Source: Euhalothece natronophila Z-M001 (GTDB taxonomy: Bacteria > Cyanobacteriota > Cyanobacteriia > Cyanobacteriales > Rubidibacteraceae). From it: a stretch of DNA of 64,000 nt. The notes below the pieces were generated by a model. The model saw only the letters and a list, made by a program, of their open reading frames with translations. It did not search any database and was not told the origin of the DNA. Made by a program: the position numbers and the translations under genes. The DNA lies in assembly GCF_007904085.1 (NCBI RefSeq), contig NZ_CP042326.1:3224001-3288000 (forward strand). The letters are read 5' to 3'. Position 1 is the first letter of the stretch. Every line of letters begins with the position of its first letter. Positions 1 through 64,000 of the stretch are shown one piece after another.

Positions 1-1188
1 GTACGCAGTCAACAGCCCGTGACCATTGATGTTTTAGTCTGGGCGGTAGAAAGTGAGCAAATGGAAGATATTGTTGCTGATTTTAATGAAGATAATCCTG
101 ATATTAATATCAATGTGATTGAAGGGCCCAACGAAACCGACCAAGTGGAAGACCTATACACCGCCTCTTTCTTATTAGGAGATTCTCCCTATGACTTGGT
201 TTATATGGATATTGTTTGGACTCCTAAATTTGCCGCCGCAGGTTGGTTAAAAGACCTCTCAGAATATGTGTCAGAGGAAGAATTAGATGAGTTTTTAGAG
301 GGAGATGTCAATGGCGGGATGTATCAAGGAAAACTCTATCGGATGCCTTTTCGCACTGATGCGGGAATGCTTTATTACCGTAGCGACTTGCTAGAAGAAG
401 CTGGCTATGATCCTCCAGAGACATTTTCTGATTTAATGGAAATTTCTCAATCTCTACAAGCAGAAGAAAAAGCCCCTTGGGGTTATACCTGGCAAGGGCG
501 ACAGTATGAAGGGATTTCTGCCATGTTTGTGGAGGTTTTAGCTGGGTTTGATGCCTTTTGGATTGACCCTGACACCCTAGAAGTGGGACTTGATGAACCC
601 AATGCTATTGAAGCAGCCCAGTTTCTAAAAAGCACTATTGAAGAAGGGGTGTCTCCGCCAGGGGTTACGACTTATGAAGAAGAAGATACTCGCCGTCTAT
701 TTGAGAATGGAGAAACAGTTTTCCTCAGAAATTGGCCCTATGTTTATGGGTTAGCAGCTGATTCAGACATTGCTGGTAAATTTGATATTCAACCGATGGT
801 AAGTACCCCAGAAGGGCGCAGTGGTGCTTGTCAAGGTGGTTGGGGCTTTGGCATTGCTGAGAGTACCAATCATCCTGATGAAGCCTGGGAAGTGATTGAA
901 TACTTTACGAAAGCGGAAACACAAAAACGCTATGCCCTAGAAGAGGGACAAACTCCCACTCGACGGGAGTTATTTGAGGATCCTGAATTAGTGGAAGAAT
1001 ATGAGTATCTTCCTGAGTTACTAGAAGTTTTACAGAATGCAGTGTTACGTCCCGCGATCGCGCAATATCCTCAAGCCTCTGATATTTTACAGCGTTATCT
1101 CAGTGCCGCTATTTCTGGAACCATGACCCCTGAACGGGCAATGAATGCAGCCGCTAGAGAAACCCGTAGGTTATTAGAACGTTCTTAG
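1..1188 (+). CDS. ABC transporter extracellular sugar-binding protein, family 1 (5' end outside window)
   Basis: Periplasmic solute receptor of a carbohydrate-type ABC importer. The frame is open from base 1, so the true start and the export signal lie upstream; the GTG at 19 is internal. The visible protein begins inside the mature domain (VTIDVLVWAVES, typical first beta strand) and shows the bilobed family 1 pattern: a region around ADFNEDNPDININV, the segment SPYDLVYMDIVWTPKFA that contacts ligand in maltose-type receptors, and a C-terminal lobe with EYFTKAETQKRYALEEGQ. It leads an operon with two permeases and an ATPase, spaced 7, 3 and 18 bases. The substrate cannot be read from sequence. 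The cyanobacterial relatives I know take up glucosylglycerol, sucrose or trehalose; a compatible-solute role is inference. Confidence 0.9.
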   Translation, partial: VRSQQPVTIDVLVWAVESEQMEDIVADFNEDNPDININVIEGPNETDQVEDLYTASFLLGDSPYDLVYMDIVWTPKFAAAGWLKDLSEYVSEEELDEFLEGDVNGGMYQGKLYRMPFRTDAGMLYYRSDLLEEAGYDPPETFSDLMEISQSLQAEEKAPWGYTWQGRQYEGISAMFVEVLAGFDAFWIDPDTLEVGLDEPNAIEAAQFLKSTIEEGVSPPGVTTYEEEDTRRLFENGETVFLRNWPYVYGLAADSDIAGKFDIQPMVSTPEGRSGACQGGWGFGIAESTNHPDEAWEVIEYFTKAETQKRYALEEGQTPTRRELFEDPELVEEYEYLPELLEVLQNAVLRPAIAQYPQASDILQRYLSAAISGTMTPERAMNAAARETRRLLERS

Positions 1189-1195
1189 GTAAGCT

Positions 1196-2104
1196 ATGAA
1201 AACTAAATCAATTCGACAGCAAGAACAACTGACTGGTTGGTTAATTTCCTTACCAGCTATCGTTTTAATCCTTTTAGTCTTTGCTTATCCCATTGGACAG
1301 GCTTTTTGGTTAAGTCTTTTCGCAGAAAACTTAGGAACGCAACTAGAACCAGTTTTTAATGGCTTAGACAACTATGCCCGAATGTTTGGCGATGGGCGGT
1401 TCTGGAATAGTATTGGCAATACCAGCATCTTTACCGTTATTTCTCTATTTTTTGAACTGGTATTGGGTATCTTAGTCGCCCTGGTTTTAGATCAACAATT
1501 TCGGGGTCGTGGCATTGTGCGAACTATTGGCATTCTCCCTTGGGCGTTACCCACTGCCGTAATGGGACTGGCTTGGGAATGGATTTTTAATGACCAATAT
1601 GGGGTGGCTAATGACATTTTACGCGCGATCGGGGTTGGGGACTACGAGGTGAACTGGTTAGGAGAACCGGGGCTTGCTATGGTCGCCTTAATTGTTGCCG
1701 ATGTTTGGAAAACCACTCCTTTTATCGCCGTCATTGTCCTGGCAGGATTACAAGCCATTTCCCAAGATTTATATGAAGCTCATTCGATTGATGGGGCAAA
1801 CCCATTTCAGAACTTTTTTAAGATTACCTTACCCTTAATTACTCCCCAAATTATTATTGCCTTACTCTTCCGTTTTGCTGAAGCCTTTGGCATTTTTGAG
1901 TTAGTGTTTGTGATGACAGGTGGGGGACCAGCTGGTTCTACAGAAATGGTTTCTATTTATATTTATCAAACCGTGATGCGCTATCTTGACTTTGGCTATG
2001 GGGCATCGTTAATTGTTGTTACCTTTTTAATTTTATTAATCGTCGTTGCCCTCGTCGGTTGGCTACTTTCACGGATGCAAGTTAATGTAACAGGAGAACA
2101 ATAA
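1196..2104 (+). CDS. ABC sugar transporter permease, MalF/UgpA type
   Basis: First inner-membrane subunit of the importer. The 302-residue protein has an N-terminal membrane helix at about residues 13-35 and five more helices. The EAA loop that docks on the ATPase is at about 194-215 (EAHSIDGANPFQNFFKITLP). Long N-terminal periplasmic insertions of enterobacterial MalF are absent, as in UgpA/GgtC-type permeases. The start ATG lies 7 bases after the binding-protein stop, so the two are cotranscribed. It pairs with the next gene to form the heterodimeric pore. Family assignment is secure; substrate is not. Confidence 0.92.
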   Translation: MKTKSIRQQEQLTGWLISLPAIVLILLVFAYPIGQAFWLSLFAENLGTQLEPVFNGLDNYARMFGDGRFWNSIGNTSIFTVISLFFELVLGILVALVLDQQFRGRGIVRTIGILPWALPTAVMGLAWEWIFNDQYGVANDILRAIGVGDYEVNWLGEPGLAMVALIVADVWKTTPFIAVIVLAGLQAISQDLYEAHSIDGANPFQNFFKITLPLITPQIIIALLFRFAEAFGIFELVFVMTGGGPAGSTEMVSIYIYQTVMRYLDFGYGASLIVVTFLILLIVVALVGWLLSRMQVNVTGEQ

Positions 2105-2107
2105 CTT

Positions 2108-2995
2108 ATGGCAGTTGCACAATCAGAAAAGACAGTTCAAACCTCCTCCTCCAAACCGAAACTTCCTAAGAGAAATATTGCCTTAGGTATCGGCATTATC
2201 TTTGTCGTAATCTTTTGTTTAGCCCCAGCAATGTGGCAGCTTTTAACCTCTTTTAAGGTCAATGAGGCAATTACCAGTATTCCGAATGTTTACTTACCCA
2301 GTCCTGACCAGCTTACCTTTGAACATTACACCAACTTATTTGAACGTCGTCCCTTTGCTCGTTATATTTTTAATAGTTTCTTTGTTGCTGCCATCTCTAC
2401 TTTAGTCGCACTTGCCACTGGCGCACCAGCCGCTTATGCCTTGGCTCGCCTGAAGATTCCAGGACAACGACTTATTATTTTACTGACCATTATTGTTACG
2501 TTATTTCCCTATATTTTACTCTTTCTTGGACTCTTTGAAGTGGTTCGCGCATTAGGGTTAGGAAATAACTATCTGGCTCTGATTATTCCGTATGCTGGGA
2601 GAAACTTACCCCTAACCATTTTAGTTTTAAGAAGTTTCTTCCAACAGTTACCAAAAGAATTAGAAGATTCTGCGAAAGTTGATGGTTATAATACAGTACA
2701 AACCTTAATGCGAATTGTTTTACCCATGACGGTTCCTGCTTTAGTCACGACAGGAATTCTCGCCTTTATTTTTGCGTGGAATGAGTTTATTTTTGCCCTA
2801 ACTTTTATTAGTCGTGATGCTATGAAAACAATTCCAGTGGGAACAGCAGAAATTGGTGGCACAGCTATCTTTGAAATTCCTTATGGACCCATTGCGGCGG
2901 CGACCGTTGCTGGGACAATTCCCTTAGTTTTATTAGTGCTATTCTTCCAGCGTCGGATTGTTCAAGGCTTAACCGCAGGCGCAGTTAAAGGATAA
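2108..2995 (+). CDS. ABC sugar transporter permease, MalG/UgpE type
   Basis: Second pore subunit. The 295-residue protein has a basic, Ser/Lys-rich N-terminal tail (about 25 residues), then six predicted helices starting with ALGIGIIFVVIFCLAPAMW. The EAA loop is near residues 186-207 (LEDSAKVDGYNTVQTLMRIV). The C-terminal end FFQRRIVQGLTAGAVKG is the standard MalG-family tail, which in family members reaches into the ATPase dimer interface. It starts three bases after the previous stop. Substrate specificity is unknown. Confidence 0.92.
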   Translation: MAVAQSEKTVQTSSSKPKLPKRNIALGIGIIFVVIFCLAPAMWQLLTSFKVNEAITSIPNVYLPSPDQLTFEHYTNLFERRPFARYIFNSFFVAAISTLVALATGAPAAYALARLKIPGQRLIILLTIIVTLFPYILLFLGLFEVVRALGLGNNYLALIIPYAGRNLPLTILVLRSFFQQLPKELEDSAKVDGYNTVQTLMRIVLPMTVPALVTTGILAFIFAWNEFIFALTFISRDAMKTIPVGTAEIGGTAIFEIPYGPIAAATVAGTIPLVLLVLFFQRRIVQGLTAGAVKG

Positions 2996-3013
2996 ATTTT
3001 TGGAGAAATTATT

Positions 3014-4093
3014 ATGGCAAAACTACAACTCAAAAATCTTCGCAAAGAATACAACCCAAAAACCGTTCCCATTCAAGACTTATCGGTAGATGTGGAAGAT
3101 GGTGAATTTTTAACCTTTGTTGGCCCCTCTGGCTGTGGCAAATCAACCACTTTACGGATGATTGCTGGCTTAGAAGAACCGACAAAAGGCAATGTCATTA
3201 TTAATGGTCAGTCTGTGAATAATGTGCCGCCGGGGGAACGTAATGTTGCCATGGTGTTTCAAAGTTATGCCCTTTATCCTCACATGACTGTTGCTGACAA
3301 TATTGCCTCGCCGCTAAAAATTCGGAAAACCCCTAGTGGCGAAATTCAAAAACGGATTAATGAGGTGGTGCAAAAGCTAGACTTAGAACAAAGCCTTCTC
3401 GACCGTAAACCCGGACAACTTTCAGGGGGACAACGGCAGCGCGTGGCTGTAGCAAGGGCTTTAGTGCGAGAACCTGAGGTCTTTTTATTAGATGAACCCC
3501 TTTCTAACTTAGATGCTTTATTACGGGAACAAGTCAGGTCACAACTGAAACAAATTTTTAAGTCGCAGAATAAGCCCGTGGTTTATGTGACTCATGACCA
3601 AACCGAAGCCATGACGCTTTCAACGCGCATCGCGTTACTCAATGATGGGGTGTTACAACAACTAGATACCCCTCACCAAATTTATAACTACCCTGCAAAT
3701 ACCTTTGTTGCTGGCTTTATTGGCAGTCCGCAAATGAACCTGATGACCTTAAATTGTCAGGAAAAACAAGCCATGTTAGGAGAGTTTGGGATTAATCTTC
3801 CGCCTTTAGAAAATATCCCCTCACAGATTATGCTGGGCATCCGTCCTGAAGATGTCCGTTTAGCGACAGAAGGGGATCAGCAAGTGGTAAAAGGAAAAGT
3901 GATCCTAGTAGAAGACTTAGGAAAAGAACAACTTTTAACCGTTGCTGTCGAGGGGTCAGAAGATAAGGAACTGCGAAGTTTAGTTCCTGCGGATCAAACT
4001 TGGGATAGTGACCAAGTGGCGTTAGCCCTTCCTCCCGATTCTCTCCATTGGTTTGATGTAAATAGTGGTCAACGTTTGAACCATTCTCTCTGA
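3014..4093 (+). CDS. ABC transporter ATP-binding protein, MalK/UgpC type
   Basis: Cytoplasmic ATPase energising the importer. Visible motifs are Walker A GPSGCGKST (about 37-45), Q-loop VFQSYALYPHM, signature LSGGQRQR (about 135-142), Walker B VFLLDEP and the switch His in VYVTHDQTEAM. The C-terminal third is a TOBE/MOP-like regulatory domain with IMLGIRPEDVRLA, typical of the MalK subfamily that powers sugar importers. The 359-residue length is normal. A ribosome binding site (TGGAGAAATTATT) precedes the ATG. A decayed copy of the gene's 3' end lies near 6802-6882. Confidence 0.93.
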   Translation: MAKLQLKNLRKEYNPKTVPIQDLSVDVEDGEFLTFVGPSGCGKSTTLRMIAGLEEPTKGNVIINGQSVNNVPPGERNVAMVFQSYALYPHMTVADNIASPLKIRKTPSGEIQKRINEVVQKLDLEQSLLDRKPGQLSGGQRQRVAVARALVREPEVFLLDEPLSNLDALLREQVRSQLKQIFKSQNKPVVYVTHDQTEAMTLSTRIALLNDGVLQQLDTPHQIYNYPANTFVAGFIGSPQMNLMTLNCQEKQAMLGEFGINLPPLENIPSQIMLGIRPEDVRLATEGDQQVVKGKVILVEDLGKEQLLTVAVEGSEDKELRSLVPADQTWDSDQVALALPPDSLHWFDVNSGQRLNHSL

Positions 4094-4493
4094 ATTACAT
4101 AATAAACTTGATCATGGGCATTATCGCCATTAAATCCCAGTTCTCGCTGACTTTCAAGATTTTCCGAGGAACGAGTGCAGAATGTCCACAATGCCACTGC
4201 CACTAAAGCCAACAGGGCAGGGAATTAATCCCAATTCTGACAACGATGGTTACAGTTAACCTTCAAGATTGATAACTGATCATTAGTTATTAGGGGATAA
4301 AGGAACAACCACAGCGGTATATCCCTAGTTCGGTTTTCACGAATTGTTCTCTCTTGTCAAGCTATAGTCACCAAAATTTACAATTTGTTACACTAATTAA
4401 AGAAAAGCAAACTTAACTTTTAGTTAGACCAAGTAATCATTTCCAGAAAATGCTTACTTTCTTCTCTGCAAATCTAATCTGAATTACTGATTT
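4094..4493. other. 400-base non-coding gap
   Basis: No open reading frame with family character is visible between the ABC ATPase and the next small gene. The last 150 bases are AT-rich and probably carry the promoter of the small membrane protein at 4494. No tRNA, array or long inverted repeat was seen. Confidence 0.4.
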
Positions 4494-4763
4494 ATGTTTC
4501 CAAATCTTTTAAATGCCACTCAAGAATATTGGCGTAAACTAGACGAATTAGAATCCGCTTATAAGCAAGATCAAATCTCACTGGAAGAAGTAGATCAGAG
4601 AGTGTCAGAATTAATGGCAGAACTTGCTCAAGAACGTCGTTCTACTTTCAATTATTTGAAATATAGATCACAAACCTGGCTAGCTGAACAGAAAAGTAAT
4701 CTCATCGGTCTAAGCATCATCGTAGTTGCTATCTATAGTTGGCTCGTGATGAACGGGATTTAA
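4494..4763 (+). CDS. small single-pass membrane protein, unknown function
   Basis: An 89-residue protein I do not recognise. Residues 1-55 are charged and helical (YWRKLDELESAYKQDQISLEE), probably a short coiled coil. Residues 70-86 (LIGLSIIVVAIYSWLVM) form one C-terminal transmembrane helix, giving a tail-anchored layout. It stands alone, 400 bases after the ABC operon and before the interrupted Uma2 gene. The coherent amphipathic composition and ATG start support a real gene, but no function can be assigned. Confidence 0.55.
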   Translation: MFPNLLNATQEYWRKLDELESAYKQDQISLEEVDQRVSELMAELAQERRSTFNYLKYRSQTWLAEQKSNLIGLSIIVVAIYSWLVMNGI

Positions 4764-5006
4764 AGGAAAAATCAGCTATCATCTCAAAGGGAAAGAGTGC
4801 GATCTCATTATCACGATAAAACTCTAAAGGGCGGGGTTTTACAATCGTGATTGATTGATTAATTGGAAGACAAACTTCAATGGCTGCTTGCGGTTTCCCT
4901 TGATTTATGTTTCCAGTGACTTTTGATAAATGGTATGATATCAGCCTAGGCAATGCTAGGATCGGGTTATCAAGCGCTCCTCAATGATTTAGATGACTGG
5001 TAACTA

Positions 5007-5525
5007 ATGACTCCAATTATTTCCCCAATTCGCTGGACAATCCACGATTTAGACGCATTGCCTGAAAACGAGGGAATTCGTCGTGAAATTATTGCAGGAA
5101 AATTATTTGTAACTCGCGCCCCTCATTGGAAACATCAAGACATTATCGCTAACTTGACTACGGAACTGAAAATTTGGTCAAGAAGCCATTTTGGTAGAGT
5201 TTTTTCATCACCCGGTATCATCTCATCAGAAGAAGATAATGTCATCCCTGATTTAGTTTGGGTGAGTGAGAAACGATTAGCTGAAATCGAAGATGAAGCA
5301 GGACATTTTACAGGCTTTCCAGAATTAATTGTAGAAGTGCTTTCCGCAGGAGAAAAAAACATTTATCGGGATAAGCAAGCGAAGTTAAAACTCTATTCTC
5401 AAGGTAGGGTGCAAGAGTACTGGATTGTTGATCGATTTAGCAGGGAGTTAGAAATTTATCGTCTAGAAAATGGGCAGTTAAAGTTATATGAAATATCTAA
5501 ATGTTTGCTACAGATAAAGCATTGA
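5007..5525 (+). pseudogene. Uma2-family endonuclease, 5' part, interrupted by IS630
   Basis: N-terminal portion of a Uma2 (DUF820) protein, a PD-(D/E)XK nuclease-like family abundant in cyanobacteria. The fold's markers are present: EIIAGKLFVTRAPHWKHQ at the start, NVIPDLVWVSEKR (core Asp), PELIVEVLS (core Glu) and KLKLYSQGRVQEYWIVD. After about base 5490 the frame runs into the IS630 left end, and the last dozen residues are insertion-derived. The missing C-terminus is found beyond the element at 6611-6715. The family's normal length is near 190 residues. Catalytic residues are retained, but the deleted C-terminal strand probably inactivates the protein. Confidence 0.8.
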
Positions 5526-6084
5526 GAATAAAGTCCCATCCAGTGATCTGAGTAATCACTTGAGAACTTAATTTTGATAAGATTTTGGAAAGTCGCTTTC
5601 TTAAATCATCTAAATCGGGAAAGAATTCCCATTTCAAAGGTTTCTTAATTTCTTGCCATAATCGTTCAATGGGATTAACTTCTGGGGAATAAGGTGGTTG
5701 GAAAATTAAAATGACATTATCAGGAAGTTGTAACTCTAACCAAGTATGGCAACGACTGTTATCAACTTGTATTAAGTGTAAATCGTCAGGATATTCTTGA
5801 GCAAACCAGCTTAAATACTGCTCAAAGCAAAGACCATCAAGATGAGAAAATTCTCTGAAAAAATTCTCTCCCGTTCTCGGTTCCACTAAACCGTACAACC
5901 ATAAATAATCAAACTTCCACTGTTTTTTTCCTGTCGGTTGAATTCCTTTACCTGTAATTTTTGTATCGTGAAGTGTGATTAACCCGATTCGAGATTCATC
6001 TTGGCACCAATATCTAATGTTTTGATATCGTTTAACCTTTTCTGAATTAGCTTCTAGTTGGGTTGTAACAATTTCACTTAGTTT
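5497..6084 (-). CDS. IS630 transposase, DDE catalytic half (reached by -1 frameshift)
   Basis: C-terminal half of the transposase. The frame is open from the A8 run at 6082-6089 down to 5497. It carries the DDE residues: CQDESRIGL (first Asp region), HLIQVDNSRCH (second Asp) and PPYSPEVNPIERLWQEIKK (catalytic Glu, hallmark of IS630/Tc1). No good start codon sits at its head; a TTG at 5898 is internal. Expression is therefore best explained by slippage from the upstream frame. The frame is intact, so the element may still be active. Confidence 0.85.
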   Translation of the reverse strand, partial: KLSEIVTTQLEANSEKVKRYQNIRYWCQDESRIGLITLHDTKITGKGIQPTGKKQWKFDYLWLYGLVEPRTGENFFREFSHLDGLCFEQYLSWFAQEYPDDLHLIQVDNSRCHTWLELQLPDNVILIFQPPYSPEVNPIERLWQEIKKPLKWEFFPDLDDLRKRLSKILSKLSSQVITQITGWDFILNALSVANI

Positions 6085-6566
6085 TTTTTAAAAGCTTCCG
6101 GTGCTCCCAATTCCTGTTTGCTATGAACTGGACGTGGCACTTTCAGTTTTCCTTCTAAACCATAGCGGACTCGTTTATGAACAGCACTATAACTAATATC
6201 AATATCTTGAATTAACTGAAGCCATGTTTGAATTTCCTTATAACTAGAAAATCCTTCTGGATCTTCTAGTTCTTGGATTAATTTTTTTTCTACTGATGGC
6301 GTGATTTTAGGGACTCGCCCAGGACTTTTCTTAACTTCTAAAAGACCTTTGAGACCTCCTTTGCGATATTTACTGAGCCATCTTGATACTGTCGTTCGGT
6401 GTTTTCCGATTAGGGAGGCGAGCGCGCCGGTACTTCTGACTTGGTTCGTTTTCAGCCAATACAAGACTTGGATTCGTTCTTTGACTTCACTGTTTTGGGA
6501 GAAGTTGAGCTGTTTTTTAAGCTCTTGAGCTGACTCGGCAATCTCAATTTTAATGACACCTGCCAT
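6078..6566 (-). CDS. IS630 transposase, N-terminal DNA-binding half (orfA)
   Basis: The 162-residue first frame carries the helix-turn-helix domains of an IS630 transposase: VRSTGALASLIGKHRTTVSR (about 43-62) and a second winged helix after GRVPKITPSVEKKL. It ends EAFKKN just after an A8 run. A -1 slip on A-AAA-AAA joins it to the DDE half, giving a protein of about 356 residues, the usual IS630 length. ATG start at 6566 is preceded by a purine-rich stretch. Related cyanobacterial IS630 elements use the same arrangement. Confidence 0.85.
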   Translation of the reverse strand: MAGVIKIEIAESAQELKKQLNFSQNSEVKERIQVLYWLKTNQVRSTGALASLIGKHRTTVSRWLSKYRKGGLKGLLEVKKSPGRVPKITPSVEKKLIQELEDPEGFSSYKEIQTWLQLIQDIDISYSAVHKRVRYGLEGKLKVPRPVHSKQELGAPEAFKKN

Positions 6567-6610
6567 AGCTAATCTCGATTACTAACAATCTCTCCCTCTA
6601 TTTGTAGCAT

Positions 6611-6715
6611 ACACAGTTCCATTTCATATTAATTGAAACCTTAACGGAGCGCGATCAAGTGACCTCCCCATTATTGCCAGATTTCTCTTTATCTATTTCT
6701 GAAATTTTTAGATGA
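6611..6715 (+). pseudogene. Uma2-family endonuclease, detached 3' part
   Basis: The frame reading IETLTERDQVTSPLLPDFSL, then SISEIFR and a TGA at 6713-6715, matches the usual Uma2 C-terminus (TL..D.LTSPLLPGF...). It lies immediately beyond the IS630 right end and in the same strand as the 5' part at 5007. This shows that one gene was split by the insertion. Confidence 0.75.
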
Positions 6716-6801
6716 AAGAGATCAATAGGGGCTAGGGAAGTTAGCACTTAAAATGTTAATCGTTAAGGAAATGGTAGTCCTGCATCATTAATGATCAATT
6801 G

Positions 6802-6882
6802 TGGCAGTCCGCAAATGAACCTGATGACCCTCGCTCTTCCTCCCATTCTCTCCATTGGTTTGATGTGGACAGTGGCAAGCGT
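6802..6882 (+). pseudogene. relic of the ABC ATPase 3' end
   Basis: Bases 6802-6829 are identical to 3721-3748 inside the ABC ATPase gene. Bases 6834-6882 match 4026-4074 near its 3' end with a few changes and a one-base deletion that shifts the frame. About 275 bases between these segments are missing. It is a non-functional duplicate fragment in the leader region of the cyclophilin gene. Confidence 0.82.
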
Positions 6883-6924
6883 GTACATTAAAGTTTAGGT
6901 GTTCTCATTATCCTCAATTTAAAT

Positions 6925-8106
6925 ATGCTAAAACCATTTAAATGGCTCAAACCATTACGTTCTGTGCTAAAAAGCACAATTATCACTTTCTTACTGATTA
7001 GTCTATCGGTAGGACTGAGTGGTGCATGGTGGAATTTTGGTGGCGGAGGGGAAGAAGAAAAGAAACCTGCTAGAGAGAGTATTCTTCCGCAAGGAGAAGC
7101 AATTACTGATCCTACCGCACTTTTACGCTACTCTTTACCGTTTGATAACTATCAAGCGCGAAAGTTACAAAGTAGTATTGAAGACATTGCTTTCCAATTA
7201 CGAGGGAAGCGTTGGGGAAAAATTAGTGGCGATGTGAAAACTGCCAGTCGGGTGATTAATTCCAAAACTGATAAGTTATTGGCAGGTGTTCCTGAAGAAA
7301 ATCGAGAACAAGCAGAAGCCCTGATCCCTGAGATTAAACAGAAACTTAATGAGTTGCGAGAAGTCGTAGAGAAACAGGATGTCGAACAGGTTTGGCTAAC
7401 CCGTCGTGATCTCCTAGAAACCCTTGATGAGTTTGAGGCGTTATTTGTCAAAGAGTTTCCTTTTTCCATTCCAGAAGAATATGCCGATCTCCCGAAATTA
7501 AAAGGACGAGCGCGAGTAGAGGTAGAAACCAATAAAGGAAATTTGACTGTTGTGGTGGATGGCTATAGTGCGCCCATTAGTGCTGGTAACTTTATTGATT
7601 TAGTGGATCGCGGTTTTTATGATGGGTTAGAGTTCAACCGCGTCAATGATTTTGCGGTACAAACGGGTGATCCCCCTGGGCCAGAAGAAGGCTTTGTTAA
7701 CCCTGAAACAGGAGAATATCGTGCCATTCCTTTAGAAGTATTAGTGGAAGGAGACGAAAGACCCGTTTATGGGGCAACCTTAGAAGAACTGGGACGCTAT
7801 CAGGAGCAGCCTGTATTGCCTTTTTCGGCAAATGGGGCAGTGGCGATCGCGCGTCCAAGTGGTGATCCCAATGGCGGTTCTTCCCAATTCTTCTTCTTTA
7901 AATTTGACTCTGAGTTAACCCCTCCTGGATTTAACTTCATGGATGGACGATATGCCATCTTTGGCTACACCGTTGAAGGAGATGAAATTTTAGAAGATAT
8001 AGAGGAAGGGGATCAAGTGATCTCAGCACGGGTAATTGACGGGTTGGAAAACCTAGAACGCCCCACTCAAACTGCGGTTAGTGGTAACGATGAAGCCAGA
8101 AGCTAA
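6925..8106 (+). CDS. lumenal cyclophilin-type peptidyl-prolyl isomerase, TLP40/CYP38 type
   Basis: A 393-residue exported protein. The N-terminus has basic residues then a hydrophobic signal (TIITFLLISLSVGLSG), followed by GAWW and a linker. Residues 70-190 form the helical domain seen in plant CYP38/TLP40. The C-terminal cyclophilin domain (about 195-380) contains GNFIDLVDRGFYDGLEFNRV, FAVQTGDPPG and GSSQFFFFK. Several classical cyclophilin active-site positions differ, as in CYP38. In plants that protein helps photosystem II assembly in the lumen; the same role here is inference. The stop overlaps the thiL start by 17 bases, implying cotranscription. Confidence 0.88.
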   Translation: MLKPFKWLKPLRSVLKSTIITFLLISLSVGLSGAWWNFGGGGEEEKKPARESILPQGEAITDPTALLRYSLPFDNYQARKLQSSIEDIAFQLRGKRWGKISGDVKTASRVINSKTDKLLAGVPEENREQAEALIPEIKQKLNELREVVEKQDVEQVWLTRRDLLETLDEFEALFVKEFPFSIPEEYADLPKLKGRARVEVETNKGNLTVVVDGYSAPISAGNFIDLVDRGFYDGLEFNRVNDFAVQTGDPPGPEEGFVNPETGEYRAIPLEVLVEGDERPVYGATLEELGRYQEQPVLPFSANGAVAIARPSGDPNGGSSQFFFFKFDSELTPPGFNFMDGRYAIFGYTVEGDEILEDIEEGDQVISARVIDGLENLERPTQTAVSGNDEARS

Positions 8107-9130
8107 TCTCACAGTTGCTGATATTGGAGAACAAGGACTTTTAGCCAAACTTAAGGCTTTTTGTCCGTCTTCTATCGTGGGGGATGATGCTGCTGTACTT
8201 AATTTCAGTGGTGATCATTCCCTTGTAATTAGCACCGATGTTTTAGTGGATGGGGTTCATTTTAGTGATGGGATTGCTAAACCCGACGTTTATACCACTT
8301 CCCCAGAAGATGTGGGCTGGCGGGCCGTAGCAGCAAATTTATCTGACTTAGCCGCCATGGGGGCTTCTCCTTGGGGAATTACGGTAGGATTAACCCTTCC
8401 GGGGGATTTAGCGGTAACTTGGGTAGAACGGCTTTATCAGGGCTTAAGTGAGTGTTTAAGACAGTATGAGACGGTTTTATGGGGGGGAGATATAGCGCGA
8501 TCGTCTGTAATTACCCTTTCGATTACCGCCGTTGGCAAAGTGTCACCGCAAGCCGTTATTCGTCGCCAAGATGCTAGAGTTGGCGATGTTATCCTCGCAA
8601 CAGGAGAGCATGGGGCTTCTCGGGCAGGATTAGAGTTATTATTACATCCCGAACGACAACAAGAATTAAGTCCAGTGGATGCTCAAAAATTAATCCGAAC
8701 TCATCAACATCCTCAACCGCGTTTAGATGTTCCCCCCTTACTCCAGAAAATATTACCTGAGTTTCGAGTTGGAGGAATGGATAGCAGTGATGGGTTAGCA
8801 GATGCGATTTTACAAATTTGCCGTGCCAGTGGGGTGGGCGCAAAAATTAGTCGTGAGAGTCTTCCAATTCCTGATGAACTTTTAAAGTGGTTATCTCCAG
8901 AACAGGCTTTAAATTGGACGTTATACGGCGGAGAAGATTTTGAATTAGTCTTAACCTTACCGCGTCAGTTTGCTGAATCATTACGAGAACAATTAGGCAA
9001 CTCAGCAAGAATCATTGGTGAAATTACAAAAGAAACTGATGTTAAGTTATCAGATTTCGATCTGGATTTAAGTCAAGGTTTCCAACATTTTAGCAATAGC
9101 TTGAAGAATCAGCGATCGCGCCGAGTCTAA
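8090..9130 (+). CDS. thiL: thiamine-monophosphate kinase
   Basis: Phosphorylates thiamine monophosphate to the pyrophosphate cofactor with ATP. The 346-residue protein has the family signatures SSIVGDDAAVL, VISTDVLVDGVHF, RAVAANLSDLAAMGASP, GGMDSSDGLADA and YGGEDFELVLTLP. I chose the ATG at 8090 rather than the GTG at 8081, because homologs begin a few residues before VADIGEQGL. It overlaps the end of the cyclophilin gene. A decayed copy of its last 400 bases is at 13571-14055. Confidence 0.93.
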   Translation: MKPEANLTVADIGEQGLLAKLKAFCPSSIVGDDAAVLNFSGDHSLVISTDVLVDGVHFSDGIAKPDVYTTSPEDVGWRAVAANLSDLAAMGASPWGITVGLTLPGDLAVTWVERLYQGLSECLRQYETVLWGGDIARSSVITLSITAVGKVSPQAVIRRQDARVGDVILATGEHGASRAGLELLLHPERQQELSPVDAQKLIRTHQHPQPRLDVPPLLQKILPEFRVGGMDSSDGLADAILQICRASGVGAKISRESLPIPDELLKWLSPEQALNWTLYGGEDFELVLTLPRQFAESLREQLGNSARIIGEITKETDVKLSDFDLDLSQGFQHFSNSLKNQRSRRV

Positions 9131-9181
9131 CCCCCCAATAACTTAACTAATCCCACTGCAATCAGAACAAGGAATCAAGCA

Positions 9182-9877
9182 TTAATCTTCCTCTTGAGCA
9201 AATGATTCTAAAGACTGCCAATTGTGAATAATTAAAGTGCCACCGCGACGATAAGTAATTGCCTCTGACATTTTCTTAATTAAGCGAATACACTCTTCAT
9301 AGGTAATGCCAATCATTCTTGCCATTTGGTAATAAGAGAGTTTTACCTGAATGACCTCTCCCTCTGCTTTCTGCATTGTTCCATACTCTTTACCGTGGTA
9401 TAAAATTAAGCGAGCTAGTCGCGCGATCGCGCGTTCTGAGATTAACCCATGAACCGTTTCATGTAGATGTTGCAAACGCTGATTAAACGTTTCTAAAATT
9501 CGCAACGCAATCTCAGGGTTTTTCCCAATAGCATCGAGAATAGCTCCCTTATCAAGCATAACCACCACCACTGGGGCTTTCGCAATGACCGTTGCTGGAG
9601 CAATTTGATTCCCAAACATAGCAGGTGCGGCAAAAATTTGCCCAGGGCGAATCACCCTCACCACTGTTTCTTTTCCCGTATCAGCCGTTTTCTGAATTTG
9701 TAACTGCCCTTCTAGTAGCGCGAATAAACAAGCAGGAAGATGATCTCCCTCAATCATCACCATTTCATCTTTTTGAAACTGACGAATTTTAGCATGGGGT
9801 TGCAGTTCCTCTAAATTTTCTTCCGAGAGAGAATTTAATATCCAAAGCTGTTGTAATTGTTTCACTGTCGCCAGCAT
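9182..9877 (-). CDS. Crp/Fnr-family transcriptional regulator
   Basis: A 231-residue regulator with an N-terminal cyclic-nucleotide-binding-like barrel (about 15-130: FQKDEMVMIEGDHLPACLFALLEGQLQIQ), a long dimer helix and a C-terminal winged helix (LSYYQMARMIGITYEECIRLIKKM). It has only two cysteines, so an Fnr-type iron-sulfur cluster is ruled out. The cAMP-pocket arginine motif is not evident. It is divergent from the methyltransferase-cupin operon, with a 14-base palindrome nine bases upstream of its start. That suggests it controls itself and that operon. The ligand is unknown; redox, nitric oxide or heme sensing are possibilities only. Confidence 0.85.
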   Translation of the reverse strand: MLATVKQLQQLWILNSLSEENLEELQPHAKIRQFQKDEMVMIEGDHLPACLFALLEGQLQIQKTADTGKETVVRVIRPGQIFAAPAMFGNQIAPATVIAKAPVVVVMLDKGAILDAIGKNPEIALRILETFNQRLQHLHETVHGLISERAIARLARLILYHGKEYGTMQKAEGEVIQVKLSYYQMARMIGITYEECIRLIKKMSEAITYRRGGTLIIHNWQSLESFAQEED

Positions 9878-9885
9878 AAGCGAAA

Positions 9886-9899
9886 CTGAGCTACCTCAG
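9886..9899. promoter_or_regulatory. candidate operator palindrome CTGAG-N4-CTCAG
   Basis: A perfect dyad CTGAG-CTAC-CTCAG lies in the divergent intergenic region between the Crp/Fnr gene and the methyltransferase operon. Its 5-4-5 layout matches Fnr-class spacing (TTGAT-N4-ATCAA) but not the sequence. It sits nine bases upstream of the regulator's ATG, so it could be an autoregulatory operator or a leader hairpin. Confidence 0.45.
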
Positions 9900-9980
9900 G
9901 GATATCGGGAAAAAAGTTTGTCATTCTAAAACTATAGCAACTTGTCTGATTGCTTTAGTCTCCTGAAAAGAGAGGGAATT

Positions 9981-10760
9981 ATGACTACCACAAAATCCAA
10001 TTCCAAACCCCTTGCTGGGCATGAAGTGCTAGCCAAAGCAGGTAAAACTGTTTTACGCCCCGGTGGATTAGAAGCCACCCGTCAACTACTAGACTGGGCA
10101 AATTTTCAGTCTGGGCAAACCGTTTTAGAACTCGCCGCCAGTTTTGGTAAAAGCGCAATTTGGCTTGCCCAACGTTATGGCGTTCGTGTCATTGGCATTG
10201 AGCGTAACCCTAACAGCGTTCGTATTGCCCAAGATAACATCCGAAAAGCAGGTTTAGAAGGGCAAGTGGAAGTTCGAGAAGGGGATATTTTTCACTTAGA
10301 TCAAATTCACGAACAATTTGATTATGTCTTTGCTGAAGCTATTTTAACCATGCAATCTTCCACAGGGAAAGCAAAAATTTTAGCTGGCATTGCAAATGTT
10401 TTGAAACCACAAGGGAAATTCTTATCTCATGAAATGCTTGGGCTAGGAGATAAGGAAGAAATGGATCGCGCTTTATCGCAATCTATTCGAGTCAATGCTC
10501 AACCCTTATCAGAAACGGAATGGCAAGACTTATTTCAGCAAGCACGGTTAACCATTCAACACTCTAAAACTGGCGAAATGGGCTTATTAAATCCAAAACG
10601 AGTCATTGAAGATGAGGGATTTTTTCAAGCCATAAAAATTGCTTGGAATGTATTAACTAATGCCGAGATCAGACCGCGAGTTTTACAGATGAAACAAGTG
10701 TTTAATCAATACCGCGACCAACTCGGTTATATTGCCATTTGTGCCAGTAAGGAGGAATAA
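9981..10760 (+). CDS. class I SAM-dependent methyltransferase
   Basis: A 259-residue soluble enzyme with a Rossmann methyltransferase core. Motif I reads TVLELAASFGKSAIWLAQ, where the usual E/DxGxGxG glycines are replaced by A-A-S-F-G-K. Motif II is VIGIERNP, motif IV FDYVFAEAILTM and post-I EVREGDIFHL. The ATG at 9981 is chosen because AGAGAGGGAATT precedes it; an upstream in-frame ATG at 9942 lacks one. It heads a three-gene operon with a cupin (2-base gap) and an unknown helical protein. The substrate is unknown; small-molecule methylation is inferred. Confidence 0.82.
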   Translation: MTTTKSNSKPLAGHEVLAKAGKTVLRPGGLEATRQLLDWANFQSGQTVLELAASFGKSAIWLAQRYGVRVIGIERNPNSVRIAQDNIRKAGLEGQVEVREGDIFHLDQIHEQFDYVFAEAILTMQSSTGKAKILAGIANVLKPQGKFLSHEMLGLGDKEEMDRALSQSIRVNAQPLSETEWQDLFQQARLTIQHSKTGEMGLLNPKRVIEDEGFFQAIKIAWNVLTNAEIRPRVLQMKQVFNQYRDQLGYIAICASKEE

Positions 10761-10762
10761 CA

Positions 10763-11113
10763 ATGGCTGCCACAATTACTAACCCTAACACTACCTATTC
10801 AGATCGTCTCAAAAATTTAATTGAGTATCCTGAAACTGGAATTTTAAGCAAAATTTTCGTGAAAGATGATCACACTCAGCAAAACCTTTTTTGTTTAGCT
10901 TCTGGCACAGTTTTAGAAGAACATACCAGTGCTAAGAATGCCACGGTCATGGTTTTAGAAGGGGAAGGATCATTAACCCTCAATGGGGAAAAAATTGATC
11001 TCACACCAGGGGTATTAGTCTATATGCCGGCTCATGCTCCCCATGCTTTAGAAGCAAGCACCAATTTAGCCTTCTGGCTGATTTTATCCAACGCAAATCA
11101 ACAAGCAGAATAA
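10763..11113 (+). CDS. small cupin-domain protein
   Basis: A single-domain cupin of 116 residues. The barrel is visible as GTVLEEHTSAKNATVMVLEG (motif 1) and GVLVYMPAHAPHALEA (motif 2). Motif 1 keeps one His but lacks the second of the classical HxH pair, so metal binding may use fewer ligands. A strong AAGGAGG precedes the ATG, only two bases after the methyltransferase stop. Small cupins next to stress regulators are often metal- or ligand-binding detoxification proteins; the role here is not known. Confidence 0.8.
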   Translation: MAATITNPNTTYSDRLKNLIEYPETGILSKIFVKDDHTQQNLFCLASGTVLEEHTSAKNATVMVLEGEGSLTLNGEKIDLTPGVLVYMPAHAPHALEASTNLAFWLILSNANQQAE

Positions 11114-11118
11114 TTAAA

Positions 11119-11607
11119 ATGAATCAAGAAGCAACTATCAACACTTTTACCACATACTTAAACTTAGATGCACCAACCGTTAAAGATTTATTGACTTTGA
11201 GTGCAACAGAATTACCGAAAGAAGAAGCATTTCAAACTGAATTAGGAAATCTGAATCTAGGGTTATTGCGAGAAACCTTACCAACAGCAAAATCAGTTTT
11301 AGAAAACCAGTTACCAGCGTTTTATACTTGGCTCAAAAATGAGTTAAATATTAAACGGGTTCCTGATAGCCCTAACCATACCACAACTTGGGTAGCGAAT
11401 TTTCTCAATAATCAAGAGAGTATCCAACACTTAGTGGAATTACATCGCCCAGTTCCTCCTGTAGCACTAGAACAAGCCGTTCCCCGTTTAGTGAGTTTGT
11501 TTAATCAAGTGGAAGATAAGCAAATTCGTCAACAATGGCAAAGTGCAGTGGCTTTATTGTGCCTCGTTTTAGTGGCTGATGCAAGGGAACAATTACAAAT
11601 ATCTTAA
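11119..11607 (+). CDS. helical protein of unknown function, third gene of the Crp-linked operon
   Basis: A 162-residue acidic, all-helical protein with no signal or membrane segment. I do not recognise the family. Segments include TYLNLDAPTVKDLLTLSATE at the N-terminus and AVPRLVSLFNQVEDKQIRQQ near the end. It starts five bases after the cupin stop, so it is cotranscribed with the methyltransferase and cupin. That spacing makes it a likely partner in the same process, perhaps a binding or adaptor subunit. It has no cysteines and few histidines, which argues against a di-iron (hemerythrin) role. Confidence 0.65.
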   Translation: MNQEATINTFTTYLNLDAPTVKDLLTLSATELPKEEAFQTELGNLNLGLLRETLPTAKSVLENQLPAFYTWLKNELNIKRVPDSPNHTTTWVANFLNNQESIQHLVELHRPVPPVALEQAVPRLVSLFNQVEDKQIRQQWQSAVALLCLVLVADAREQLQIS

Positions 11608-11702
11608 TGCAATCAGCAATGATTCCTGAGAAATTTTTGTTGCTAGCTTGCCTGTTGCCTTCAACCAGAATTGCTCACTGCTATTATGATGAGGTGGTTT
11701 CT

Positions 11703-13217
11703 CTAACAACCACCACTTCCACCACCACAGCCACCACCGCCACAGCTACCACCGCCACCGCCACCTCCACCACTAGGTCTGCTATAGTATTCAATGATCA
11801 CTTCAGGACCACCAATTTTTCCGATATTAAAATAATTTTCTAGTGTTGTTACAAGAAAGAAAGCCTCTTCGCGTTCACTAAATTTTACTAGCTGTTTCTC
11901 AATCCCAGTATAAGTATTGGCATAGATTTTATAACCAAAAGTGCGATTATTATCGCTATCAACTTGCTGTTCACTATGTAACCTTCTTAAGTTAAAAGTG
12001 AGATTATTATCTCTGTAAACTTGCTGTTCAATATATAATCCTTTTAAGTTGTCGGCTCTAATTTGTGTTTTGTCCCCTAACCAAGGCATAGGCTTATGAC
12101 GAATTAAAAATTTTTCTCTATTTATAAAAACATAAGTTTTATTGAATAATTTAGCAAGGGTATAGTAAATTAAACCAACCGTAACTACACTAAAAAATAA
12201 TAAGGGTAATGAATTATCAGATCGAAAATCAGCACTAGCCAGTTGTGAAAATAATATGGCTGACCAAAAAGTGGTAAAGGCTATCATAAAATAAGCCTCT
12301 GAATCTTCCCATTTTTTGACAATTGTCAGCCGATCTTGATATTCGTAGAGCTTAAGGGTACTAGGTTTTCTGACTTCTTTTTTTACTCTGTCGGAAATTT
12401 TTGGTAGTGGAATCGAATCATCTTCATTTTTTTCTTGTGCAACAGCTTCTTCAGACTGTTCTTCAGACTGATTAATCTGTTTTTCAAGCGTTGCCATTGT
12501 TTTGTCGGGGTTATAACAATAACGACTTAACCAAATCTTAGCCTTCCGTAAATCTTCTTGATTAAGAGTAAATACTTTTTCTATCCATTGTTGTGCAGAT
12601 AACTCTTTGATCTCTTCTGGAGATTGGTGTTTAAGAAGTTGAGAAATGAAGGGCAACAGTTGTTGTTTTTCTGATGCGGATAATTCATGGAAAGAGGTAA
12701 CTAATTCAGCTACTGGTAAAGGAGGTGGGACAATTTCTTCTGTTAATAAACCTTGATTGCGGATGAAGCAATAGTTGCTAAGTTCCTCATTTAGGGAAGT
12801 TGCTTGTGCTACTGTTCCTGAAGCATTATTCTCCTGTAATTGTTCTCTTGCAATAGGTTCTTTAGAGCTGGGCTTAGTTTTTCTAATCTTAACTGCTTCT
12901 TTTGGTTTTGATGTGTCATTATTTTGACTAGCATTTTGTGAACCTTTAGCAGGTAAAAGTTGGATACAAGTGTTCCAGTCAGGTTGAGTTTGATAGATGG
13001 GACGAGTATAAAGAGCAAGATACTGAACCTCATCGGGCAAATTCAATTTATTAAGTGTTCTTTCGACACCCTGCCTTAAAGTATCGCGCTCAAAAGAAAG
13101 AGTAGAGTAATAATTAATCGCTACCTTGAGATATGGTACTTGGTAAGTTACCTGAAACTCTACATCATAATCAGGAAAAAGGTTGTCTAATTGCTTTTGA
13201 ATGATTTCTTCTTTCAT
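11703..13217 (-). CDS. membrane protein with Gly/Cys-rich C-terminal tail, unknown function
   Basis: A 504-residue protein of unknown function. Residues 1-100 form a compact N-terminal domain, residues 100-150 a polar linker, and about 160-270 an acidic helical region. Two transmembrane helices follow around 315-355 (AYFMIAFTTFWSAILFSQLA and SLPLLFFSVVTVGLIYYTLA), then a PH-like or DUF2207-like region. The tail is almost pure glycine with four cysteines (SCGGGGCGGGSGGC). Such CGG-rich tails occur in TIGR04222-type proteins. A tandem duplication is visible: EQQVYRDNNLTF and EQQVDSDNNRTF 16 residues apart, with matching DNA. It is convergent to the Crp-linked operon. Confidence 0.7.
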   Translation of the reverse strand: MKEEIIQKQLDNLFPDYDVEFQVTYQVPYLKVAINYYSTLSFERDTLRQGVERTLNKLNLPDEVQYLALYTRPIYQTQPDWNTCIQLLPAKGSQNASQNNDTSKPKEAVKIRKTKPSSKEPIAREQLQENNASGTVAQATSLNEELSNYCFIRNQGLLTEEIVPPPLPVAELVTSFHELSASEKQQLLPFISQLLKHQSPEEIKELSAQQWIEKVFTLNQEDLRKAKIWLSRYCYNPDKTMATLEKQINQSEEQSEEAVAQEKNEDDSIPLPKISDRVKKEVRKPSTLKLYEYQDRLTIVKKWEDSEAYFMIAFTTFWSAILFSQLASADFRSDNSLPLLFFSVVTVGLIYYTLAKLFNKTYVFINREKFLIRHKPMPWLGDKTQIRADNLKGLYIEQQVYRDNNLTFNLRRLHSEQQVDSDNNRTFGYKIYANTYTGIEKQLVKFSEREEAFFLVTTLENYFNIGKIGGPEVIIEYYSRPSGGGGGGGGSCGGGGCGGGSGGC

Positions 13218-13570
13218 CGTCAGTCATAAATAAATTATAGGAGTTAGGAATGAGTGGTGAGACAGCAATTTTGGTTTCAGGGAAGAGGGAAGCTAGTAAT
13301 AGGCTACAAAAATTTCTCATCAATCATTGCTGATTGTTTATATGATGATTGGGAAGAATGATGTTGAGAATATACTTCATATTAGCTTAAACTAATAATA
13401 TTTTCACAAACTCAAGTGACTAATCCCATTTCTATAAACCAGTGCTACTAGACGATCTCCCCCAATCCTCACGCTTTGTTCTGGCCCTTAGTAAAGCAGT
13501 AGGGCTGTTTCATTCTCGGGGTAAAAATTGAAAGTGATTGGCTAAAACCCTTAGAAGAAGATAAAGATGA

Positions 13571-14055
13571 TCCCCCCTTATCACCTGAGTTTCAAGTTGG
13601 AGGAATGGATAACAGTGATGGCTTAGTAGATGCGATTTTACTAGTGGGGTGGAGGCAAAAATTAGTCGCGGGAGTTTTCTAATTCCTGATGAACTGTTAA
13701 AATAGCTATCTTCAGAAGAGGATTGAGATTGGAGGTTATACGAAATTGATTAATTCATGCTACACATAAGTAATTTTTTCACGTTGTCTCCTTGTCGCCT
13801 TGTCTCCCTATCTCCCCAAGCAAGCTCTAGCAAACATTTATCCATTTGATATTATACGGGGGGGAAGATTTTGAATTAGTCTTAACCTTACCGCATCAGT
13901 TTGCTGAACCCTTACGAGTAGGCAACTCAGCAACAATCATTGGTGAAATTACCCAAGAAACCGAGGTTAAGTTATCAGATTTCGATCTGGATTTAAGTCA
14001 AGGTTTCCAACGTTTTAGCAATAGCCTGAAGCATCAGCGATCGCGATTTAAATGA
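13571..14055 (+). pseudogene. decayed partial copy of thiL
   Basis: Bases 13571-13742 and 13859-14055 match 8731-9130 of thiL with scattered substitutions, deletions and stops (for example TAA and TAG in the former frame near 13670-13710). The last 65 residues remain open and end SNSLKHQRSRFK against SNSLKNQRSRRV in the intact gene. The first 230 codons are absent. A 109-base insertion splits it. It cannot encode a kinase. Confidence 0.85.
13743..13858. repeat. 109-base insertion with TTATACG target duplication
   Basis: Comparison with intact thiL shows that TTATACG, present once in the parent, occurs at 13736-13742 and again at 13852-13858, with 109 extra bases between. This is the footprint of an insertion with a 7-base target duplication. 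No clear terminal inverted repeat is left. The insert contains a pyrimidine-rich stretch with repeated CTTGTC units. Confidence 0.6.
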
Positions 14056-14132
14056 AAGGTATATGATTATACAGTAAATATTAAGATAAAATAAAGCTAA
14101 AGTTGAGCTGACAAAGTTTCTCTATAATTCTT

Positions 14133-14489
14133 ATGTCTAAATTAAAAACACTTTCACCTGCAACCCTGAGTTTAATTGCAAATCATTTTAAGGTTTTATC
14201 AGAAGTTAGTCGCCTGCAAATTCTCAATTGCTTACGAGAAAAACCCATGAATGGGAAACAACTCACAGAAGCCACTGGCTTAGGACAAGCAAATTTATCG
14301 AAACACTTAAAGGTTTTAACTCAAGCAGGTATCCTAGAACGAGAACAAAAGGGGGTAAGTGCTTATTATCGAATTAAAGACCCACTTACCTTTGACCTTT
14401 GTGAGCTTGTCTGTGGTCAACTCAGTAATGAGTTTCAACAGCGTGCGGAATACTTTAATGATCTTTTAAGTGCTAACGAAAAATCATAA
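14133..14489 (+). CDS. ArsR/SmtB-family transcriptional repressor
   Basis: A 118-residue winged-helix regulator. The DNA-binding helix-turn-helix is GKQLTEATGLGQANLSKHLKVL (about 47-68). ArsR proteins release DNA on metal, redox or sulfide signals. Here two cysteines sit in the C-terminal helix as LCELVC, spaced i to i+4, which suits metal or thiol chemistry but differs from the arsenic-type ELCVC box in the recognition helix. No target gene is adjacent on the same strand; the convergent neighbour ends one base away. Its regulon is unknown. Confidence 0.82.
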   Translation: MSKLKTLSPATLSLIANHFKVLSEVSRLQILNCLREKPMNGKQLTEATGLGQANLSKHLKVLTQAGILEREQKGVSAYYRIKDPLTFDLCELVCGQLSNEFQQRAEYFNDLLSANEKS

Positions 14490-14490
14490 A

Positions 14491-16128
14491 TTATCCTTCC
14501 TTTTGCCCTAATTGTCTTAAGCGTCCAATCAGATGCTTTGCTAGACGATTAAACCAATGCTCAATCAGGGTGTCTTTCCCGCCCCAAGCTGGGAAGGCGG
14601 TTCCGACAGAGGTAATACTATCATAAACAATAAACTGAGCTACCTTTTCTCCTTGACGCTGTGTTGCTGAATATATCATTTGTAAGGGATAAGCTAAATT
14701 ACTGAGAAAAGGGATAAATCCAATTCCAAAGGCAACCCAAGGTAAACGTTGACCCTGGAGACTGGCTTCAAGCATTCTGAAGCTAGTGTAAAGAAGTCTG
14801 ATAATCATGCCCCCACTTGCCAGTAGAAACACAAGGGTAATCTCATTGATTAATCCTGCTGCATAGAGACTGGGAAGTAAAGTATATCGAATCACTTTCA
14901 CAGGAATTTTAAGGGCGACATGAACCCCAAAATCATTGAGATAATCACTTCCTTGTTCATACTGAAAACGATGAACTAATTCTTCTGCCTGTTTTGTGGT
15001 AATTTGCTCTCGTTCTTCCCAAACCCGAATCCGATTAATAACATATTTGCGAGCTAAAGCTAAGCGATATCGATGAGACCAAGTATATTGCCACAGCGAT
15101 CGCAGCGCTTTTTTATAATTAAAACGATGTACTTGATAGATGATATATTTTGGGAGCTTGAGACAGAGAAGATAAACAGTAATCTGGCAAAATCGACGTA
15201 ATTCTCTGCTATACCAAGCTAAAGGATGATTTTGATACCACTGTGCTGTCTCTAGAGAGATATTACCTTTTTTTCGCTGATATTCAATACTGGCAATTGT
15301 TCGCCCCATTGTTTTCCAGCGTTGTTGATGATAGGCTAACTCCTTTGTCCATAACTGAAGATTGGTATAACACTCAGAACTTAGTTCATCAATAAGGACA
15401 GAACTGCGAGTTTCCAGATAACGTTTTAGTTTATTGATATCAACATCATCAAATAAGGCTTTTCTACGATGAATAGCTTGCGGTAAATAGAAATTAAATA
15501 GTATAAGCGGATTAATAGGGAATAAGGCAGGTACACCAGACTCTAGATCAATCCAAGCAAACTGATGATGGTGAGGGAGATTTTCGGTCAAAAGGAAGTT
15601 ATTAAATGCTGAGGGATTCCCTTTCCCCACTTGCCACAACATCCCATGAAAACCAGATTCAAGCAAATGCCTGTGCAAGGGGTTCATAATTTGCTCTAGT
15701 TGCTCAGAAAGTTCACTGTTAGCCTCTTGCCCACTAAAAGGGTTAGACAGCGCTACCGGTCGCCCTGCAATAAATTCTGTGTCTAGTAAATAGGCACGAG
15801 TCTTAACTTCCCAACCCACATCTAAAGCATTACTAACTTTGAGGTAAGAGCCAAACCAAACTTTAACTAATTCCGTTAGAATTTTGCGACGATAATACGC
15901 ACACCAAAGAGCATCTTCATTCCAGATATAAGGATTTGGTGCGCCAAAGAAAAAATAGTGAATCAGATGAGTAATTGGTTCGCCAAAGAAAATCTTGCGA
16001 GCAATCGTTGTTCCCTCGAAATCAAGCCCATAAACACGCCCAGAACGACCAGCCCCTAATAATCGTTGCTCAGGGGAATTTGCCACATCAGGAATCGGAA
16101 GTTGCTTATTTCGGGGAATAAAAGTCAT
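14491..16128 (-). CDS. kinase-fold membrane protein, probable pseudokinase
   Basis: A 545-residue protein with an N-terminal kinase-like lobe: glycine loop LLGAGRSGRVYGLDFEG (about 23-40) followed by ARKIF, where the Lys fits the ATP-binding lysine. The expected catalytic loop appears as GNPSAFNNFLL and a metal-binding DLESG follows, but the catalytic Asp of H-x-D-x4-N is not present. The C-terminal half is basic and helical, with two membrane segments (about 420-460 and 475-500). It resembles bacterial lipopolysaccharide/ABC1-type kinases only distantly. An ATPase-dead anchor or an atypical kinase are both possible. Confidence 0.6.
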   Translation of the reverse strand: MTFIPRNKQLPIPDVANSPEQRLLGAGRSGRVYGLDFEGTTIARKIFFGEPITHLIHYFFFGAPNPYIWNEDALWCAYYRRKILTELVKVWFGSYLKVSNALDVGWEVKTRAYLLDTEFIAGRPVALSNPFSGQEANSELSEQLEQIMNPLHRHLLESGFHGMLWQVGKGNPSAFNNFLLTENLPHHHQFAWIDLESGVPALFPINPLILFNFYLPQAIHRRKALFDDVDINKLKRYLETRSSVLIDELSSECYTNLQLWTKELAYHQQRWKTMGRTIASIEYQRKKGNISLETAQWYQNHPLAWYSRELRRFCQITVYLLCLKLPKYIIYQVHRFNYKKALRSLWQYTWSHRYRLALARKYVINRIRVWEEREQITTKQAEELVHRFQYEQGSDYLNDFGVHVALKIPVKVIRYTLLPSLYAAGLINEITLVFLLASGGMIIRLLYTSFRMLEASLQGQRLPWVAFGIGFIPFLSNLAYPLQMIYSATQRQGEKVAQFIVYDSITSVGTAFPAWGGKDTLIEHWFNRLAKHLIGRLRQLGQKEG

Positions 16129-16186
16129 TTAATAATTATCTCACAACAATTACCCAAGTATTTCGGATATTCCTATCCCCTAATTT

Positions 16187-16226
16187 AAAAAAAACTATCC
16201 GCTCTTACTTGTGGAAGCAAGAGCGG
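16187..16226 (-). terminator. rho-independent terminator
   Basis: Read on the minus strand, CCGCTCTT pairs with AAGAGCGG (16226-16219 with 16206-16199) around a 12-base loop that can add three more pairs. Eight T residues follow four bases later (16194-16187). It ends the structured RNA described at 16199-16396 and insulates the downstream pseudokinase gene. Confidence 0.8.
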
Positions 16227-16396
16227 TCTAGCGGGTCACATCTGATTGAAACCTGACTGCCGAGAGGAACTCGTACAGCCTGTTTTCCCCTCACTAGGGA
16301 GGAGTCAACTGACTATTAGAGAACAGCCCCGGCACACAGCCGGCATACTCCAATCAGGTGACCCATGCGTTTACTACCTGTACTCATGGGCATCAC
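16199..16396 (-). ncRNA. structured RNA, candidate HEARO / IscB-type omega RNA without ORF
   Basis: This region between murQ and the pseudokinase gene folds extensively on the minus strand. A long-range stem joins 16351-16364 with 16233-16248 (14 pairs, one AT bulge) and encloses about 100 bases. Inside is a CCGGC/GCCGG hairpin (16329-16343). Outside is a CCCATG/CATGGG hairpin (16362-16367 with 16385-16390, partly competing with the long stem). The RNA would begin at a GTGA tetramer (16396-16393). HEARO elements are known from cyanobacteria, often lack their ORF and border ATGA/GTGA. Identity as HEARO rests on my recollection of that consensus and should be treated as provisional; the structure itself is directly visible. 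Confidence 0.55.
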
Positions 16397-16465
16397 CTCC
16401 TTTCTCCCTAACCGGTTATTTAATGAACAACCTTGCTTTACACTAACACACGAATTTGGAATTGG

Positions 16466-17359
16466 CTACTTGGTTTGAGAGCTGAGTCGGTTATCAACGG
16501 CTAATTGTGCTTCTGCTTGTTCACGAGTTACTCCTTGCCACTGCATGAGGAGGGCAGTTTTTACCCGATTGCCACTTTTTTCGAGCAATTGAGAGGCTTC
16601 TTCTATCGAGAGAGGGGTTAACTCTTGGAGAATACGGAGAGCGCGATCGCGCAGTTTTTGATTGGTTACGGCCACATCTACCATACGATTACCATAAACT
16701 TTCCCCAACTTCACCATTACCCCTGTAGAAAGAATATTTAAAGCCATTTTGGTGGCTGTTCCAGCTTTCAACCGCGTGGAACCGGCTAATACTTCTGGCC
16801 CCACTAACAGCCGAATATCCACATCCACCTTCACTGTTACCTCTTCAGGAGACACACAGGCAATAAAAATTGTGGTTGCCCCCTGTTTTTGAGCGGCAGT
16901 AATTGCCCCCTGCACATAAGGAGTGGTGCCACCGGCGGTAATTCCTACTACCACGTCTTTTGAGGTAATTTGATGATGCGCGATCGCGCTTTCCCCATCT
17001 TCCACGCGATCTTCTAATCCTTCTGAACTTTTGACAAGGGCTTGTTCACCACCAGCAATAATACCCTGCACTAATTCAGGTGAGGTACAAAAAGTTGGGG
17101 GACATTCTGCTGCATCTAATACCCCTAAACGTCCACTAGTTCCAGCCCCGACATAAAATAAACGTCCCCCATTTTGGAGGGCTTCGCTAGTCAAATCAAT
17201 CGCACGGGCAATTTCATAACGAGCATTGCCAATCGCGGTTAGGGTTTTGGCATCCTCCTGATTAAAGAGTTCAACAATTTCCAAGCTAGAAAGTTGGTCT
17301 AAATTGCGGCTATGAGGGTTATTTTGTTCCGTTAAAAGGTGACCCCGAGAAGAAACCAT
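16466..17359 (-). CDS. murQ: N-acetylmuramic acid 6-phosphate etherase
   Basis: Cleaves the lactyl ether of N-acetylmuramate 6-phosphate to give GlcNAc 6-phosphate and lactate, in cell-wall recycling. The 297-residue SIS-fold protein carries GAGTSGRLGVLDAAECPPTF, where the Glu is the expected catalytic acid, and AGTATKMALNILST. The length is normal. In many cyanobacteria murQ stands without the rest of the recycling pathway, and no anmK is adjacent here. The gene ends next to the structured RNA; DUF3110 lies nine bases upstream on the same strand. Confidence 0.93.
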   Translation of the reverse strand: MVSSRGHLLTEQNNPHSRNLDQLSSLEIVELFNQEDAKTLTAIGNARYEIARAIDLTSEALQNGGRLFYVGAGTSGRLGVLDAAECPPTFCTSPELVQGIIAGGEQALVKSSEGLEDRVEDGESAIAHHQITSKDVVVGITAGGTTPYVQGAITAAQKQGATTIFIACVSPEEVTVKVDVDIRLLVGPEVLAGSTRLKAGTATKMALNILSTGVMVKLGKVYGNRMVDVAVTNQKLRDRALRILQELTPLSIEEASQLLEKSGNRVKTALLMQWQGVTREQAEAQLAVDNRLSSQTK

Positions 17360-17368
17360 AATTTTGAA

Positions 17369-17737
17369 TTAGAGTAAGTTTTCCAAGCGACGACGAACAT
17401 CGTCTAAACTATCAGTTTTTGGCTCTTGTGAAGGGTTCACCGTTCCCTGCAAATTCCAATCAGTTTGTTCTACGCTGGTATCAGGAGGGGTAATTAATTC
17501 TCCTTCTGGAATGCGTCGGGCTTCATAACCAGTTTCAGCACAGAAGGCTTCAATTTCTTCAGAATCAAGTTCTTCTACCGTAGGCTGGGGAAAATCTTGA
17601 GCTTCTAGCATCAGAGCAAAACGAGTGGCATCATCATGGGACTCAAACATTAATACAATATCGCGTTCGCCCATTTTTAAAGAATGAATCCCTTGATTGT
17701 CACTTCCGGCATTAAATAAGAGTACGTAAACCCGCAT
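17369..17737 (-). CDS. DUF3110 protein
   Basis: A 122-residue protein of the DUF3110 family, known from cyanobacteria and plastids. The domain spans about residues 1-75: MRVYVLLFNAG, then IHSLKMGERDIVLMFESHDD and ALMLEAQDFPQPTVEELD. The remaining C-terminal tail is polar and probably disordered. No catalytic motif is visible. It sits nine bases upstream of murQ, so both may share a transcript. Function is unknown. Confidence 0.85.
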   Translation of the reverse strand: MRVYVLLFNAGSDNQGIHSLKMGERDIVLMFESHDDATRFALMLEAQDFPQPTVEELDSEEIEAFCAETGYEARRIPEGELITPPDTSVEQTDWNLQGTVNPSQEPKTDSLDDVRRRLENLL

Positions 17738-17834
17738 AGTGCGATTAATATCCCTTTAATTATTTGTCTGATCAACGTTTTATCATTTTTTTTCAGTTTA
17801 ACTAATTTTAGTCTCCAATTTGGAAAAGTGTTAA

Positions 17835-18737
17835 TTAGCTGGCTCTAAAAAATCTTAAAATTGTTTCTGTGGTTAACTCAGGTTTTTCTAAATGAGGCAC
17901 ATGACCTGATTGGGGAATCCAAACTAGCTCACTATCGGGGATGGTACTTTCAAAGCGTGTTGCATCCTTAGTGCCGAGAATTTGGTCTTCTTCCCCCCAG
18001 ATAATTAAGGTTTGCTGGGGGATTTGGCTGATTTTAGGACGGAGAAAGTTATAACCACCACTTTTAGTAAAAGAAATTATTGCTTTCGCCCAATTGGGAT
18101 CAGCTAAATGTAATAGTGAACAATAGAGAGCATCTTCAGTGGCTAAACGGCGATCATAATAAGCATTTTCAATAATTCTTTTTCGTACTTTCACACTCTT
18201 TAAAAAGGCAGCTGCTAAACGATCTAGAGGGGGAAACATTAATTTTCCCATCGTGGGGCCACCAGCAAAGCCAGCGCTATCGAGTAACACTAATTTTTTG
18301 ACAATTTCAGGATAAGTTAGAGCAAAATCAATGGCAGCAGCACCTCCCATAGAAGCCCCTACAAGAACCATTGGACGTTCTATTAGTTGCTTCCAAAAGG
18401 CATAAATATGGGCTTTAATTGCTTCTGGTGTCACAGGAATCTCTAGAGGACGATCGGTTAAACCAAACCCCAAAAAATCCAGAGCAAAAGTTTCTGTTGT
18501 CGGCGTTAATTTCGGAAAGAGGCGACGAAACTCGATTAAAGAACTATCAAATCCATGTAGCAGTAAAATTGGTAGTTCTCCCTCTCCTCCTTGGATATAG
18601 GTTGTCTTGATCTTTTGAGAATTTAGAGAGGTTGCAATAGGCTCTTGTTTGATTTGATGAACTAATTGACAAGATTCTTTTTCGGTTAAATTTTGAGCAA
18701 TATTAGGGATAAAATGGGGGAAATAAGTAGAGGTCAT
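17835..18737 (-). CDS. alpha/beta hydrolase
   Basis: A 300-residue cytosolic hydrolase. The oxyanion segment is LLLHGFDSSLIEF, the nucleophile elbow is GASMGG (Ser of GxSxG), the acid is the Asp in WGEEDQILG, and the base is the His in SGHVPHLEKPE. All triad members are intact. The substrate is not predictable; relatives in cyanobacteria include esterases and lipases acting on membrane lipids. It is divergent from a NUDIX gene across a 150-base AT-rich spacer that holds a perfect inverted repeat. Confidence 0.85.
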   Translation of the reverse strand: MTSTYFPHFIPNIAQNLTEKESCQLVHQIKQEPIATSLNSQKIKTTYIQGGEGELPILLLHGFDSSLIEFRRLFPKLTPTTETFALDFLGFGLTDRPLEIPVTPEAIKAHIYAFWKQLIERPMVLVGASMGGAAAIDFALTYPEIVKKLVLLDSAGFAGGPTMGKLMFPPLDRLAAAFLKSVKVRKRIIENAYYDRRLATEDALYCSLLHLADPNWAKAIISFTKSGGYNFLRPKISQIPQQTLIIWGEEDQILGTKDATRFESTIPDSELVWIPQSGHVPHLEKPELTTETILRFFRAS

Positions 18738-18810
18738 AGCAATAATTAATTCTCATTAAAATAAAAATATCAGAAATGACTTTATCTTAATTAAGTAGTT
18801 GTTATTTTAA

Positions 18811-18841
18811 GTTACAATATAATACTTAAAATCATTGTAAC
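18811..18841. promoter_or_regulatory. inverted repeat GTTACAAT-N15-ATTGTAAC overlapping a -10 box
   Basis: A perfect 8-base inverted repeat with a 15-base spacer lies between the divergent hydrolase and NUDIX genes. The left arm runs into TATAAT, a consensus -10 hexamer on the + strand. The placement fits an operator that overlaps a promoter for the NUDIX gene. Confidence 0.5.
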
Positions 18842-18888
18842 GAAAATAAATTTAAATTACAATTGATTAATCACCTAATTTGTCAGTT

Positions 18889-19344
18889 ATGGATCGAATT
18901 TCTCATTTTTTATTTACAGTGGTTGGCTTGATTTTTCGGCATCCCGTTACTGGGGCAACAGTGATTCCGATTTTACCTAGTGGAGAAATTGTTTTAGTGT
19001 GTCGGAAAGATAATGGTAAATGGGGCTTACCTGGCGGAATTGTCAATTGGGGGGAAGAAGTTTCTGAAGCAGCCAAGCGAGAATTATGGGAAGAAACAGG
19101 GTTAAATCTCATCCAAATTCGCCGTTTAGTGGGAGTGTATTCTAAGCGCGATCGCGATCCCAGACTCCACTCCATTAGTATTTTAATCGCTGCCAACGTT
19201 GATGGGCATTTCAATATTAAAGATAATTTAGAGGTTTCTGAAGTTAAAGCTTTCAAGGTTGATAAAATTCCTTTTGGTAATCTTGCCCATGATCACGAAG
19301 AACAAATCAAAGACTTTTTGGCAGAAAAAACCATTCTCGCTTGA
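18889..19344 (+). CDS. NUDIX hydrolase
   Basis: A 151-residue hydrolase of nucleoside-diphosphate derivatives. The Nudix box GxxxxxExxxxxxxREUxEExGU is complete: GGIVNWGEEVSEAAKRELWE then ETGL. An N-terminal hydrophobic segment (ISHFLFTVVGLIFRHPV) is common in this cyanobacterial subgroup. I chose the ATG at 18889 over an upstream in-frame TTG at 18880. Substrate could be an oxidised nucleotide, ADP-ribose or NADH; none is indicated by sequence. Divergent from the alpha/beta hydrolase. Confidence 0.88.
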   Translation: MDRISHFLFTVVGLIFRHPVTGATVIPILPSGEIVLVCRKDNGKWGLPGGIVNWGEEVSEAAKRELWEETGLNLIQIRRLVGVYSKRDRDPRLHSISILIAANVDGHFNIKDNLEVSEVKAFKVDKIPFGNLAHDHEEQIKDFLAEKTILA

Positions 19345-19380
19345 GGTAATACTATACTAAACGGACAAAGGAAAATAAAA

Positions 19381-21000
19381 CTAGTTTGATGCTTTCTCTT
19401 CACTAGAAATCCAGATTTTTTGATGAGGAAGGGCTAAATCAAGTCCCGCTTGATCAAAGGCAATTTTGATTCGACGGCGATATTCTCTGGCAATTGGCCA
19501 TTGTTTGAGAGGCTTAGTTTTAATCCAAACCCGGATGATCACTCCTTGATTACTAAATTCATCTACACCTAAGAATAAAGGCGGTTCTAAAATATCTCTT
19601 CTCCAATCATTATCAGTTGCTAAATCATTACTCGTTTTTTTAACAATTTCAATTGCTTTTTCCATATCCGCATGGTAAGCAATGGGGATTCTTAAATCCA
19701 CCTGTGACCAATTGCTGGTGTAATTGATAACTGTATTAATTTCGCTATTAGGAATTGTCACTAATCGCCCTTCTGTATCCCGTAGTTGAGTAATCCGTAA
19801 ATTAATTGCTTCTACAACGCCCACTGCTTCACCAATACCCACAACATCACCAACAGCATATTGATCTTCAAGAATAATCAAAAAACCATTAATGGCATCT
19901 CGAATTAAGTTTTGAGACGCTAAAGAAATGGCAACCCCAATTAATCCAGCCCCTGCAAGAAGGGGGCCAATATTGATTCCAGATACAGACAGTCCTAGTA
20001 AAATACCAGCAACGACTAAGACAAATATAACAATACTTTTAGCAACACTAGAAATCGTAGAAATTCGCAGTTGTAACCGAAGATTAGCTTCAGGCGTTAA
20101 AAGATAATTATTAGTAAGAGCAGAAGTAAATTTTTGAATTAGAATAAAAGAAAAACGGATCAAGAAATAAACAACTAAACCAACAATAAATAAACGAAAT
20201 GGAATACGAAAAACATTAATAATTAGCACTTGCAAAAAGCGAGTGTAGGGAAATAACCCCACGATATACAATAGCCCTCCTAGCCACATTCCCCAGCGGG
20301 CAATTTGAACCCCCCGATGTTTAATTTCAGCCAGTTGTTGCTGTTGGTTTTGGTAAATTTGAGTAGAAATGCCAGCATCAGAGGTAGATTTAAACGAAGC
20401 ATGGAGGCTGTTTTTTTGCTCCTTTGACTGTCTTTCGAGCCAGTAGAGGACAAATGTGGCGATAATAAGAATGCCAAGCGCGATCGCGCTCCGATACCCC
20501 TGCGCGATGAGAAATGACTGTTCACGCTCCTGTTTTGCCCTAACTAGCCCCTGTTCTAAGCGACGAGTCATATGTTCTGCTCTTTGTTCAATACTCATTG
20601 CTCTCAAATTGGCATCTTGGCTCGTGACGGTCAATAGACGAATTTCTAGTTCATCCACCTCCACATAAATGTCACTCATGGCTCCAATTTGTTCATGACG
20701 AACAGTCACTTCGTCTGAATCTTGTTGAAAATAGTAGCGAGTGATGTTGTCGAGTCTTTGCTGAATTTCTCTAATTCGATTGGGCAAATCTGATTCATTC
20801 CCTGCTACCTCAACCACACACCGACCATCTAAACGAATACATCCTGAAATTGTTTCATCAGATGCTTGAGGCAAAATAATTGGATTATTACCGCCAAAAT
20901 CAGGTATAAAAGGGACTTGGGCTTGCACAGAAGAGCGCAGAGGCATGAATAAGACTAAAATCGCCGTCAAAGAAGCTAAAATTAGGTGTTTGCGCTTCAT
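19381..21000 (-). CDS. MscS-family mechanosensitive channel with lumen/periplasm-facing N-domain
   Basis: A 539-residue small-conductance mechanosensitive channel. It starts with a signal peptide (HLILASLTAILVLFMPLRSS ending near VQAQ), then a 130-residue extracytoplasmic domain with a Cys pair (SGCIRLDGRCVV). Four or five helices follow, and the MscS core has LLAGAGLIGVAISLASQNLI as the pore helix. The beta domain follows (EDQYAVGDVVGIGEAVGVVE). It is larger than E. coli MscS (286 residues), like YbdG/YnaI relatives. It belongs to a different subgroup from the five shorter paralogs at 45-55 kb. It probably releases solutes on hypo-osmotic shock. Confidence 0.88.
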   Translation of the reverse strand: MKRKHLILASLTAILVLFMPLRSSVQAQVPFIPDFGGNNPIILPQASDETISGCIRLDGRCVVEVAGNESDLPNRIREIQQRLDNITRYYFQQDSDEVTVRHEQIGAMSDIYVEVDELEIRLLTVTSQDANLRAMSIEQRAEHMTRRLEQGLVRAKQEREQSFLIAQGYRSAIALGILIIATFVLYWLERQSKEQKNSLHASFKSTSDAGISTQIYQNQQQQLAEIKHRGVQIARWGMWLGGLLYIVGLFPYTRFLQVLIINVFRIPFRLFIVGLVVYFLIRFSFILIQKFTSALTNNYLLTPEANLRLQLRISTISSVAKSIVIFVLVVAGILLGLSVSGINIGPLLAGAGLIGVAISLASQNLIRDAINGFLIILEDQYAVGDVVGIGEAVGVVEAINLRITQLRDTEGRLVTIPNSEINTVINYTSNWSQVDLRIPIAYHADMEKAIEIVKKTSNDLATDNDWRRDILEPPLFLGVDEFSNQGVIIRVWIKTKPLKQWPIAREYRRRIKIAFDQAGLDLALPHQKIWISSEEKASN

Positions 21001-21049
21001 AAATCAAAGAAAAAAGGGGGTAACCTCAGATTAAACTATGGCAAAAATT

Positions 21050-21077
21050 TTGACATCTGGTCAATATGCAGTAACCT
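21050..21077 (+). promoter_or_regulatory. putative sigma-70-type promoter of ahcY
   Basis: TTGACA at 21050-21055 and TAACCT at 21072-21077 are 16 bases apart, about 40 bases upstream of the ahcY ATG. The -35 box is consensus and the -10 box matches TAxxxT. The leader has no obvious Shine-Dalgarno sequence. Confidence 0.45.
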
Positions 21078-21117
21078 AGTAGAGATCGCAATGTGAAATA
21101 ACGACTCGTAAAATTAG

Positions 21118-22392
<1,275 letters not shown>

Positions 22393-22424
22393 TTGTTAGC
22401 GTTTTGCTAAGTTAGTCTAACTTG

Positions 22425-22463
22425 TCCCCGATTTCGTCTTTTTTTCCAAGGCGCGATCGGGGA
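22425..22463. terminator. inverted repeat between convergent ahcY and SRPBCC genes
   Basis: TCCCCGAT (22425-22432) pairs with ATCGGGGA (22456-22463) around a 23-base loop that holds a T run. It lies between two convergent stops and may terminate ahcY transcription. A smaller TTAGC-GTTTT-GCTAA hairpin precedes it at 22396-22410. Confidence 0.4.
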
Positions 22464-22470
22464 ATTATAT

Positions 22471-22917
22471 TTAAGAGGAAGACTGAATTTGATCAATATA
22501 GTCTCGAAATCGCTCTAAATCTGCCTTAAGAGTTGATTCTACAACTTGCCCTAAAAATAAACTATCCATAATTTGCCCCAAAACACCAGGGATAGAATAA
22601 GCAACAGATAAACGAACAATACTACTAGTTTTACGGTCATAAAATCGGACTGCTCCACGATTGGGTAATCCATCCACTGATTCCCATTGAATGATTTGGT
22701 GAGAGACTAAATTAGTAATTCGAGACAGCCAGCTAAATTCCCATCCTCCTGTAGCAAGTTTCCAGCGGGATAAATCAGGATTATCGGCTAGAACTTCTAC
22801 AGAATCGATCCATTTCATCCATTTCGGCATTTCTTCTAGGTTCGACCATAAGTTCCAAACTAGGTCAATAGGTGCGTTAACTTCAATTTCAACACTATGT
22901 TCTAGCCAGTTAGACAT
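22471..22917 (-). CDS. SRPBCC-family (polyketide cyclase/dehydrase-like) protein
   Basis: A 148-residue START-like protein. The fold is recognised from EHSVEIEVNAPIDLVWNLWS at the N-terminus, PKWMKWIDSVEVL and the C-terminal helix STLKADLERFRDYID. Such proteins bind hydrophobic small molecules in a cavity; most in this group have no known ligand. In cyanobacteria homologs are conserved and stand alone. It is convergent to ahcY. No catalytic motif is visible. Confidence 0.82.
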   Translation of the reverse strand: MSNWLEHSVEIEVNAPIDLVWNLWSNLEEMPKWMKWIDSVEVLADNPDLSRWKLATGGWEFSWLSRITNLVSHQIIQWESVDGLPNRGAVRFYDRKTSSIVRLSVAYSIPGVLGQIMDSLFLGQVVESTLKADLERFRDYIDQIQSSS

Positions 22918-23166
22918 ATTAATTATTCGTTATCTTACAAATTCTATTACTTATAGTTTAAATGCAATCAAGGATAAAAGAAATCGTTACCAAGTCAGAT
23001 CAAAAATTTTTAAATGGTCATCAATTCTAATTTTTAGAGTATTGCTTTAATGAGGAGGGCAATTAACGATAATTTTAATAATAGAATATTACTTATAGAA
23101 ATCAACCTTTTTAGTGAAAATTGAGTCTCGCGATCGCGCTTCAATACCAAGTAAAAAATAAGCGCA

Positions 23167-23309
23167 TTATTGCTCTAAAAGAATTTTAAACGCTTGATTA
23201 TTATTCCAACGGTAAACAGAAAAGTCTCGAAAATCTGTTATTAAAATTCTATTCTCATTTCATTTCTGTTTCCTAACGCAACAAAAAAGCCTGTATCTGT
23301 TAGAATCAT
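23167..23309 (-). pseudogene. collapsed PIN-domain toxin gene
   Basis: Directly downstream of the antitoxin-like gene an ATG opens MILTDTGFFVALGNRNE, the typical VapC/PIN start with its first catalytic Asp. Stops follow within a few codons. Another frame then reads TDFRDFSVYRWNNNQAFKIL and ends at 23167; this is the usual PIN C-terminus with its last acidic cluster. The central 80-90 codons are missing, so an internal deletion has removed the active-site middle. Confidence 0.7.
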
Positions 23310-23311
23310 TC

Positions 23312-23587
23312 TTAATCAGTTTCTCGTTTAGATAAAAACTCCCAAGCTACTTTTTCAGACTTTTCTGCTAAATCAGAATCATCCCCAAAACAACAAATGA
23401 AATCACTATTTCTTAATCGCGCTAACGGATCATATTGTTCGTTGTTTTCTGAAGAACTCTCTACTAACGGTTCGGAATTAAAATAAGTTGCAAATTCTCT
23501 AACCACTTTCTCTACAACAATTAATTTTTCGGGATTGAGTTGATCAAGACTTTGTGCAATTCGTTGTTTGATCTCTGTACTTTTCAT
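23312..23587 (-). CDS. antitoxin-like protein of a PIN toxin pair
   Basis: A 91-residue protein with a short N-terminal helical region (MKSTEIKQRIAQSLDQLNPE) and an acidic C-terminus. Proteins of this pattern precede PIN toxins in cyanobacterial genomes and act as antitoxins. Its stop is two bases before the relic toxin's ATG, the normal coupling of such pairs. With the toxin gone, the antitoxin may be an orphan. No DNA-binding motif is obvious, so repression of its own promoter is uncertain. Confidence 0.6.
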   Translation of the reverse strand: MKSTEIKQRIAQSLDQLNPEKLIVVEKVVREFATYFNSEPLVESSSENNEQYDPLARLRNSDFICCFGDDSDLAEKSEKVAWEFLSKRETD

Positions 23588-23668
23588 AGCAATTTTACCT
23601 TATTTCTCTTGTTCCTCCTTCCCTAATTTTGACATGAAAATTGATCAATAACGAGGTTAACAATCCCA

Positions 23669-24811
23669 TTAGAAACTACAAAGTTCTTTTCCTAATCGTT
23701 TTTCGCAAAATTCCTGTTCTGATGCGTTTAAGTCTTCCCATTCGATATCGCGTCGCATGACAGCGCCATTATAACCAGCTAAAAAGCGAGGAAGTTCTTC
23801 ATATTCGATTAAGTCTAAACTATTAATGTCATAAGTGGCATAAGTTGTTAATTCAGAAGAATCAAAATCAATATCCACAACAGTAAGTGCTTTTCTTAGT
23901 GGGGTTTCATTATCAATTAAAGAACGCGCACCAGCACCTAATAACCCTGCATTCAGCAGTTGTAAATTCCCTCGATGACCGGGATAATAAGCATGATGAT
24001 GACCACTAATATAAGTATGAACATCATACTTTTCCATCATCGCCTGTAGTTGCTGAGAATTTTCCATGACTTCCCCAAACTGGTTTCTTCCCTCTGCAAT
24101 ACCATATAAAGGAAGATGCCCTAAGACAACTCGCATTTTCGCACTTTGGGCTTGTGGACTGGCTAAAGCGTCTTCTACCCACGCTAATTCATGATCCCGA
24201 ATGCGATGAGAAGACCCATCCCAAACCAGGAAAAAGATATCTTGATGTTGAAAAGTATAATAAAAGGGAAAATCAGCGCGATCAATAAAATCTAATCCTG
24301 GATCATGGTCAGGATGATTCCAATAAGCAGAAGCTACCTCTCGATCTTTGTGAAAAATAAATGAGCCATCTTCTCCTTGCGCTGCGGAACCATCGTGATT
24401 TCCCATAGTAAAGCCAAAGGGAAAATCCCTTTCTCGTAAAGGATGGGCGATATAGTCATCAAACGCCTCCCACATCGCTTCAATTTCTGGCTTACTCAAG
24501 TCACGACTTTGTCCCGCTACCATATCACCACCACAAAGCACCAAATCAGGATTCCAATAGGGAATTAAGTCAATCCCTTTTCCCACTTCTGGCGGATAAC
24601 TGGTTGAACCATAGGCTTCATTAAGATCACTCAAAACAACGAGGCGCACATCATGACGGGGCGGATCATAAATTCCCCCTGCTTGTTCTACAATTTTAGC
24701 GGTTTCAGGAGGAAGGGATGCGAGTTTTTGTCCATCCACCCTTTCGGTGGTCATGGTAACGCTAACCAGTAAGGTAGCCACTAATAGAATGACAAAACGA
24801 ACTGGAGACAT
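23669..24811 (-). CDS. exported metallophosphoesterase
   Basis: A 380-residue calcineurin-like phosphoesterase. The dinuclear metal motifs are visible: LVVLSDLNE, LVLCGGDMV (GDxx), MGNHDG (GNHD), VVLGHLPLY and SGHHHAYY (GHxH). In the first motif D-x-H reads D-L-N, so one ligand is altered. A signal peptide (FVILLVATLLVSV) starts at the ATG I chose at 24811; an upstream TTG would add 20 hydrophobic residues. It is probably periplasmic. The substrate is unknown (phosphodiester or phosphomonoester). Confidence 0.82.
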   Translation of the reverse strand: MSPVRFVILLVATLLVSVTMTTERVDGQKLASLPPETAKIVEQAGGIYDPPRHDVRLVVLSDLNEAYGSTSYPPEVGKGIDLIPYWNPDLVLCGGDMVAGQSRDLSKPEIEAMWEAFDDYIAHPLRERDFPFGFTMGNHDGSAAQGEDGSFIFHKDREVASAYWNHPDHDPGLDFIDRADFPFYYTFQHQDIFFLVWDGSSHRIRDHELAWVEDALASPQAQSAKMRVVLGHLPLYGIAEGRNQFGEVMENSQQLQAMMEKYDVHTYISGHHHAYYPGHRGNLQLLNAGLLGAGARSLIDNETPLRKALTVVDIDFDSSELTTYATYDINSLDLIEYEELPRFLAGYNGAVMRRDIEWEDLNASEQEFCEKRLGKELCSF

Positions 24812-24987
24812 GGCAATTGGCACTCCTAACAAATATAGGTCAAATATGACATAACTTAAAAGGAAAAACAAGTCCCTGTATTTAGTTATAATAAAAGAGC
24901 AGTTGCAAGCAATTAAAGAGTTTATTCAAAAAGTTCGTTCTCTCAATAACTAATTTTATAAAAATGTTGTTTATTAATAATCGTATT

Positions 24988-27030
24988 ATGTCTTTTAACT
25001 ACCCAAAAACTGAAACAGTTGAACAAGTTGATAATTATCATGGTGTAGAAGTTCACGATCCTTATCGCTGGCTAGAAGATCCAGATTCTTCTAAAACTAA
25101 GGCTTGGGTAGAAGCACAAAATGAAGTTACCTTTAGTTTTTTAGAGGAAATTCCTGAACGAAGAGCGATTAAAGAACGCTTAACTGAACTGTGGGACTAT
25201 GAAAAATATGGTATTCCTATTAAAAAAGGAAATCGTTACTTTTACTTCAAAAACAATGGGTTACAAAATCAAAGTGTTCTCTATACCCTAAATCATTTAG
25301 AGGATGAACCAAAAGTTTTATTAGATCCCAATCAATTTTCTGAAGATGGAACGATCGCGCTTTCTGGGGTTTCTATAAGTGATAATGGTCAGTTTATTGC
25401 TTATGGTATTTCTAAATCAGGTTCAGACTGGCAAGAATGGCAAGTCCGAAATGTGGAAACAGGAGAAGATTTTTCTGATCATTTAGAATGGATTAAATTT
25501 TCGAGAGCAACTTGGACAAAAGATAATCAAGGTTTTTTCTATAGTCGGTACGATGCGCCACCAGAAGGAAAACAGTTAGAGGAAGCCAACTATTACCAAA
25601 AATTATATTACCATCGCCTTGGCACTGAGCAAGCAGACGATATTTTAGTTTATGAACGTCCTGATCAAAAAGAATGGATGTTTGATGCAGAAGTTACTGA
25701 GGATGGACGCTACTTAATTATTTCGGTAAGTCAAGGCACTGATCCGAAAAATTTAATCTTTTACCAAGATTTAAAAGATAAAACAGTAGAAATTAAAGAA
25801 TTAATTTCAGACTTTATCGGTAACTTTAGTTTTATTGAATATGAGGATTCTATCTTTTGGTTTCGCACGGATTATGAAGCCCCAAAAGGCAGATTAATCG
25901 GGATAGATATTAATAATCCAGAACCAGAAAACTGGCAAGAAATTGTCCCAGAAAGTGAGAATACCTTAGAGGGAGTTAGTCTCTTAAATAACCAGTTTAT
26001 TTTAGATTATTTACAAAATGCGCGATCGCGCTTACAAATTCATGATCTAAATGGCAATTATCTCCAAGATATTACACTCCCTGGAATCGGATCAGTAGGA
26101 GGATTTAATGGTAAGCGAGAAGATACAGAAACCTTTTACGCCTTTACCAGTTTTACCACGCCAACAACCATTTATCGCTACAACTTAGAAACAGGAGAAA
26201 GTACCCTTTTCCGTCAGCCCACTGTTAATTTTAATCCCGATAACTACGAAACGCGACAAGTGTTTTATCGTAGCAAAGATGGGACACAAGTTCCCATGTT
26301 TATTACCCATAAAAAAGGAATATTGCTTAATGGTCTGAATCCCACCTTACTGTATGCTTATGGTGGGTTTAATATTTCCCTTACCCCTAGCTTTTCTGTG
26401 AGTCGGCTAGTATGGATGGAAAGGGGAGGAATTTATGCTGTTCCTAACTTACGCGGTGGCGGTGAATATGGTGAACAATGGCATCAAGCAGGAACCAAAT
26501 TGAATAAGCAAAATGTCTTTGATGACTTTATCGCCGCTGCCGAATGGTTAATTGAAAATCGCTACACCTCCTCACAAAAACTTGCTATCTCAGGGGGAAG
26601 TAACGGCGGATTATTAGTGGGGGCTTGTATGACGCAACGCCCAGACTTATTTGGGGCAGCCCTACCCGCAGTGGGAGTCATGGATATGTTACGCTTTCAC
26701 AAATTTACCATTGGCTGGGCTTGGTGTTCTGATTATGGTTCTCCCGAGAATGAGGAAGAATTTAAGGCATTATATGCTTATTCCCCCTTGCATAACTTAA
26801 AATCGGGAACTGTTTATCCTTCCACCTTGATCACCACTGCTGATCACGATGATCGCGTCGTTCCAGCCCATAGCTTCAAATTTGCCGCGGCTTTACAAGC
26901 AGCTCACGGGGGCAATAATCCTGTTTTAATACGCATTGAAACGAAAGCCGGACATGGCGCTGGAAAACCCACCAGTAAACGAATTGAAGAAGTTACTGAT
27001 CAATTAGGCTTTCTAGAAACGGTTTTATAA
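24988..27030 (+). CDS. prolyl oligopeptidase family serine protease (S9A)
   Basis: A 680-residue cytosolic peptidase that cuts short peptides after proline. The N-terminal anchor YHGVEVHDPYRWLEDPDS is diagnostic, a beta-propeller spans about 70-400, and the catalytic domain follows. The triad is Ser in GGSNGG, Asp in TADHDDRVVP and His in KAGHGAGKP. Length is the family norm. I prefer the ATG at 24988 (MSFNYPKT) to one 24 bases upstream because homologs begin MS.NYP. It stands alone, followed by a tRNA gene on the other strand. Confidence 0.93.
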   Translation: MSFNYPKTETVEQVDNYHGVEVHDPYRWLEDPDSSKTKAWVEAQNEVTFSFLEEIPERRAIKERLTELWDYEKYGIPIKKGNRYFYFKNNGLQNQSVLYTLNHLEDEPKVLLDPNQFSEDGTIALSGVSISDNGQFIAYGISKSGSDWQEWQVRNVETGEDFSDHLEWIKFSRATWTKDNQGFFYSRYDAPPEGKQLEEANYYQKLYYHRLGTEQADDILVYERPDQKEWMFDAEVTEDGRYLIISVSQGTDPKNLIFYQDLKDKTVEIKELISDFIGNFSFIEYEDSIFWFRTDYEAPKGRLIGIDINNPEPENWQEIVPESENTLEGVSLLNNQFILDYLQNARSRLQIHDLNGNYLQDITLPGIGSVGGFNGKREDTETFYAFTSFTTPTTIYRYNLETGESTLFRQPTVNFNPDNYETRQVFYRSKDGTQVPMFITHKKGILLNGLNPTLLYAYGGFNISLTPSFSVSRLVWMERGGIYAVPNLRGGGEYGEQWHQAGTKLNKQNVFDDFIAAAEWLIENRYTSSQKLAISGGSNGGLLVGACMTQRPDLFGAALPAVGVMDMLRFHKFTIGWAWCSDYGSPENEEEFKALYAYSPLHNLKSGTVYPSTLITTADHDDRVVPAHSFKFAAALQAAHGGNNPVLIRIETKAGHGAGKPTSKRIEEVTDQLGFLETVL

Positions 27031-27072
27031 GTCATTAGTCATTTGTTTACAAACAACAAAGGACAAACAAAA

Positions 27073-27157
27073 CGGAGAGGGGGAGATTCGAACTCCCGGA
27101 GCCTCTCGGCTCAGCCGATTTCAAGTCGGCCGCAATCGACCACTCTGCCACCTCTCC
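27073..27157 (-). tRNA. tRNA-Ser (anticodon UGA)
   Basis: On the minus strand the acceptor stem GGAGAGG pairs with CCTCTCC, the anticodon arm is GCCGA-CTTGAAA-TCGGC with anticodon TGA, and a long variable arm (CCGAGAGGCTC region) marks it as class II serine. The T arm contains GTTCGAATC. The mature length is 85 bases with discriminator G; CCA is not encoded. Confidence 0.95.
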
Positions 27158-27220
27158 ATGGCTAGAGTCTATAATAACAGCTTTCTGATTTCTTTTACAA
27201 TCGTTAATGCAGGAAAACGG

Positions 27221-28012
27221 TTATTGATTACTGATAGAGCGTTTCTTTTTTAATCCTAGAAGCAAGAGAAAACGATGTTGTAGAAATTGTAGGCTAAAAA
27301 AGAGCACAAACGTAAGATGATTAATCAAATAAGCTCCTCCAAAGGGGTGAGAATTAGTTAAAAGATAATAGAACCGTTGGAGTTTTAATTGTGACATCCA
27401 TTTGGGAGGAGGGGATAAGTCTCCAGTGAGCGCTGCTAAAGTTGAACCAACCCCTACCATAGTCGCTGGGAGGCGATTAACTTGTTTCGCCATCCATTCT
27501 TCTTGTTGCGGAGATGGTAAGGAGACAAAAATTAAACTAGCTGCTGATTGTTGAATGGCGTTAAGTTCAGCTTCTAGTTCTTGAGTAGTGTTAGCAGAGG
27601 GAGCATGAGAACCAACAATCATTAAATGAGGATATAGCTGTTTCAATAAATGTTCTAATTTGGCAAGAATCAGAGGCGTTGCTCCATAGAAGTAAATCGG
27701 AATTTGGTTTGCTTGAGCGCGATCGCAGCAAGCTAGCATTAAATCAGAGATAATAACCTTTTGCTGTTGTTTAACCCCTAATAACCGTAATGCCCAAACT
27801 AAAAACTGACTATCAGGGATGACAAGAGTTGCATTATTAATAATCTGTTGATAGCGCTTTCGCCAAAAAGCAGTCATCACCACCGAGACATTGCCAGGAA
27901 GAACATAACAACTTTTTTGTTCTAATCCCCATTGGACAATCTCCTCACAAGCACTTTGGGCACTAGTAGCATGGATATTGCTTCTAATAATCCGTCTTAA
28001 CCCATTCTCCAT
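27221..28012 (-). CDS. WecG/TagA/CpsF-family glycosyltransferase
   Basis: A 263-residue GT26-type enzyme. Members transfer N-acetylmannosaminuronate or similar sugars onto lipid-linked precursors of surface polysaccharides. Visible motifs are LPGNVSVVMTAFWRKRYQQI, IPIYFYGATPLILAKLEHLL and LIFVSLPSPQQEEWMA. The usual active-site string ADGxG reads IPDSQF, so the Asp is kept but the following Gly is replaced. The C-terminal tail is hydrophobic and basic (membrane association). It overlaps the copper ATPase gene by 16 bases, a probably translational coupling with no clear functional link. Confidence 0.82.
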   Translation of the reverse strand: MENGLRRIIRSNIHATSAQSACEEIVQWGLEQKSCYVLPGNVSVVMTAFWRKRYQQIINNATLVIPDSQFLVWALRLLGVKQQQKVIISDLMLACCDRAQANQIPIYFYGATPLILAKLEHLLKQLYPHLMIVGSHAPSANTTQELEAELNAIQQSAASLIFVSLPSPQQEEWMAKQVNRLPATMVGVGSTLAALTGDLSPPPKWMSQLKLQRFYYLLTNSHPFGGAYLINHLTFVLFFSLQFLQHRFLLLLGLKKKRSISNQ

Positions 28013-30336
28013 GGTTCGCCCATTTTTACCCTTTTTAAGAGTAAAGAATTGGTCACTACAATTACGGAACTGAGAGCCATAAATCCAGCAGCGATCGCGG
28101 GACTGAGTAATATGTCGTATGTTGGTAAAAGAATTCCCGCAGCTAATGGAATCGTAATCACATTATACCCTAAAGCCCAAAAGAGATTTTGACGAATTTT
28201 TTGGAGGGTAGCAAGACTGAGATTAATTGCTGTAATCACATCCGAAACGCGATCGCGCATTAAGACAATGGAAGCAGTTTCAAGGGCGACTTCCGTTCCT
28301 TTTGCCATAGCAATTCCCACATCGGCTTGGGCTAAAGCCGGGGCATCATTAATGCCATCGCCAATCATGCCCACAGACTGTCCCTTTTCCTGTAATTGTC
28401 TCACCACTTGGGCTTTCTCCTCAGGGTGAACCTCAGCGAACACTTGATCACGAGAGAGATTTAACTGTTGCGCGATCGCGCTAGCGATATTTTCCTTATC
28501 CCCTGTTAATAACCTTACCTCTAACCCCATTTTTTGCAGTTTTGACAGCGTTTCCACTGCATCAGGGCGTAAACAATCTTTCAAAGCAATTAATCCTGCC
28601 AAAGCGCCATTAATGGCAACATAAACCACGGTTTTCCCAGTATTTTCTAAAGTTTCTCCTTTCTCTTGCATAGCACGAGGAACAATAATCCCTTGTGCTT
28701 CTAACCAGGAAGCATTCCCCACCACAATTGCTTGCTGTTGAACCATTGCGCGGATACCATAGCCTGCTTGCGTTTCTTCCTCACTAGTGGCTAACAGAGA
28801 AATCTCTCTGGCTTGCGCCTCTTGAACAATGGCATCGGCTAAAGGATGATTTGTTCCTTGTTCTACTGAAGCCACAAACTGTAATAAAGTTTCTTCGCTA
28901 ATATCAGGAGTCGCCACCACTAAGCAATCAGTAACTTTTGGGTTTCCTTCAGTTAAAGTTCCCGTCTTATCAAATACCAACGTCTCTAAACCCTGGACTT
29001 TTTCTAAAACATCTCCCCCTTTAATTAACAAGCCCTGTTTTGCCCCCATACCAGTTCCCACTAAAATAGCAGTAGGGGTTGCTAACCCTAACGCGCAAGG
29101 GCAAGCAATTACTAACACCGCAATCATCACTTTTAGACTTAATAACAGCGGACTGGTTTCCAGGGTAACCTCCGTCCAAATTTGGGGCGCGATAAAATAC
29201 CAAAAGAGGAACGTTAATCCAGCAATAGCCATTACCCCATAAGCAAAATAGCCCGCCACTTGATCCGCTAATTTCTGCACCGGCGCTTTGCGAGTTTGGG
29301 CATTTTCCACCGAAGCAATAATTTTTGCTAAAGTGGTATCTTTACCCACTTGGGTTGCTTTTAGGGTAACTACCCCAGTTAAATTAATCGTTCCCGCTTT
29401 TACCGTATCTTGAACCTGCTTCTTAACAGGAATAGACTCCCCCGTTAACATTGACTCATCAACGGTTGTTTCCCCTTTCAGAATTTCCCCATCCACAGGG
29501 AATTTTTCTCCCGGTAACACTCGTAACCATTGTTGAACCTGTACCGTAGAAACCGGAACTTCCATGCTTTTTTCTTCTTCGGTATCGGTTTCTTTCACTA
29601 AACGGGCGGTACTGGGTTTAAGCGACACTAACGCCGCTAATGCTGCCCCTGCTTCTCCTCTTGCCCGTTGTTCTAAAGTTCTTCCTAAAAGAATGAAGCC
29701 CAGTAACATCACGGGTTCATCAAAGAAACATTCCCATCCTAATTGAGGGAAAGCCAAAGCAACACAGCTAGCAAAATAAGCACTAAGAGTTCCCAAAGCG
29801 ATTAAACTATTCATATTGGGAACCCGTTGCCATAACCCTTTTACCCCATCTACGATAATCTCCCGACCAGGTAAAATTAAGGCAAGTGTGGCAAGTCCCC
29901 AATGAAATCCGATATGACTGAGGAAAGGCACATGAACACCTGCGAGATGTTTGAGATGTCCAATCCCAGATAAGATAATTAAAACTATAGCAATGGCAAG
30001 TTTTCGGAAATTTTCGCGATTAGCTTGTTGGCGTTTTTCTTCATAGCTAATCGCTGTGTTTTCCTCACTATTAGAATCGTGGAGTTGGGAAGGAAAACCT
30101 TTCGCCGTTAGTTGTTTGGCAATCTCTTCAGGATTAGCCGTTTCAGGCTGATATTGAACCACTGCTGTGGCTGTTACGAGATTCACTTGGGCAGCGAGAA
30201 CCCCAGAATTTTGCTCAATTTGGCGTTCCACGGCACTAACACAACCGGCACATTTCATGCCCTCAACATCTAAGGTAACGGTTTCTAGGGTGGTTTCTTG
30301 AGAAGGGATTTGTTGTGAAACTGGCATAGGCATCAT
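27997..30336 (-). CDS. copper-translocating P1B-type ATPase
   Basis: A 779-residue heavy-metal P-type ATPase. Domain order: heavy-metal-associated domain with GMKCAGC (about 25-90), two helices, actuator domain with TGES, membrane motif CPCALGLATP, phosphorylation site DKTGTLTEG, HP motif TNHPLADAI and hinge GDGINDAPALAQADVGIAM. CPC with the C-terminal helices indicates Cu(I). Cyanobacteria carry two such pumps, CtaA (plasma membrane, supply) and PacS (thylakoid); sequence alone does not let me choose. It lies between yidD and a wecG-type gene on the same strand. Confidence 0.92.
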   Translation of the reverse strand: MMPMPVSQQIPSQETTLETVTLDVEGMKCAGCVSAVERQIEQNSGVLAAQVNLVTATAVVQYQPETANPEEIAKQLTAKGFPSQLHDSNSEENTAISYEEKRQQANRENFRKLAIAIVLIILSGIGHLKHLAGVHVPFLSHIGFHWGLATLALILPGREIIVDGVKGLWQRVPNMNSLIALGTLSAYFASCVALAFPQLGWECFFDEPVMLLGFILLGRTLEQRARGEAGAALAALVSLKPSTARLVKETDTEEEKSMEVPVSTVQVQQWLRVLPGEKFPVDGEILKGETTVDESMLTGESIPVKKQVQDTVKAGTINLTGVVTLKATQVGKDTTLAKIIASVENAQTRKAPVQKLADQVAGYFAYGVMAIAGLTFLFWYFIAPQIWTEVTLETSPLLLSLKVMIAVLVIACPCALGLATPTAILVGTGMGAKQGLLIKGGDVLEKVQGLETLVFDKTGTLTEGNPKVTDCLVVATPDISEETLLQFVASVEQGTNHPLADAIVQEAQAREISLLATSEEETQAGYGIRAMVQQQAIVVGNASWLEAQGIIVPRAMQEKGETLENTGKTVVYVAINGALAGLIALKDCLRPDAVETLSKLQKMGLEVRLLTGDKENIASAIAQQLNLSRDQVFAEVHPEEKAQVVRQLQEKGQSVGMIGDGINDAPALAQADVGIAMAKGTEVALETASIVLMRDRVSDVITAINLSLATLQKIRQNLFWALGYNVITIPLAAGILLPTYDILLSPAIAAGFMALSSVIVVTNSLLLKRVKMGEPWRMG

Positions 30337-30392
30337 TCAACTGTATGGGGAAATTACCTTTCTTAATTGTGACATTTTGCCACTAGGGAGAA

Positions 30393-30632
30393 TTATTGGT
30401 TAATATTTTTTTCTTTCTTGGAGGGAACAGGATCATATCCGCCGGGATGTAAAGGATGACAGCGTAAAATCCGTTTAATTGCTAACCAACTGCCTTTGAA
30501 AACGCCAAACCGTTCGACTGCTTCAATCGCGTATTGAGAACAAGTGGGTTGAAATCGACAAGTTGGTGGAAACAGCGGTGAAATCAAACCACGGTATAAG
30601 TAGATTATTTGAATTAAAACGGCTTTTAGCAT
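30393..30632 (-). CDS. yidD: membrane protein insertion efficiency factor
   Basis: A 79-residue YidD (UPF0161) protein, an inner-membrane-associated accessory of YidC. The sequence shows the three-cysteine pattern [10 protein letters not shown] and [13 protein letters not shown], with an N-terminal amphipathic helix ([18 protein letters not shown]). Length and motifs are normal. In many bacteria it sits beside rnpA and yidC; here it precedes the copper ATPase on the same strand, about 55 bases away. Confidence 0.93.
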
Positions 30633-30693
30633 AAGAAAATTGGAAACCTCTTATTTCTGAACTTAGCACATCATTCACCGAAAGCGCGGGAGG

Positions 30694-30720
30694 CTACGAC
30701 CTCAGCGAAGCGGGTCGTAG
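30694..30720 (+). repeat. left-end hairpin of the tnpB element
   Basis: An 8-base perfect stem (CTACGACC with GGTCGTAG) around loop TCAGCGAAGCG. It is followed at 30741-30755 by a smaller CGGG/CCCG hairpin with a TTCGATC loop that is shared in layout with the relic at 48638. Confidence 0.75.
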
Positions 30721-30809
30721 AGGGATAGCGCGTTTAGCGACGGGTTCGATCCCCGAAGCTAAACCAACTTTAGATGTGCTATACTCATCGTCGTGACTTT
30801 TTGAAAACG

Positions 30810-31985
30810 ATGGAACAGACCCTGACCCTTGTCGTAAAGCTAAATGTAGAACCTGAGCAAGCCACTCAACTTGAGGAAACTGCTCAGGCTTTTGCAGATG
30901 CTTGTATTTGGATTAATGAGAATGTAAACCATCGTTTAACCAATCGTAATTCCATTCAGGCTGTTTGCTATAACGATGTGAAGGAAAAGTTTGGATTAAA
31001 GGCTAACCATATTGTTCGTGCTTGCGCCAGAGTCGCTTCTAACCGAAAGACTGCCAAACATAAAGGTCGGAAGGTTAAAGGCTTCCAACCTACCTCCTTC
31101 GATTGTGACGGTAGGACTTTCTCTTTTCGGGAAAAAGATTGGACAATTAGTGTCTCTACTCTTGGTAAGCGGTTAAGACTAGCCTTAAGAGCCAGCAATT
31201 ACCATAAGGGTAAACTAACAGGGCGCAAGCCCACTTCGGCTCAAATTTGCAAACATAGAGATGGTCAATGGTATTGCCATATCCAAATCACCATTGATTA
31301 TCCCGAACCCCAAAGAACTGACAAAGTTATAGGAGTTGATTTTGGCAGGCGGGAAATAGCTAGAACCTCCACCAATCAGGGATGGAACGGGAAAGAAGTT
31401 CAACAAAAAAGAGATAAGTTTTCTAGAGTAAGATCATCTCTTCAGAAAAAAGCGCGTCAGGGCACAAGATCATCTAGACGTAGATGTCGAGAGGTCTTGA
31501 AACGGTTATCAGGGCGTGAAAAGAGATATCAGAAGTGGATAAACCACAACATTAGTAAAGCAATTATCTCAGAAGCAAAAGAGACTAACTCCGCAGTGGC
31601 AATCGAAGACTTAACTGGTATTCGGGAACGGACTAATGAAAAACCCAGAAACAAGACTGAAAGAAGACGGTCTAATTCTTGGGCTTTCTATCAGTTAAGA
31701 ACGTTCTTGGAATATAAAGGAATTAAAGAAGGAGTAAAGGTAATTTCTATTCCTCCAGCCTATACCAGTCAGACTTGCCACTGTTGTAACCATATAGGAA
31801 TTAGAGCCAATAAGAATTTTAAGTGTTCTAATTCTGATTGCAGTTGGGAAGGGGATGCAGACGATAATGCTTCTAAGATGATAGCTAAATGGGGCTGCTC
31901 TATAAACCAGCCTGGAGGCTCGGAGATTCTATCGTGTAGGATTTTCAGGGCTACTGAAAACGCTAACCTCAGCGAAGCGGGTTAG
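30810..31985 (+). CDS. tnpB: RNA-guided endonuclease TnpB
   Basis: A 391-residue OrfB/TnpB protein, the ancestor group of Cas12. RuvC residues are visible: Asp in GVDFGRREIARTS, Glu in VAIEDLTGIRERT and Asp in EGDADDNASKMIAKWG. The zinc ribbon CHCCNHIG...CSNSDCSW lies between the last two. The full catalytic set and length suggest an active nuclease. I use the ATG at 30810 (MEQTLTLVVKL), as homologs start there; an upstream ATG lies at 30774. Its stop codon falls inside the right-end hairpin, where the guiding omega RNA of this family is encoded. Confidence 0.88.
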   Translation: MEQTLTLVVKLNVEPEQATQLEETAQAFADACIWINENVNHRLTNRNSIQAVCYNDVKEKFGLKANHIVRACARVASNRKTAKHKGRKVKGFQPTSFDCDGRTFSFREKDWTISVSTLGKRLRLALRASNYHKGKLTGRKPTSAQICKHRDGQWYCHIQITIDYPEPQRTDKVIGVDFGRREIARTSTNQGWNGKEVQQKRDKFSRVRSSLQKKARQGTRSSRRRCREVLKRLSGREKRYQKWINHNISKAIISEAKETNSAVAIEDLTGIRERTNEKPRNKTERRRSNSWAFYQLRTFLEYKGIKEGVKVISIPPAYTSQTCHCCNHIGIRANKNFKCSNSDCSWEGDADDNASKMIAKWGCSINQPGGSEILSCRIFRATENANLSEAG

Positions 31986-31988
31986 CGT
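31960..31988 (+). repeat. right-end hairpin of the tnpB element
   Basis: A 9-base stem (ACGCTAACC with GGTTAGCGT) and loop TCAGCGAAGCG. It overlaps the last codons of tnpB and its TAG stop (31983-31985). Guide sequence for a TnpB omega RNA would be read just downstream, into the end of yraN. Confidence 0.72.
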
Positions 31989-31991
31989 AGT

Positions 31992-32435
31992 TTATAAAAT
32001 ACCTTCGAGATAACTGGCTAAAATGAGTTGATATCCTCGGTAAGTAACAGGATGATTCAGTTCAATGGAAGATAACCTTTCGGAATGATTGCTTTTAGTA
32101 TTATCTTTTTGGGCTTTGATCAGTGCCAGATCAAACCGACAAGCCAGAGTAGAAAACTGAGGGGAGTTGGCTAAAAAGAGTTCTGCGGTACGATAAAGTT
32201 TTTCCTGTTTTTGGGGGGTAATGGCAAGTAACCCATTTTCATCCCAGTTTCCCCTTTGTCGGGTTTTTACTTCCACAAAACTTACTTCCTTTGCCAAGGT
32301 ATTATACGCCACTAAATCTAATTCTCCCCAACGACATCGCCAACGAGAGGCTAAAATTTCCCACCCTTGGTTTGTCAGCCATTGGGCAGTTAGTTCTTCT
32401 CCTAACTTTCCCAAATCATTACTACTAAGTGACAT
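31992..32435 (-). CDS. YraN family (UPF0102) endonuclease-like protein
   Basis: A 147-residue protein with a restriction-endonuclease-like fold. Typical signatures are LGKLGEELTAQWLTNQGWEI, RCRWGELDLVAYN (core Asp) and VSFVEVKTRQRG (core E-V-K). The function in bacteria is not settled; Holliday-junction or DNA-repair roles have been proposed for relatives. Its first codons overlap the end of ppk by 11 bases, so the two are cotranscribed. The tnpB element has inserted directly behind its stop. Confidence 0.88.
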   Translation of the reverse strand: MSLSSNDLGKLGEELTAQWLTNQGWEILASRWRCRWGELDLVAYNTLAKEVSFVEVKTRQRGNWDENGLLAITPQKQEKLYRTAELFLANSPQFSTLACRFDLALIKAQKDNTKSNHSERLSSIELNHPVTYRGYQLILASYLEGIL

Positions 32436-34596
32436 TAGAGGATTTTAAAGCCATTGCCATTAAGGTTTCATGGGTACTAATTTCATCTTCTTTTCCTTCC
32501 GGTCGTCTTTGAATATAATGCCCATCAGGTTGTAACTCCCATGCTTGACGATTATCAGCAAGCATCAGGTCTAAAAATTGTTTTAATTCTTGAAAAATAT
32601 GAGGGTTATCAATGGGAACGACTGCTTCTACTCGGCGATCTAAATTCCGTTGCATCCAGTCAGCACTTCCCATATAAATTTCTTCTTCCCCATTATTGTA
32701 GAAGTAGAAAATGCGAGAATGTTCCAAAAATCGTCCAATAACACTGATTACTTGGATATTGTCACTAATTCCTTCTAAACCGGGGCGCAGACAGCAAATC
32801 CCTCGGATAATTAAGTCAATTTTTACCCCAGCTTGAGAGGCTTCATATAGAGTTTTAATGATACTCGGATCAACTAGAGCGTTCATTTTAGCAATAATAT
32901 AGGCTTTTTCCCCTTTTAAAGCGCGATCGCGCTCTCTTTGTATCAAAACAATCATCCGATCGCGCAAACTAACAGGGGCTACTAATAATTTACGATAAGA
33001 TCGCTGGCGAGAATGTCCTGTGAGAAAATTAAATAAATCAGTTAAATCTGCCCCTAACTCTTCTCGACAACTAAATAACCCTAAATCCGTGTAAAGGTTA
33101 GCTGTTTTGGGATTATAATTTCCTGTACCAATATGAACGTAACGGTGAATTTTATCCTCTTCCTGACGAACAATTAAAGCGGTTTTAGTATGAGTTTTTA
33201 ATCCTACTAACCCATAAACAACATGAACCCCCGCTTTCTCTAACTTCCGCGCCCAAACAATATTATTTTCTTCATCAAATCTCGCTTTTAATTCGACTAA
33301 AACCGCCACTTGCTTGCCATGTTCAGCTGCATTAATCAAAGCATTGATAATCGGTGAGTCTCCTGAAGTGCGATATAAAGTCATCTTAATTGCTAACACC
33401 TTCGGATCAATGGCAGCTAACTCAATAAACTCCTGAACTGTTGCACTAAACGAATGGTATGGGTGATGAACTAATAGATCAGATTTGCGAATTTCTCCGA
33501 AGAAACTCTCACTTTTTTCCTCAGGTGATAAAACATTTTCCGTATCTTCTGATTCTCGGTAGCGTTGAAACGGTGGCGGAACAATGGGAGTCCATTTAGA
33601 ATCTTTTAAGTTAGGCAAAGGTAGAGACATAAATGACATTAAATCCCCTAATCCTAATAACCCCTTAATTTGATGGACATTTTTTTCTTCTAACTTCATT
33701 TCTCGCATCAACATTTCTCGAATTTGATCAGAAGCCGATTCATCAATTTCCATCCGAACAACAGATCCGCCACGTTTGCGTTTCCGGAGTTCTTTTTGAA
33801 TCGCTAGAAGTAAATCATCAGCTTCATCCTCTTCCACGGCAATATCAGCATTTCGAGTAATCCGAAAGGGATAACATTGCTCAATTGTCATCCCTGGAAA
33901 AAGAGATTCTAAGTGATGCGAAATGATTTGTTCTAGGGGAATTCCCGTCCAAACTGCGGGCTTTTTCTGTTCATCATGAACCCCTAATTGTTTAGGAAGT
34001 TGAACAAAGCGAGGTAGAACTTTTGGCACTTTAATGCGGGCGAATAATTCATCTTCTGTATCGGGTTCACGCACAACAACCGCTAAGTTTAAGCTCAAAT
34101 TAGAAATATAGGGAAAAGGATGCCCTGGATCCACAGCAAGGGGCGTTAAAACAGGAAAAACATGATCTTCATAAAACTTCTGTAAATAAGTTCGTTGCTC
34201 AACATTTAAATCAATATAATTAAGAATATGAATCCCTTTTTCTGCTAATAATCCTCGTAATACTTTTTCAAAATGCTCATCTTGTTTTTTAATCATAGGG
34301 CGTAGCCTATCACTAATATCCTGTAGTTGCTGCAAAGGATCACGCCCATCAGGAGTTAACTTAGTAACGTTAGCTTCCACTTGTTGTTGTAAACCAGCAA
34401 CTCGCACCATAAAAAATTCATCTAAATTAGAACTAAAAATTGCCATAAACTTGAGACGTTCTAATAATGGGGTGCGCTCATCAAGGGCTTCATGGAGAAC
34501 ACGATCATTAAATTCTAACCAGCTTAATTCACGATTAAAATAATATTGTGGATCGGTTAAATCAGGAAGGGGAGTTTCAGCTTTAGATTTAGCCAT
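32425..34596 (-). CDS. ppk1: polyphosphate kinase 1
   Basis: Polymerises ATP gamma-phosphate into polyphosphate. The 723-residue enzyme has the four-domain PPK1 layout: N-terminal YFNRELSWLEFNDRVLHEA, head-domain substrate loop, and two C-terminal PLD-like domains. The phosphorylated His is in VVYGLVGLKTHTKTALI, a second His in HIGTGNYNPKTA, and Arg residues of ARFDEENNIVWA complete the site. Length is normal. It starts an operon with yraN; the GIY-YIG gene lies 38 bases upstream on the same strand. Confidence 0.95.
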   Translation of the reverse strand: MAKSKAETPLPDLTDPQYYFNRELSWLEFNDRVLHEALDERTPLLERLKFMAIFSSNLDEFFMVRVAGLQQQVEANVTKLTPDGRDPLQQLQDISDRLRPMIKKQDEHFEKVLRGLLAEKGIHILNYIDLNVEQRTYLQKFYEDHVFPVLTPLAVDPGHPFPYISNLSLNLAVVVREPDTEDELFARIKVPKVLPRFVQLPKQLGVHDEQKKPAVWTGIPLEQIISHHLESLFPGMTIEQCYPFRITRNADIAVEEDEADDLLLAIQKELRKRKRGGSVVRMEIDESASDQIREMLMREMKLEEKNVHQIKGLLGLGDLMSFMSLPLPNLKDSKWTPIVPPPFQRYRESEDTENVLSPEEKSESFFGEIRKSDLLVHHPYHSFSATVQEFIELAAIDPKVLAIKMTLYRTSGDSPIINALINAAEHGKQVAVLVELKARFDEENNIVWARKLEKAGVHVVYGLVGLKTHTKTALIVRQEEDKIHRYVHIGTGNYNPKTANLYTDLGLFSCREELGADLTDLFNFLTGHSRQRSYRKLLVAPVSLRDRMIVLIQRERDRALKGEKAYIIAKMNALVDPSIIKTLYEASQAGVKIDLIIRGICCLRPGLEGISDNIQVISVIGRFLEHSRIFYFYNNGEEEIYMGSADWMQRNLDRRVEAVVPIDNPHIFQELKQFLDLMLADNRQAWELQPDGHYIQRRPEGKEDEISTHETLMAMALKSSNVT

Positions 34597-34634
34597 GACG
34601 AAGATGAGTTTTTAATTGCGAGTTCGCTTTGATT

Positions 34635-35426
34635 TTATCGCAGCGCATCATTAATTGTAGTTTGTGTATCACAGCCAACAATTCCATCAACGTCTAAGTC
34701 ATGTTCTCTTTGAAATTTTGATACAGCTTCCTGGGTTTGTGGCCCATAATCGCCATCCACTTCTCCATCGTAATAGCCTAATTCTTGGAGTTGCTTTTGT
34801 AGTACTTCTACCACTGATTGAGAGCGTCCTCGCTGTATCGGATTAATACAAGCACTCATCGGCCGCATATTCACAACCGAATCTTCTTCCTCTTCTCTCG
34901 ATAAATCTCTCTCTTGATTGGTGTCAGTTTCTATATCTGGAGAATTGTCTGGGTTTGGTTGAGTTAATTCAGTATTTCTTAAAATTGCCCCTGTAGCAAA
35001 GTAGCCAAGGGAAAAGAATCCGATGATGACTGTTGCTACTCCCGCTATTTTAACACCGCATCCTAAGGAAACTTTGGGGTCAAAATTAGTCTTTTTCGGA
35101 GATTTTTTGGGAGGAAAATATTGACCGCTTTTTGTTTTCCCTAAAGTTTTAGGGTCATTAACAACGATATGACCTTTGCGCTTTAATTTATAAAACCAAT
35201 ACCATTCTCGTAGAGCTAAAGTTTTATCATCACTATTAGGAAGCAGTTCTAAAACCGTAACTTTGGGCTTTTTGGTATCAAGAATAATGCGCGATCGGCA
35301 AGAGGAACTTTCTAAATGTTGCTTGACTCGCAGTTGAATATTATCTGATAAGCCAACATAAGTGACACTCCCTGTGGTAATTTGATAAATTCCTCGTTCT
35401 CTAGGCAGTGTTTTCCAATTAATCAT
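34635..35426 (-). CDS. GIY-YIG nuclease domain fused to a membrane helix and a peptidoglycan-binding domain
   Basis: A 263-residue protein of unusual composition. Residues 10-95 form a GIY-YIG domain: RGIYQITTGSVTYVGLSD gives GIY and YVG, then RVKQHLE with the Arg, and ALREWYWFYKLKRKGHIVVN with the Glu. Residues about 125-150 (GVKIAGVATVIIGFFSLGYF) form one membrane helix. Residues 200-262 are a PG_binding_1 domain (VLQKQLQELGYYDGEVDGDY and TQEAVSKFQREHDLDVDGIV). The nuclease would be cytosolic and the wall-binding domain outside. A Cys pair (CINPIQ and GCDTQTT) is extracytoplasmic. Function unknown; the fusion looks real since the frame is continuous. Confidence 0.78.
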   Translation of the reverse strand: MINWKTLPRERGIYQITTGSVTYVGLSDNIQLRVKQHLESSSCRSRIILDTKKPKVTVLELLPNSDDKTLALREWYWFYKLKRKGHIVVNDPKTLGKTKSGQYFPPKKSPKKTNFDPKVSLGCGVKIAGVATVIIGFFSLGYFATGAILRNTELTQPNPDNSPDIETDTNQERDLSREEEEDSVVNMRPMSACINPIQRGRSQSVVEVLQKQLQELGYYDGEVDGDYGPQTQEAVSKFQREHDLDVDGIVGCDTQTTINDALR

Positions 35427-35471
35427 CTGTTGGAAAATTGTTTTTGCTTACATTTTACTGATTACTATAAT

Positions 35472-36401
35472 TCAAAGAGCTTGCGATCGCAGCCAAGCTA
35501 CAGGCAAATAGAAAAACTTTTTGGGTTTCGGAACATAGGCACGCTGATTAAATACATCATACTGATTACGCTCAATTACGTCGAGTATCCCTTGATAAAG
35601 CATTAAAGCTGTCCAGACTGGCCAACGAGAATCCCGACTCAAATCCCGAATTCCGCGTTCAGCTTGGGTATAAAACTCTCTTGCCCGTTCAATCTGAAAC
35701 TGCATCAATTGTCGCCAGTTTTCATTAATCACTCCATTAAATAATTCTTCTTCACTGTAATTAAAGGCTCTTAAATCTTCCAGAGGCAGATAAATCCGCC
35801 CTCGTTCTGTATCTTCTCCCACATCCCGTAAAATATTAGTGAGCTGGTTAGCAATTCCGAGCGCGATCGCTTCTTGTGTTGGTTCATGAAGGGTTTGATT
35901 TTTTTGCCAAGGGGAACTCCCAATAACTGGTTCTACCCCCAATACAGCATTTGACATTAACCCAACTGTTCCCGCAACACGATAACAGTAAAGATAAAGG
36001 TCATCAAAGGTTTCATACCGATCGCGCTTCAAGTCCATGCGCTGTCCGGCGATCATATCCCGAAAAGGCTGAATATCTAAGGGAAACCTTTGCAAGGTAT
36101 CCACAAGGGCAATATCGGGATGTTCCAAAGGAGAACCGGCAAAAATTGATTCTAGGTTTTTCTCCCATTGATCAAGGGTTTCGATGGTGGTTAACTCCGC
36201 TTCGGGGCCATCCACCAATTGATCGGTACGCCGACACCAGACATAAATTGCCCAAATGGCCTGGCGTTTCGCCTTAGGCATAAGGAGAGTACCGAGATAA
36301 AACGTTTTGGAATATTCCGCTGTGATTTGACGACAATATTCATAAGCGGATTCCACAGAGGGCTGAGAGCAAGTCTTTTCGGGTTTAGGCAGTTGCAGCA
36401 T
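35472..36401 (-). CDS. crtB: 15-cis-phytoene synthase
   Basis: Condenses two geranylgeranyl diphosphates to phytoene, the first step of carotenoid synthesis. The approximately 309-residue protein has both Asp-rich motifs, YVWCRRTDQLVDG and ANQLTNILRDVGEDTERGRI, and the usual AYEYCRQITAEYSKTFYLGT start. I prefer the ATG at 36401 (MLQLPKPEK), which matches homologs, over a GTG at 36425. It follows crtP on the same strand with about 70 bases between them, the standard cyanobacterial crtP-crtB operon. Confidence 0.94.
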   Translation of the reverse strand: MLQLPKPEKTCSQPSVESAYEYCRQITAEYSKTFYLGTLLMPKAKRQAIWAIYVWCRRTDQLVDGPEAELTTIETLDQWEKNLESIFAGSPLEHPDIALVDTLQRFPLDIQPFRDMIAGQRMDLKRDRYETFDDLYLYCYRVAGTVGLMSNAVLGVEPVIGSSPWQKNQTLHEPTQEAIALGIANQLTNILRDVGEDTERGRIYLPLEDLRAFNYSEEELFNGVINENWRQLMQFQIERAREFYTQAERGIRDLSRDSRWPVWTALMLYQGILDVIERNQYDVFNQRAYVPKPKKFFYLPVAWLRSQAL

Positions 36402-36474
36402 CCACCGCAGGCTAATAGAGTTCACTTAATTAAAAGAAATTGTCCCATTAATTAGGGACATGGGGCACAGGATA

Positions 36475-37917
<1,443 letters not shown>

Positions 37918-37983
37918 TTAAGTTTCCACTCTCATTATACTTTGCATTTCGTTACAGTCGAACCAAGATCCCACAAGCTGGGA

Positions 37984-38619
37984 TTAACACATTCTTCCCT
38001 TATTCTTTAGTTGTCTAGCCCGTTGAGTCATTTCCTCCCAATTTTCGGCTTCAATGAGAGAGTTTGGAAATAGTTGTGAGGATAAACCGACAGCAGTTGC
38101 CCCTGCATTAATAAAGTCTTTGGCATTTTCTAGAGTGACTCCACCTGTGGGGATTAGCGGAATATTGCCCATGGGTCCTTGTAGGCTTTTAATATAGCTT
38201 ACGCCCCCTAGTGCTTGTGCGGGAAATACTTTCACTGCGGTTGCCCCACTTTGCCAGGCAGTAATAATTTCTGTGGGGGATAAAGCCCCTGGAATAATGG
38301 GAATGTTGGCTTCTAAGGCTCTGGTAATGAGTTGGGAGTTAACATGAGGGGAAAAGACAAATTGCGCCCCCTGCGCGATCGCGCTTTCTAATTCTTCTAT
38401 TGTTAAGATAGTTCCGGTGCCAATTATACAATTAGGCAGTTCTTCCCGTAATTCAGAAATTAAACGTTCTGGTTGATCACTATTCCAAGTAACCTCAATT
38501 AGCCGAATTCCACCACGACTCATGGCGTGAGCCAGTTTTTTTCCTAAGGAGTGGGGAACAGCTCGAATTACCGCAATTACCTGTTCTTCCTTAAACGTTT
38601 CTAGGGCAATTTTACTCAT
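37984..38619 (-). CDS. KDPG/KHG aldolase
   Basis: Class I aldolase splitting 2-keto-3-deoxy-6-phosphogluconate to pyruvate and glyceraldehyde 3-phosphate, the last step of the Entner-Doudoroff route. The catalytic Glu is in GIRLIEVTW, the Schiff-base Lys in ATAVKVFPAQAL, and the phosphate loop in LIPTGGVTLENA. The 211-residue length is normal. The ATG at 38619 is chosen over one at 38649, which lies inside the preceding gene. It starts 14 bases after the ion-channel stop, so both are probably cotranscribed. Substrate preference (KDPG or KHG) is not resolved. Confidence 0.9.
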   Translation of the reverse strand: MSKIALETFKEEQVIAVIRAVPHSLGKKLAHAMSRGGIRLIEVTWNSDQPERLISELREELPNCIIGTGTILTIEELESAIAQGAQFVFSPHVNSQLITRALEANIPIIPGALSPTEIITAWQSGATAVKVFPAQALGGVSYIKSLQGPMGNIPLIPTGGVTLENAKDFINAGATAVGLSSQLFPNSLIEAENWEEMTQRARQLKNKGRMC

Positions 38620-38632
38620 GATTATTTCTGAT

Positions 38633-40525
38633 TCAAAAATCTTCACCAATCACAATTAACCGATCGCGCTCATCAAACTGAATCGGCGTTGATTTTACAG
38701 GATTAATTACAATCCCATATCCTTTAAACTCTTGAGTTGCTAAACTGGAACAACGATAACCTATAGCAATTTCTCCTTTCTTTTGCGCTGATTTCATTAA
38801 TGTATAGAAAGAAACTGGCTCTCGTAATTGGATATAATTGGAAATCGGTTTTAAATAAATTTCACAGCCATTTGGTTCGAGTAATTCATTAATCACATCA
38901 CTACATAACGGATTTTCCGCAATTTGGGAGATCATCAAACTAGTTAAGCGATCACTGACAATAAAATCATCTACTTGCGCGATCGTTGCTAACTGTTGGT
39001 TCCGACTATCCATCATTTCACTGGTAATAGAAAAAGGATAACCTCCTTCTTTTGCAATTTGGCGTAAATGAAGTAGAGAAGTGAGGGTAATTCCATCTGC
39101 TTCTTCAGCATCTAATTCATCAGAATAAGCCAAAAGAATAATATGATCAATAATTTGCAAGGGCAAACGATTTAACAATTGCCGATCGGTAATATCTCCC
39201 TTTTGAAATAAAACACTGAGGTTTTGTAATCGTCTTAATTTCGGGCTAAACTGATGAGCACTTGCGGTTTCCTCAGTAATGACAGTGGCTACAGAACCGA
39301 GTGTCACATAAGCATCTAATTTCTGAATAATCGTTTCTGCTTGTTCATTCCACCCTAAAATCAAGAATTTCTCAGGTTTTTTCTCCACATTTCGATTACT
39401 TAAAAATTTATAGGAAAACTTAATTCGCTCTCGATTTTCCCATAGCTGAATATCCCGAAAGCTCTCCGAAATAACAATAATTTTATCTCCTTCTTCTAAG
39501 ATAGTATCAGGAGACGGTTTTAAGCAAGGATCACCATCTTTAGGACAATAGCCAATCACAATCGCATTTTTATAAGCAAAAATTGTCTCAGAAAAAGTAG
39601 CTCCCGCTAAAGTCGTAACAGAATCAAAATAAATCTCATTCCCCGCAAAAGATAATAACTCTAAATAGACTCTCGATAATCCAGGCTGGCGACAGATTTG
39701 AGCAATTACCCGAGCAATAAAATCTCCTGTTAAAACAAATTCTACCCGATCTTTACCGACCGTTTCTGCAATTTGTAAATTTTTCGGATTTTGAATTTCT
39801 GTAACAATACGATAGGGTTCTTCTCGACGTTCAGGATTATTAGAAAGAGCTAAAAGTGTTTTAATTACACTAGTATCAGGATGATCGCTTTCTTCTGGCG
39901 GTAAAATAATAATTGATTTTGCCCGATCCAAATTCGTGATTTTTAAGTCAAATAAATCTGTAGCTACTCCTTGACGACAAATTACTTTTAATCGGCGCGT
40001 TTTTTTGATCCGATTGCGGATTTCTTCTTCCATTTCCACTTTATCTTTATCCCCAAGGATAATTACAGTTACGGGGATACGCTCGTCGTCAATTAATAAT
40101 AACTCTGAAAGAATTGGAAAAATTTGAGTTGACCAACCTAGAATTACAATATGATCTGACTCTAAAACCTGCGATCGCCCACGCCGTAATTGATAAAGTT
40201 TCCCTTCAATCCCAGCAACAATTACCCCAATAATGATACTAACGGTAAATAAATTAAATAAAATTAAAATTAGCATACTGACCCGAGTTGGCCAAGGTAA
40301 TCCTTCAGTAGGATCCCAAGAAATTAAAGTCGTAATTAAAAAAGACCAAATTTGATCAGCAAGGGTTGGCTGGGATGCATATCCAGTTTCCCAAGTAATA
40401 AAAGAAACTGTTAAAACAACAATTGCACCAATAATAATTAGCCAACCGAGAAGGGCAATTGATCCTCTCGAAAGTAAATTATCAAAAGCATATCGTAATC
40501 GTTCGCGCCAAGGAGGATTGTTCAT
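38633..40525 (-). CDS. CASTOR/POLLUX-like ion channel with RCK-type domains
   Basis: A 630-residue membrane protein. The N-terminal 110 residues have two helices (SIALLGWLIIIGAIVVLTVS and VSMLILILFNLFTVSIIIGV) with a pore region between. Two tandem Rossmann RCK/TrkA-N domains follow (DHIVILGWSTQIFPIL and KFLILGWNEQAETI), with TrkA-C-like parts. The family includes plant nuclear channels CASTOR and POLLUX, which conduct Ca or K; bacterial members are poorly characterised. No TVGYG filter is present. The start ATG at 40525 (MNNPPWRERLRY) matches homologs. In a salt-tolerant cell it may serve cation homeostasis (inference). Confidence 0.8.
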   Translation of the reverse strand: MNNPPWRERLRYAFDNLLSRGSIALLGWLIIIGAIVVLTVSFITWETGYASQPTLADQIWSFLITTLISWDPTEGLPWPTRVSMLILILFNLFTVSIIIGVIVAGIEGKLYQLRRGRSQVLESDHIVILGWSTQIFPILSELLLIDDERIPVTVIILGDKDKVEMEEEIRNRIKKTRRLKVICRQGVATDLFDLKITNLDRAKSIIILPPEESDHPDTSVIKTLLALSNNPERREEPYRIVTEIQNPKNLQIAETVGKDRVEFVLTGDFIARVIAQICRQPGLSRVYLELLSFAGNEIYFDSVTTLAGATFSETIFAYKNAIVIGYCPKDGDPCLKPSPDTILEEGDKIIVISESFRDIQLWENRERIKFSYKFLSNRNVEKKPEKFLILGWNEQAETIIQKLDAYVTLGSVATVITEETASAHQFSPKLRRLQNLSVLFQKGDITDRQLLNRLPLQIIDHIILLAYSDELDAEEADGITLTSLLHLRQIAKEGGYPFSITSEMMDSRNQQLATIAQVDDFIVSDRLTSLMISQIAENPLCSDVINELLEPNGCEIYLKPISNYIQLREPVSFYTLMKSAQKKGEIAIGYRCSSLATQEFKGYGIVINPVKSTPIQFDERDRLIVIGEDF

Positions 40526-40650
40526 TAGACACCCCAATCAATACCAATTAAAAGTTAACAAAAAAATAATTGAAATATGGTAGCTTACTCTTTGCTTCCT
40601 CTAGAATGGAGTTAGGAAAATAAATTAATGCTAAATCGCCTAGTCCATGC

Positions 40651-42072
40651 ATGCAATTCCTTAAATTTGATAAAATAAACCGCTCCTTCCTATGGTTAGT
40701 CGCAATTGTTACTGTTGGTGCTTCTACAGTTGCCATTACTACTTATCTTATTACCCGAGGGAGACAAGATTATAACTTAGAAGAGCTAACTGTTACCGTA
40801 GAACGTCAAAACTTGCAATTGCAAATTGAGGCTAGTGGAACGGTTCAACCTCTCCAAAGTGTTAATATGAGCCCTAAAACAGCCGGACGTATTGAAGAAC
40901 TCTATGTGGAACAGGGAGACGCTGTTGAGAGAGGAGAAGCAATCGCTCGTATGGAAGATCAGCAGCTACAAGCCCAAGTAGAGCAAGCCCAAGCCAATTT
41001 GGAAGAAGCCTTAGCTCAGTTAGCGCAAGCCAGAGCAGGTTCTCGTTCTGAAGAGATTGAACAAGCCAATGCTAGTTTACAACAAGCTCAAGCGCGACTT
41101 TCTGAAGCCCAAGCTCGGATTCCTGAAAATCTTAATCAATTACAGTCTCAGGTAGAAGCGGCGCAGTCACGATATGAATTAGCCCAACAACGTCTAAATC
41201 GGAATGAAACTTTACTCGCAGAAGGGGCAATTTCTCAAGATCGCTTTGATGAGTTACGCAGTGAGTATCGTAATGCCGAAGCAAATCTCGGTGAAGCCCG
41301 TCAACGCCTCCAACAAGCGAGAAATACAGATCGCCCCGAAATTGAACGTCTGCAAGCAGAAGTCGCCCAAGCCCGAGCCAATTTGCAACAGGTACAAAGT
41401 GGGAGTCGCCAAGAAGAAATTGAGCGTTTAGAAGCTGCGGTTCGTTCAGCAAGAGGACGTTTACGAGAGGCGGAAATCCAACGGGAAGATACTATAATTA
41501 GAGCTCCCTTTACTGGCATTATCTCTCAAAAATATGCCACAGAAGGCTCATTTGTTACCCCTACTACCTCGGCATCGAGTACGGCCGCGGCTACTTCTAC
41601 TTCCATTGTTGCTCTTGCTAACGGGCTAGAAGTCTTGGCAAAAGTGCCAGAAATTGATGTTACTTCCCTAGAAGCAGGACAATTAGTGGAGATCATTGCC
41701 GATGCTTTTCCTGATCAGCGCTTTGAGGGTCAAATTCAGTTAATTGCTCCAGAAGCGGTGGTGGAGGATAATGTTACTTCCTTTGAGGTTAAAATTGAGC
41801 TACTGTCTGGGTTAGAGCAATTACGCTCAGGTATGAATGTCGATGTGACGTTTTTAGGAGACGAAACTGAGGCTTTGGTGATTCCTACGGTGGCAGTGGT
41901 TACTCAAGATGGGGAAACAGGCGTTATGGTCCTTAATGAAGAGGAAGAACCTGAGTTTCAACCGGTGACTTTGGGATCAACTATTGAAAATCAGACTCAA
42001 GTTTTGGACGGCTTAGAAGAGCGCGATCGCGTTTTTATTGATTTACCACAGGAATTTATGTCTAATCGTTAA
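40651..42072 (+). CDS. HlyD/RND-type periplasmic adaptor protein
   Basis: A 473-residue membrane-fusion protein. Domain order: one N-terminal membrane helix (SFLWLVAIVTVGASTVAITT), half of a lipoyl domain with GTVQPLQSVNMSPKTAG, a long coiled-coil hairpin (about 100-275, rich in QAQA and EEIEQ repeats), the second lipoyl half DTIIRAPFTGIIS, and a beta-barrel region. It bridges an inner-membrane pump to an outer-membrane channel. The coiled coil is long, as in DevB. Unusually, no transporter or MacB/DevC gene follows; a MITE and unrelated genes do. Its partner must lie elsewhere. Confidence 0.9.
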   Translation: MQFLKFDKINRSFLWLVAIVTVGASTVAITTYLITRGRQDYNLEELTVTVERQNLQLQIEASGTVQPLQSVNMSPKTAGRIEELYVEQGDAVERGEAIARMEDQQLQAQVEQAQANLEEALAQLAQARAGSRSEEIEQANASLQQAQARLSEAQARIPENLNQLQSQVEAAQSRYELAQQRLNRNETLLAEGAISQDRFDELRSEYRNAEANLGEARQRLQQARNTDRPEIERLQAEVAQARANLQQVQSGSRQEEIERLEAAVRSARGRLREAEIQREDTIIRAPFTGIISQKYATEGSFVTPTTSASSTAAATSTSIVALANGLEVLAKVPEIDVTSLEAGQLVEIIADAFPDQRFEGQIQLIAPEAVVEDNVTSFEVKIELLSGLEQLRSGMNVDVTFLGDETEALVIPTVAVVTQDGETGVMVLNEEEEPEFQPVTLGSTIENQTQVLDGLEERDRVFIDLPQEFMSNR

Positions 42073-42181
42073 GTTACAACAAATTTTTCGGGAAAAAGAT
42101 GTTATAATAAAGGGAAGAGGTTTAAAAATTTTAGCCACGGCTTATTGAAGGGCTAGGGGCAAACATCTAGGCATGACAAAA

Positions 42182-42290
42182 TTATAGTGATTCCAAATAA
42201 AAAACAGCAACCTAAAAGTAGTGGGAGCATCTTGCTCCCTAGTAGCAGCCAAGATGGCTGCACTACGGAACTGAATTGGAACGACTATAA
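42182..42290. repeat. 109-bp MITE with IS630-like ends
   Basis: Terminal inverted repeats TTATAGTGATTCCAA (42182-42196) and TTGGAACGACTATAA (42276-42290) match in 13 of 15 positions and start with TTA/TA, as in Tc1/IS630-derived miniature elements. Inside are two hairpins, GGGAGC-ATCTT-GCTCCC (42223-42239) and GCAGCC-AAGAT-GGCTGC (42245-42261), enclosed by GTAGTG and CACTAC. It carries no gene. Confidence 0.75.
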
Positions 42291-42315
42291 ATTATTCTTC
42301 TAAAAGATAAAAATA

Positions 42316-42867
42316 ATGAGTAAAACCGAATTAACCGTTCCTGAAGAAATAACATTTGAAAGCGCGATCGCGCTCACTCAAGATTTACTCAGTAAGATGG
42401 AAAACAGAGAAATCAAAGAAGCAGAGATTGAAAAGATAATTAGTGATTTAGTCAGCACCTCTAATGGCGCGCGAGGCTTTTTTGTCACCTACCTTACCGC
42501 AGAGAGTCAGCTTCCCGATCAGCCTTCAGAAGCCGTAATAAACGCCTTAAAAACTGCCCCAGAATTAGTCAGCGAATTACTAGTTAAAAATATTGCCATG
42601 TCAACCGCAATGGCAATCACTCACCGCCGTCAGAACAATGAAAGCAATGCCCAAGGATCAGATAGAGTGCAACAGCGCAGTCTTAGTCTGTGTCAAAAAC
42701 TGAATAATAATCTAATTCCAGAAAAAGCCCAACAGATGCGAGAGAGTGCTTTAACAGGAAAAGGAGAAGCCCAAGTCGCTTTTTTTGAGCGTTGGGGATA
42801 TGATCAAGAGCAACGAAGCGCGATCGCCGAGATACTAGAAGACATATCTAAAACCGTAACCAATTAA
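42316..42867 (+). CDS. conserved-looking soluble protein, unknown function
   Basis: A 183-residue helical protein I cannot assign. It has an N-terminal part around FESAIALTQDLLSKMENREI, a middle with NGARGFFVTYLTAESQLPD, a polar linker around residues 110-125 and a C-terminal part GEAQVAFFERWGYDQEQRSA. Composition and HIP1 content resemble its neighbours, so it looks native. It starts 26 bases after a MITE, which may supply its leader. Its end overlaps the convergent Uma2 gene by 20 bases. Confidence 0.65.
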   Translation: MSKTELTVPEEITFESAIALTQDLLSKMENREIKEAEIEKIISDLVSTSNGARGFFVTYLTAESQLPDQPSEAVINALKTAPELVSELLVKNIAMSTAMAITHRRQNNESNAQGSDRVQQRSLSLCQKLNNNLIPEKAQQMRESALTGKGEAQVAFFERWGYDQEQRSAIAEILEDISKTVTN

Positions 42868-43405
42868 ACAAATTTTCAGGGCTTAAATTTAAATTAACTC
42901 CTTGTAAGCTAGGGAGAATATTTTTCTCTTTAAATAACTGAACCCGTTGGTCACTAAATACAACTAAAACCGTTTCCTCGTCGGGATCAATTAGCCAACC
43001 TAACTCCGTTCCCTGTTGTGAACAATGAAGAAGATTATCTAAAACCCTCATGGAACTTTGAGGCGGTGATAAAATCTCAATTGACCAGTCTGGAAAAGTC
43101 TCAATACGATTGGCAATTTTTCGAGAAGGGGTTAAGGGAATTCTATCCCAACGAAAAACCACTAGATTAGGCACAATAGATCGGCCGCCAAAAGTGCAAC
43201 GTAACTCTGGAAACGCATAAGCAATTTGATTAGAATTAGTCGCTTGATTAATGGTTTCACATAACTTCCCTTGTAATAAACTATGTTCTCCTTGGGGCAA
43301 TGGTTTCTGTTTAATTTTCCCGTTAATATATTCACAAGCCGGTTTCGTTTCGGGACGACTTAAAAATTCTTCTAAAGTTAATGATTGCGTGATCAAATTT
43401 GTCAT
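42848..43405 (-). CDS. Uma2-family endonuclease-like protein
   Basis: A 185-residue protein of the Uma2 (DUF820) family, PD-(D/E)XK nuclease fold. Visible elements are LTLEEFLSRPETKPACEYIN, core GRSIVPNLVVFRWDR (where the usual Asp in PDLV is Asn), DWSIEILSP (core Glu) and ELGWLIDPDEE. With Asp replaced by Asn the active site may be impaired. The ATG at 43405 (MTNLITQS) is the likely start; an upstream frame extends to 43462. Uma2 proteins are numerous in cyanobacteria and their roles are unknown. This copy is diverged from the interrupted one at 5007. Confidence 0.82.
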   Translation of the reverse strand: MTNLITQSLTLEEFLSRPETKPACEYINGKIKQKPLPQGEHSLLQGKLCETINQATNSNQIAYAFPELRCTFGGRSIVPNLVVFRWDRIPLTPSRKIANRIETFPDWSIEILSPPQSSMRVLDNLLHCSQQGTELGWLIDPDEETVLVVFSDQRVQLFKEKNILPSLQGVNLNLSPENLFNWLRF

Positions 43406-43529
43406 ATAGCAAGAGCCTAGATTGATTGATCCGACTAAGCTAATGCTAGCACTTAAAACCAAAGATTAAACGGTATTAAAACTCCTTCTTAGCGCGATCG
43501 CGCAAACCTTAATATAAACTTACTTAATC

Positions 43530-44270
43530 TTAAAACCAAGCAATTAACTGGTATAAAATGGGTGCAATCACTAATGCCGGCAGAAAACTTGCTACGCGAA
43601 CTTTAGCAATTTCCAACAAATTTAAACCAATTCCGAGAATCATTAGTCCCCCAATTCCTGTAATTAAAAGTAAACGCGGATCAGTTTCTGGGTTATCCAT
43701 CCCCGTTGCAAAAACCCCCGCAAGCAAGGAGACTCCCCCCTGATAAATAATAATTACTAAACTAGAAAAACCAACCCCAATTCCATAACGACTAGCAAAG
43801 GGAATAGACGCAAATCCATCCATCATGGCTTTTAAGACTAATAATGTATTATCCCCTAAAAGCCCATTATTAATACTGCCAATCAGGGCAACCGGTCCCA
43901 CACAAAATAAAATACTAGTGGCAACAAATCCTTCTGTAAATTGTCCCGAATGACGCAAATGCTTTTGTAACCAGTCTCCGATCCCATTGAGTTTTTCTTC
44001 TAACCCCCACCATTCTCCTAATGCCCCTCCTAGCGCGATCGCGATTAACCCTAAAATTACTCCCGGAACCCGATTTACTTCCACATTCGATAATTCTTCT
44101 GTCATCGAAATCCCTAGCCAAAGGGTTAATAAGCCAATGCCTTGCGGAATAATCTGTTTAATTCTAGAGGGAAGTTTTTGTCTTAGGGAAACGCCAACAA
44201 TTGTTCCGATGACAACAGTAATAACATTAATCCATGTTCCACTGGTTTTAAACCAGAAATCCACTAGCAT
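43530..44270 (-). CDS. DUF554 membrane protein
   Basis: A 246-residue integral membrane protein of the DUF554 (YdfK-like) family. Seven or so hydrophobic segments are visible, with the conserved glycine-rich FVATSILFCVGPVALIGSIN and LMILGIGLNLLEIAKVRVAS. Function in any organism is unsettled; a small-solute transporter has been suggested for the family. It lies 21 bases downstream of a VOC gene on the same strand, and the TIGR02652 gene precedes that. A cotranscribed trio is likely. Confidence 0.85.
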   Translation of the reverse strand: MLVDFWFKTSGTWINVITVVIGTIVGVSLRQKLPSRIKQIIPQGIGLLTLWLGISMTEELSNVEVNRVPGVILGLIAIALGGALGEWWGLEEKLNGIGDWLQKHLRHSGQFTEGFVATSILFCVGPVALIGSINNGLLGDNTLLVLKAMMDGFASIPFASRYGIGVGFSSLVIIIYQGGVSLLAGVFATGMDNPETDPRLLLITGIGGLMILGIGLNLLEIAKVRVASFLPALVIAPILYQLIAWF

Positions 44271-44290
44271 GATTGTTGTAACTACTTCCT

Positions 44291-44728
44291 CTAAGGCTTC
44301 CCTTGATTGCGAATGATCTCTAAGGGTAAACCATCAGCATCTGCAATAAAAGCAACTTCATAAACTGTTTCCCCGATCATTTGCTGAGTGGGTTCCAGTA
44401 ACACTGTGAGGGGAGAAACTTCCTCATTACTTTCTGCTGCTTGTTGAAAGCGCGATCGCTGCTGATTTAACCATTCTGGCAAGCTATCGGCATAGTCAGT
44501 AATATCAAAGGAAAGATGATAATACCCCACATAATGTTCATCATGAAACGCATCGGGGGCAGGTTTTGGTTGTGGAATTTGAATCAACTCAATACGAGAA
44601 TTCCAACCTTCTAGCCAACAAGCAAGGGTATAACCAGTGGTAAATCGTTCTTGAATCGTGAAGCCAAATAACTCATAAAACGCGATCGCGCGGTGAATAT
44701 TGCCGGTACGAATGGAAACGTGGTGCAT
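44291..44728 (-). CDS. VOC-family (glyoxalase-like) protein
   Basis: A 145-residue vicinal-oxygen-chelate protein. The two beta-alpha-beta-beta-beta modules are recognised from MHHVSIRTGNIHRAIAFYEL and YHLSFDITDYADSL, with metal ligands likely His at 3, Glu in SRIELIQ, His in YYHLSFD and Glu in GLPLEIIRN. That set is complete for glyoxalase-I-type chemistry, but the substrate is not proven. It follows the TIGR02652 gene by six bases and precedes DUF554. Confidence 0.85.
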   Translation of the reverse strand: MHHVSIRTGNIHRAIAFYELFGFTIQERFTTGYTLACWLEGWNSRIELIQIPQPKPAPDAFHDEHYVGYYHLSFDITDYADSLPEWLNQQRSRFQQAAESNEEVSPLTVLLEPTQQMIGETVYEVAFIADADGLPLEIIRNQGKP

Positions 44729-44734
44729 AACGCC

Positions 44735-45160
44735 TTACTCAAACAATCGGAAATAGGGATAGCGTACAGGAACACCCTGTTCTTTTTCTAGATCAAAGTT
44801 AATCACGCCCCAGCGAGATCGATGCTTCTCTAGATAAGAACTTACCAAATCTTTATAACGCCTAGCAATGATTACTCTAGTGGCACGATACCCTTCTGTA
44901 TAAAGGCGATCTAATGCTTCGTGAATTTCAAACCGAATTCCATCAGGATGGGTATGTTGTCGATACCATTCCCCCTCCCACATGCGCCAACAGCGCCCTG
45001 ATTGTAAATGTACTAACTCTTCTGTTTTCGGATCCGCTTCAAACGCCCCATGACGCGGACATAAATAGGTATCCGTTAAAGTTAGGGCTGGAATTGTCTG
45101 ACGACAGTGAGGACATTGAATTTCCGCCCCAAAAATTGGGTAGTGTAAAGCTGGATCCAT
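44735..45160 (-). CDS. TIGR02652 family protein, zinc-ribbon-like
   Basis: A 141-residue protein of a cyanobacterial family (TIGR02652) with unknown function. Four cysteine positions form a ribbon: CPHCRQ and the single Cys in YLCPRHGAFEADP with nearby His, suggesting zinc binding. The rest contains WRMWEGEWYRQHTHPDGIRF and ARRYKDLVSSYLEKHRSRWG. It leads a short operon with the VOC and DUF554 genes. Confidence 0.78.
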   Translation of the reverse strand: MDPALHYPIFGAEIQCPHCRQTIPALTLTDTYLCPRHGAFEADPKTEELVHLQSGRCWRMWEGEWYRQHTHPDGIRFEIHEALDRLYTEGYRATRVIIARRYKDLVSSYLEKHRSRWGVINFDLEKEQGVPVRYPYFRLFE

Positions 45161-45362
45161 ACGTTCCCTTCCGGTAATTTGGTTTCGTCCGAGGTCGGTT
45201 ATTTCTATTATATCCGAGATTTTCTTACACCACTATAACTAGAAAAACTCTTTACTAACTGCAACAATTGAGGAATAATTTAATAGATTTTTTACTGAGT
45301 TCAGATTCTTGCTTCACTTAATAAAACCAATAAATACGATAGGTTCCTTAATCACAAGACAA

Positions 45363-46529
45363 TTAAATAGTTACAGGAGAATCTACATAAACTGTGGGTT
45401 CAGTGCAAGTAAATTCAATACCATAATTCACTAACTTTTCACTAATTGTATCATTGGCTAACTCCAATAGGCGTTTTCGTAGTTGTAAAGAATTTTCATT
45501 GGATCCTAAAATAAAAAAGCTAACCCTAGCGCGAGTTCCAGGCTTATTTTCAGGTTGCAATAAAGTAATACGAGTGCTACCGGGATCAATACCAAATAAA
45601 GCATTAGTACTTTCTTTAATTACCTGTTCCACTAAGGCTTCTTCTTCTTGCTTCAGAGGACGAACAAAATCTAGAAACAATAACACCATGACTTTTTTAC
45701 TACGAGTAATATTTTCCACCACATCTAAATTTGCCATCAGAGAATTAGGAACAATAATTAACGTTCCCTTTGCTATTAATCGAATTTTAGTTGACCGCAA
45801 ACCAATTGATTCTACATTACCCAAAGCCCCATTTGGAAATGCGGGAAAGTTCCAGATACGGATATATTCACCTGGAATAAACGGACGATCTAGATATAAG
45901 ACTAATGTTCCTAATAATTGTTCTAACGTTTTTTGGGCGGCAAACGCGATCGCGAGTCCTCCAATTCCGACACTAGCCACTAATCCCACTAAGTTAATGT
46001 CTTGACTTTGGGCAAAAGCAAGAGCAGCAATAAACCCAATCACGATATTAATTAAAGTTTCAAAAACTAATAACAACTCATCCACTTCTCGACCCAATTT
46101 GCGAATAATCTCTAAACCATAAAACCGCACAATTTGTCGCACTAAACGAGAGGATAACCAAGCCAGACTTAACACAACTCCTAGATCATTAAAAAAGCGC
46201 AAGAAACCATGTAAAGCCTGATAATCCTCTAAAACATTGAGAGACAGAGCAATTAAAATAAATGTTCCTCCAAGTTGGAAAAGATGCTCAATTGGCTGAA
46301 TAATCCGATCATAAATACTGGTTACCTGTGATGGAAAAAATCGTTGAATAACTAAACGAACAATTTTCAAAGAAACATAGCGTCCGATAATAATTGATAA
46401 AAATAACAGTAAAACAAAAATTAGAAATGTAATAGAAAAATCAACTAAAAAAGCCTGTGCTTCTTCATTGAAAAACTGTCGCTGTAAGCGAGTCAAGAAA
46501 CCCATCAAGAAAGAAGTTATTTGATCCAT
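45363..46529 (-). CDS. MscS-like mechanosensitive channel
   Basis: A 388-residue channel protein related to the four at 50.5-55 kb. It has four N-terminal helices and the pore segment LVASVGIGGLAIAFAAQKTL, then the beta domain LDRPFIPGEYIRIWNFP and a C-terminal vestibule ending EPTVYVDSPVTI. The ATG at 46529 (MDQITSFLMG) is chosen because AAGGAGAG sits upstream. Part of that ribosome binding site lies in the terminal repeat of a MITE that occupies the 223 bases before the gene. The frame extends to 46616, but that part is MITE sequence. Confidence 0.87.
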   Translation of the reverse strand: MDQITSFLMGFLTRLQRQFFNEEAQAFLVDFSITFLIFVLLLFLSIIIGRYVSLKIVRLVIQRFFPSQVTSIYDRIIQPIEHLFQLGGTFILIALSLNVLEDYQALHGFLRFFNDLGVVLSLAWLSSRLVRQIVRFYGLEIIRKLGREVDELLLVFETLINIVIGFIAALAFAQSQDINLVGLVASVGIGGLAIAFAAQKTLEQLLGTLVLYLDRPFIPGEYIRIWNFPAFPNGALGNVESIGLRSTKIRLIAKGTLIIVPNSLMANLDVVENITRSKKVMVLLFLDFVRPLKQEEEALVEQVIKESTNALFGIDPGSTRITLLQPENKPGTRARVSFFILGSNENSLQLRKRLLELANDTISEKLVNYGIEFTCTEPTVYVDSPVTI

Positions 46530-46539
46530 ATTGACTCTC

Positions 46540-46762
46540 CTTATACCATTTTCAAAAAATTCGGTGACAGTGGATGCTTTCCTTTTTGATAAACATGGGC
46601 GATGTTCCCTTAGCACTAAGTTTTCCGCTGATCGCGCATAAAGTTTAAGTTACGCAATCGCGCTTTACCTTTAAAATTTTACCCTGAGAAGGAGACAGTC
46701 TTGCTTAGTAAGGAGGGGTTGGGGGGATCTACCGTCACAGAACTTTTTAAAACTGGTATAAG
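46540..46762. repeat. 223-bp MITE with 32-base terminal inverted repeats
   Basis: The left end (from CTTATACCATTTTC at 46540) and the reverse complement of the right end (from CTTATACCAGTTTT at 46762) agree in 27 of 32 positions. No transposase is inside. The interior holds a GGAGGGGTTGGGGGGAT stretch that recurs near 61445. It separates the MscS gene at 45363 from arsS. A related left end lies at about 61388. Confidence 0.78.
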
Positions 46763-46876
46763 TCTAATTGAGTTCTCAGGAAAAACTCATCTCCCTTGCC
46801 TTTAATAGAATTGAGTGCAAAAAGAACTTGGTTATTCGTTATTGTATAAAAAGTCATTAATAACAAGGAGAAACCA

Positions 46877-47887
46877 TTGATTTCTACTCATACCAACCAT
46901 AAAGCTAACTTGACTCCCTTTGCTGAAAAACTTAATTCTCCCCTAACTAAACAGCAAATTAAAGTTCTACAAATTAATTTAGGGCGAAAATGTAACCTTG
47001 CTTGCACCCATTGTCATGTGGAAGCTAGCCCTAAGCGTACCGAAGAACTTTCCCCCGAAATTTGTGAACAAATTATTCAGTTGATCCGCCGTTTTCCTCA
47101 AATTGAAACCGTTGACTTAACAGGTGGTGCGCCAGAAATGAACTATGGTTTTCGTCCCATTGTCGAAGCCGCAAGAGAACAAAATAAAGAAGTTATTGTT
47201 CGTTCTAACTTAACCGTTTACTTTGAACCAAATTTCAAAGACATTCCCGAATATTGCGCTAAACATAAAACTCGAATTGTGGCTTCTCTTCCTTGCTATT
47301 TAGAAGATAATGTCGATAAACAAAGAGGGGCTGGGGTTTATAATGATTCTATTCAAGCCCTCCAATGGTTAAATCAATTAGGATATGGTCACGACCCAAA
47401 CTTAATCCTAGATTTAGTTTATAATCCACCTGTTCCCATTACTGAAGAGCAATTTACATTACCTCCTCAACAGGAAAAACTAGAAAAGGATTATCAAGTT
47501 TATCTTCAAGAACATTTTGGCATTCAATTTAATAATCTGTTCACCATTACTAACCTTCCCATTGGTCGCATTAAAGACTTTTTACATCGTTATCAGCTAC
47601 ATCAGTCTTATCTCAAGTTTTTGGAAGATAACTATAATCCAGCAACGGTTTCTAATGTTATGTGTCGGGATGAATTATCCGTTGATTATTTAGGCAATAT
47701 TTATGACTGCGACTTTAATCAAATGGAAAATGTCCCTGCAAAAACAGCAGAAGGTGAAAATATAACTGTTCAAAAATTATTAGAATTTGACAACTTAGAT
47801 GTCATCAAAACTATTCAAACTCGCCCCTATTGCTATGGCTGCACCGCTGGAAGTGGCTCTAGTTGTGGCGGTGCATTACTGAGTTAA
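46877..47887 (+). CDS. arsS: arsenosugar biosynthesis radical SAM protein
   Basis: Radical SAM enzyme thought to attach the adenosyl moiety to dimethylarsenite, making arsenosugar precursors. The 336-residue protein has the cluster motif CNLACTHC (CxxxCxxC), the SAM site VDLTGGAPEM, and a C-terminal domain with CYGCTAGSGSSCGGA, typical of this family. Translation starts at TTG 46877 with AAGGAGAAACC upstream; no ATG lies closer. A VTT-domain gene follows after 19 bases, a common partner. The arsenic methyltransferase arsM is not adjacent. Role in arsenic detoxification is inferred from family. Confidence 0.9.
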   Translation: MISTHTNHKANLTPFAEKLNSPLTKQQIKVLQINLGRKCNLACTHCHVEASPKRTEELSPEICEQIIQLIRRFPQIETVDLTGGAPEMNYGFRPIVEAAREQNKEVIVRSNLTVYFEPNFKDIPEYCAKHKTRIVASLPCYLEDNVDKQRGAGVYNDSIQALQWLNQLGYGHDPNLILDLVYNPPVPITEEQFTLPPQQEKLEKDYQVYLQEHFGIQFNNLFTITNLPIGRIKDFLHRYQLHQSYLKFLEDNYNPATVSNVMCRDELSVDYLGNIYDCDFNQMENVPAKTAEGENITVQKLLEFDNLDVIKTIQTRPYCYGCTAGSGSSCGGALLS

Positions 47888-47906
47888 ACCAAATCGGACA
47901 GAGCCC

Positions 47907-48611
47907 ATGAATAATACACTAAAATATACAGGAATTGCCGTGATTGTTACCACTTTAATTGTTTCCACTCAGTTCATTGATTTTCAAGGACTACTCACTA
48001 ATACCTTGCAATGGATTGATGATTTAGGACCATTGGCTGCTATTGTTTTTATAGCTATTTATATGATAGCAACGGTGTTATTTTTCCCCGCTTCTATTTT
48101 AACCTTGGGGGCGGGAGTTGTCTTTGGCGTTGTTCTTGGTTCAATTTATGTTTTTATTGCTGCTAGTATTGGTGCAAGTTTAGCCTTTTTAGTGGGAAGA
48201 TATGTTGCTCGCGGTTGGGTAGAAAAACAAATTGAGGGAAATCCTCGATTTAAATCTATTGACCAAGCAGTTGCAGAAGAGGGGATGAAAATTGTCTTAC
48301 TAACTCGTTTATCTCCTGTGTTCCCTTTTAATCTTTTAAATTATGCCTATGGGCTAACAAAAGTTTCTTTCAAAGATTATGTTTTAGGGACTTTGGGCAT
48401 TTTACCAGGAACCATTATGTTTGTTTATGTTGGTTCTCTCGCAGGGAATTTAGCAACAATTGGCGCAGAAGAGGTAGAAACTCCAGGTGGTGTTGAATGG
48501 GCAATTCGTATTATTGGTCTTTTAGCAACAGTGGGGGTTACTATTTATGTGACAAAAATTGCTAGAAAAGCCCTTAATCAAAGAATTGAACCTGAAGCCT
48601 CTGCAGAATGA
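47907..48611 (+). CDS. TVP38/TMEM64 (VTT/DedA-like) membrane protein
   Basis: A 234-residue protein with a VTT domain: first helix about 7-25, then AAIVFIAIYMIATVLFFPAS, VVFGVVLGSIYVFIAASIGA, and the signature LLTRLSPVFPFNLLNYAYGL, GILPGTIMFVYVGSLAGN. DedA-superfamily proteins handle lipid flipping or small-molecule export; here cotranscription with arsS (19-base gap) suggests membrane handling of an arsenic compound, which is inference. A hairpin follows the stop (48638-48660). Confidence 0.87.
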   Translation: MNNTLKYTGIAVIVTTLIVSTQFIDFQGLLTNTLQWIDDLGPLAAIVFIAIYMIATVLFFPASILTLGAGVVFGVVLGSIYVFIAASIGASLAFLVGRYVARGWVEKQIEGNPRFKSIDQAVAEEGMKIVLLTRLSPVFPFNLLNYAYGLTKVSFKDYVLGTLGILPGTIMFVYVGSLAGNLATIGAEEVETPGGVEWAIRIIGLLATVGVTIYVTKIARKALNQRIEPEASAE

Positions 48612-48637
48612 AGAAAAGTTCCCAAAAATCATGATTT

Positions 48638-48847
48638 GAGCAGGAGGAGATCACCTGCTCTTTATCGTAAAATCACGGGTTCAAAACCCCGCCATTTATG
48701 GCGTTCTGTGTTAAGATGTAAGTGTCTGCGGTTGGAGCGACCGTGACCAAACAGCCCTGTAACGGCGGTCTGTCGGGGATTTAACTCTTAGAGTTAAATC
48801 TAGATAAGAGTCTACAAGGGAATCTTCTCGCCTTTAGGCAGAAGAGG
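48638..48847 (+). mobile_element. tnpB-less relic of an IS605-type element (about 210 bp)
   Basis: Five hairpins stand in order: GAGCAGG/CCTGCTC (48638-48660), CGGGTTCAAAACCCCG (48676-48691), CGCCAT-TT-ATGGCG (48690-48703), a perfect 10-base stem with loop TTA (48778-48800), and TCTTCT-C-GCC/GGC-AGAAGA (48823-48845). The first half has the same layout as the left end of the tnpB element: end hairpin, CGGGTTC..CCCCG hairpin, then TTAAGATGT (TTTAGATGT there). The second half looks like a right end. The tnpB gene is missing. Confidence 0.55.
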
Positions 48848-48866
48848 CTCAAATTTGCTAGCAATG

Positions 48867-49835
48867 CTATTGGAGAGCAATAATTTTTCCAGTATCAGCA
48901 GCAATTCTGGCAGCATTGGCAACTCTTGTGGCATAGTAACTTGATTCAACGTTCATATAAAGAGGAGTTCCTGTGGTGAGATAGTCTAAAACATAGCCTG
49001 TATCTTTAGCGAATAAACCGCGACGACTTCCCACCTCAATTGGGGTTTCTTCACCGCCTCGAACTAACTTGCCATCATTGCCATCAAAAATTAAAGTTCC
49101 CTTGTCGCCATGAATTTCAAACAGGCGATTGGGTTGGGAAAATACTTCTCCCTTACCATAAATGACATCAGCAACTAAACCTGATTGAAATCGTAACTGG
49201 GCATTATTGAGACAAGCCCGATATTGATCTCGGTTTTCTCTCTCCCAGTAACGGGTGTAACAGCTAACAGCATTGACACTACCAAATAAATCAGTAAAGC
49301 GATGAAAACGGGATAAAGCGGCACTAAAGGGAAAACCAAATAATTGCTTATTGTAGCTCCACTTATCAGGGGCAGGGTTTTGTGGGTTAATGGTACTATA
49401 ACGAGCATAGAAACTTTCCCCAATGGCTGGTAGCCACTCCCGAATCGCGTTATGTAACCCCCCTAATAGTTCAATGTGTTCCACATGAAGCAGTTTATTT
49501 TTGTGTTTTGCCAGTTTGATGTTATGTTGGGCTTGCTCTGGGCTTAAGGCAAGGGGATATTCCACAACTACGTGCTTGTCAGCTTCTAGGGCGGCTTGGG
49601 CTAAAGAGCCATGTTCCGCATTAATGTTGCAAATTACCACTAAATCAATGTCAGGATTTTCGATTAGCGCTTGTGGGGAGTCCACCCCTTGTAGGGAGTA
49701 ATCTTTGCAAAAAGCTCTCAGGTTCTCGGAATTATGTCCGCAAACAGCCATTACTTGAGCGCGATCGTCTTCTATGAAGGCTTCGGCGCGTTTTTTTGCA
49801 GCAAATCCAGTGCCAATAATACCAATACGAATCAT
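48867..49835 (-). CDS. bvdR: biliverdin reductase, cyanobacterial type
   Basis: Gfo/Idh/MocA-fold NADPH enzyme reducing biliverdin IX-alpha to bilirubin. The 322-residue protein has the N-terminal Rossmann motif IGIIGTGFAAKKRAEAF and the strongly conserved stretches HVVVEYPLALSPEQ, LLHVEHIELLGGLHNAI, RYSTINPQNPAPDKWSYN and GSRRGLFAKDTGYVLDYLTT, which I recognise from the Synechocystis enzyme. In that organism it influences phycobilisome make-up. It stands alone, convergent with the IS605 relic and divergent from sufE. Confidence 0.9.
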   Translation of the reverse strand: MIRIGIIGTGFAAKKRAEAFIEDDRAQVMAVCGHNSENLRAFCKDYSLQGVDSPQALIENPDIDLVVICNINAEHGSLAQAALEADKHVVVEYPLALSPEQAQHNIKLAKHKNKLLHVEHIELLGGLHNAIREWLPAIGESFYARYSTINPQNPAPDKWSYNKQLFGFPFSAALSRFHRFTDLFGSVNAVSCYTRYWERENRDQYRACLNNAQLRFQSGLVADVIYGKGEVFSQPNRLFEIHGDKGTLIFDGNDGKLVRGGEETPIEVGSRRGLFAKDTGYVLDYLTTGTPLYMNVESSYYATRVANAARIAADTGKIIALQ

Positions 49836-49919
49836 GGATAGTTTTAATTGTCTCCCAAGTGGGGGTTAATTACAGCTTGTTAAGATAATAAGGGAATTGG
49901 TGTTAATTGAGAAATAATA

Positions 49920-50360
49920 ATGTCTTCCAGTGCATCCTCTTTACCTCAGAGACTAGACAAAATTGTACAACGTTTTAAGCGTCGCAGCGATCCCAAACAG
50001 AAGTATCAGCAGTTGCTTTGGTATGCGAAAAAATTGGAGGCGATGCCAGAAGAGGCAAAAATTCCTGAGAATAAAGTATCAGGTTGTGTCTCCCAAGTGT
50101 ATATTACAGCGAGCTTGGAAAATGGGAAAGTCAAGTTTTTAGGAGATTCTGATGCCCAATTAGTAAAGGGCTTAGTGGCTTTCTTGATTGATGGATTAAA
50201 TGATTTACCGCCCGAAGAGATTGTTGAGGTTTCCCCTGATTTTATTGAAGAGACGGGCTTAAAAGTTAGTCTGACTCCCTCGCGGGCAAATGGATTTTAT
50301 AATATCTTCCAAACCATGAAAAAGAAAGCTTTAGGGTTTCAAATGGCACAACAAAATTAA
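49920..50360 (+). CDS. sufE: SufE-family sulfur acceptor
   Basis: Accepts persulfide sulfur from the cysteine desulfurase SufS and passes it to the SUF scaffold. The 146-residue protein has RRSDPKQKYQQLLWYAKKLE, the active Cys in NKVSGCVSQVYI, and the C-terminal SPSRANGFYNIFQTMKKKAL. Length and motif are normal. It is separate from the suf operon here, as in other cyanobacteria, where SufE is encoded apart. Divergent from bvdR. Confidence 0.92.
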   Translation: MSSSASSLPQRLDKIVQRFKRRSDPKQKYQQLLWYAKKLEAMPEEAKIPENKVSGCVSQVYITASLENGKVKFLGDSDAQLVKGLVAFLIDGLNDLPPEEIVEVSPDFIEETGLKVSLTPSRANGFYNIFQTMKKKALGFQMAQQN

Positions 50361-50547
50361 TATTAGAGGGCTAAATTCAAAATAGGTGGTGCTGAATTAA
50401 GGTTTTTCAGCTACAATGTCCTCGACTTAGTTGCCAAATAAGTTGATGAGAATTGTGTTCAGCACTACTAATTATTGCTATAACCTTTGTTTGTTTACGA
50501 ATATCTTTCTAGAAACTGATTCTTCTTCTCTAGATGCAGCGGAATCG

Positions 50548-51657
50548 ATGCTGGAGTTGCTAGAACAGGTTAATCGCCTTACTTCTGGAAAGTCTTTTAC
50601 GATTAGCCCTCTCTCCCTTTTATTAGGGGGATTTATCCTTCTTACTATTTTACTGGTTTTTCTGTTGCCAAGGCTAATTCGCTTTTTAGTGACTCGGTTT
50701 TTACCTTTGGAGTTAAGAGAAGCCTACCAACAGATTTTTGTCCCCTATCAACGCTGGATTGTTTTATCCTTCTTTCTCTCGATTGGGGATATTATTATAT
50801 TATTAATCCCTGATAAACCGATTTGGCTTTATATTAGTGAGTTTTTCTTAGGAGCCGCGATCGCGTTTAATACTTGTTTTCTCGCCTTTGCCCTTTTTAA
50901 TAAGTTTTTTGGCGGCTATCTTCTTGATTTGGCGCTGAGAGGTCAACGTAACGCCAACAGTGAGTTATTAGCCTTCATTAAATTTGTTGCTAATACCCTA
51001 ATTATTCTCATTGTAATCTTTATTTTTGCCGAAATTCACGATCTGGGGCTAACAGGGTTAATTGCCAGTATTAGTGTCGGTGGTGTTGCCATTGCCTTTG
51101 CTTCCCAAAAAGTTGTCGAGCAAATTTTATGGACGATTTTAATTTATCTAGATCGTCCTTTTGTGGTTGATGATTATATTCACCTCCAAGATGGCACATT
51201 TGGTCGCGTGGAGGCGATTGGTTGGCGTTCGAGTAAAATTCGTCTTTCTGGGAAAGGCACGCTCATGGTAATTCCCAATAGTATGCTCACGCAAATGTCA
51301 ATTGAGAATTTGTCGGGCGCACAGAAAATTATCAGTCTCCTCAATATCTTCTTTCAGCGAGATATTCCTGAGCAAGAAAAAGCCTTGGTTCGTCAAATTA
51401 TCCTCGATAGTACCAAGGATATTTATGGCATTGATCACCGATTAACGGAAGTCAACTTTCGGAATAATGATCAATCCGGAAAAGTACAGGCTCAGGTAAC
51501 CTTCTTTGTTCTAGGTTCAGGCTCCACAGCACTTGAAATTCGGACACAACTGTTAGATGCCGCCCGACGTAACATTAGCAAACGCCTGAAAGATTATGGC
51601 ATTGGTTTCGAGATTAGCGAAAAACCCATCAATGTCGATTCACCTATGAATATTTAG
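50548..51657 (+). CDS. MscS-like mechanosensitive channel (array member 1)
   Basis: The first of four consecutive paralogs. From the ATG at 50548 it has 369 residues, similar to its neighbours; an ATG at 50446 would add 34 polar residues that look non-homologous. Helices cover residues 17-130. The pore segment is LIASISVGGVAIAFASQKVV, and the beta domain starts LDRPFVVDDYIHLQDGTFGR. It lacks the acidic patch found after LDRP in the other three (PGEYxRxNF), making it the most diverged member. Gating by tension is inferred from family. Confidence 0.82.
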   Translation: MLELLEQVNRLTSGKSFTISPLSLLLGGFILLTILLVFLLPRLIRFLVTRFLPLELREAYQQIFVPYQRWIVLSFFLSIGDIIILLIPDKPIWLYISEFFLGAAIAFNTCFLAFALFNKFFGGYLLDLALRGQRNANSELLAFIKFVANTLIILIVIFIFAEIHDLGLTGLIASISVGGVAIAFASQKVVEQILWTILIYLDRPFVVDDYIHLQDGTFGRVEAIGWRSSKIRLSGKGTLMVIPNSMLTQMSIENLSGAQKIISLLNIFFQRDIPEQEKALVRQIILDSTKDIYGIDHRLTEVNFRNNDQSGKVQAQVTFFVLGSGSTALEIRTQLLDAARRNISKRLKDYGIGFEISEKPINVDSPMNI

Positions 51658-51683
51658 TCCACGTTTATTCCTAATTGCCAGTA

Positions 51684-52847
51684 ATGAACCTACTTGCGTT
51701 TAATCCTTTACAATTTCTTCCTGAAATTCCGAATCCGATCGAGTTAATTCAAGATAACCAAACCTTTCTAATTGAACTGGGAATTCGCTTACTGGCGGTA
51801 ATTGGGGGGATTATCCTTGCTGTATTAATCAGTCGGGTGATTCCCCCAATTCTGCTCTGGTTTACCGCGCGATCGCTGTCCAAAGAAAAATACGAAGAAT
51901 ATAAAGCCTTTAGTGAGCCTTTCCGAAAAGATTTAGTCAGGGCGCTCACCATTATTTTCATTAACTTTAGCCTGACTTGGCTCGAAACTTATGATCAGGT
52001 TTATCCGCTAATTAATTTTGTTGCCGACTTTGCGGTGATGGCGAGTACCGCTTGGTTAATCTCGAAAGTGGCGAAACAAATCCTCCGTGTTTATGGAATT
52101 ACTGTCATCAAACGGGTTAGTCAGGAAGTTAATGATCTGATTCTAATTTTAGAAAATACCCTCAATGTCATCATTGGTTTTCTGGCGGTTCTCATTTTCG
52201 CGCAAACTAAAGATTTTAATCTTATTGCTCTGTTAACAGGATTAGGAATTGGGGGCATCGCGATCGCGTTTGCCGCCCAAGAAGCCCTATCCCAAATTCT
52301 TGCCACAATTGTCATTTACTTAGATCGCCCCTATCTACCAGGGGAGTACGTTCGTATTAACTTTGTCGCTCCTCAAGAAGATGTTTATGGGCGCATTGAG
52401 TCAGTTGGGTTACGTTCTACTAAACTTCGTATTTCTGCCACCAATACCTTATTGATTGTCCCGAATTCACTCATGGTAACCAAAGACATCGAAAATATTT
52501 CACGGGGAACCAAAGTTATGGTTCTGTTTTATCTAGATTTTTCAAAAATCTTAGAAGACTCAGAACGGGCGTTAGTGGATAAAGTGGTTCAAGAAAGTGT
52601 GAATAAAGAACTATTTGGCTTAGATCCAGGGAGTACCCAAATTTTTCTCTTTGAACCAGAAGACAAACCGGGGACGCGGGCACGTATTAGTTTGTTTGTA
52701 ATGGGTTCTAACGAAGAGTCAATGATTATTCGCAAGCGTTTAGTTGAAATTGCCAATCAGTCCATTAGTGAGCAATTACAAGCTCAGGGATTAAAGTTTG
52801 AATTTGCCGAACCAACCATCTATGTCGATTCACCTGTCACCCTTTAA
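51684..52847 (+). CDS. MscS-like mechanosensitive channel (array member 2)
   Basis: A 387-residue channel. Its N-terminus has an amphipathic 30-residue segment (LQFLPEIPNPIELIQDNQTF) and then four helices. The pore segment is LTGLGIGGIAIAFAAQEALS, the beta domain LDRPYLPGEYVRINFVAPQE, and the C-terminus EPTIYVDSPVTL. The ATG at 51684 is preferred over an upstream TTG. It lies 26 bases after the previous paralog, so all four probably share one transcript. Confidence 0.87.
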   Translation: MNLLAFNPLQFLPEIPNPIELIQDNQTFLIELGIRLLAVIGGIILAVLISRVIPPILLWFTARSLSKEKYEEYKAFSEPFRKDLVRALTIIFINFSLTWLETYDQVYPLINFVADFAVMASTAWLISKVAKQILRVYGITVIKRVSQEVNDLILILENTLNVIIGFLAVLIFAQTKDFNLIALLTGLGIGGIAIAFAAQEALSQILATIVIYLDRPYLPGEYVRINFVAPQEDVYGRIESVGLRSTKLRISATNTLLIVPNSLMVTKDIENISRGTKVMVLFYLDFSKILEDSERALVDKVVQESVNKELFGLDPGSTQIFLFEPEDKPGTRARISLFVMGSNEESMIIRKRLVEIANQSISEQLQAQGLKFEFAEPTIYVDSPVTL

Positions 52848-52877
52848 ACCCTGCTTACCATCACTTGAGAAAACACA

Positions 52878-54017
52878 ATGGATATATTAGAAACTTTGCA
52901 ACAAACCTTGGGGCTTGATCTTGATATTCGAGGGGAATTGCTAGAGTTTGCCACTCGACTAGGATGGTTTGTTGGTTTAACCCTTCTTGCTTGGCTCATT
53001 GCGGGCATTTTACCCTTTTGTCTTCAATGGAGTGTTAATCGCTTTCTCCCCAAGTTTTTAAGAGAACCTTATGAGCGTATTGTGAAACCTTTGCGTCTTT
53101 TAATCGTTCGTAGTGGTTTTTTAGCCATCACTGCTTACAATATTAACTTCTTTGAACCTTACTCAGGATTATATGAGTTTCTTCGACTCATCGTTTACCT
53201 ACCCTTAACCGTTATCGTGGCAGTGTTATTGTCTCGCTTAGTCCGACAAACGGTGAGACTTTATGGGGTGAAGATACTCCAAAACTTTAATCGCAATATG
53301 GACGACTTTCTATTGATTGGAGAAAGTATCGCCAATGTGATGATCGGATTTTTTGCCGTTATTTTCTTTGCTCAAAGTCAGAATATTAATCTTCTAAGTC
53401 TTCTCACTGGAGTCAGTATTGGCGGTGTTGCAGTTGCTTTTGCTGCCAAAGAAATTTTATCTCAAGTGGTAGGAACCGTGCTCCTTTATCTAGATCGTCC
53501 TTTTGTTCCCGGAGAATACATCCGAGCTAATTTTAATTTTATGGATGAAGATATTTATGGACGGGTCGAAGCAATTGGCATTCGTTCTACTAAAATCCGA
53601 CTTGTTGCAAAAAATACCCTACTCATTGCTCCAAATTCTTTAATGGCAAGGATGGATGTGGAAAATGTTTCACGTGGGAAAAAGGTAATGGTTTTATTTT
53701 ACCTCGATTTTCTGCATACTTTGAATGAAAGGGAAAAGGCACTTGTTTATCAAGTGATTGAAGATAGCCTCAATAAAGAACTCTCTGATGTAGATTCTAG
53801 CAGCACGCAAGTTGCTTTATTTCAAAAAGAAGACCAACAAACAACCCGAGTTCGCATCAGTTTATTTGTCAAAGGGTCAAGTGAAAAGTCAATTGTCATT
53901 CGTAAACGCTTAATTGAACTGGCTAATGAATCTTTGAAAAAGCGATTACAAGCAGAAAATTTGCAATTTGAATTTACTGAGCCAACGATTTATATTGATG
54001 AGCCAATGACACTTTAA
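52878..54017 (+). CDS. MscS-like mechanosensitive channel (array member 3)
   Basis: A 379-residue paralog. Membrane helices span about 28-190; the pore segment is LTGVSIGGVAVAFAAKEILS, where a Lys replaces the Gln seen at the same place in members 2 and 4. The beta domain reads LDRPFVPGEYIRANFNFMDE and the C-terminus EPTIYIDEPMTL. The extra basic pore-lining residue could alter ion selectivity (inference). A 30-base gap separates it from member 2 and a 12-base gap from member 4. Confidence 0.87.
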   Translation: MDILETLQQTLGLDLDIRGELLEFATRLGWFVGLTLLAWLIAGILPFCLQWSVNRFLPKFLREPYERIVKPLRLLIVRSGFLAITAYNINFFEPYSGLYEFLRLIVYLPLTVIVAVLLSRLVRQTVRLYGVKILQNFNRNMDDFLLIGESIANVMIGFFAVIFFAQSQNINLLSLLTGVSIGGVAVAFAAKEILSQVVGTVLLYLDRPFVPGEYIRANFNFMDEDIYGRVEAIGIRSTKIRLVAKNTLLIAPNSLMARMDVENVSRGKKVMVLFYLDFLHTLNEREKALVYQVIEDSLNKELSDVDSSSTQVALFQKEDQQTTRVRISLFVKGSSEKSIVIRKRLIELANESLKKRLQAENLQFEFTEPTIYIDEPMTL

Positions 54018-54029
54018 TTTAGGAGAAAA

Positions 54030-55148
54030 ATGAATATTTCTGAATTTCTTACTAACTTTCAAGAGGTATTTCAAGATTTTTTGTTTAACCATCTTGCTTG
54101 GTTTATATTTTGGACAATCTTGGCTTTAATTGGCGCACGAATATTACCTGCTCTTCTGAATTGGAGTATTAATAAAATTTTTCCCAATTCTATTACTGAT
54201 GAATATAATCGTATTATTTCTCCGTTACAAAAAAATATTGTCCGTACCACACTGATTATTTTTATTGCTATTAATATTAATGTCTTTCGTCCTTATCCCG
54301 CGTTATTTAATTTTTTACAATTCTTTACTTATTTAGCAGTAACGATTAATGTTGCTTGGTTGTTGTGTCAAGTCGTCCGACAAGTCAGCAAACTTTATGG
54401 GACAAAACTCATTAAAAGCCTCAGTCGCCAAGGAGATGATTTACTCCTCATTCTTGAAACATTAACAAATGTTGTGATTATTTTTTTTGCGATTATTTTC
54501 TTTGCTCAAAGTCAGAACTTAAATTTAGCGAGTCTTCTCACTGGGGTTGGAATTGGGGGGCTTGCCATCGCCTTTGCGGCTCAAGAAGTGTTATCCCAAA
54601 TTGTGGGTACAGTTATCCTTTACCTAGATCGACCTTACGTTCCAGGGGAATATGTGAGAGCAAACTTTAATCCAGCAGCAGAGGATATTTATGGACGGGT
54701 AGAATCCATCGGCATTCGTTCGAGCAAAATTCGACTGGCGGCAACCAATACCCTATTAATTGTTCCTAACTCTCTCATGGCGCGGACAGATGTGGAAAAT
54801 ATCTCTCGCGGCAATAAAGTTATGGGGTTATTATTCTTAAATTTCAACAAAGTTTTAGCGCAAAGTGAACGAGCGTTAGTGGATAAGGTACTTAATGAAA
54901 GTCTGGGTGATTTATTTGGTGTAGAACCGGGAAGCATCAGGATTGCCATGTTTGAGCCAGAAAATCAATTCGGAACTCGGGCGCGTTTGAGCTTTTTCCT
55001 CTTGAGTTCGAGTAGTAGCGCATTAAATATCCGCAAGCAGTTAGTCGCAATTGCGAATCAAGAAATTACCCAACGCTTAGGAGAAAATCAATTAGAATTT
55101 TCTATGGAAGAGCCAATGCTCTATGTCAATTCTCCTGTTACCAAGTAG
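54030..55148 (+). CDS. MscS-like mechanosensitive channel (array member 4)
   Basis: A 372-residue paralog with AGGAGAAAA directly upstream. The pore segment is LTGVGIGGLAIAFAAQEVLS and the beta domain LDRPYVPGEYVRANFNPAAE, close to member 2. The vestibule domain ends EPMLYVNSPVTK. It closes the array; mreC starts 53 bases later on the same strand. The high similarity of the pore and beta domains across members indicates expansion by tandem duplication followed by divergence at the N-terminal helices. Confidence 0.87.
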   Translation: MNISEFLTNFQEVFQDFLFNHLAWFIFWTILALIGARILPALLNWSINKIFPNSITDEYNRIISPLQKNIVRTTLIIFIAININVFRPYPALFNFLQFFTYLAVTINVAWLLCQVVRQVSKLYGTKLIKSLSRQGDDLLLILETLTNVVIIFFAIIFFAQSQNLNLASLLTGVGIGGLAIAFAAQEVLSQIVGTVILYLDRPYVPGEYVRANFNPAAEDIYGRVESIGIRSSKIRLAATNTLLIVPNSLMARTDVENISRGNKVMGLLFLNFNKVLAQSERALVDKVLNESLGDLFGVEPGSIRIAMFEPENQFGTRARLSFFLLSSSSSALNIRKQLVAIANQEITQRLGENQLEFSMEEPMLYVNSPVTK

Positions 55149-55201
55149 GGGGAAGCATCTATTCATTCGTTAAACTTAGAGTAATGCGCTGTTAGGAGGC
55201 T

Positions 55202-55945
55202 ATGTTTTCAGTTCGTCGGTGGTGGAGTCACTATGGTTCACAAATTGTTATGGTCGGGTTGCTTTTAGGGGTGGCTGGAGTTATTCAACAAACTCAAGCG
55301 ACTCCAATTTATGAGTTGTATTACTGGTTACAACGACCTTTTGAAGGAGTACAAACACGGCGGAATAATGAGTTGACTAACGCAAGAGTGAGAGAGTTAG
55401 AGCAGCAGGTTGGAGAGTTAGAACGACAAAATCAACAGTTAAAAGAGCAACTTGGCTATGTATCGAATCAATCAGAAGACTTGAAAACTGCCCCTATTAT
55501 TGGTCGTAGCCCTGACCATTGGTGGCAACAAATTACCATTGGTATCGGTAGTAATGAGGGCGTAGAAGAAGGGGATATTGTTACCGGCTTAGGTGGGTTG
55601 GTGGGAAGAGTAGAACGAGTAACGCCTAATTCTAGTTTGGTGAGATTAGTGAGTAATCCTAATAGTCGCGTGGGGGTTATTATTAGTCGCAGTCGCGATA
55701 TGGGATTTATTCGGGCAGAGGGCGATCGCGAAGTTGTCATGCAATTCTTTCAAAAGCTCCCAGACGTAGAGGTCGGAGACTCGGTGCTTACCTCCCCAGC
55801 TAGTCGTTTATTTCCCCCCGGAATTGCGGTGGGAGAGGTAATTGATATTGATCTTGATCATAGTCCAGCCCCCGAAGCAACCATTCGTTTAAATGTTCCT
55901 CTCGAAGATCTCGAATGGGTGTTTGTTCGACCCCATAATCAGTAA
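55202..55945 (+). CDS. mreC: rod shape-determining protein MreC
   Basis: A 247-residue bitopic protein that organises the elongation machinery in the periplasm. It has one N-terminal helix (IVMVGLLLGVAGVIQQ), a coiled coil (LTNARVRELEQQVGELERQN) and a beta-rich MreC domain with QITIGIGSNEGVEEGDIVTG and DSVLTSPASRLFPPGIAVGE. AGGAGGCT precedes the ATG. The usual neighbours mreB and mreD are not in the window; the next gene is on the other strand. Location after the MscS array is unusual. Confidence 0.92.
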   Translation: MFSVRRWWSHYGSQIVMVGLLLGVAGVIQQTQATPIYELYYWLQRPFEGVQTRRNNELTNARVRELEQQVGELERQNQQLKEQLGYVSNQSEDLKTAPIIGRSPDHWWQQITIGIGSNEGVEEGDIVTGLGGLVGRVERVTPNSSLVRLVSNPNSRVGVIISRSRDMGFIRAEGDREVVMQFFQKLPDVEVGDSVLTSPASRLFPPGIAVGEVIDIDLDHSPAPEATIRLNVPLEDLEWVFVRPHNQ

Positions 55946-55968
55946 TTAAAGACAAACCCCCCAGCTAA

Positions 55969-56817
55969 TTAATCACCGTTGCCTAATGTTAATGCCTTTT
56001 TATCATATTTAGTCTGAGAGGACCGAACTTTTTTAGACTTTTGTAAATTTTTTAATGGCTGACGCGATTGGTTTTCCCACTTGTGCCAGCATTGATTTAA
56101 TTGTAGAGTTTGCATACTTTCTAGTAACCCCTGGCGAACAATAGGCTTGGTTTCAACACTAAATAAGAGGCTAAAGTATTCGTTCACTTGTTTCAACTGA
56201 TCAGCGTGTAAATTACCACGGATAGCAAGTTGCGTTAACTCTCGGATTGCTATTAATCGTTTGAGGGGATTCTCAGCAGTTAAGTCTCCTAACATTTGCG
56301 AGAAAGGATGAGGAGAAGGAGACGTTGTAAATAATTTAGACGATTGGAAAGCTAATAAGATAGTGAGGAGAACTCCCTGCGCGATCGCGCCACTAGCTAA
56401 CCAAGGATTATTTAATTCTTGCCAAAGATTCACTCCCCAATAAGTACCTATCCCAGCAATTCCACTACCAATAACGGCAATTAAGAGACGGCGTTGGGGC
56501 AGATTAATCTGCTGTTGCCATTTTTGCCAATAAAGTGACCAGCGATCAATCGGAAATCGAGATAATAAAACTAAAACCCCAATCCCGGCAAGAGTTGCAA
56601 ACAAGAGTTGCCAATTCCAAATCAGCATTACCGTAATAAGGCAACCTCCCCATAGCCATCGTGAAGACAGCATAGAGGTTTGCCGAGAATTGCGTTGGCG
56701 ACGCATGGGAGAGACTTTCCGTTTACTGCGTCGAGAGGGCTGCTTACTAGAATCACCCAACAGTATCCGCAAGAATACTTTAGGCTGGAAGTGTAGTTGA
56801 TGGATAATTTGCACCAT
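55969..56817 (-). CDS. multi-pass membrane protein, unknown function
   Basis: A 282-residue protein I do not recognise. It begins with a basic region (SKQPSRRSKRKVSPMRRQRN), then four hydrophobic helices (about 45-85 and 105-165), and a cytosolic helical domain with LKRLIAIRELTQLAIRGNLH that recalls armadillo-type repeats. The C-terminus is very basic. The ATG at 56817 overlaps the start codon of the divergent hydrolase in a shared CATG; an in-frame alternative lies at 56829. Cyanobacterial composition and HIP1 sites suggest a native gene. Confidence 0.65.
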   Translation of the reverse strand: MVQIIHQLHFQPKVFLRILLGDSSKQPSRRSKRKVSPMRRQRNSRQTSMLSSRWLWGGCLITVMLIWNWQLLFATLAGIGVLVLLSRFPIDRWSLYWQKWQQQINLPQRRLLIAVIGSGIAGIGTYWGVNLWQELNNPWLASGAIAQGVLLTILLAFQSSKLFTTSPSPHPFSQMLGDLTAENPLKRLIAIRELTQLAIRGNLHADQLKQVNEYFSLLFSVETKPIVRQGLLESMQTLQLNQCWHKWENQSRQPLKNLQKSKKVRSSQTKYDKKALTLGNGD

Positions 56818-57757
56818 GCTAGAACCCATTGGAGTAAAACGAGACTCAATTGTAACTTCTCTTGGAAGAATGGTTTATTATTGCCCAAGTGAGTATCCTT
56901 GGACAGATGAAACCACTGGCGAAAATAAACCTACCCTAGTATTTTTACATGGTTTTGGTGGCGGCTCATCCGCTTATGAATGGTCAAAAGTTTATCCCGC
57001 CTTTGCCAGTGACTATCGAGTGATTGCCCCTGACTTAGTTGGCTGGGGACGTTCTGAACATCCACCCCGAAATTACCAGATTGAAGATTACCTTACCATA
57101 ATCAGAGAATTTTTGGAGGCAACTTGTTCTGAACCTGTCACGGTGATTGCCTCATCTTTAACTGCTGCCTTCACGATTCGTGTCGCGATCGCGCATCCAG
57201 AGTTATTTAAGTCGCTAATTTTAACCACTCCTGCCGGATTATCAGATTTTGGCGAAGACTACAGCCGAACCTTTATCGCCAGATTAGTCAGCCTTCCCTT
57301 CCTTGATAACCTTTTATATCGTGGGGGCGTTGCAACTAGTGAGGGGATTCGTAGCTTCTTAGAAAACCGTCAATTTGCCCAGCCGAATCGGATTTACCCT
57401 GAAATTATTGAAGCCTACCTAGAGTCAGCGCAACAGGAGAACGCAGAATACGCCGCCTTATCCTTTGTTCGGGGAGATTTATCCTTTGACTTATCCCTTT
57501 ACTTACCTCAGTTAACCATCCCCACCGCAATGATTTGGGGACGAAAAACCCAGTTTACCTCCCCCGAATTAGGACAACGGCTTGCCAACCTCAATCCCAC
57601 AGCCGTTCAAAATATAGTAATTTTAGAAGATGTGGGACTAACACCACAATTAGAACTACCGGGAGTCACTATTGGCTTAATTCAACGTTTCCTGAAATCA
57701 ATCGGGAAGACGAACATCCACGACACTACCTCGGAAGTTATAACTGAATCCCTCTAA
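56816..57757 (+). CDS. alpha/beta hydrolase-fold protein lacking the usual triad
   Basis: A 313-residue protein with a clear alpha/beta hydrolase fold: LVFLHGFGGGSSAYEWSKVY, VIAPDLVGWGRSEHP, ILTTPAGLSDFG. The nucleophile elbow reads VIASSLTAAF, so GxSxG has become A-S-S-L-T with a Ser retained. The acid position (WGRKTQF instead of WGxxD) and the base position (EDVGLTPQLELPG instead of GHxxxxE) lack Asp and His. It may be a binding protein or enzyme with shifted catalytic residues. Its last 60 bases overlap the convergent DUF4330 gene. Confidence 0.8.
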   Translation: MLEPIGVKRDSIVTSLGRMVYYCPSEYPWTDETTGENKPTLVFLHGFGGGSSAYEWSKVYPAFASDYRVIAPDLVGWGRSEHPPRNYQIEDYLTIIREFLEATCSEPVTVIASSLTAAFTIRVAIAHPELFKSLILTTPAGLSDFGEDYSRTFIARLVSLPFLDNLLYRGGVATSEGIRSFLENRQFAQPNRIYPEIIEAYLESAQQENAEYAALSFVRGDLSFDLSLYLPQLTIPTAMIWGRKTQFTSPELGQRLANLNPTAVQNIVILEDVGLTPQLELPGVTIGLIQRFLKSIGKTNIHDTTSEVITESL

Positions 57758-58225
57758 TTCAACAGTTGTCCCAATTTTAACGCTATTACTGCCCACAACG
57801 ACGCCGTTATTAGTCACTCTTGCATCCCCAGCAAGAGTAATTAACCAATCAGTTTTATACTCTTCTTCCAGACGGGGATCCGCCTCAGCAATTACTGAAC
57901 CATCTGGCTGAGGAGCGACCACCGTTCTCGGGATACGTTCAAAGGATTTTACTTCCACTTCGCCATGGGGTTGGTTACGAATAATTAACTGTGTGCTTCC
58001 TTCCTCCTCAAGTTCTTCTTCTAGAGTTTCAGGATGACTCATTCTCAACCCCTGTACCAAAACATCCATTTCCACATTGCTGGATCCTGTCCCTTGGGCA
58101 ACTGAACCGGAAGTTCCCGGAAAAAAGAAAATCCCAATAATTACCATGAGAATGACGACGGCAGCACCCAAGTCAATAATACTAATCGTGTTAAACAGCC
58201 GTCCTTTTGAGTCAATAAATTTCAT
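57698..58225 (-). CDS. DUF4330 family membrane-anchored protein
   Basis: A 175-residue protein typical of cyanobacteria and spirochaetes-type DUF4330 proteins. The N-terminus has SKGRLFNTISIIDLGAAVVI followed by one membrane helix (about 18-36), and the remainder is a beta-rich domain outside the membrane with AQPDGSVI-type segments and VGTTVELEG near the end (VKIGTTVELEGFSYNFRGSV). Function is unknown. It overlaps the end of the alpha/beta hydrolase gene by 60 bases on the opposite strand. Confidence 0.82.
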   Translation of the reverse strand: MKFIDSKGRLFNTISIIDLGAAVVILMVIIGIFFFPGTSGSVAQGTGSSNVEMDVLVQGLRMSHPETLEEELEEEGSTQLIIRNQPHGEVEVKSFERIPRTVVAPQPDGSVIAEADPRLEEEYKTDWLITLAGDARVTNNGVVVGSNSVKIGTTVELEGFSYNFRGSVVDVRLPD

Positions 58226-58261
58226 AAGCTAAAGGCGTTATTCGTCTAGCGCAAGTAAGAA

Positions 58262-59023
58262 TCACAATAAATTGTAGCGTTGTAATAACATTTCTAACAC
58301 TTGTGGCAGGGTTTGTTTTAAATCCCGTTCTCCTTCAAACAGGAGTTGTTGTGGATGAGGCAAATCAAAAGGATAACGCCCTTCCCAACGTTCCATCTGC
58401 GTTAGTAAGATTTCTTCCCGCCGTTTACATTGCAGCGCATACCCTAATTCTAAACTAACAGTGGGACTAGGAAGTAACATGGCTTTCTCATCCCCCGGAA
58501 TTTGAGCCAAGGCAGTGCCATCAGCAATAAACACTAAACTTTTCTGAATTTGCCGTAATTGCCGATTGCTAAGGCGTAAGGGATCATCTTTTGGACGGGC
58601 GGAGTATTCGATACTAAGCGGAATCCGCGCTCTACGATTAAAATCATTAATGACTTCTTCTAATGCTTCTTGCAACGCTTCATAGGCAAGGCCATATTCC
58701 TTCTGATAAGAGAAATAAATAATGGGGTCTAACCAAGCATTAATATCCTGTTTAATGAAATAAATCTCTTGGGAAATGAGATCAATGTTGGCAATGTAAT
58801 AGCCACCACTTCCTTCCACATAAAATTCCACTGTCTCTCCCTCTAGATAGCGTTGAAACCATTGCGCCTGTTCCACACTCTCTTTTTCATCTAAAAAATC
58901 GGCTCTTAACCCTGACTTTAATAAGCTATTTTTACTCAGGCGTAGATCGTGAGGACGTTTCAATACCTCCCGAATTGGCTCGTATTCTTCTAAATACCAT
59001 GCTCTAACTGCAATAATCGCCAT
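58262..59023 (-). CDS. protein with TIR-like/nucleotide-binding C-terminal domain, unknown function
   Basis: A 253-residue protein. The first 150 residues are a mixed domain that I do not recognise (RAWYLEEYEPIREVLKRPHD). The C-terminal part has SLVFIADGTALAQIPGDEKA, then VSLELGYALQCKRREEILLT and PFDLPHPQQL. The ELGYA string with a following hydrophobic strand and PFDL is the pattern of TIR-like and deoxyribosyltransferase-like folds, where the Glu is the usual catalytic residue. No defence genes lie next to it, so an immune role is not supported. It is 36 bases upstream of DUF4330. Confidence 0.6.
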   Translation of the reverse strand: MAIIAVRAWYLEEYEPIREVLKRPHDLRLSKNSLLKSGLRADFLDEKESVEQAQWFQRYLEGETVEFYVEGSGGYYIANIDLISQEIYFIKQDINAWLDPIIYFSYQKEYGLAYEALQEALEEVINDFNRRARIPLSIEYSARPKDDPLRLSNRQLRQIQKSLVFIADGTALAQIPGDEKAMLLPSPTVSLELGYALQCKRREEILLTQMERWEGRYPFDLPHPQQLLFEGERDLKQTLPQVLEMLLQRYNLL

Positions 59024-59113
59024 ACAATTGCCCCAATTACGACACGGATTAAGTATAATAGCAGTTTACCTATGATACGATCGCGCTAGTTATTTCCTAA
59101 GCAACCGCCCATT

Positions 59114-59530
59114 ATGACTCCTCTACCCAATGAACGCCCGAAAAAACTCACTTTGGGGCCCTTAGAAGAAGAAATATTAGAAATCGTTTGGGAATTAGGC
59201 TCTGCAAGCGTTAAAGCCATTCATGAAAGGATTTTAAGGGATCCTGACCGAGAACTCGCCTATACCTCTGTAACAAAAGTTTTACAACGCTTGACAAAGA
59301 AGGGGTGGTTAACCTGTGATAAAAGCAATCGGGTTTACTATTGGCAACCCACTCTCTCGAAAGAAGAAGCAAAAGCCCTCAGAGCTTATGAACAATTAAA
59401 TCAGTTTTTAGCGGTTAGTGACCCTGATTTAGTGGCTTCCTTTGCCGATAGCTTAGATGTTACTAGCCTAGAACAGCTTGACGCGATCGCGCAACGGTTA
59501 AAAACCCTACGCCAAGAGGAGGAATCATAA
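59114..59530 (+). CDS. BlaI/MecI/CopY-family repressor
   Basis: A 138-residue winged-helix repressor: LGPLEEEILEIVWELGSASV, then VTKVLQRLTKKGWLTCDKSN as recognition and wing. The C-terminal dimer region is acidic and helical. In staphylococci such repressors are inactivated by proteolysis triggered by BlaR1/MecR1 sensors. Its stop overlaps the start of an M56 peptidase gene in TAATG, fitting that pair. No beta-lactamase is adjacent. Confidence 0.88.
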   Translation: MTPLPNERPKKLTLGPLEEEILEIVWELGSASVKAIHERILRDPDRELAYTSVTKVLQRLTKKGWLTCDKSNRVYYWQPTLSKEEAKALRAYEQLNQFLAVSDPDLVASFADSLDVTSLEQLDAIAQRLKTLRQEEES

Positions 59531-60375
59531 TGCACACAGTCATGATTTTAATGGCTCTGAGTAGTGCTTTACTCATCCGTTGGCTTTGGCAACCTCAACC
59601 CACTAGCTATCCCCAACGCTGGCAAAAGAGTCTCTTTTATTTTCTTTTTCCCCCACTGTTACTTTTAATGACAGCTATGGCAGTTTTAGGAATGGGCATC
59701 CAAGGGCAAATGTTTGGCATGGAAACAGGCTGGATTAGTTATGGGCTAAGTGCGTTATTCCTACTGATTGCCAGTGTTACCCTTCTTTGGCAATTTTATC
59801 AGCAAGCGCGATCGCGCCTCAAACTCCAATCTTACCCCGTCACCACCCTTTCAGGAACAACCGCCAAACTTCTCCCCATCTCACTTCCCTACAGCGCCCA
59901 AGTCGGGGGATGGCATTCTCAACTTGTCATCAGTGAAGGCTTATTAACCGCCCTTGATGACGATCATCTGCAAGCAGTCATCGCCCATGAAAAAGCCCAT
60001 TATTACTACCGAGACACCTTTTGGTTTTTATGGTTAGGTTGGGTTTATCGAAGCACGGCTTGGCTTCCTAATAGTCGTCTCTTATGGGAAGAATTGCTGT
60101 CACTGCGAGAACTTCGTGCCGACTGGAAAGCCACAGAAACCGTTGATCCTCTGTTATTGGCTGAATCATTAATTACCGTCGCCCAATTTAGCCTGAGTAA
60201 TCCGAAAGTAGATCATGCTGCCTTAAGTTGTACTGCCACCCAAAGCCGTCTTGAAGAAAGGATTGAAGCCTTAATCAATCAAGAAGACGTTTTCACCCCT
60301 CCCTTGTTTCCTTTGGGGAGTTCACTTCTGTGGAGTTTAACCCCCTTAGCCACCATGCCTTGGCATCAATGTTAA
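59530..60375 (+). CDS. M56-family (BlaR1-like) membrane metallopeptidase
   Basis: A 281-residue peptidase with two or three N-terminal helices (MILMALSSALLIRWLW, LFYFLFPPLLLLMTAMAVLG, YGLSALFLLIASVTLLWQF) and a zinc site HEKAH (about 152-156, in AVIAHEKAHYYYRD) with a downstream acidic ligand (SLRELRADWKA). Unlike BlaR1 it has no C-terminal penicillin-binding sensor domain, so any signal is probably sensed by the membrane part. Coupled to the BlaI repressor; targets unknown. Confidence 0.85.
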   Translation: MHTVMILMALSSALLIRWLWQPQPTSYPQRWQKSLFYFLFPPLLLLMTAMAVLGMGIQGQMFGMETGWISYGLSALFLLIASVTLLWQFYQQARSRLKLQSYPVTTLSGTTAKLLPISLPYSAQVGGWHSQLVISEGLLTALDDDHLQAVIAHEKAHYYYRDTFWFLWLGWVYRSTAWLPNSRLLWEELLSLRELRADWKATETVDPLLLAESLITVAQFSLSNPKVDHAALSCTATQSRLEERIEALINQEDVFTPPLFPLGSSLLWSLTPLATMPWHQC

Positions 60376-60632
60376 GACTTGCTATCGCTAACGAAATTTG
60401 TTCTAATAGTGTTTAGACATAAGGGAAGCCCAAAATATTCTCCTCAAGAGGAGATAAAAAATTTTTTCATTTTTTTGAGGGTTTCAGGTCGGGGGTTAAT
60501 TCCTAATTCGGGCGACCAAACATCTAGCTTGCGCAATTTTAAAAGCAACCTCAACCACCCAGTCCATAGAATTTGCCACAAGGACGCTTAATCAGGTATG
60601 GTTGCGATGTTTAGTAATTAAGTGGGATAACT

Positions 60633-61388
60633 ATGAGTCAAGAATCTGGTGTTAAAACCGACGAAAAGAAACAGCATTTTGATGATATCTACATGGAATC
60701 CACACCGGTTCCATTTAAAGAGCGTATTATTGATGCTTTAGACTATATTTCCGACAATAACAACCGCCAAACCTTTGATCGCCTAATCCTTCCTTGGTGT
60801 GAAAAGCAACAGGGGAAACCCATTCCTTATGTTGACTTATGTTGCTGTTTTGGGAATACCACCCTCGCGATCGCGCATAATATGACCGTAGAGGAAATTC
60901 GGGAAAACTGGAAAGATGCCGCAACCGCAAATACCCCTCTCAAACCGCGTCGGCTAAACCTACAAACCACTGGCATTGATATTTCCCAAAATGCTCTAGA
61001 CTACACCAAAAAAGCAGGAATTTTCGATCAAACCATCCAGGCCGACTTAAATCAGCCCCCTGCTGATAAAAAAGAACAAGTCTTAAAAACTATGACAGAT
61101 GCAGACATTCTCGTTTCTACTGCATCCCTAGTATATCTTGAAGAAAGCGCCATTAAAGAACTCATTGCCGCCTTTGCCAACTCCCCTCGGGAAGGCTACT
61201 GTCTGGTTAACTTCCTCAACCCATTTGGCTTAGAAAAAGCGGATGCCACCAAACGCATCTTACTCGAACATCTTAGCTTTGTGGGCAGTACCGCCACCCG
61301 TCACCGTCGGATGTCTGCCCTTGAACAAGAAAACTATCCCGGTGAGGAATGGTCACTCCTCGAAATTTGGGTTTTAAAGCGTAATTAA
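60633..61388 (+). CDS. SAM-dependent methyltransferase, substrate unknown
   Basis: A 251-residue methyltransferase-fold protein. Motif I reads YVDLCCCFGNTTLAIAH, with three consecutive cysteines in place of the glycines. Motif II is TTGIDISQNALDYTKKAG, followed by QADLNQPPAD and DILVSTASLVYLEESAI (motif IV), and a C-terminal RRMSALEQENYPGEEWSLLE. The gene is preceded by 257 bases without an ORF and followed by a repeat. I do not recognise a specific substrate class. Confidence 0.75.
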   Translation: MSQESGVKTDEKKQHFDDIYMESTPVPFKERIIDALDYISDNNNRQTFDRLILPWCEKQQGKPIPYVDLCCCFGNTTLAIAHNMTVEEIRENWKDAATANTPLKPRRLNLQTTGIDISQNALDYTKKAGIFDQTIQADLNQPPADKKEQVLKTMTDADILVSTASLVYLEESAIKELIAAFANSPREGYCLVNFLNPFGLEKADATKRILLEHLSFVGSTATRHRRMSALEQENYPGEEWSLLEIWVLKRN

Positions 61389-61390
61389 TA

Positions 61391-61460
61391 CCATTTCTAA
61401 AAAGTCAAGTGACACTCAATCAGCCTTCGCCCCCCTTTATTAAGAAGGGGGGTTGGGGGG
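61391..61460. repeat. repeat with CCCCCCTT/AAGGGGGG hairpin
   Basis: Starts with TACCATTTCTAAAAAG, similar to the end of the 223-bp MITE at 46540. It then holds CCCCCCTT (61430-61437), a 7-base loop and AAGGGGGG (61445-61452), followed by TTGGGGGGAT, also found inside that MITE. The right end is not recognisable. This looks like a truncated or mosaic copy and may also serve as a terminator for the methyltransferase. Confidence 0.55.
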
Positions 61461-61528
61461 ATAACTCGTTAACAATACAGACCAAATACAATTTAAATAG
61501 GCTTTGCTAGTAAAAATAATCTATAATA

Positions 61529-61705
61529 ATGACTCAATCGAATCCCCTAAAGAAATGGCTTAATCTAAGTTGGGATCGACCGGAACGATCATATAATCCT
61601 AATGTTAGAGACTTTTTAGCTGTACTCGATCAAATCGACAATGCAGTTTATAAGATGTTTGGCTTAAGTGATGAGGATAAATCAACGATCACAGACCTAA
61701 TCTGA
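61529..61705 (+). pseudogene. C-terminal remnant resembling a type II restriction/methylase enzyme
   Basis: A 58-codon frame starting at ATG 61529. It reads KKWLNLSWDRPERSYNPNV and then AVLDQIDNAVYKMFGLSDED. The string LDxIDxAVYxxxGL with an acidic continuation is the usual last helix of Eco57I-like restriction-modification proteins. Nothing else of such a protein is present, so it is probably a leftover of a lost enzyme, or a small protein of its own. Confidence 0.45.
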
Positions 61706-61779
61706 AACTACTTTCAATGATCCTTAGAGAAAGTTCGCCATTACAATAGAAATATGCCGAATTTTTCTAATAAGTAACC

Positions 61780-62313
61780 ATGTTAACCTCCACTGATTTT
61801 AGCGGTTTATTCAATAAGCGTTTTTTAAACAACTTCTTTCCGATTCCAGCCAGTAGTCCCCTGATTGTAGGCTTAAAAACCCCTAATTTTGAGCTACCTG
61901 ATGTTGCCAACGATCAGCAAATTAAATTAAACGACTATCGCGAACAAAAACCTGTCATTTTAGCTTTTACTCGCATTTTTACTGAAAAACAATATTGTCC
62001 CCTTTGTTATCCTCATATTGTGGAATTAAACAAACGCTACGAAGAATTTACGGAAAAAGGCATCGAATTATTAATGATAACTAGCACCGATGTCAGTCAA
62101 AGTAAACAAGTAGTGAGCGATTTAAGTCTTAAATTTCCCCTCCTGAGTAACCCCACTTGTAGCGTGTTTAAAAAATATGGTGTTGGTCAGGCTTTAGGTG
62201 CGCCCCTACCTGCTCAATTTGTGTTAGATCAAGAAGGGATTTTACGTTACAAACATCTCTTTTCTTTTCTCTCCCCTAATGCGAGTATAGAAGAATTATT
62301 ATCAAGATTTTAA
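61780..62313 (+). CDS. peroxiredoxin-like redoxin
   Basis: A 177-residue thioredoxin-fold protein of the AhpC/TSA redoxin type. The fold begins PNFELPDVANDQQIKLNDYR; the active site is QYCPLCYPHIVELNKRYEEF, with CPLC instead of the PxxxTxxC peroxidase motif, so it may act as a thioredoxin-like reductant. Later parts are LMITSTDVSQSKQVVSDLSL and PLPAQFVLDQEGILRYKHLF. No signal peptide is evident. It stands alone upstream of the lipid kinase. Confidence 0.82.
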   Translation: MLTSTDFSGLFNKRFLNNFFPIPASSPLIVGLKTPNFELPDVANDQQIKLNDYREQKPVILAFTRIFTEKQYCPLCYPHIVELNKRYEEFTEKGIELLMITSTDVSQSKQVVSDLSLKFPLLSNPTCSVFKKYGVGQALGAPLPAQFVLDQEGILRYKHLFSFLSPNASIEELLSRF

Positions 62314-62413
62314 GAATTAATCTACCACTAAAAAATTCCTATGGCTGTATGCCATTGTGCCGAAAACCCGATCTAAATCCAAACTATCTCTAATTTGAAA
62401 TGAGTTTCAGTCT

Positions 62414-63277
62414 ATGGCTTCCGCCTTATTACTAATTAATCTTCATTCTCGTCAAGGAAAGCAAAATTTTCACCGCATACAGTCTTATTTAGAAGAATTA
62501 GGAATTCAATTACTAACCAAAAGCAGTGAACATCCGCAACAGATTCCACAATTAATTCATCATCACCATAAAGAAGTTGATTTTGTGATTATTGGCGGTG
62601 GCGACGGAACATTCAATAGCGCGATCACGCCTCTTTTAGAAACTCAGCTTCCCTTAGGAATTATTCCCCTTGGCACTGCCAATGATTTAGCACGCACTTT
62701 AGACATTCCCTTTAACTTACAAAAAGCCTGTGAAATTATTGCTCAGGGAAAAAAACAAATGATTGATGTGGGCAAAGTCAACGATCAATACTTTTTTAAT
62801 GTTGCTAGCATTGGTTTAAGTGTCGCCATTACCAACCAACTAACAAAAAACGTTAAACGTCGCTGGGGAGTCCTTGCTTATGCAGTCACTGCTTGCAAAG
62901 TTCTCTTAAGATCACGTCCTTTTTCTGCAAAAATTCATCATCAAGGAAAAGTTATTAAAGTAAAAACTGTACAAATTGCTATTGGTAACGGTCGCTTTTA
63001 TGGCGGTGGAATGACAATTACCCACGATGCAGAAATTCATGATCAACGATTAGATTTATACAGTTTAGAAACTAAACATTGGTGGGAAATCATTAATTTA
63101 CTCCCTAGTTTTTGGCTAGGACGTTATCCTCAAAATAAAGTTCGCCTCTTAGAAGGAAAAGAATTTTTAATTGAAACCAGAAAGCCTCATTCTATTAACA
63201 CTGATGGTGAAATTATTACCAAAACTCCTGCTAAATTTGAAGTGATCACTCAGGGATTAAATGTATTTACGCCTTAA
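62414..63277 (+). CDS. diacylglycerol/lipid kinase family protein (YegS-like)
   Basis: A 287-residue lipid kinase of the DAGK catalytic type. The nucleotide site is VIIGGGDGTFNSAI, followed by LGIIPLGTANDLARTLDIP, which are the family's two signatures. The second domain contains IGNGRFYGGGMTITHDAEIH and ends with KPHSINTDGEI. Length is normal. Members phosphorylate diacylglycerol or phosphatidylglycerol; which one applies here is not known. Separated from the redoxin by 100 bases. Confidence 0.88.
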   Translation: MASALLLINLHSRQGKQNFHRIQSYLEELGIQLLTKSSEHPQQIPQLIHHHHKEVDFVIIGGGDGTFNSAITPLLETQLPLGIIPLGTANDLARTLDIPFNLQKACEIIAQGKKQMIDVGKVNDQYFFNVASIGLSVAITNQLTKNVKRRWGVLAYAVTACKVLLRSRPFSAKIHHQGKVIKVKTVQIAIGNGRFYGGGMTITHDAEIHDQRLDLYSLETKHWWEIINLLPSFWLGRYPQNKVRLLEGKEFLIETRKPHSINTDGEIITKTPAKFEVITQGLNVFTP

Positions 63278-63399
63278 GTCCTTTTGATACAAAAATATCT
63301 GTACAAGCTATTATATCGAATGAGTAACGCTAGAGGAGAAGAAACTGCCGAAAGTGATCTAGAACTAGATTGATAGATATGGAGAATGAAACTAGTGCA

Positions 63400-63475
63400 G
63401 GGAGGATTTCCTGAAATCTTGAAGCAATTCCATCCTCAAGTTAATTTCGATGAGGATGCCAATTGAGATCCTCCC
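63400..63475. terminator. nested inverted repeats between convergent genes
   Basis: An outer pair GGGAGGAT (63400-63407) and ATCCTCCC (63468-63475) encloses a perfect inner hairpin CATCCTCA (63431-63438) and TGAGGATG (63451-63458). It lies between the convergent lipid kinase and gltX genes and could terminate both, or be a REP-like repeat. Confidence 0.45.
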
Positions 63476-63505
63476 TCCCACAATTCATAAACACAGTGAT
63501 GATCA

Positions 63506-64000
63506 CTAAGAGGAATAATTTAGGGCTTGTTCTAACCGACGCTGATCAACGCCTTTTTGATTTAATAATAGCCATGATTGCATTAAGTCATGTCCTTTTA
63601 CTTCTCCTGTTAAGGCAGCGCGTAAAGATCGCATCACTAAACCTTTTTTCACCCCTTGTTCCTTGGTGACAGTTTTAATTAACGCTTTTGCTTTGTCTTC
63701 GCTGAGTTGAGGATCTTGCTTCAACGCCTCAGCAATAGCTTGAATAACAGGCTTAACGCCCTCTTGCTGTAGTTGCGATCGCGCTTCTTCGTTAAATTCT
63801 ACAGTATCTTGGAAGAAGACTTGGGTTTGTTCTACCGCTTCGGTGAGACGAGTTAAACTAGGAGCAATGAGCGCAGTAACTTGTTCTAACCAAGCACGAT
63901 TATTTTCTAAGTCAACCTTATAGCCAGCACCCTCCCAGAAAGGAACAAGCATTTCTAAGAGTCGTGTTGTTTCCATATTATGGATATACTGGCTATTAAT
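63506..64000 (-). CDS. gltX: glutamate-tRNA ligase, C-terminal part (5' end outside window)
   Basis: The C-terminal anticodon-binding domain of glutamyl-tRNA synthetase. The frame is open to the window edge, reading INSQYIHNMETTRLLEMLVP upstream of the internal ATG at 63976, which fits the family's LN.HYI.....L motif. Further strings are APSLTRLTEAVEQTQVFFQD, EQGVKKGLVMRSLRAALTGE and the end LMQSWLLLNQKGVDQRRLEQ. It charges tRNA-Glu, and in cyanobacteria feeds tetrapyrrole synthesis through glutamyl-tRNA. The catalytic domain lies beyond base 64000. Confidence 0.9.
   Translation of the reverse strand: MNSQYIHNMETTRLLEMLVPFWEGAGYKVDLENNRAWLEQVTALIAPSLTRLTEAVEQTQVFFQDTVEFNEEARSQLQQEGVKPVIQAIAEALKQDPQLSEDKAKALIKTVTKEQGVKKGLVMRSLRAALTGEVKGHDLMQSWLLLNQKGVDQRRLEQALNYSS

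Follow-up and report, generated by a model that had tools for sequence, protein, structure and literature searches.

A stand-alone cyanobacterial RNA gene whose mini-ORF pairs with its own 3'UTR: a candidate translation-coupled switch

What kind of RNA is encoded on the minus strand between murQ and a 545-aa ORF in Euhalothece natronophila Z-M001? The window analysed here (the whole stretch of 64,000 nucleotides) had received a first-pass annotation, which saw in this interval an RNA gene in its own right, structured, ending at a terminator of its own and opening with a 23-codon frame, and interpreted it as an ORF-less HEARO/omega RNA. The description held, and the HEARO assignment did not. 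As we argue below, the RNA belongs to a widespread family in which a short ORF supplies one arm of a conserved stem, and we give a probability of roughly 60% to its being a translation-coupled RNA switch, whose mini-ORF would at any one time either be loaded with ribosomes or be folded with the 3'UTR.

Anatomy of the RNA gene and its place among known RNAs

The unit, at about 16433-16187 on the minus strand, is a stand-alone gene in which an extended -10 promoter, a Shine-Dalgarno (SD) sequence, a 23-codon ORF, a long-range stem and a terminator follow one another. It is flanked by murQ (16466-17359), with Pfam SIS and GKRP domains, and by the 545-aa ORF (14491-16128, minus strand), previously called a pseudokinase, which gave no Pfam match at E<=0.01. 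Every feature named in the first-pass annotation was found in the sequence, confirming the structured RNA; its boundaries (16199-16396) were wrong, since the promoter position puts the start of the unit about 37 nt upstream of the one given, and its end is the T-run. The promoter, TGTGTTAGTGT (16440-16450, minus strand), places the predicted transcription start near 16433. Among 95 cyanobacterial homologues (the loci that were fetched, not all BLAST and covariance-model matches), the pattern TGTGYTANNNT (<=1 mismatch, -95 to -35 of the SD) was present in 68, against 4.6 expected from shuffles. The 5'UTR also contains a conserved element, CCGGTTAGG (16407-16415, minus strand); its usual form, CCGYTYAGG, was found at 72 of the 95 loci when one mismatch and a distance of up to 30 nt from the SD were allowed, against 0.6 expected.

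The SD, AAAGGAGGTGATG (16391-16403, minus strand), includes 11 nt, AAGGAGGTGAT (16402-16392), complementary to the 3' end of the 16S rRNA, ATCACCTCCTT; the 16S genes end in GGATCACCTCCTTA. In the 3.52-Mb genome AAGGAGGTGAT occurs at four places: antisense to the two 16S ends, in the RNA gene, and at one ORF-less place where no start codon opening more than 5 codons lies within 30 nt. The reversed pattern also gave four matches, so SD-like 11-mers of this kind are not enriched in the genome. The claim that the RNA begins at GTGA, as HEARO RNAs do, dissolves at this point: these letters, at 16396, are the middle of AAAGGAGGTGATG, and because they belong to the ribosome-binding site their terminal position was an accident of the boundary. 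The ORF, encoding MSTGSKRMGHLIGVCRLCAGAVL (16316-16387, minus strand), runs from an ATG at 16387 to a TAA at 16318-16316, and is the 23-codon frame already seen in the first pass.

Codons 7-13 of the ORF hold region 2, CATGGGTCACCTGATTG (16351-16367, minus strand), which in constrained folds has two alternative partners: region 1, comprising the SD and the start codon, and region 3, CAATCAGATGTGACCC (16233-16248, minus strand), the 3' arm of the long-range stem in the 3'UTR. The latter pairing is the 14-pair stem reported previously, which consists of GGGTCAC-CTGATTG (16364-16351) and CAATCAG-AT-GTGACCC (16248-16233), that is, 7+7 pairs with a 2-nt bulge. An upper rod helix joins GCCGGGG within the ORF (16327-16333, minus strand) to TCTCGGC (16259-16265, minus strand). 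Behind region 3 lies an intrinsic terminator, GCTAGACCGCTCTTGC...GTAAGAGCGGATAG followed by T8 (16187-16232, minus strand), with a 12-bp stem at 16226-16199; its T8, at 16194-16187, is the strong one described before, falling just outside the boundaries then drawn. A terminator-like hairpin precedes a T-run in 91 of the 95 cyanobacterial loci.

Rfam scans of the window, the region and ten homologous loci gave no HEARO match. At curated thresholds neither the region nor the ten loci had any match, the only one in the window being a tRNA, and at relaxed thresholds only chance-level snoRNA and Dictyostelium matches appeared. In the whole genome the HEARO model (RF02033) matched at two other places, L033 (G000:C1:1482947-1483148) and L034 (G000:C1:1769115-1769316), with 68 bits each, below the 83-bit cut-off. 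Within about 30 nt downstream of each lies an IscB gene of 443-445 aa, the two nearly identical and both assigned to NCBIfam guided_IscB (RNA-guided endonuclease IscB; 446 bits, cut-off 175), and we regard these as genuine omega-RNA loci. A solitary or co-opted HEARO/omega RNA would agree with a structured RNA adjoined by no iscB or isrB ORF, as correctly noted in the first pass (the neighbours are murQ and the 545-aa ORF), in a genome that holds two iscB-HEARO loci; our RNA, however, resembles that family only in size and in having a long-range stem, differs from it in conserved sequence, matched its model at no threshold used, and is a clear member of another family, so that this reading, refuted at the level of the covariance model, keeps next to no probability. 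6S RNA was rejected as well: the true one lies elsewhere, at C1:3036611-3036795, the only match to RF00013 in the genome (97.3 bits); 6S resembles our RNA as a rod-like, single-copy cyanobacterial RNA of about 185 nt.

The description that fits is that of ncl0160, a Synechocystis sRNA reported in 2016 with 83 cyanobacterial homologues (PMC4734099). According to the part of that paper used here, ncl0160 carries a frame of 23-25 aa behind a ribosome binding site, with mostly ATG and few GTG starts and with TAA, TAG and TGA stops in 47, 34 and 2 cases; a predicted structure is in its supplementary figure. The family studied here shares the cyanobacteria-wide spread, the ORF after a ribosome binding site, the ATG/GTG start and the stop usage (TAA 54, TAG 36 and TGA 5 in the 95 loci), the range of ORF lengths being wider in our set; going by this part of the published description, the locus very probably belongs to the ncl0160 family. 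The ORF:3'UTR stem, the competition for the SD and the relatives outside cyanobacteria are not mentioned in that part of the ncl0160 description (PMC4734099). Our literature search found no other paper naming ncl0160, and none by sequence letters. Yfr6 of Prochlorococcus was rejected, as its frame of 33 aa, in the partial description used here, differs in peptide length. A type I toxin would be a hydrophobic membrane peptide; the peptides here are by eye polar or charged in their first half. RNAIII and SgrS are named as dual-function RNAs in the part of the source used here (PMC2518516). From what that part conveys, they resemble our RNA in joining a small ORF to a regulatory RNA part in a short transcript; unlike in these, the ORF here itself forms one arm of the conserved stem.

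Covariation of the long-range stem and its competing fold

A 231-nt stretch of the minus strand folds with -89.6 kcal/mol (z = -3.99; none of 200 shuffles equal), and a good fold is predicted for the plus strand too (z = -3.14; 1 of 200 shuffles), so the case for the strand rests on conservation and covariation, not on energy. In an unstructured MAFFT alignment (91 sequences; four picocyanobacteria-like and three reverse-strand rows dropped), the top eight covarying column pairs by APC-corrected mutual information were all predicted rod pairs. The reverse-strand rows (L012, L103 and L028) are matches of the palindromic rod that have no start, and were left out of the covariation, neighbour, porin, fold and ORF-shuffle counts. 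In a model-fitted alignment, which leans to the model and includes these three rows, 96.4% of cells pair, and both-side changes were found in 249 cells, compared with 51 after shuffling and at most 33 when the partner was slid. Rod helices 3-7 have both-side changes in 21 of 26 pairs; in helix 5, the upper rod helix, 98.1% of cells are paired and four of seven pairs changed on both sides. The two further modelled helices, at the SD and the start codon, have doubly changed pairs in 1 of 4 and 0 of 7 cases, and for that reason are without covariation support. The rod base, GGGTC/GACCC, is almost invariant, so covariation neither supports nor contradicts it; the GTGACCC half of region 3 is likewise nearly invariant and covaries little. 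The supported rod has its 5' arm in ORF codons 10-23 and, in the window copy, its 3' arm about 50-80 nt past the stop codon. Judged from these alignments, the stem between ORF codons 10-23 and the 3'UTR is real, and it is a new observation. At one locus, L021, the frame was lost by a 1-nt deletion and the stem was kept.

The minimum-energy fold of the window copy lacks the 14-pair stem, the start-codon hairpin being favoured by about 2 kcal/mol. When a 220-nt stretch that does not include the whole terminator was folded under constraints, pairing of regions 1 and 2 (1:2) gave -77.8 kcal/mol and pairing of regions 2 and 3 (2:3) gave -75.6 kcal/mol, the 1:2 state being also the unconstrained optimum. 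In most cyanobacteria 1:2 is weak (mean z -0.88, with 2 of 95 loci below -2), and in most of the 82 loci that could be scored (13 of the 95 could not) the rod is predicted to win, leaving the SD largely open (mean unpaired probability 0.63). We rejected the start-codon hairpin as a general cyanobacterial switch, since it is the predicted winner in 15 of the 82 and has no compensatory changes, and kept it for the window copy and for Chloroflexota. The switch half thus finds support in the window copy, a minority of cyanobacteria and Chloroflexota; elsewhere, 1:2 being weak, only the rod is supported.

Spread in cyanobacteria and relatives in Chloroflexota

The RNA gene is single-copy in its own genome. 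Of 39 relatives searched by BLAST, 37 have it (38 of 40 counting the genome studied here), G020 and G038 on the strength of 28-34 nt only. A covariance model built from 28 loci (R1) matched 97 of 291 genomes sampled across the phylum, one match per genome: 75 of the 82 from the own order, a count that takes in the own genome, and 22 from elsewhere in the class. Four small genomes gave short, weak R1 matches (E 1e-5 to 5e-3); we call them picocyanobacteria-like, a label that is a guess. Their copies (L065-L068) have a recognisable SD, a 17-codon ORF (e.g. MISSCLTQGLLIAENAG) and part of the stem, and L067 and L068 retain the GGGTC/GACCC base though most other sequence differs. A scan of named genomes with the 29-nt start motif returned at least 117 stretches, including ones from Nostoc, Calothrix, Microcoleus, Fischerella and Thermosynechococcus, and in all 117 an ORF of 17-24 codons followed; among the matches listed (80 of at least 117), one, L157, had a non-cyanobacterial title. 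Plasmids and IMG/VR viral contigs contained no match to the family. As regards neighbours, the downstream gene lies on the same strand and belongs to one family in 50 of the 95 loci, two of the small picocyanobacteria-like genomes among them (an OprB porin with an SLH domain in the member scanned); psbD is upstream in 25, and CobB-like, PALP (cysK-like) and photolyase-related genes also occur. Because the neighbours vary, the unit is an independent gene and not the leader of any one of them.

The title of L157 is Anaerolineales, that is, Chloroflexota. With up to two mismatches, the start motif was present in 11 of 298 genomes of its class, that of L157 included, and the reversed control in none. 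By eye, ten of the class loci and L230 have the mini-ORF, the ORF:3'UTR stem and a hairpin behind it, the start codon of L224 lying three bases further on. A second model built from the class loci (R2) was run on 400 genomes of the phylum and matched 118 at E<=0.01, with 47 of these at E<1e-5; two of the 47 are model members (G313 and G402), and 41 were read. Applied to the cyanobacterial phylum, R2 matched 124 of 386 genomes, recovering cyanobacterial copies at R1 places, e.g. in G000 and G190, along with false positives. On reading, the eight oddest of these matches do not belong to the family: seven are other short ORFs for hydrophobic peptides behind the same SD, and the eighth (E 0.006) is an apparent coding sequence without a fitting ORF. 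As the best of the eight reached E 1.6e-5, the Chloroflexota count was limited to E<1e-5. Seven loci from another class of the cyanobacterial phylum (L283-L289, in G116, G305, G099, G202, G241, G1034 and G170) have ORFs of 23-26 codons behind a AGGAGGTGAT SD, with hydrophobic peptides mostly like MxFSxTEKALxLILxIIxxLK and a terminator-like hairpin thereafter; they form a separate family, possibly of type I toxin-like or membrane micro-proteins.

All 59 Chloroflexota loci have an ORF of 14-20 codons within the range searched (11-26 codons), against 13.5% expected after shuffling. The SD and the ORF are complementary beyond shuffles (z<-2) in 55 of the 59; for the pairing of ORF and 3'UTR, the energy passed the same limit at no more than 30 loci, and 52 have a helix of 8 bp or longer, compared with 14.7% of shuffles. 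Several of these ORFs carry a near copy of the 16S tail, GCATCACCTCC, and L265 and L230, in which the SD region reads GGTGATGCCC, the ORF has GGGCATCACC and GGTGATGCC(C) lies past the stop, look like textbook three-part switches. The predicted competition between 1:2 and 2:3 is stronger in Chloroflexota than in the window copy. The Chloroflexota ORF would also carry an anti-SD against its own SD, giving a predicted three-way switch that the folds also indicate in the window copy. The beginning of the ORF, with SD and start excluded, resembles the cyanobacterial copies better than 40 of 40 shuffles at 39 of 59 loci, a figure that is partly circular, the loci having been chosen by a pattern or model that contains the motif. 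The clearest case across the phyla is L268 against L069, with about 60 aligned columns from the 5'UTR through codon 9, and the N-terminus x[DE]SSKxMG is similar in both phyla. The 5'UTR element is a weak link between them, occurring at 4 of the 59 loci; when the UTR was compared by itself, 5 of the 59 were more similar than shuffles. Taken together, the likeness appears better explained by descent or transfer than by convergence.

The mini-ORF, the proposed switch and its rivals

The ORF is open in 94 of the 95 cyanobacterial loci, with 17 (nine loci), 23 or 24 codons, where 5.1% would be expected after shuffling the sequence behind the start. Its residues are far less constant. Over 61 distinct ORFs, chosen as 23 codons long with Leu at 17, the overall pN/pS was 0.80; by section it was 0.98 (codons 2-8), 0.87 (codons 9-17) and 0.35 (codons 18-23), and the overall values for frames 1 and 2 were 1.21 and 1.14. 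No base of codons 5 and 9 varies, and residue 11 switches between L and Q along with the 3'UTR base that it pairs with. Some groups lack the last six codons, and in several of these the stem-forming sequence persists. The mini-ORF ends after 17 codons, with the stem-forming sequence continuing, in L065-L069, L071, L072, L083, L084, L110 and L163; in L083 and L084 the stop lies inside the loop of a CGGCTG...GCCG hairpin. Because SD, start, frame and stop are kept, whereas most residues follow the pairing or drift, selection seems to favour translation and structure over the exact peptide, and we infer that it is mainly the act of translating the ORF that is selected. A weak signal of peptide-level selection is possible at the C-terminal end, in codons 18-23, although wobble pairs in the stem could produce the same pattern. 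The conserved frame, used earlier to call the RNA a peptide gene, is therefore no proof of selection on the peptide.

The alternative, that the RNA is the mRNA of a functional microprotein of 17-24 aa whose 3' structure only stabilises or tunes it, has to be weighed against these data. The kept frame, start and stop, the distance from start to stem of 23, 26 or 32 nt, in steps of three, at 91 of the 95 loci, the N-terminus shared by both phyla and the low pN/pS of codons 18-23 speak for a peptide; a pN/pS near 1 over codons 2-17, a residue 11 that varies with a 3'UTR base, an end at 17 or 23 residues according to group while the stem is kept in some of both, and a peptide without any Pfam match speak against it, and we consider this reading rather unlikely. 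Nor do we see more than a slim chance that the RNA is a trans base-pairing regulator, for instance of the neighbouring SLH porin mRNA, with an incidental ORF. A porin-family gene does lie downstream on the same strand at the 50 loci mentioned, and among the 45 loci at which a porin start was found (e.g. L008, L014, L035 and L067) all 45 leaders have GTGTGAGG within 40 nt of the start codon and 39 have GGTGTGAGGA. These are complementary to the Yfr1 motif, CACUCCUCACACC, as given in the part of the publication drawn on here (PMC4734099), so the porin mRNAs are likely sRNA targets already. Against this reading, no porin adjoins the RNA in the window or in those sister genomes that were read, and the ORF is too well conserved to be incidental.

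A cis attenuator of the next gene, made of leader peptide and terminator, is very improbable. Leader-peptide attenuators of the trp/his type have a short ORF, mutually exclusive 1:2 and 2:3 helices and then a terminator. Our locus shares this order, its alternative helices being predicted, and in the window the next gene lies on the same strand. Unlike those attenuators, it is stand-alone, its SD takes part in the alternation, no regulatory codon run was seen in the ORF, and no downstream gene is conserved: which gene comes next differs between species, and the commonest one, the porin, is found at 50 of the 95 loci; of the 59 Chloroflexota loci, 16 have a next gene that points the other way (a phosphorylase in 9, a phosphofructokinase in 7).

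The translation-coupled switch accommodates what is observed at the level of sequence, namely the conservation, the covariation of the rod, the persistence of SD, frame and stop, and the 1:2 complementarity in the window copy and Chloroflexota. A transcript of about 245 nt would run from its own promoter to its own terminator, and the strong 11-nt SD would load ribosomes onto the 23-codon ORF. As the second half of the ORF pairs with the 3'UTR, a ribosome reading it must open the rod. At least two nearly isoenergetic folds are predicted: 1:2 would bury the SD and AUG, and 2:3 would form the rod and leave the SD open. We infer a mutual control of loading and folding because ribosomes that enter at the strong site have to melt a conserved stem in order to translate the short ORF. 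The output would then be the state of that stem, and it might be read through the 3' strand, once freed to act on other RNAs, or through the peptide, the stability of the RNA, or ribosome capture or occupancy. A bolder version, which we offer as a speculation and hold to be doubtful, is that the device is an ancient sensor of free 30S subunits common to Cyanobacteria and Chloroflexota: the SD complements the 16S tail over 11 nt and the Chloroflexota ORF nearly copies that tail, so the RNA's own anti-SD and that of the ribosome would compete for one SD. A ribosome that won would open the rod as it translated the mini-ORF, and so expose the 3' strand. The anti-SD of the ORF may, in addition, be similar to the part of the 16S rRNA to which the GTPase Era binds. 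If the sensor were real, the signal would be ribosome availability, and neither a metabolite nor a codon.

Beyond what is described for ncl0160, the new elements are the covarying ORF:3'UTR stem, the kept frame in which non-synonymous changes are almost as common as synonymous ones, and the Chloroflexota homologues. A widespread cyanobacterial RNA gene, for which neither an Rfam match nor a function was found, appears to be built as one interlocked device, in which one half of a covarying stem is coding sequence and the SD matches the 16S tail over 11 nt, and a second phylum seems to have the same device together with a mimic of that tail. An orphan sRNA thus becomes testable with single-codon mutants, and the family may represent a class of RNAs that signal by being translated and not by the peptide made.
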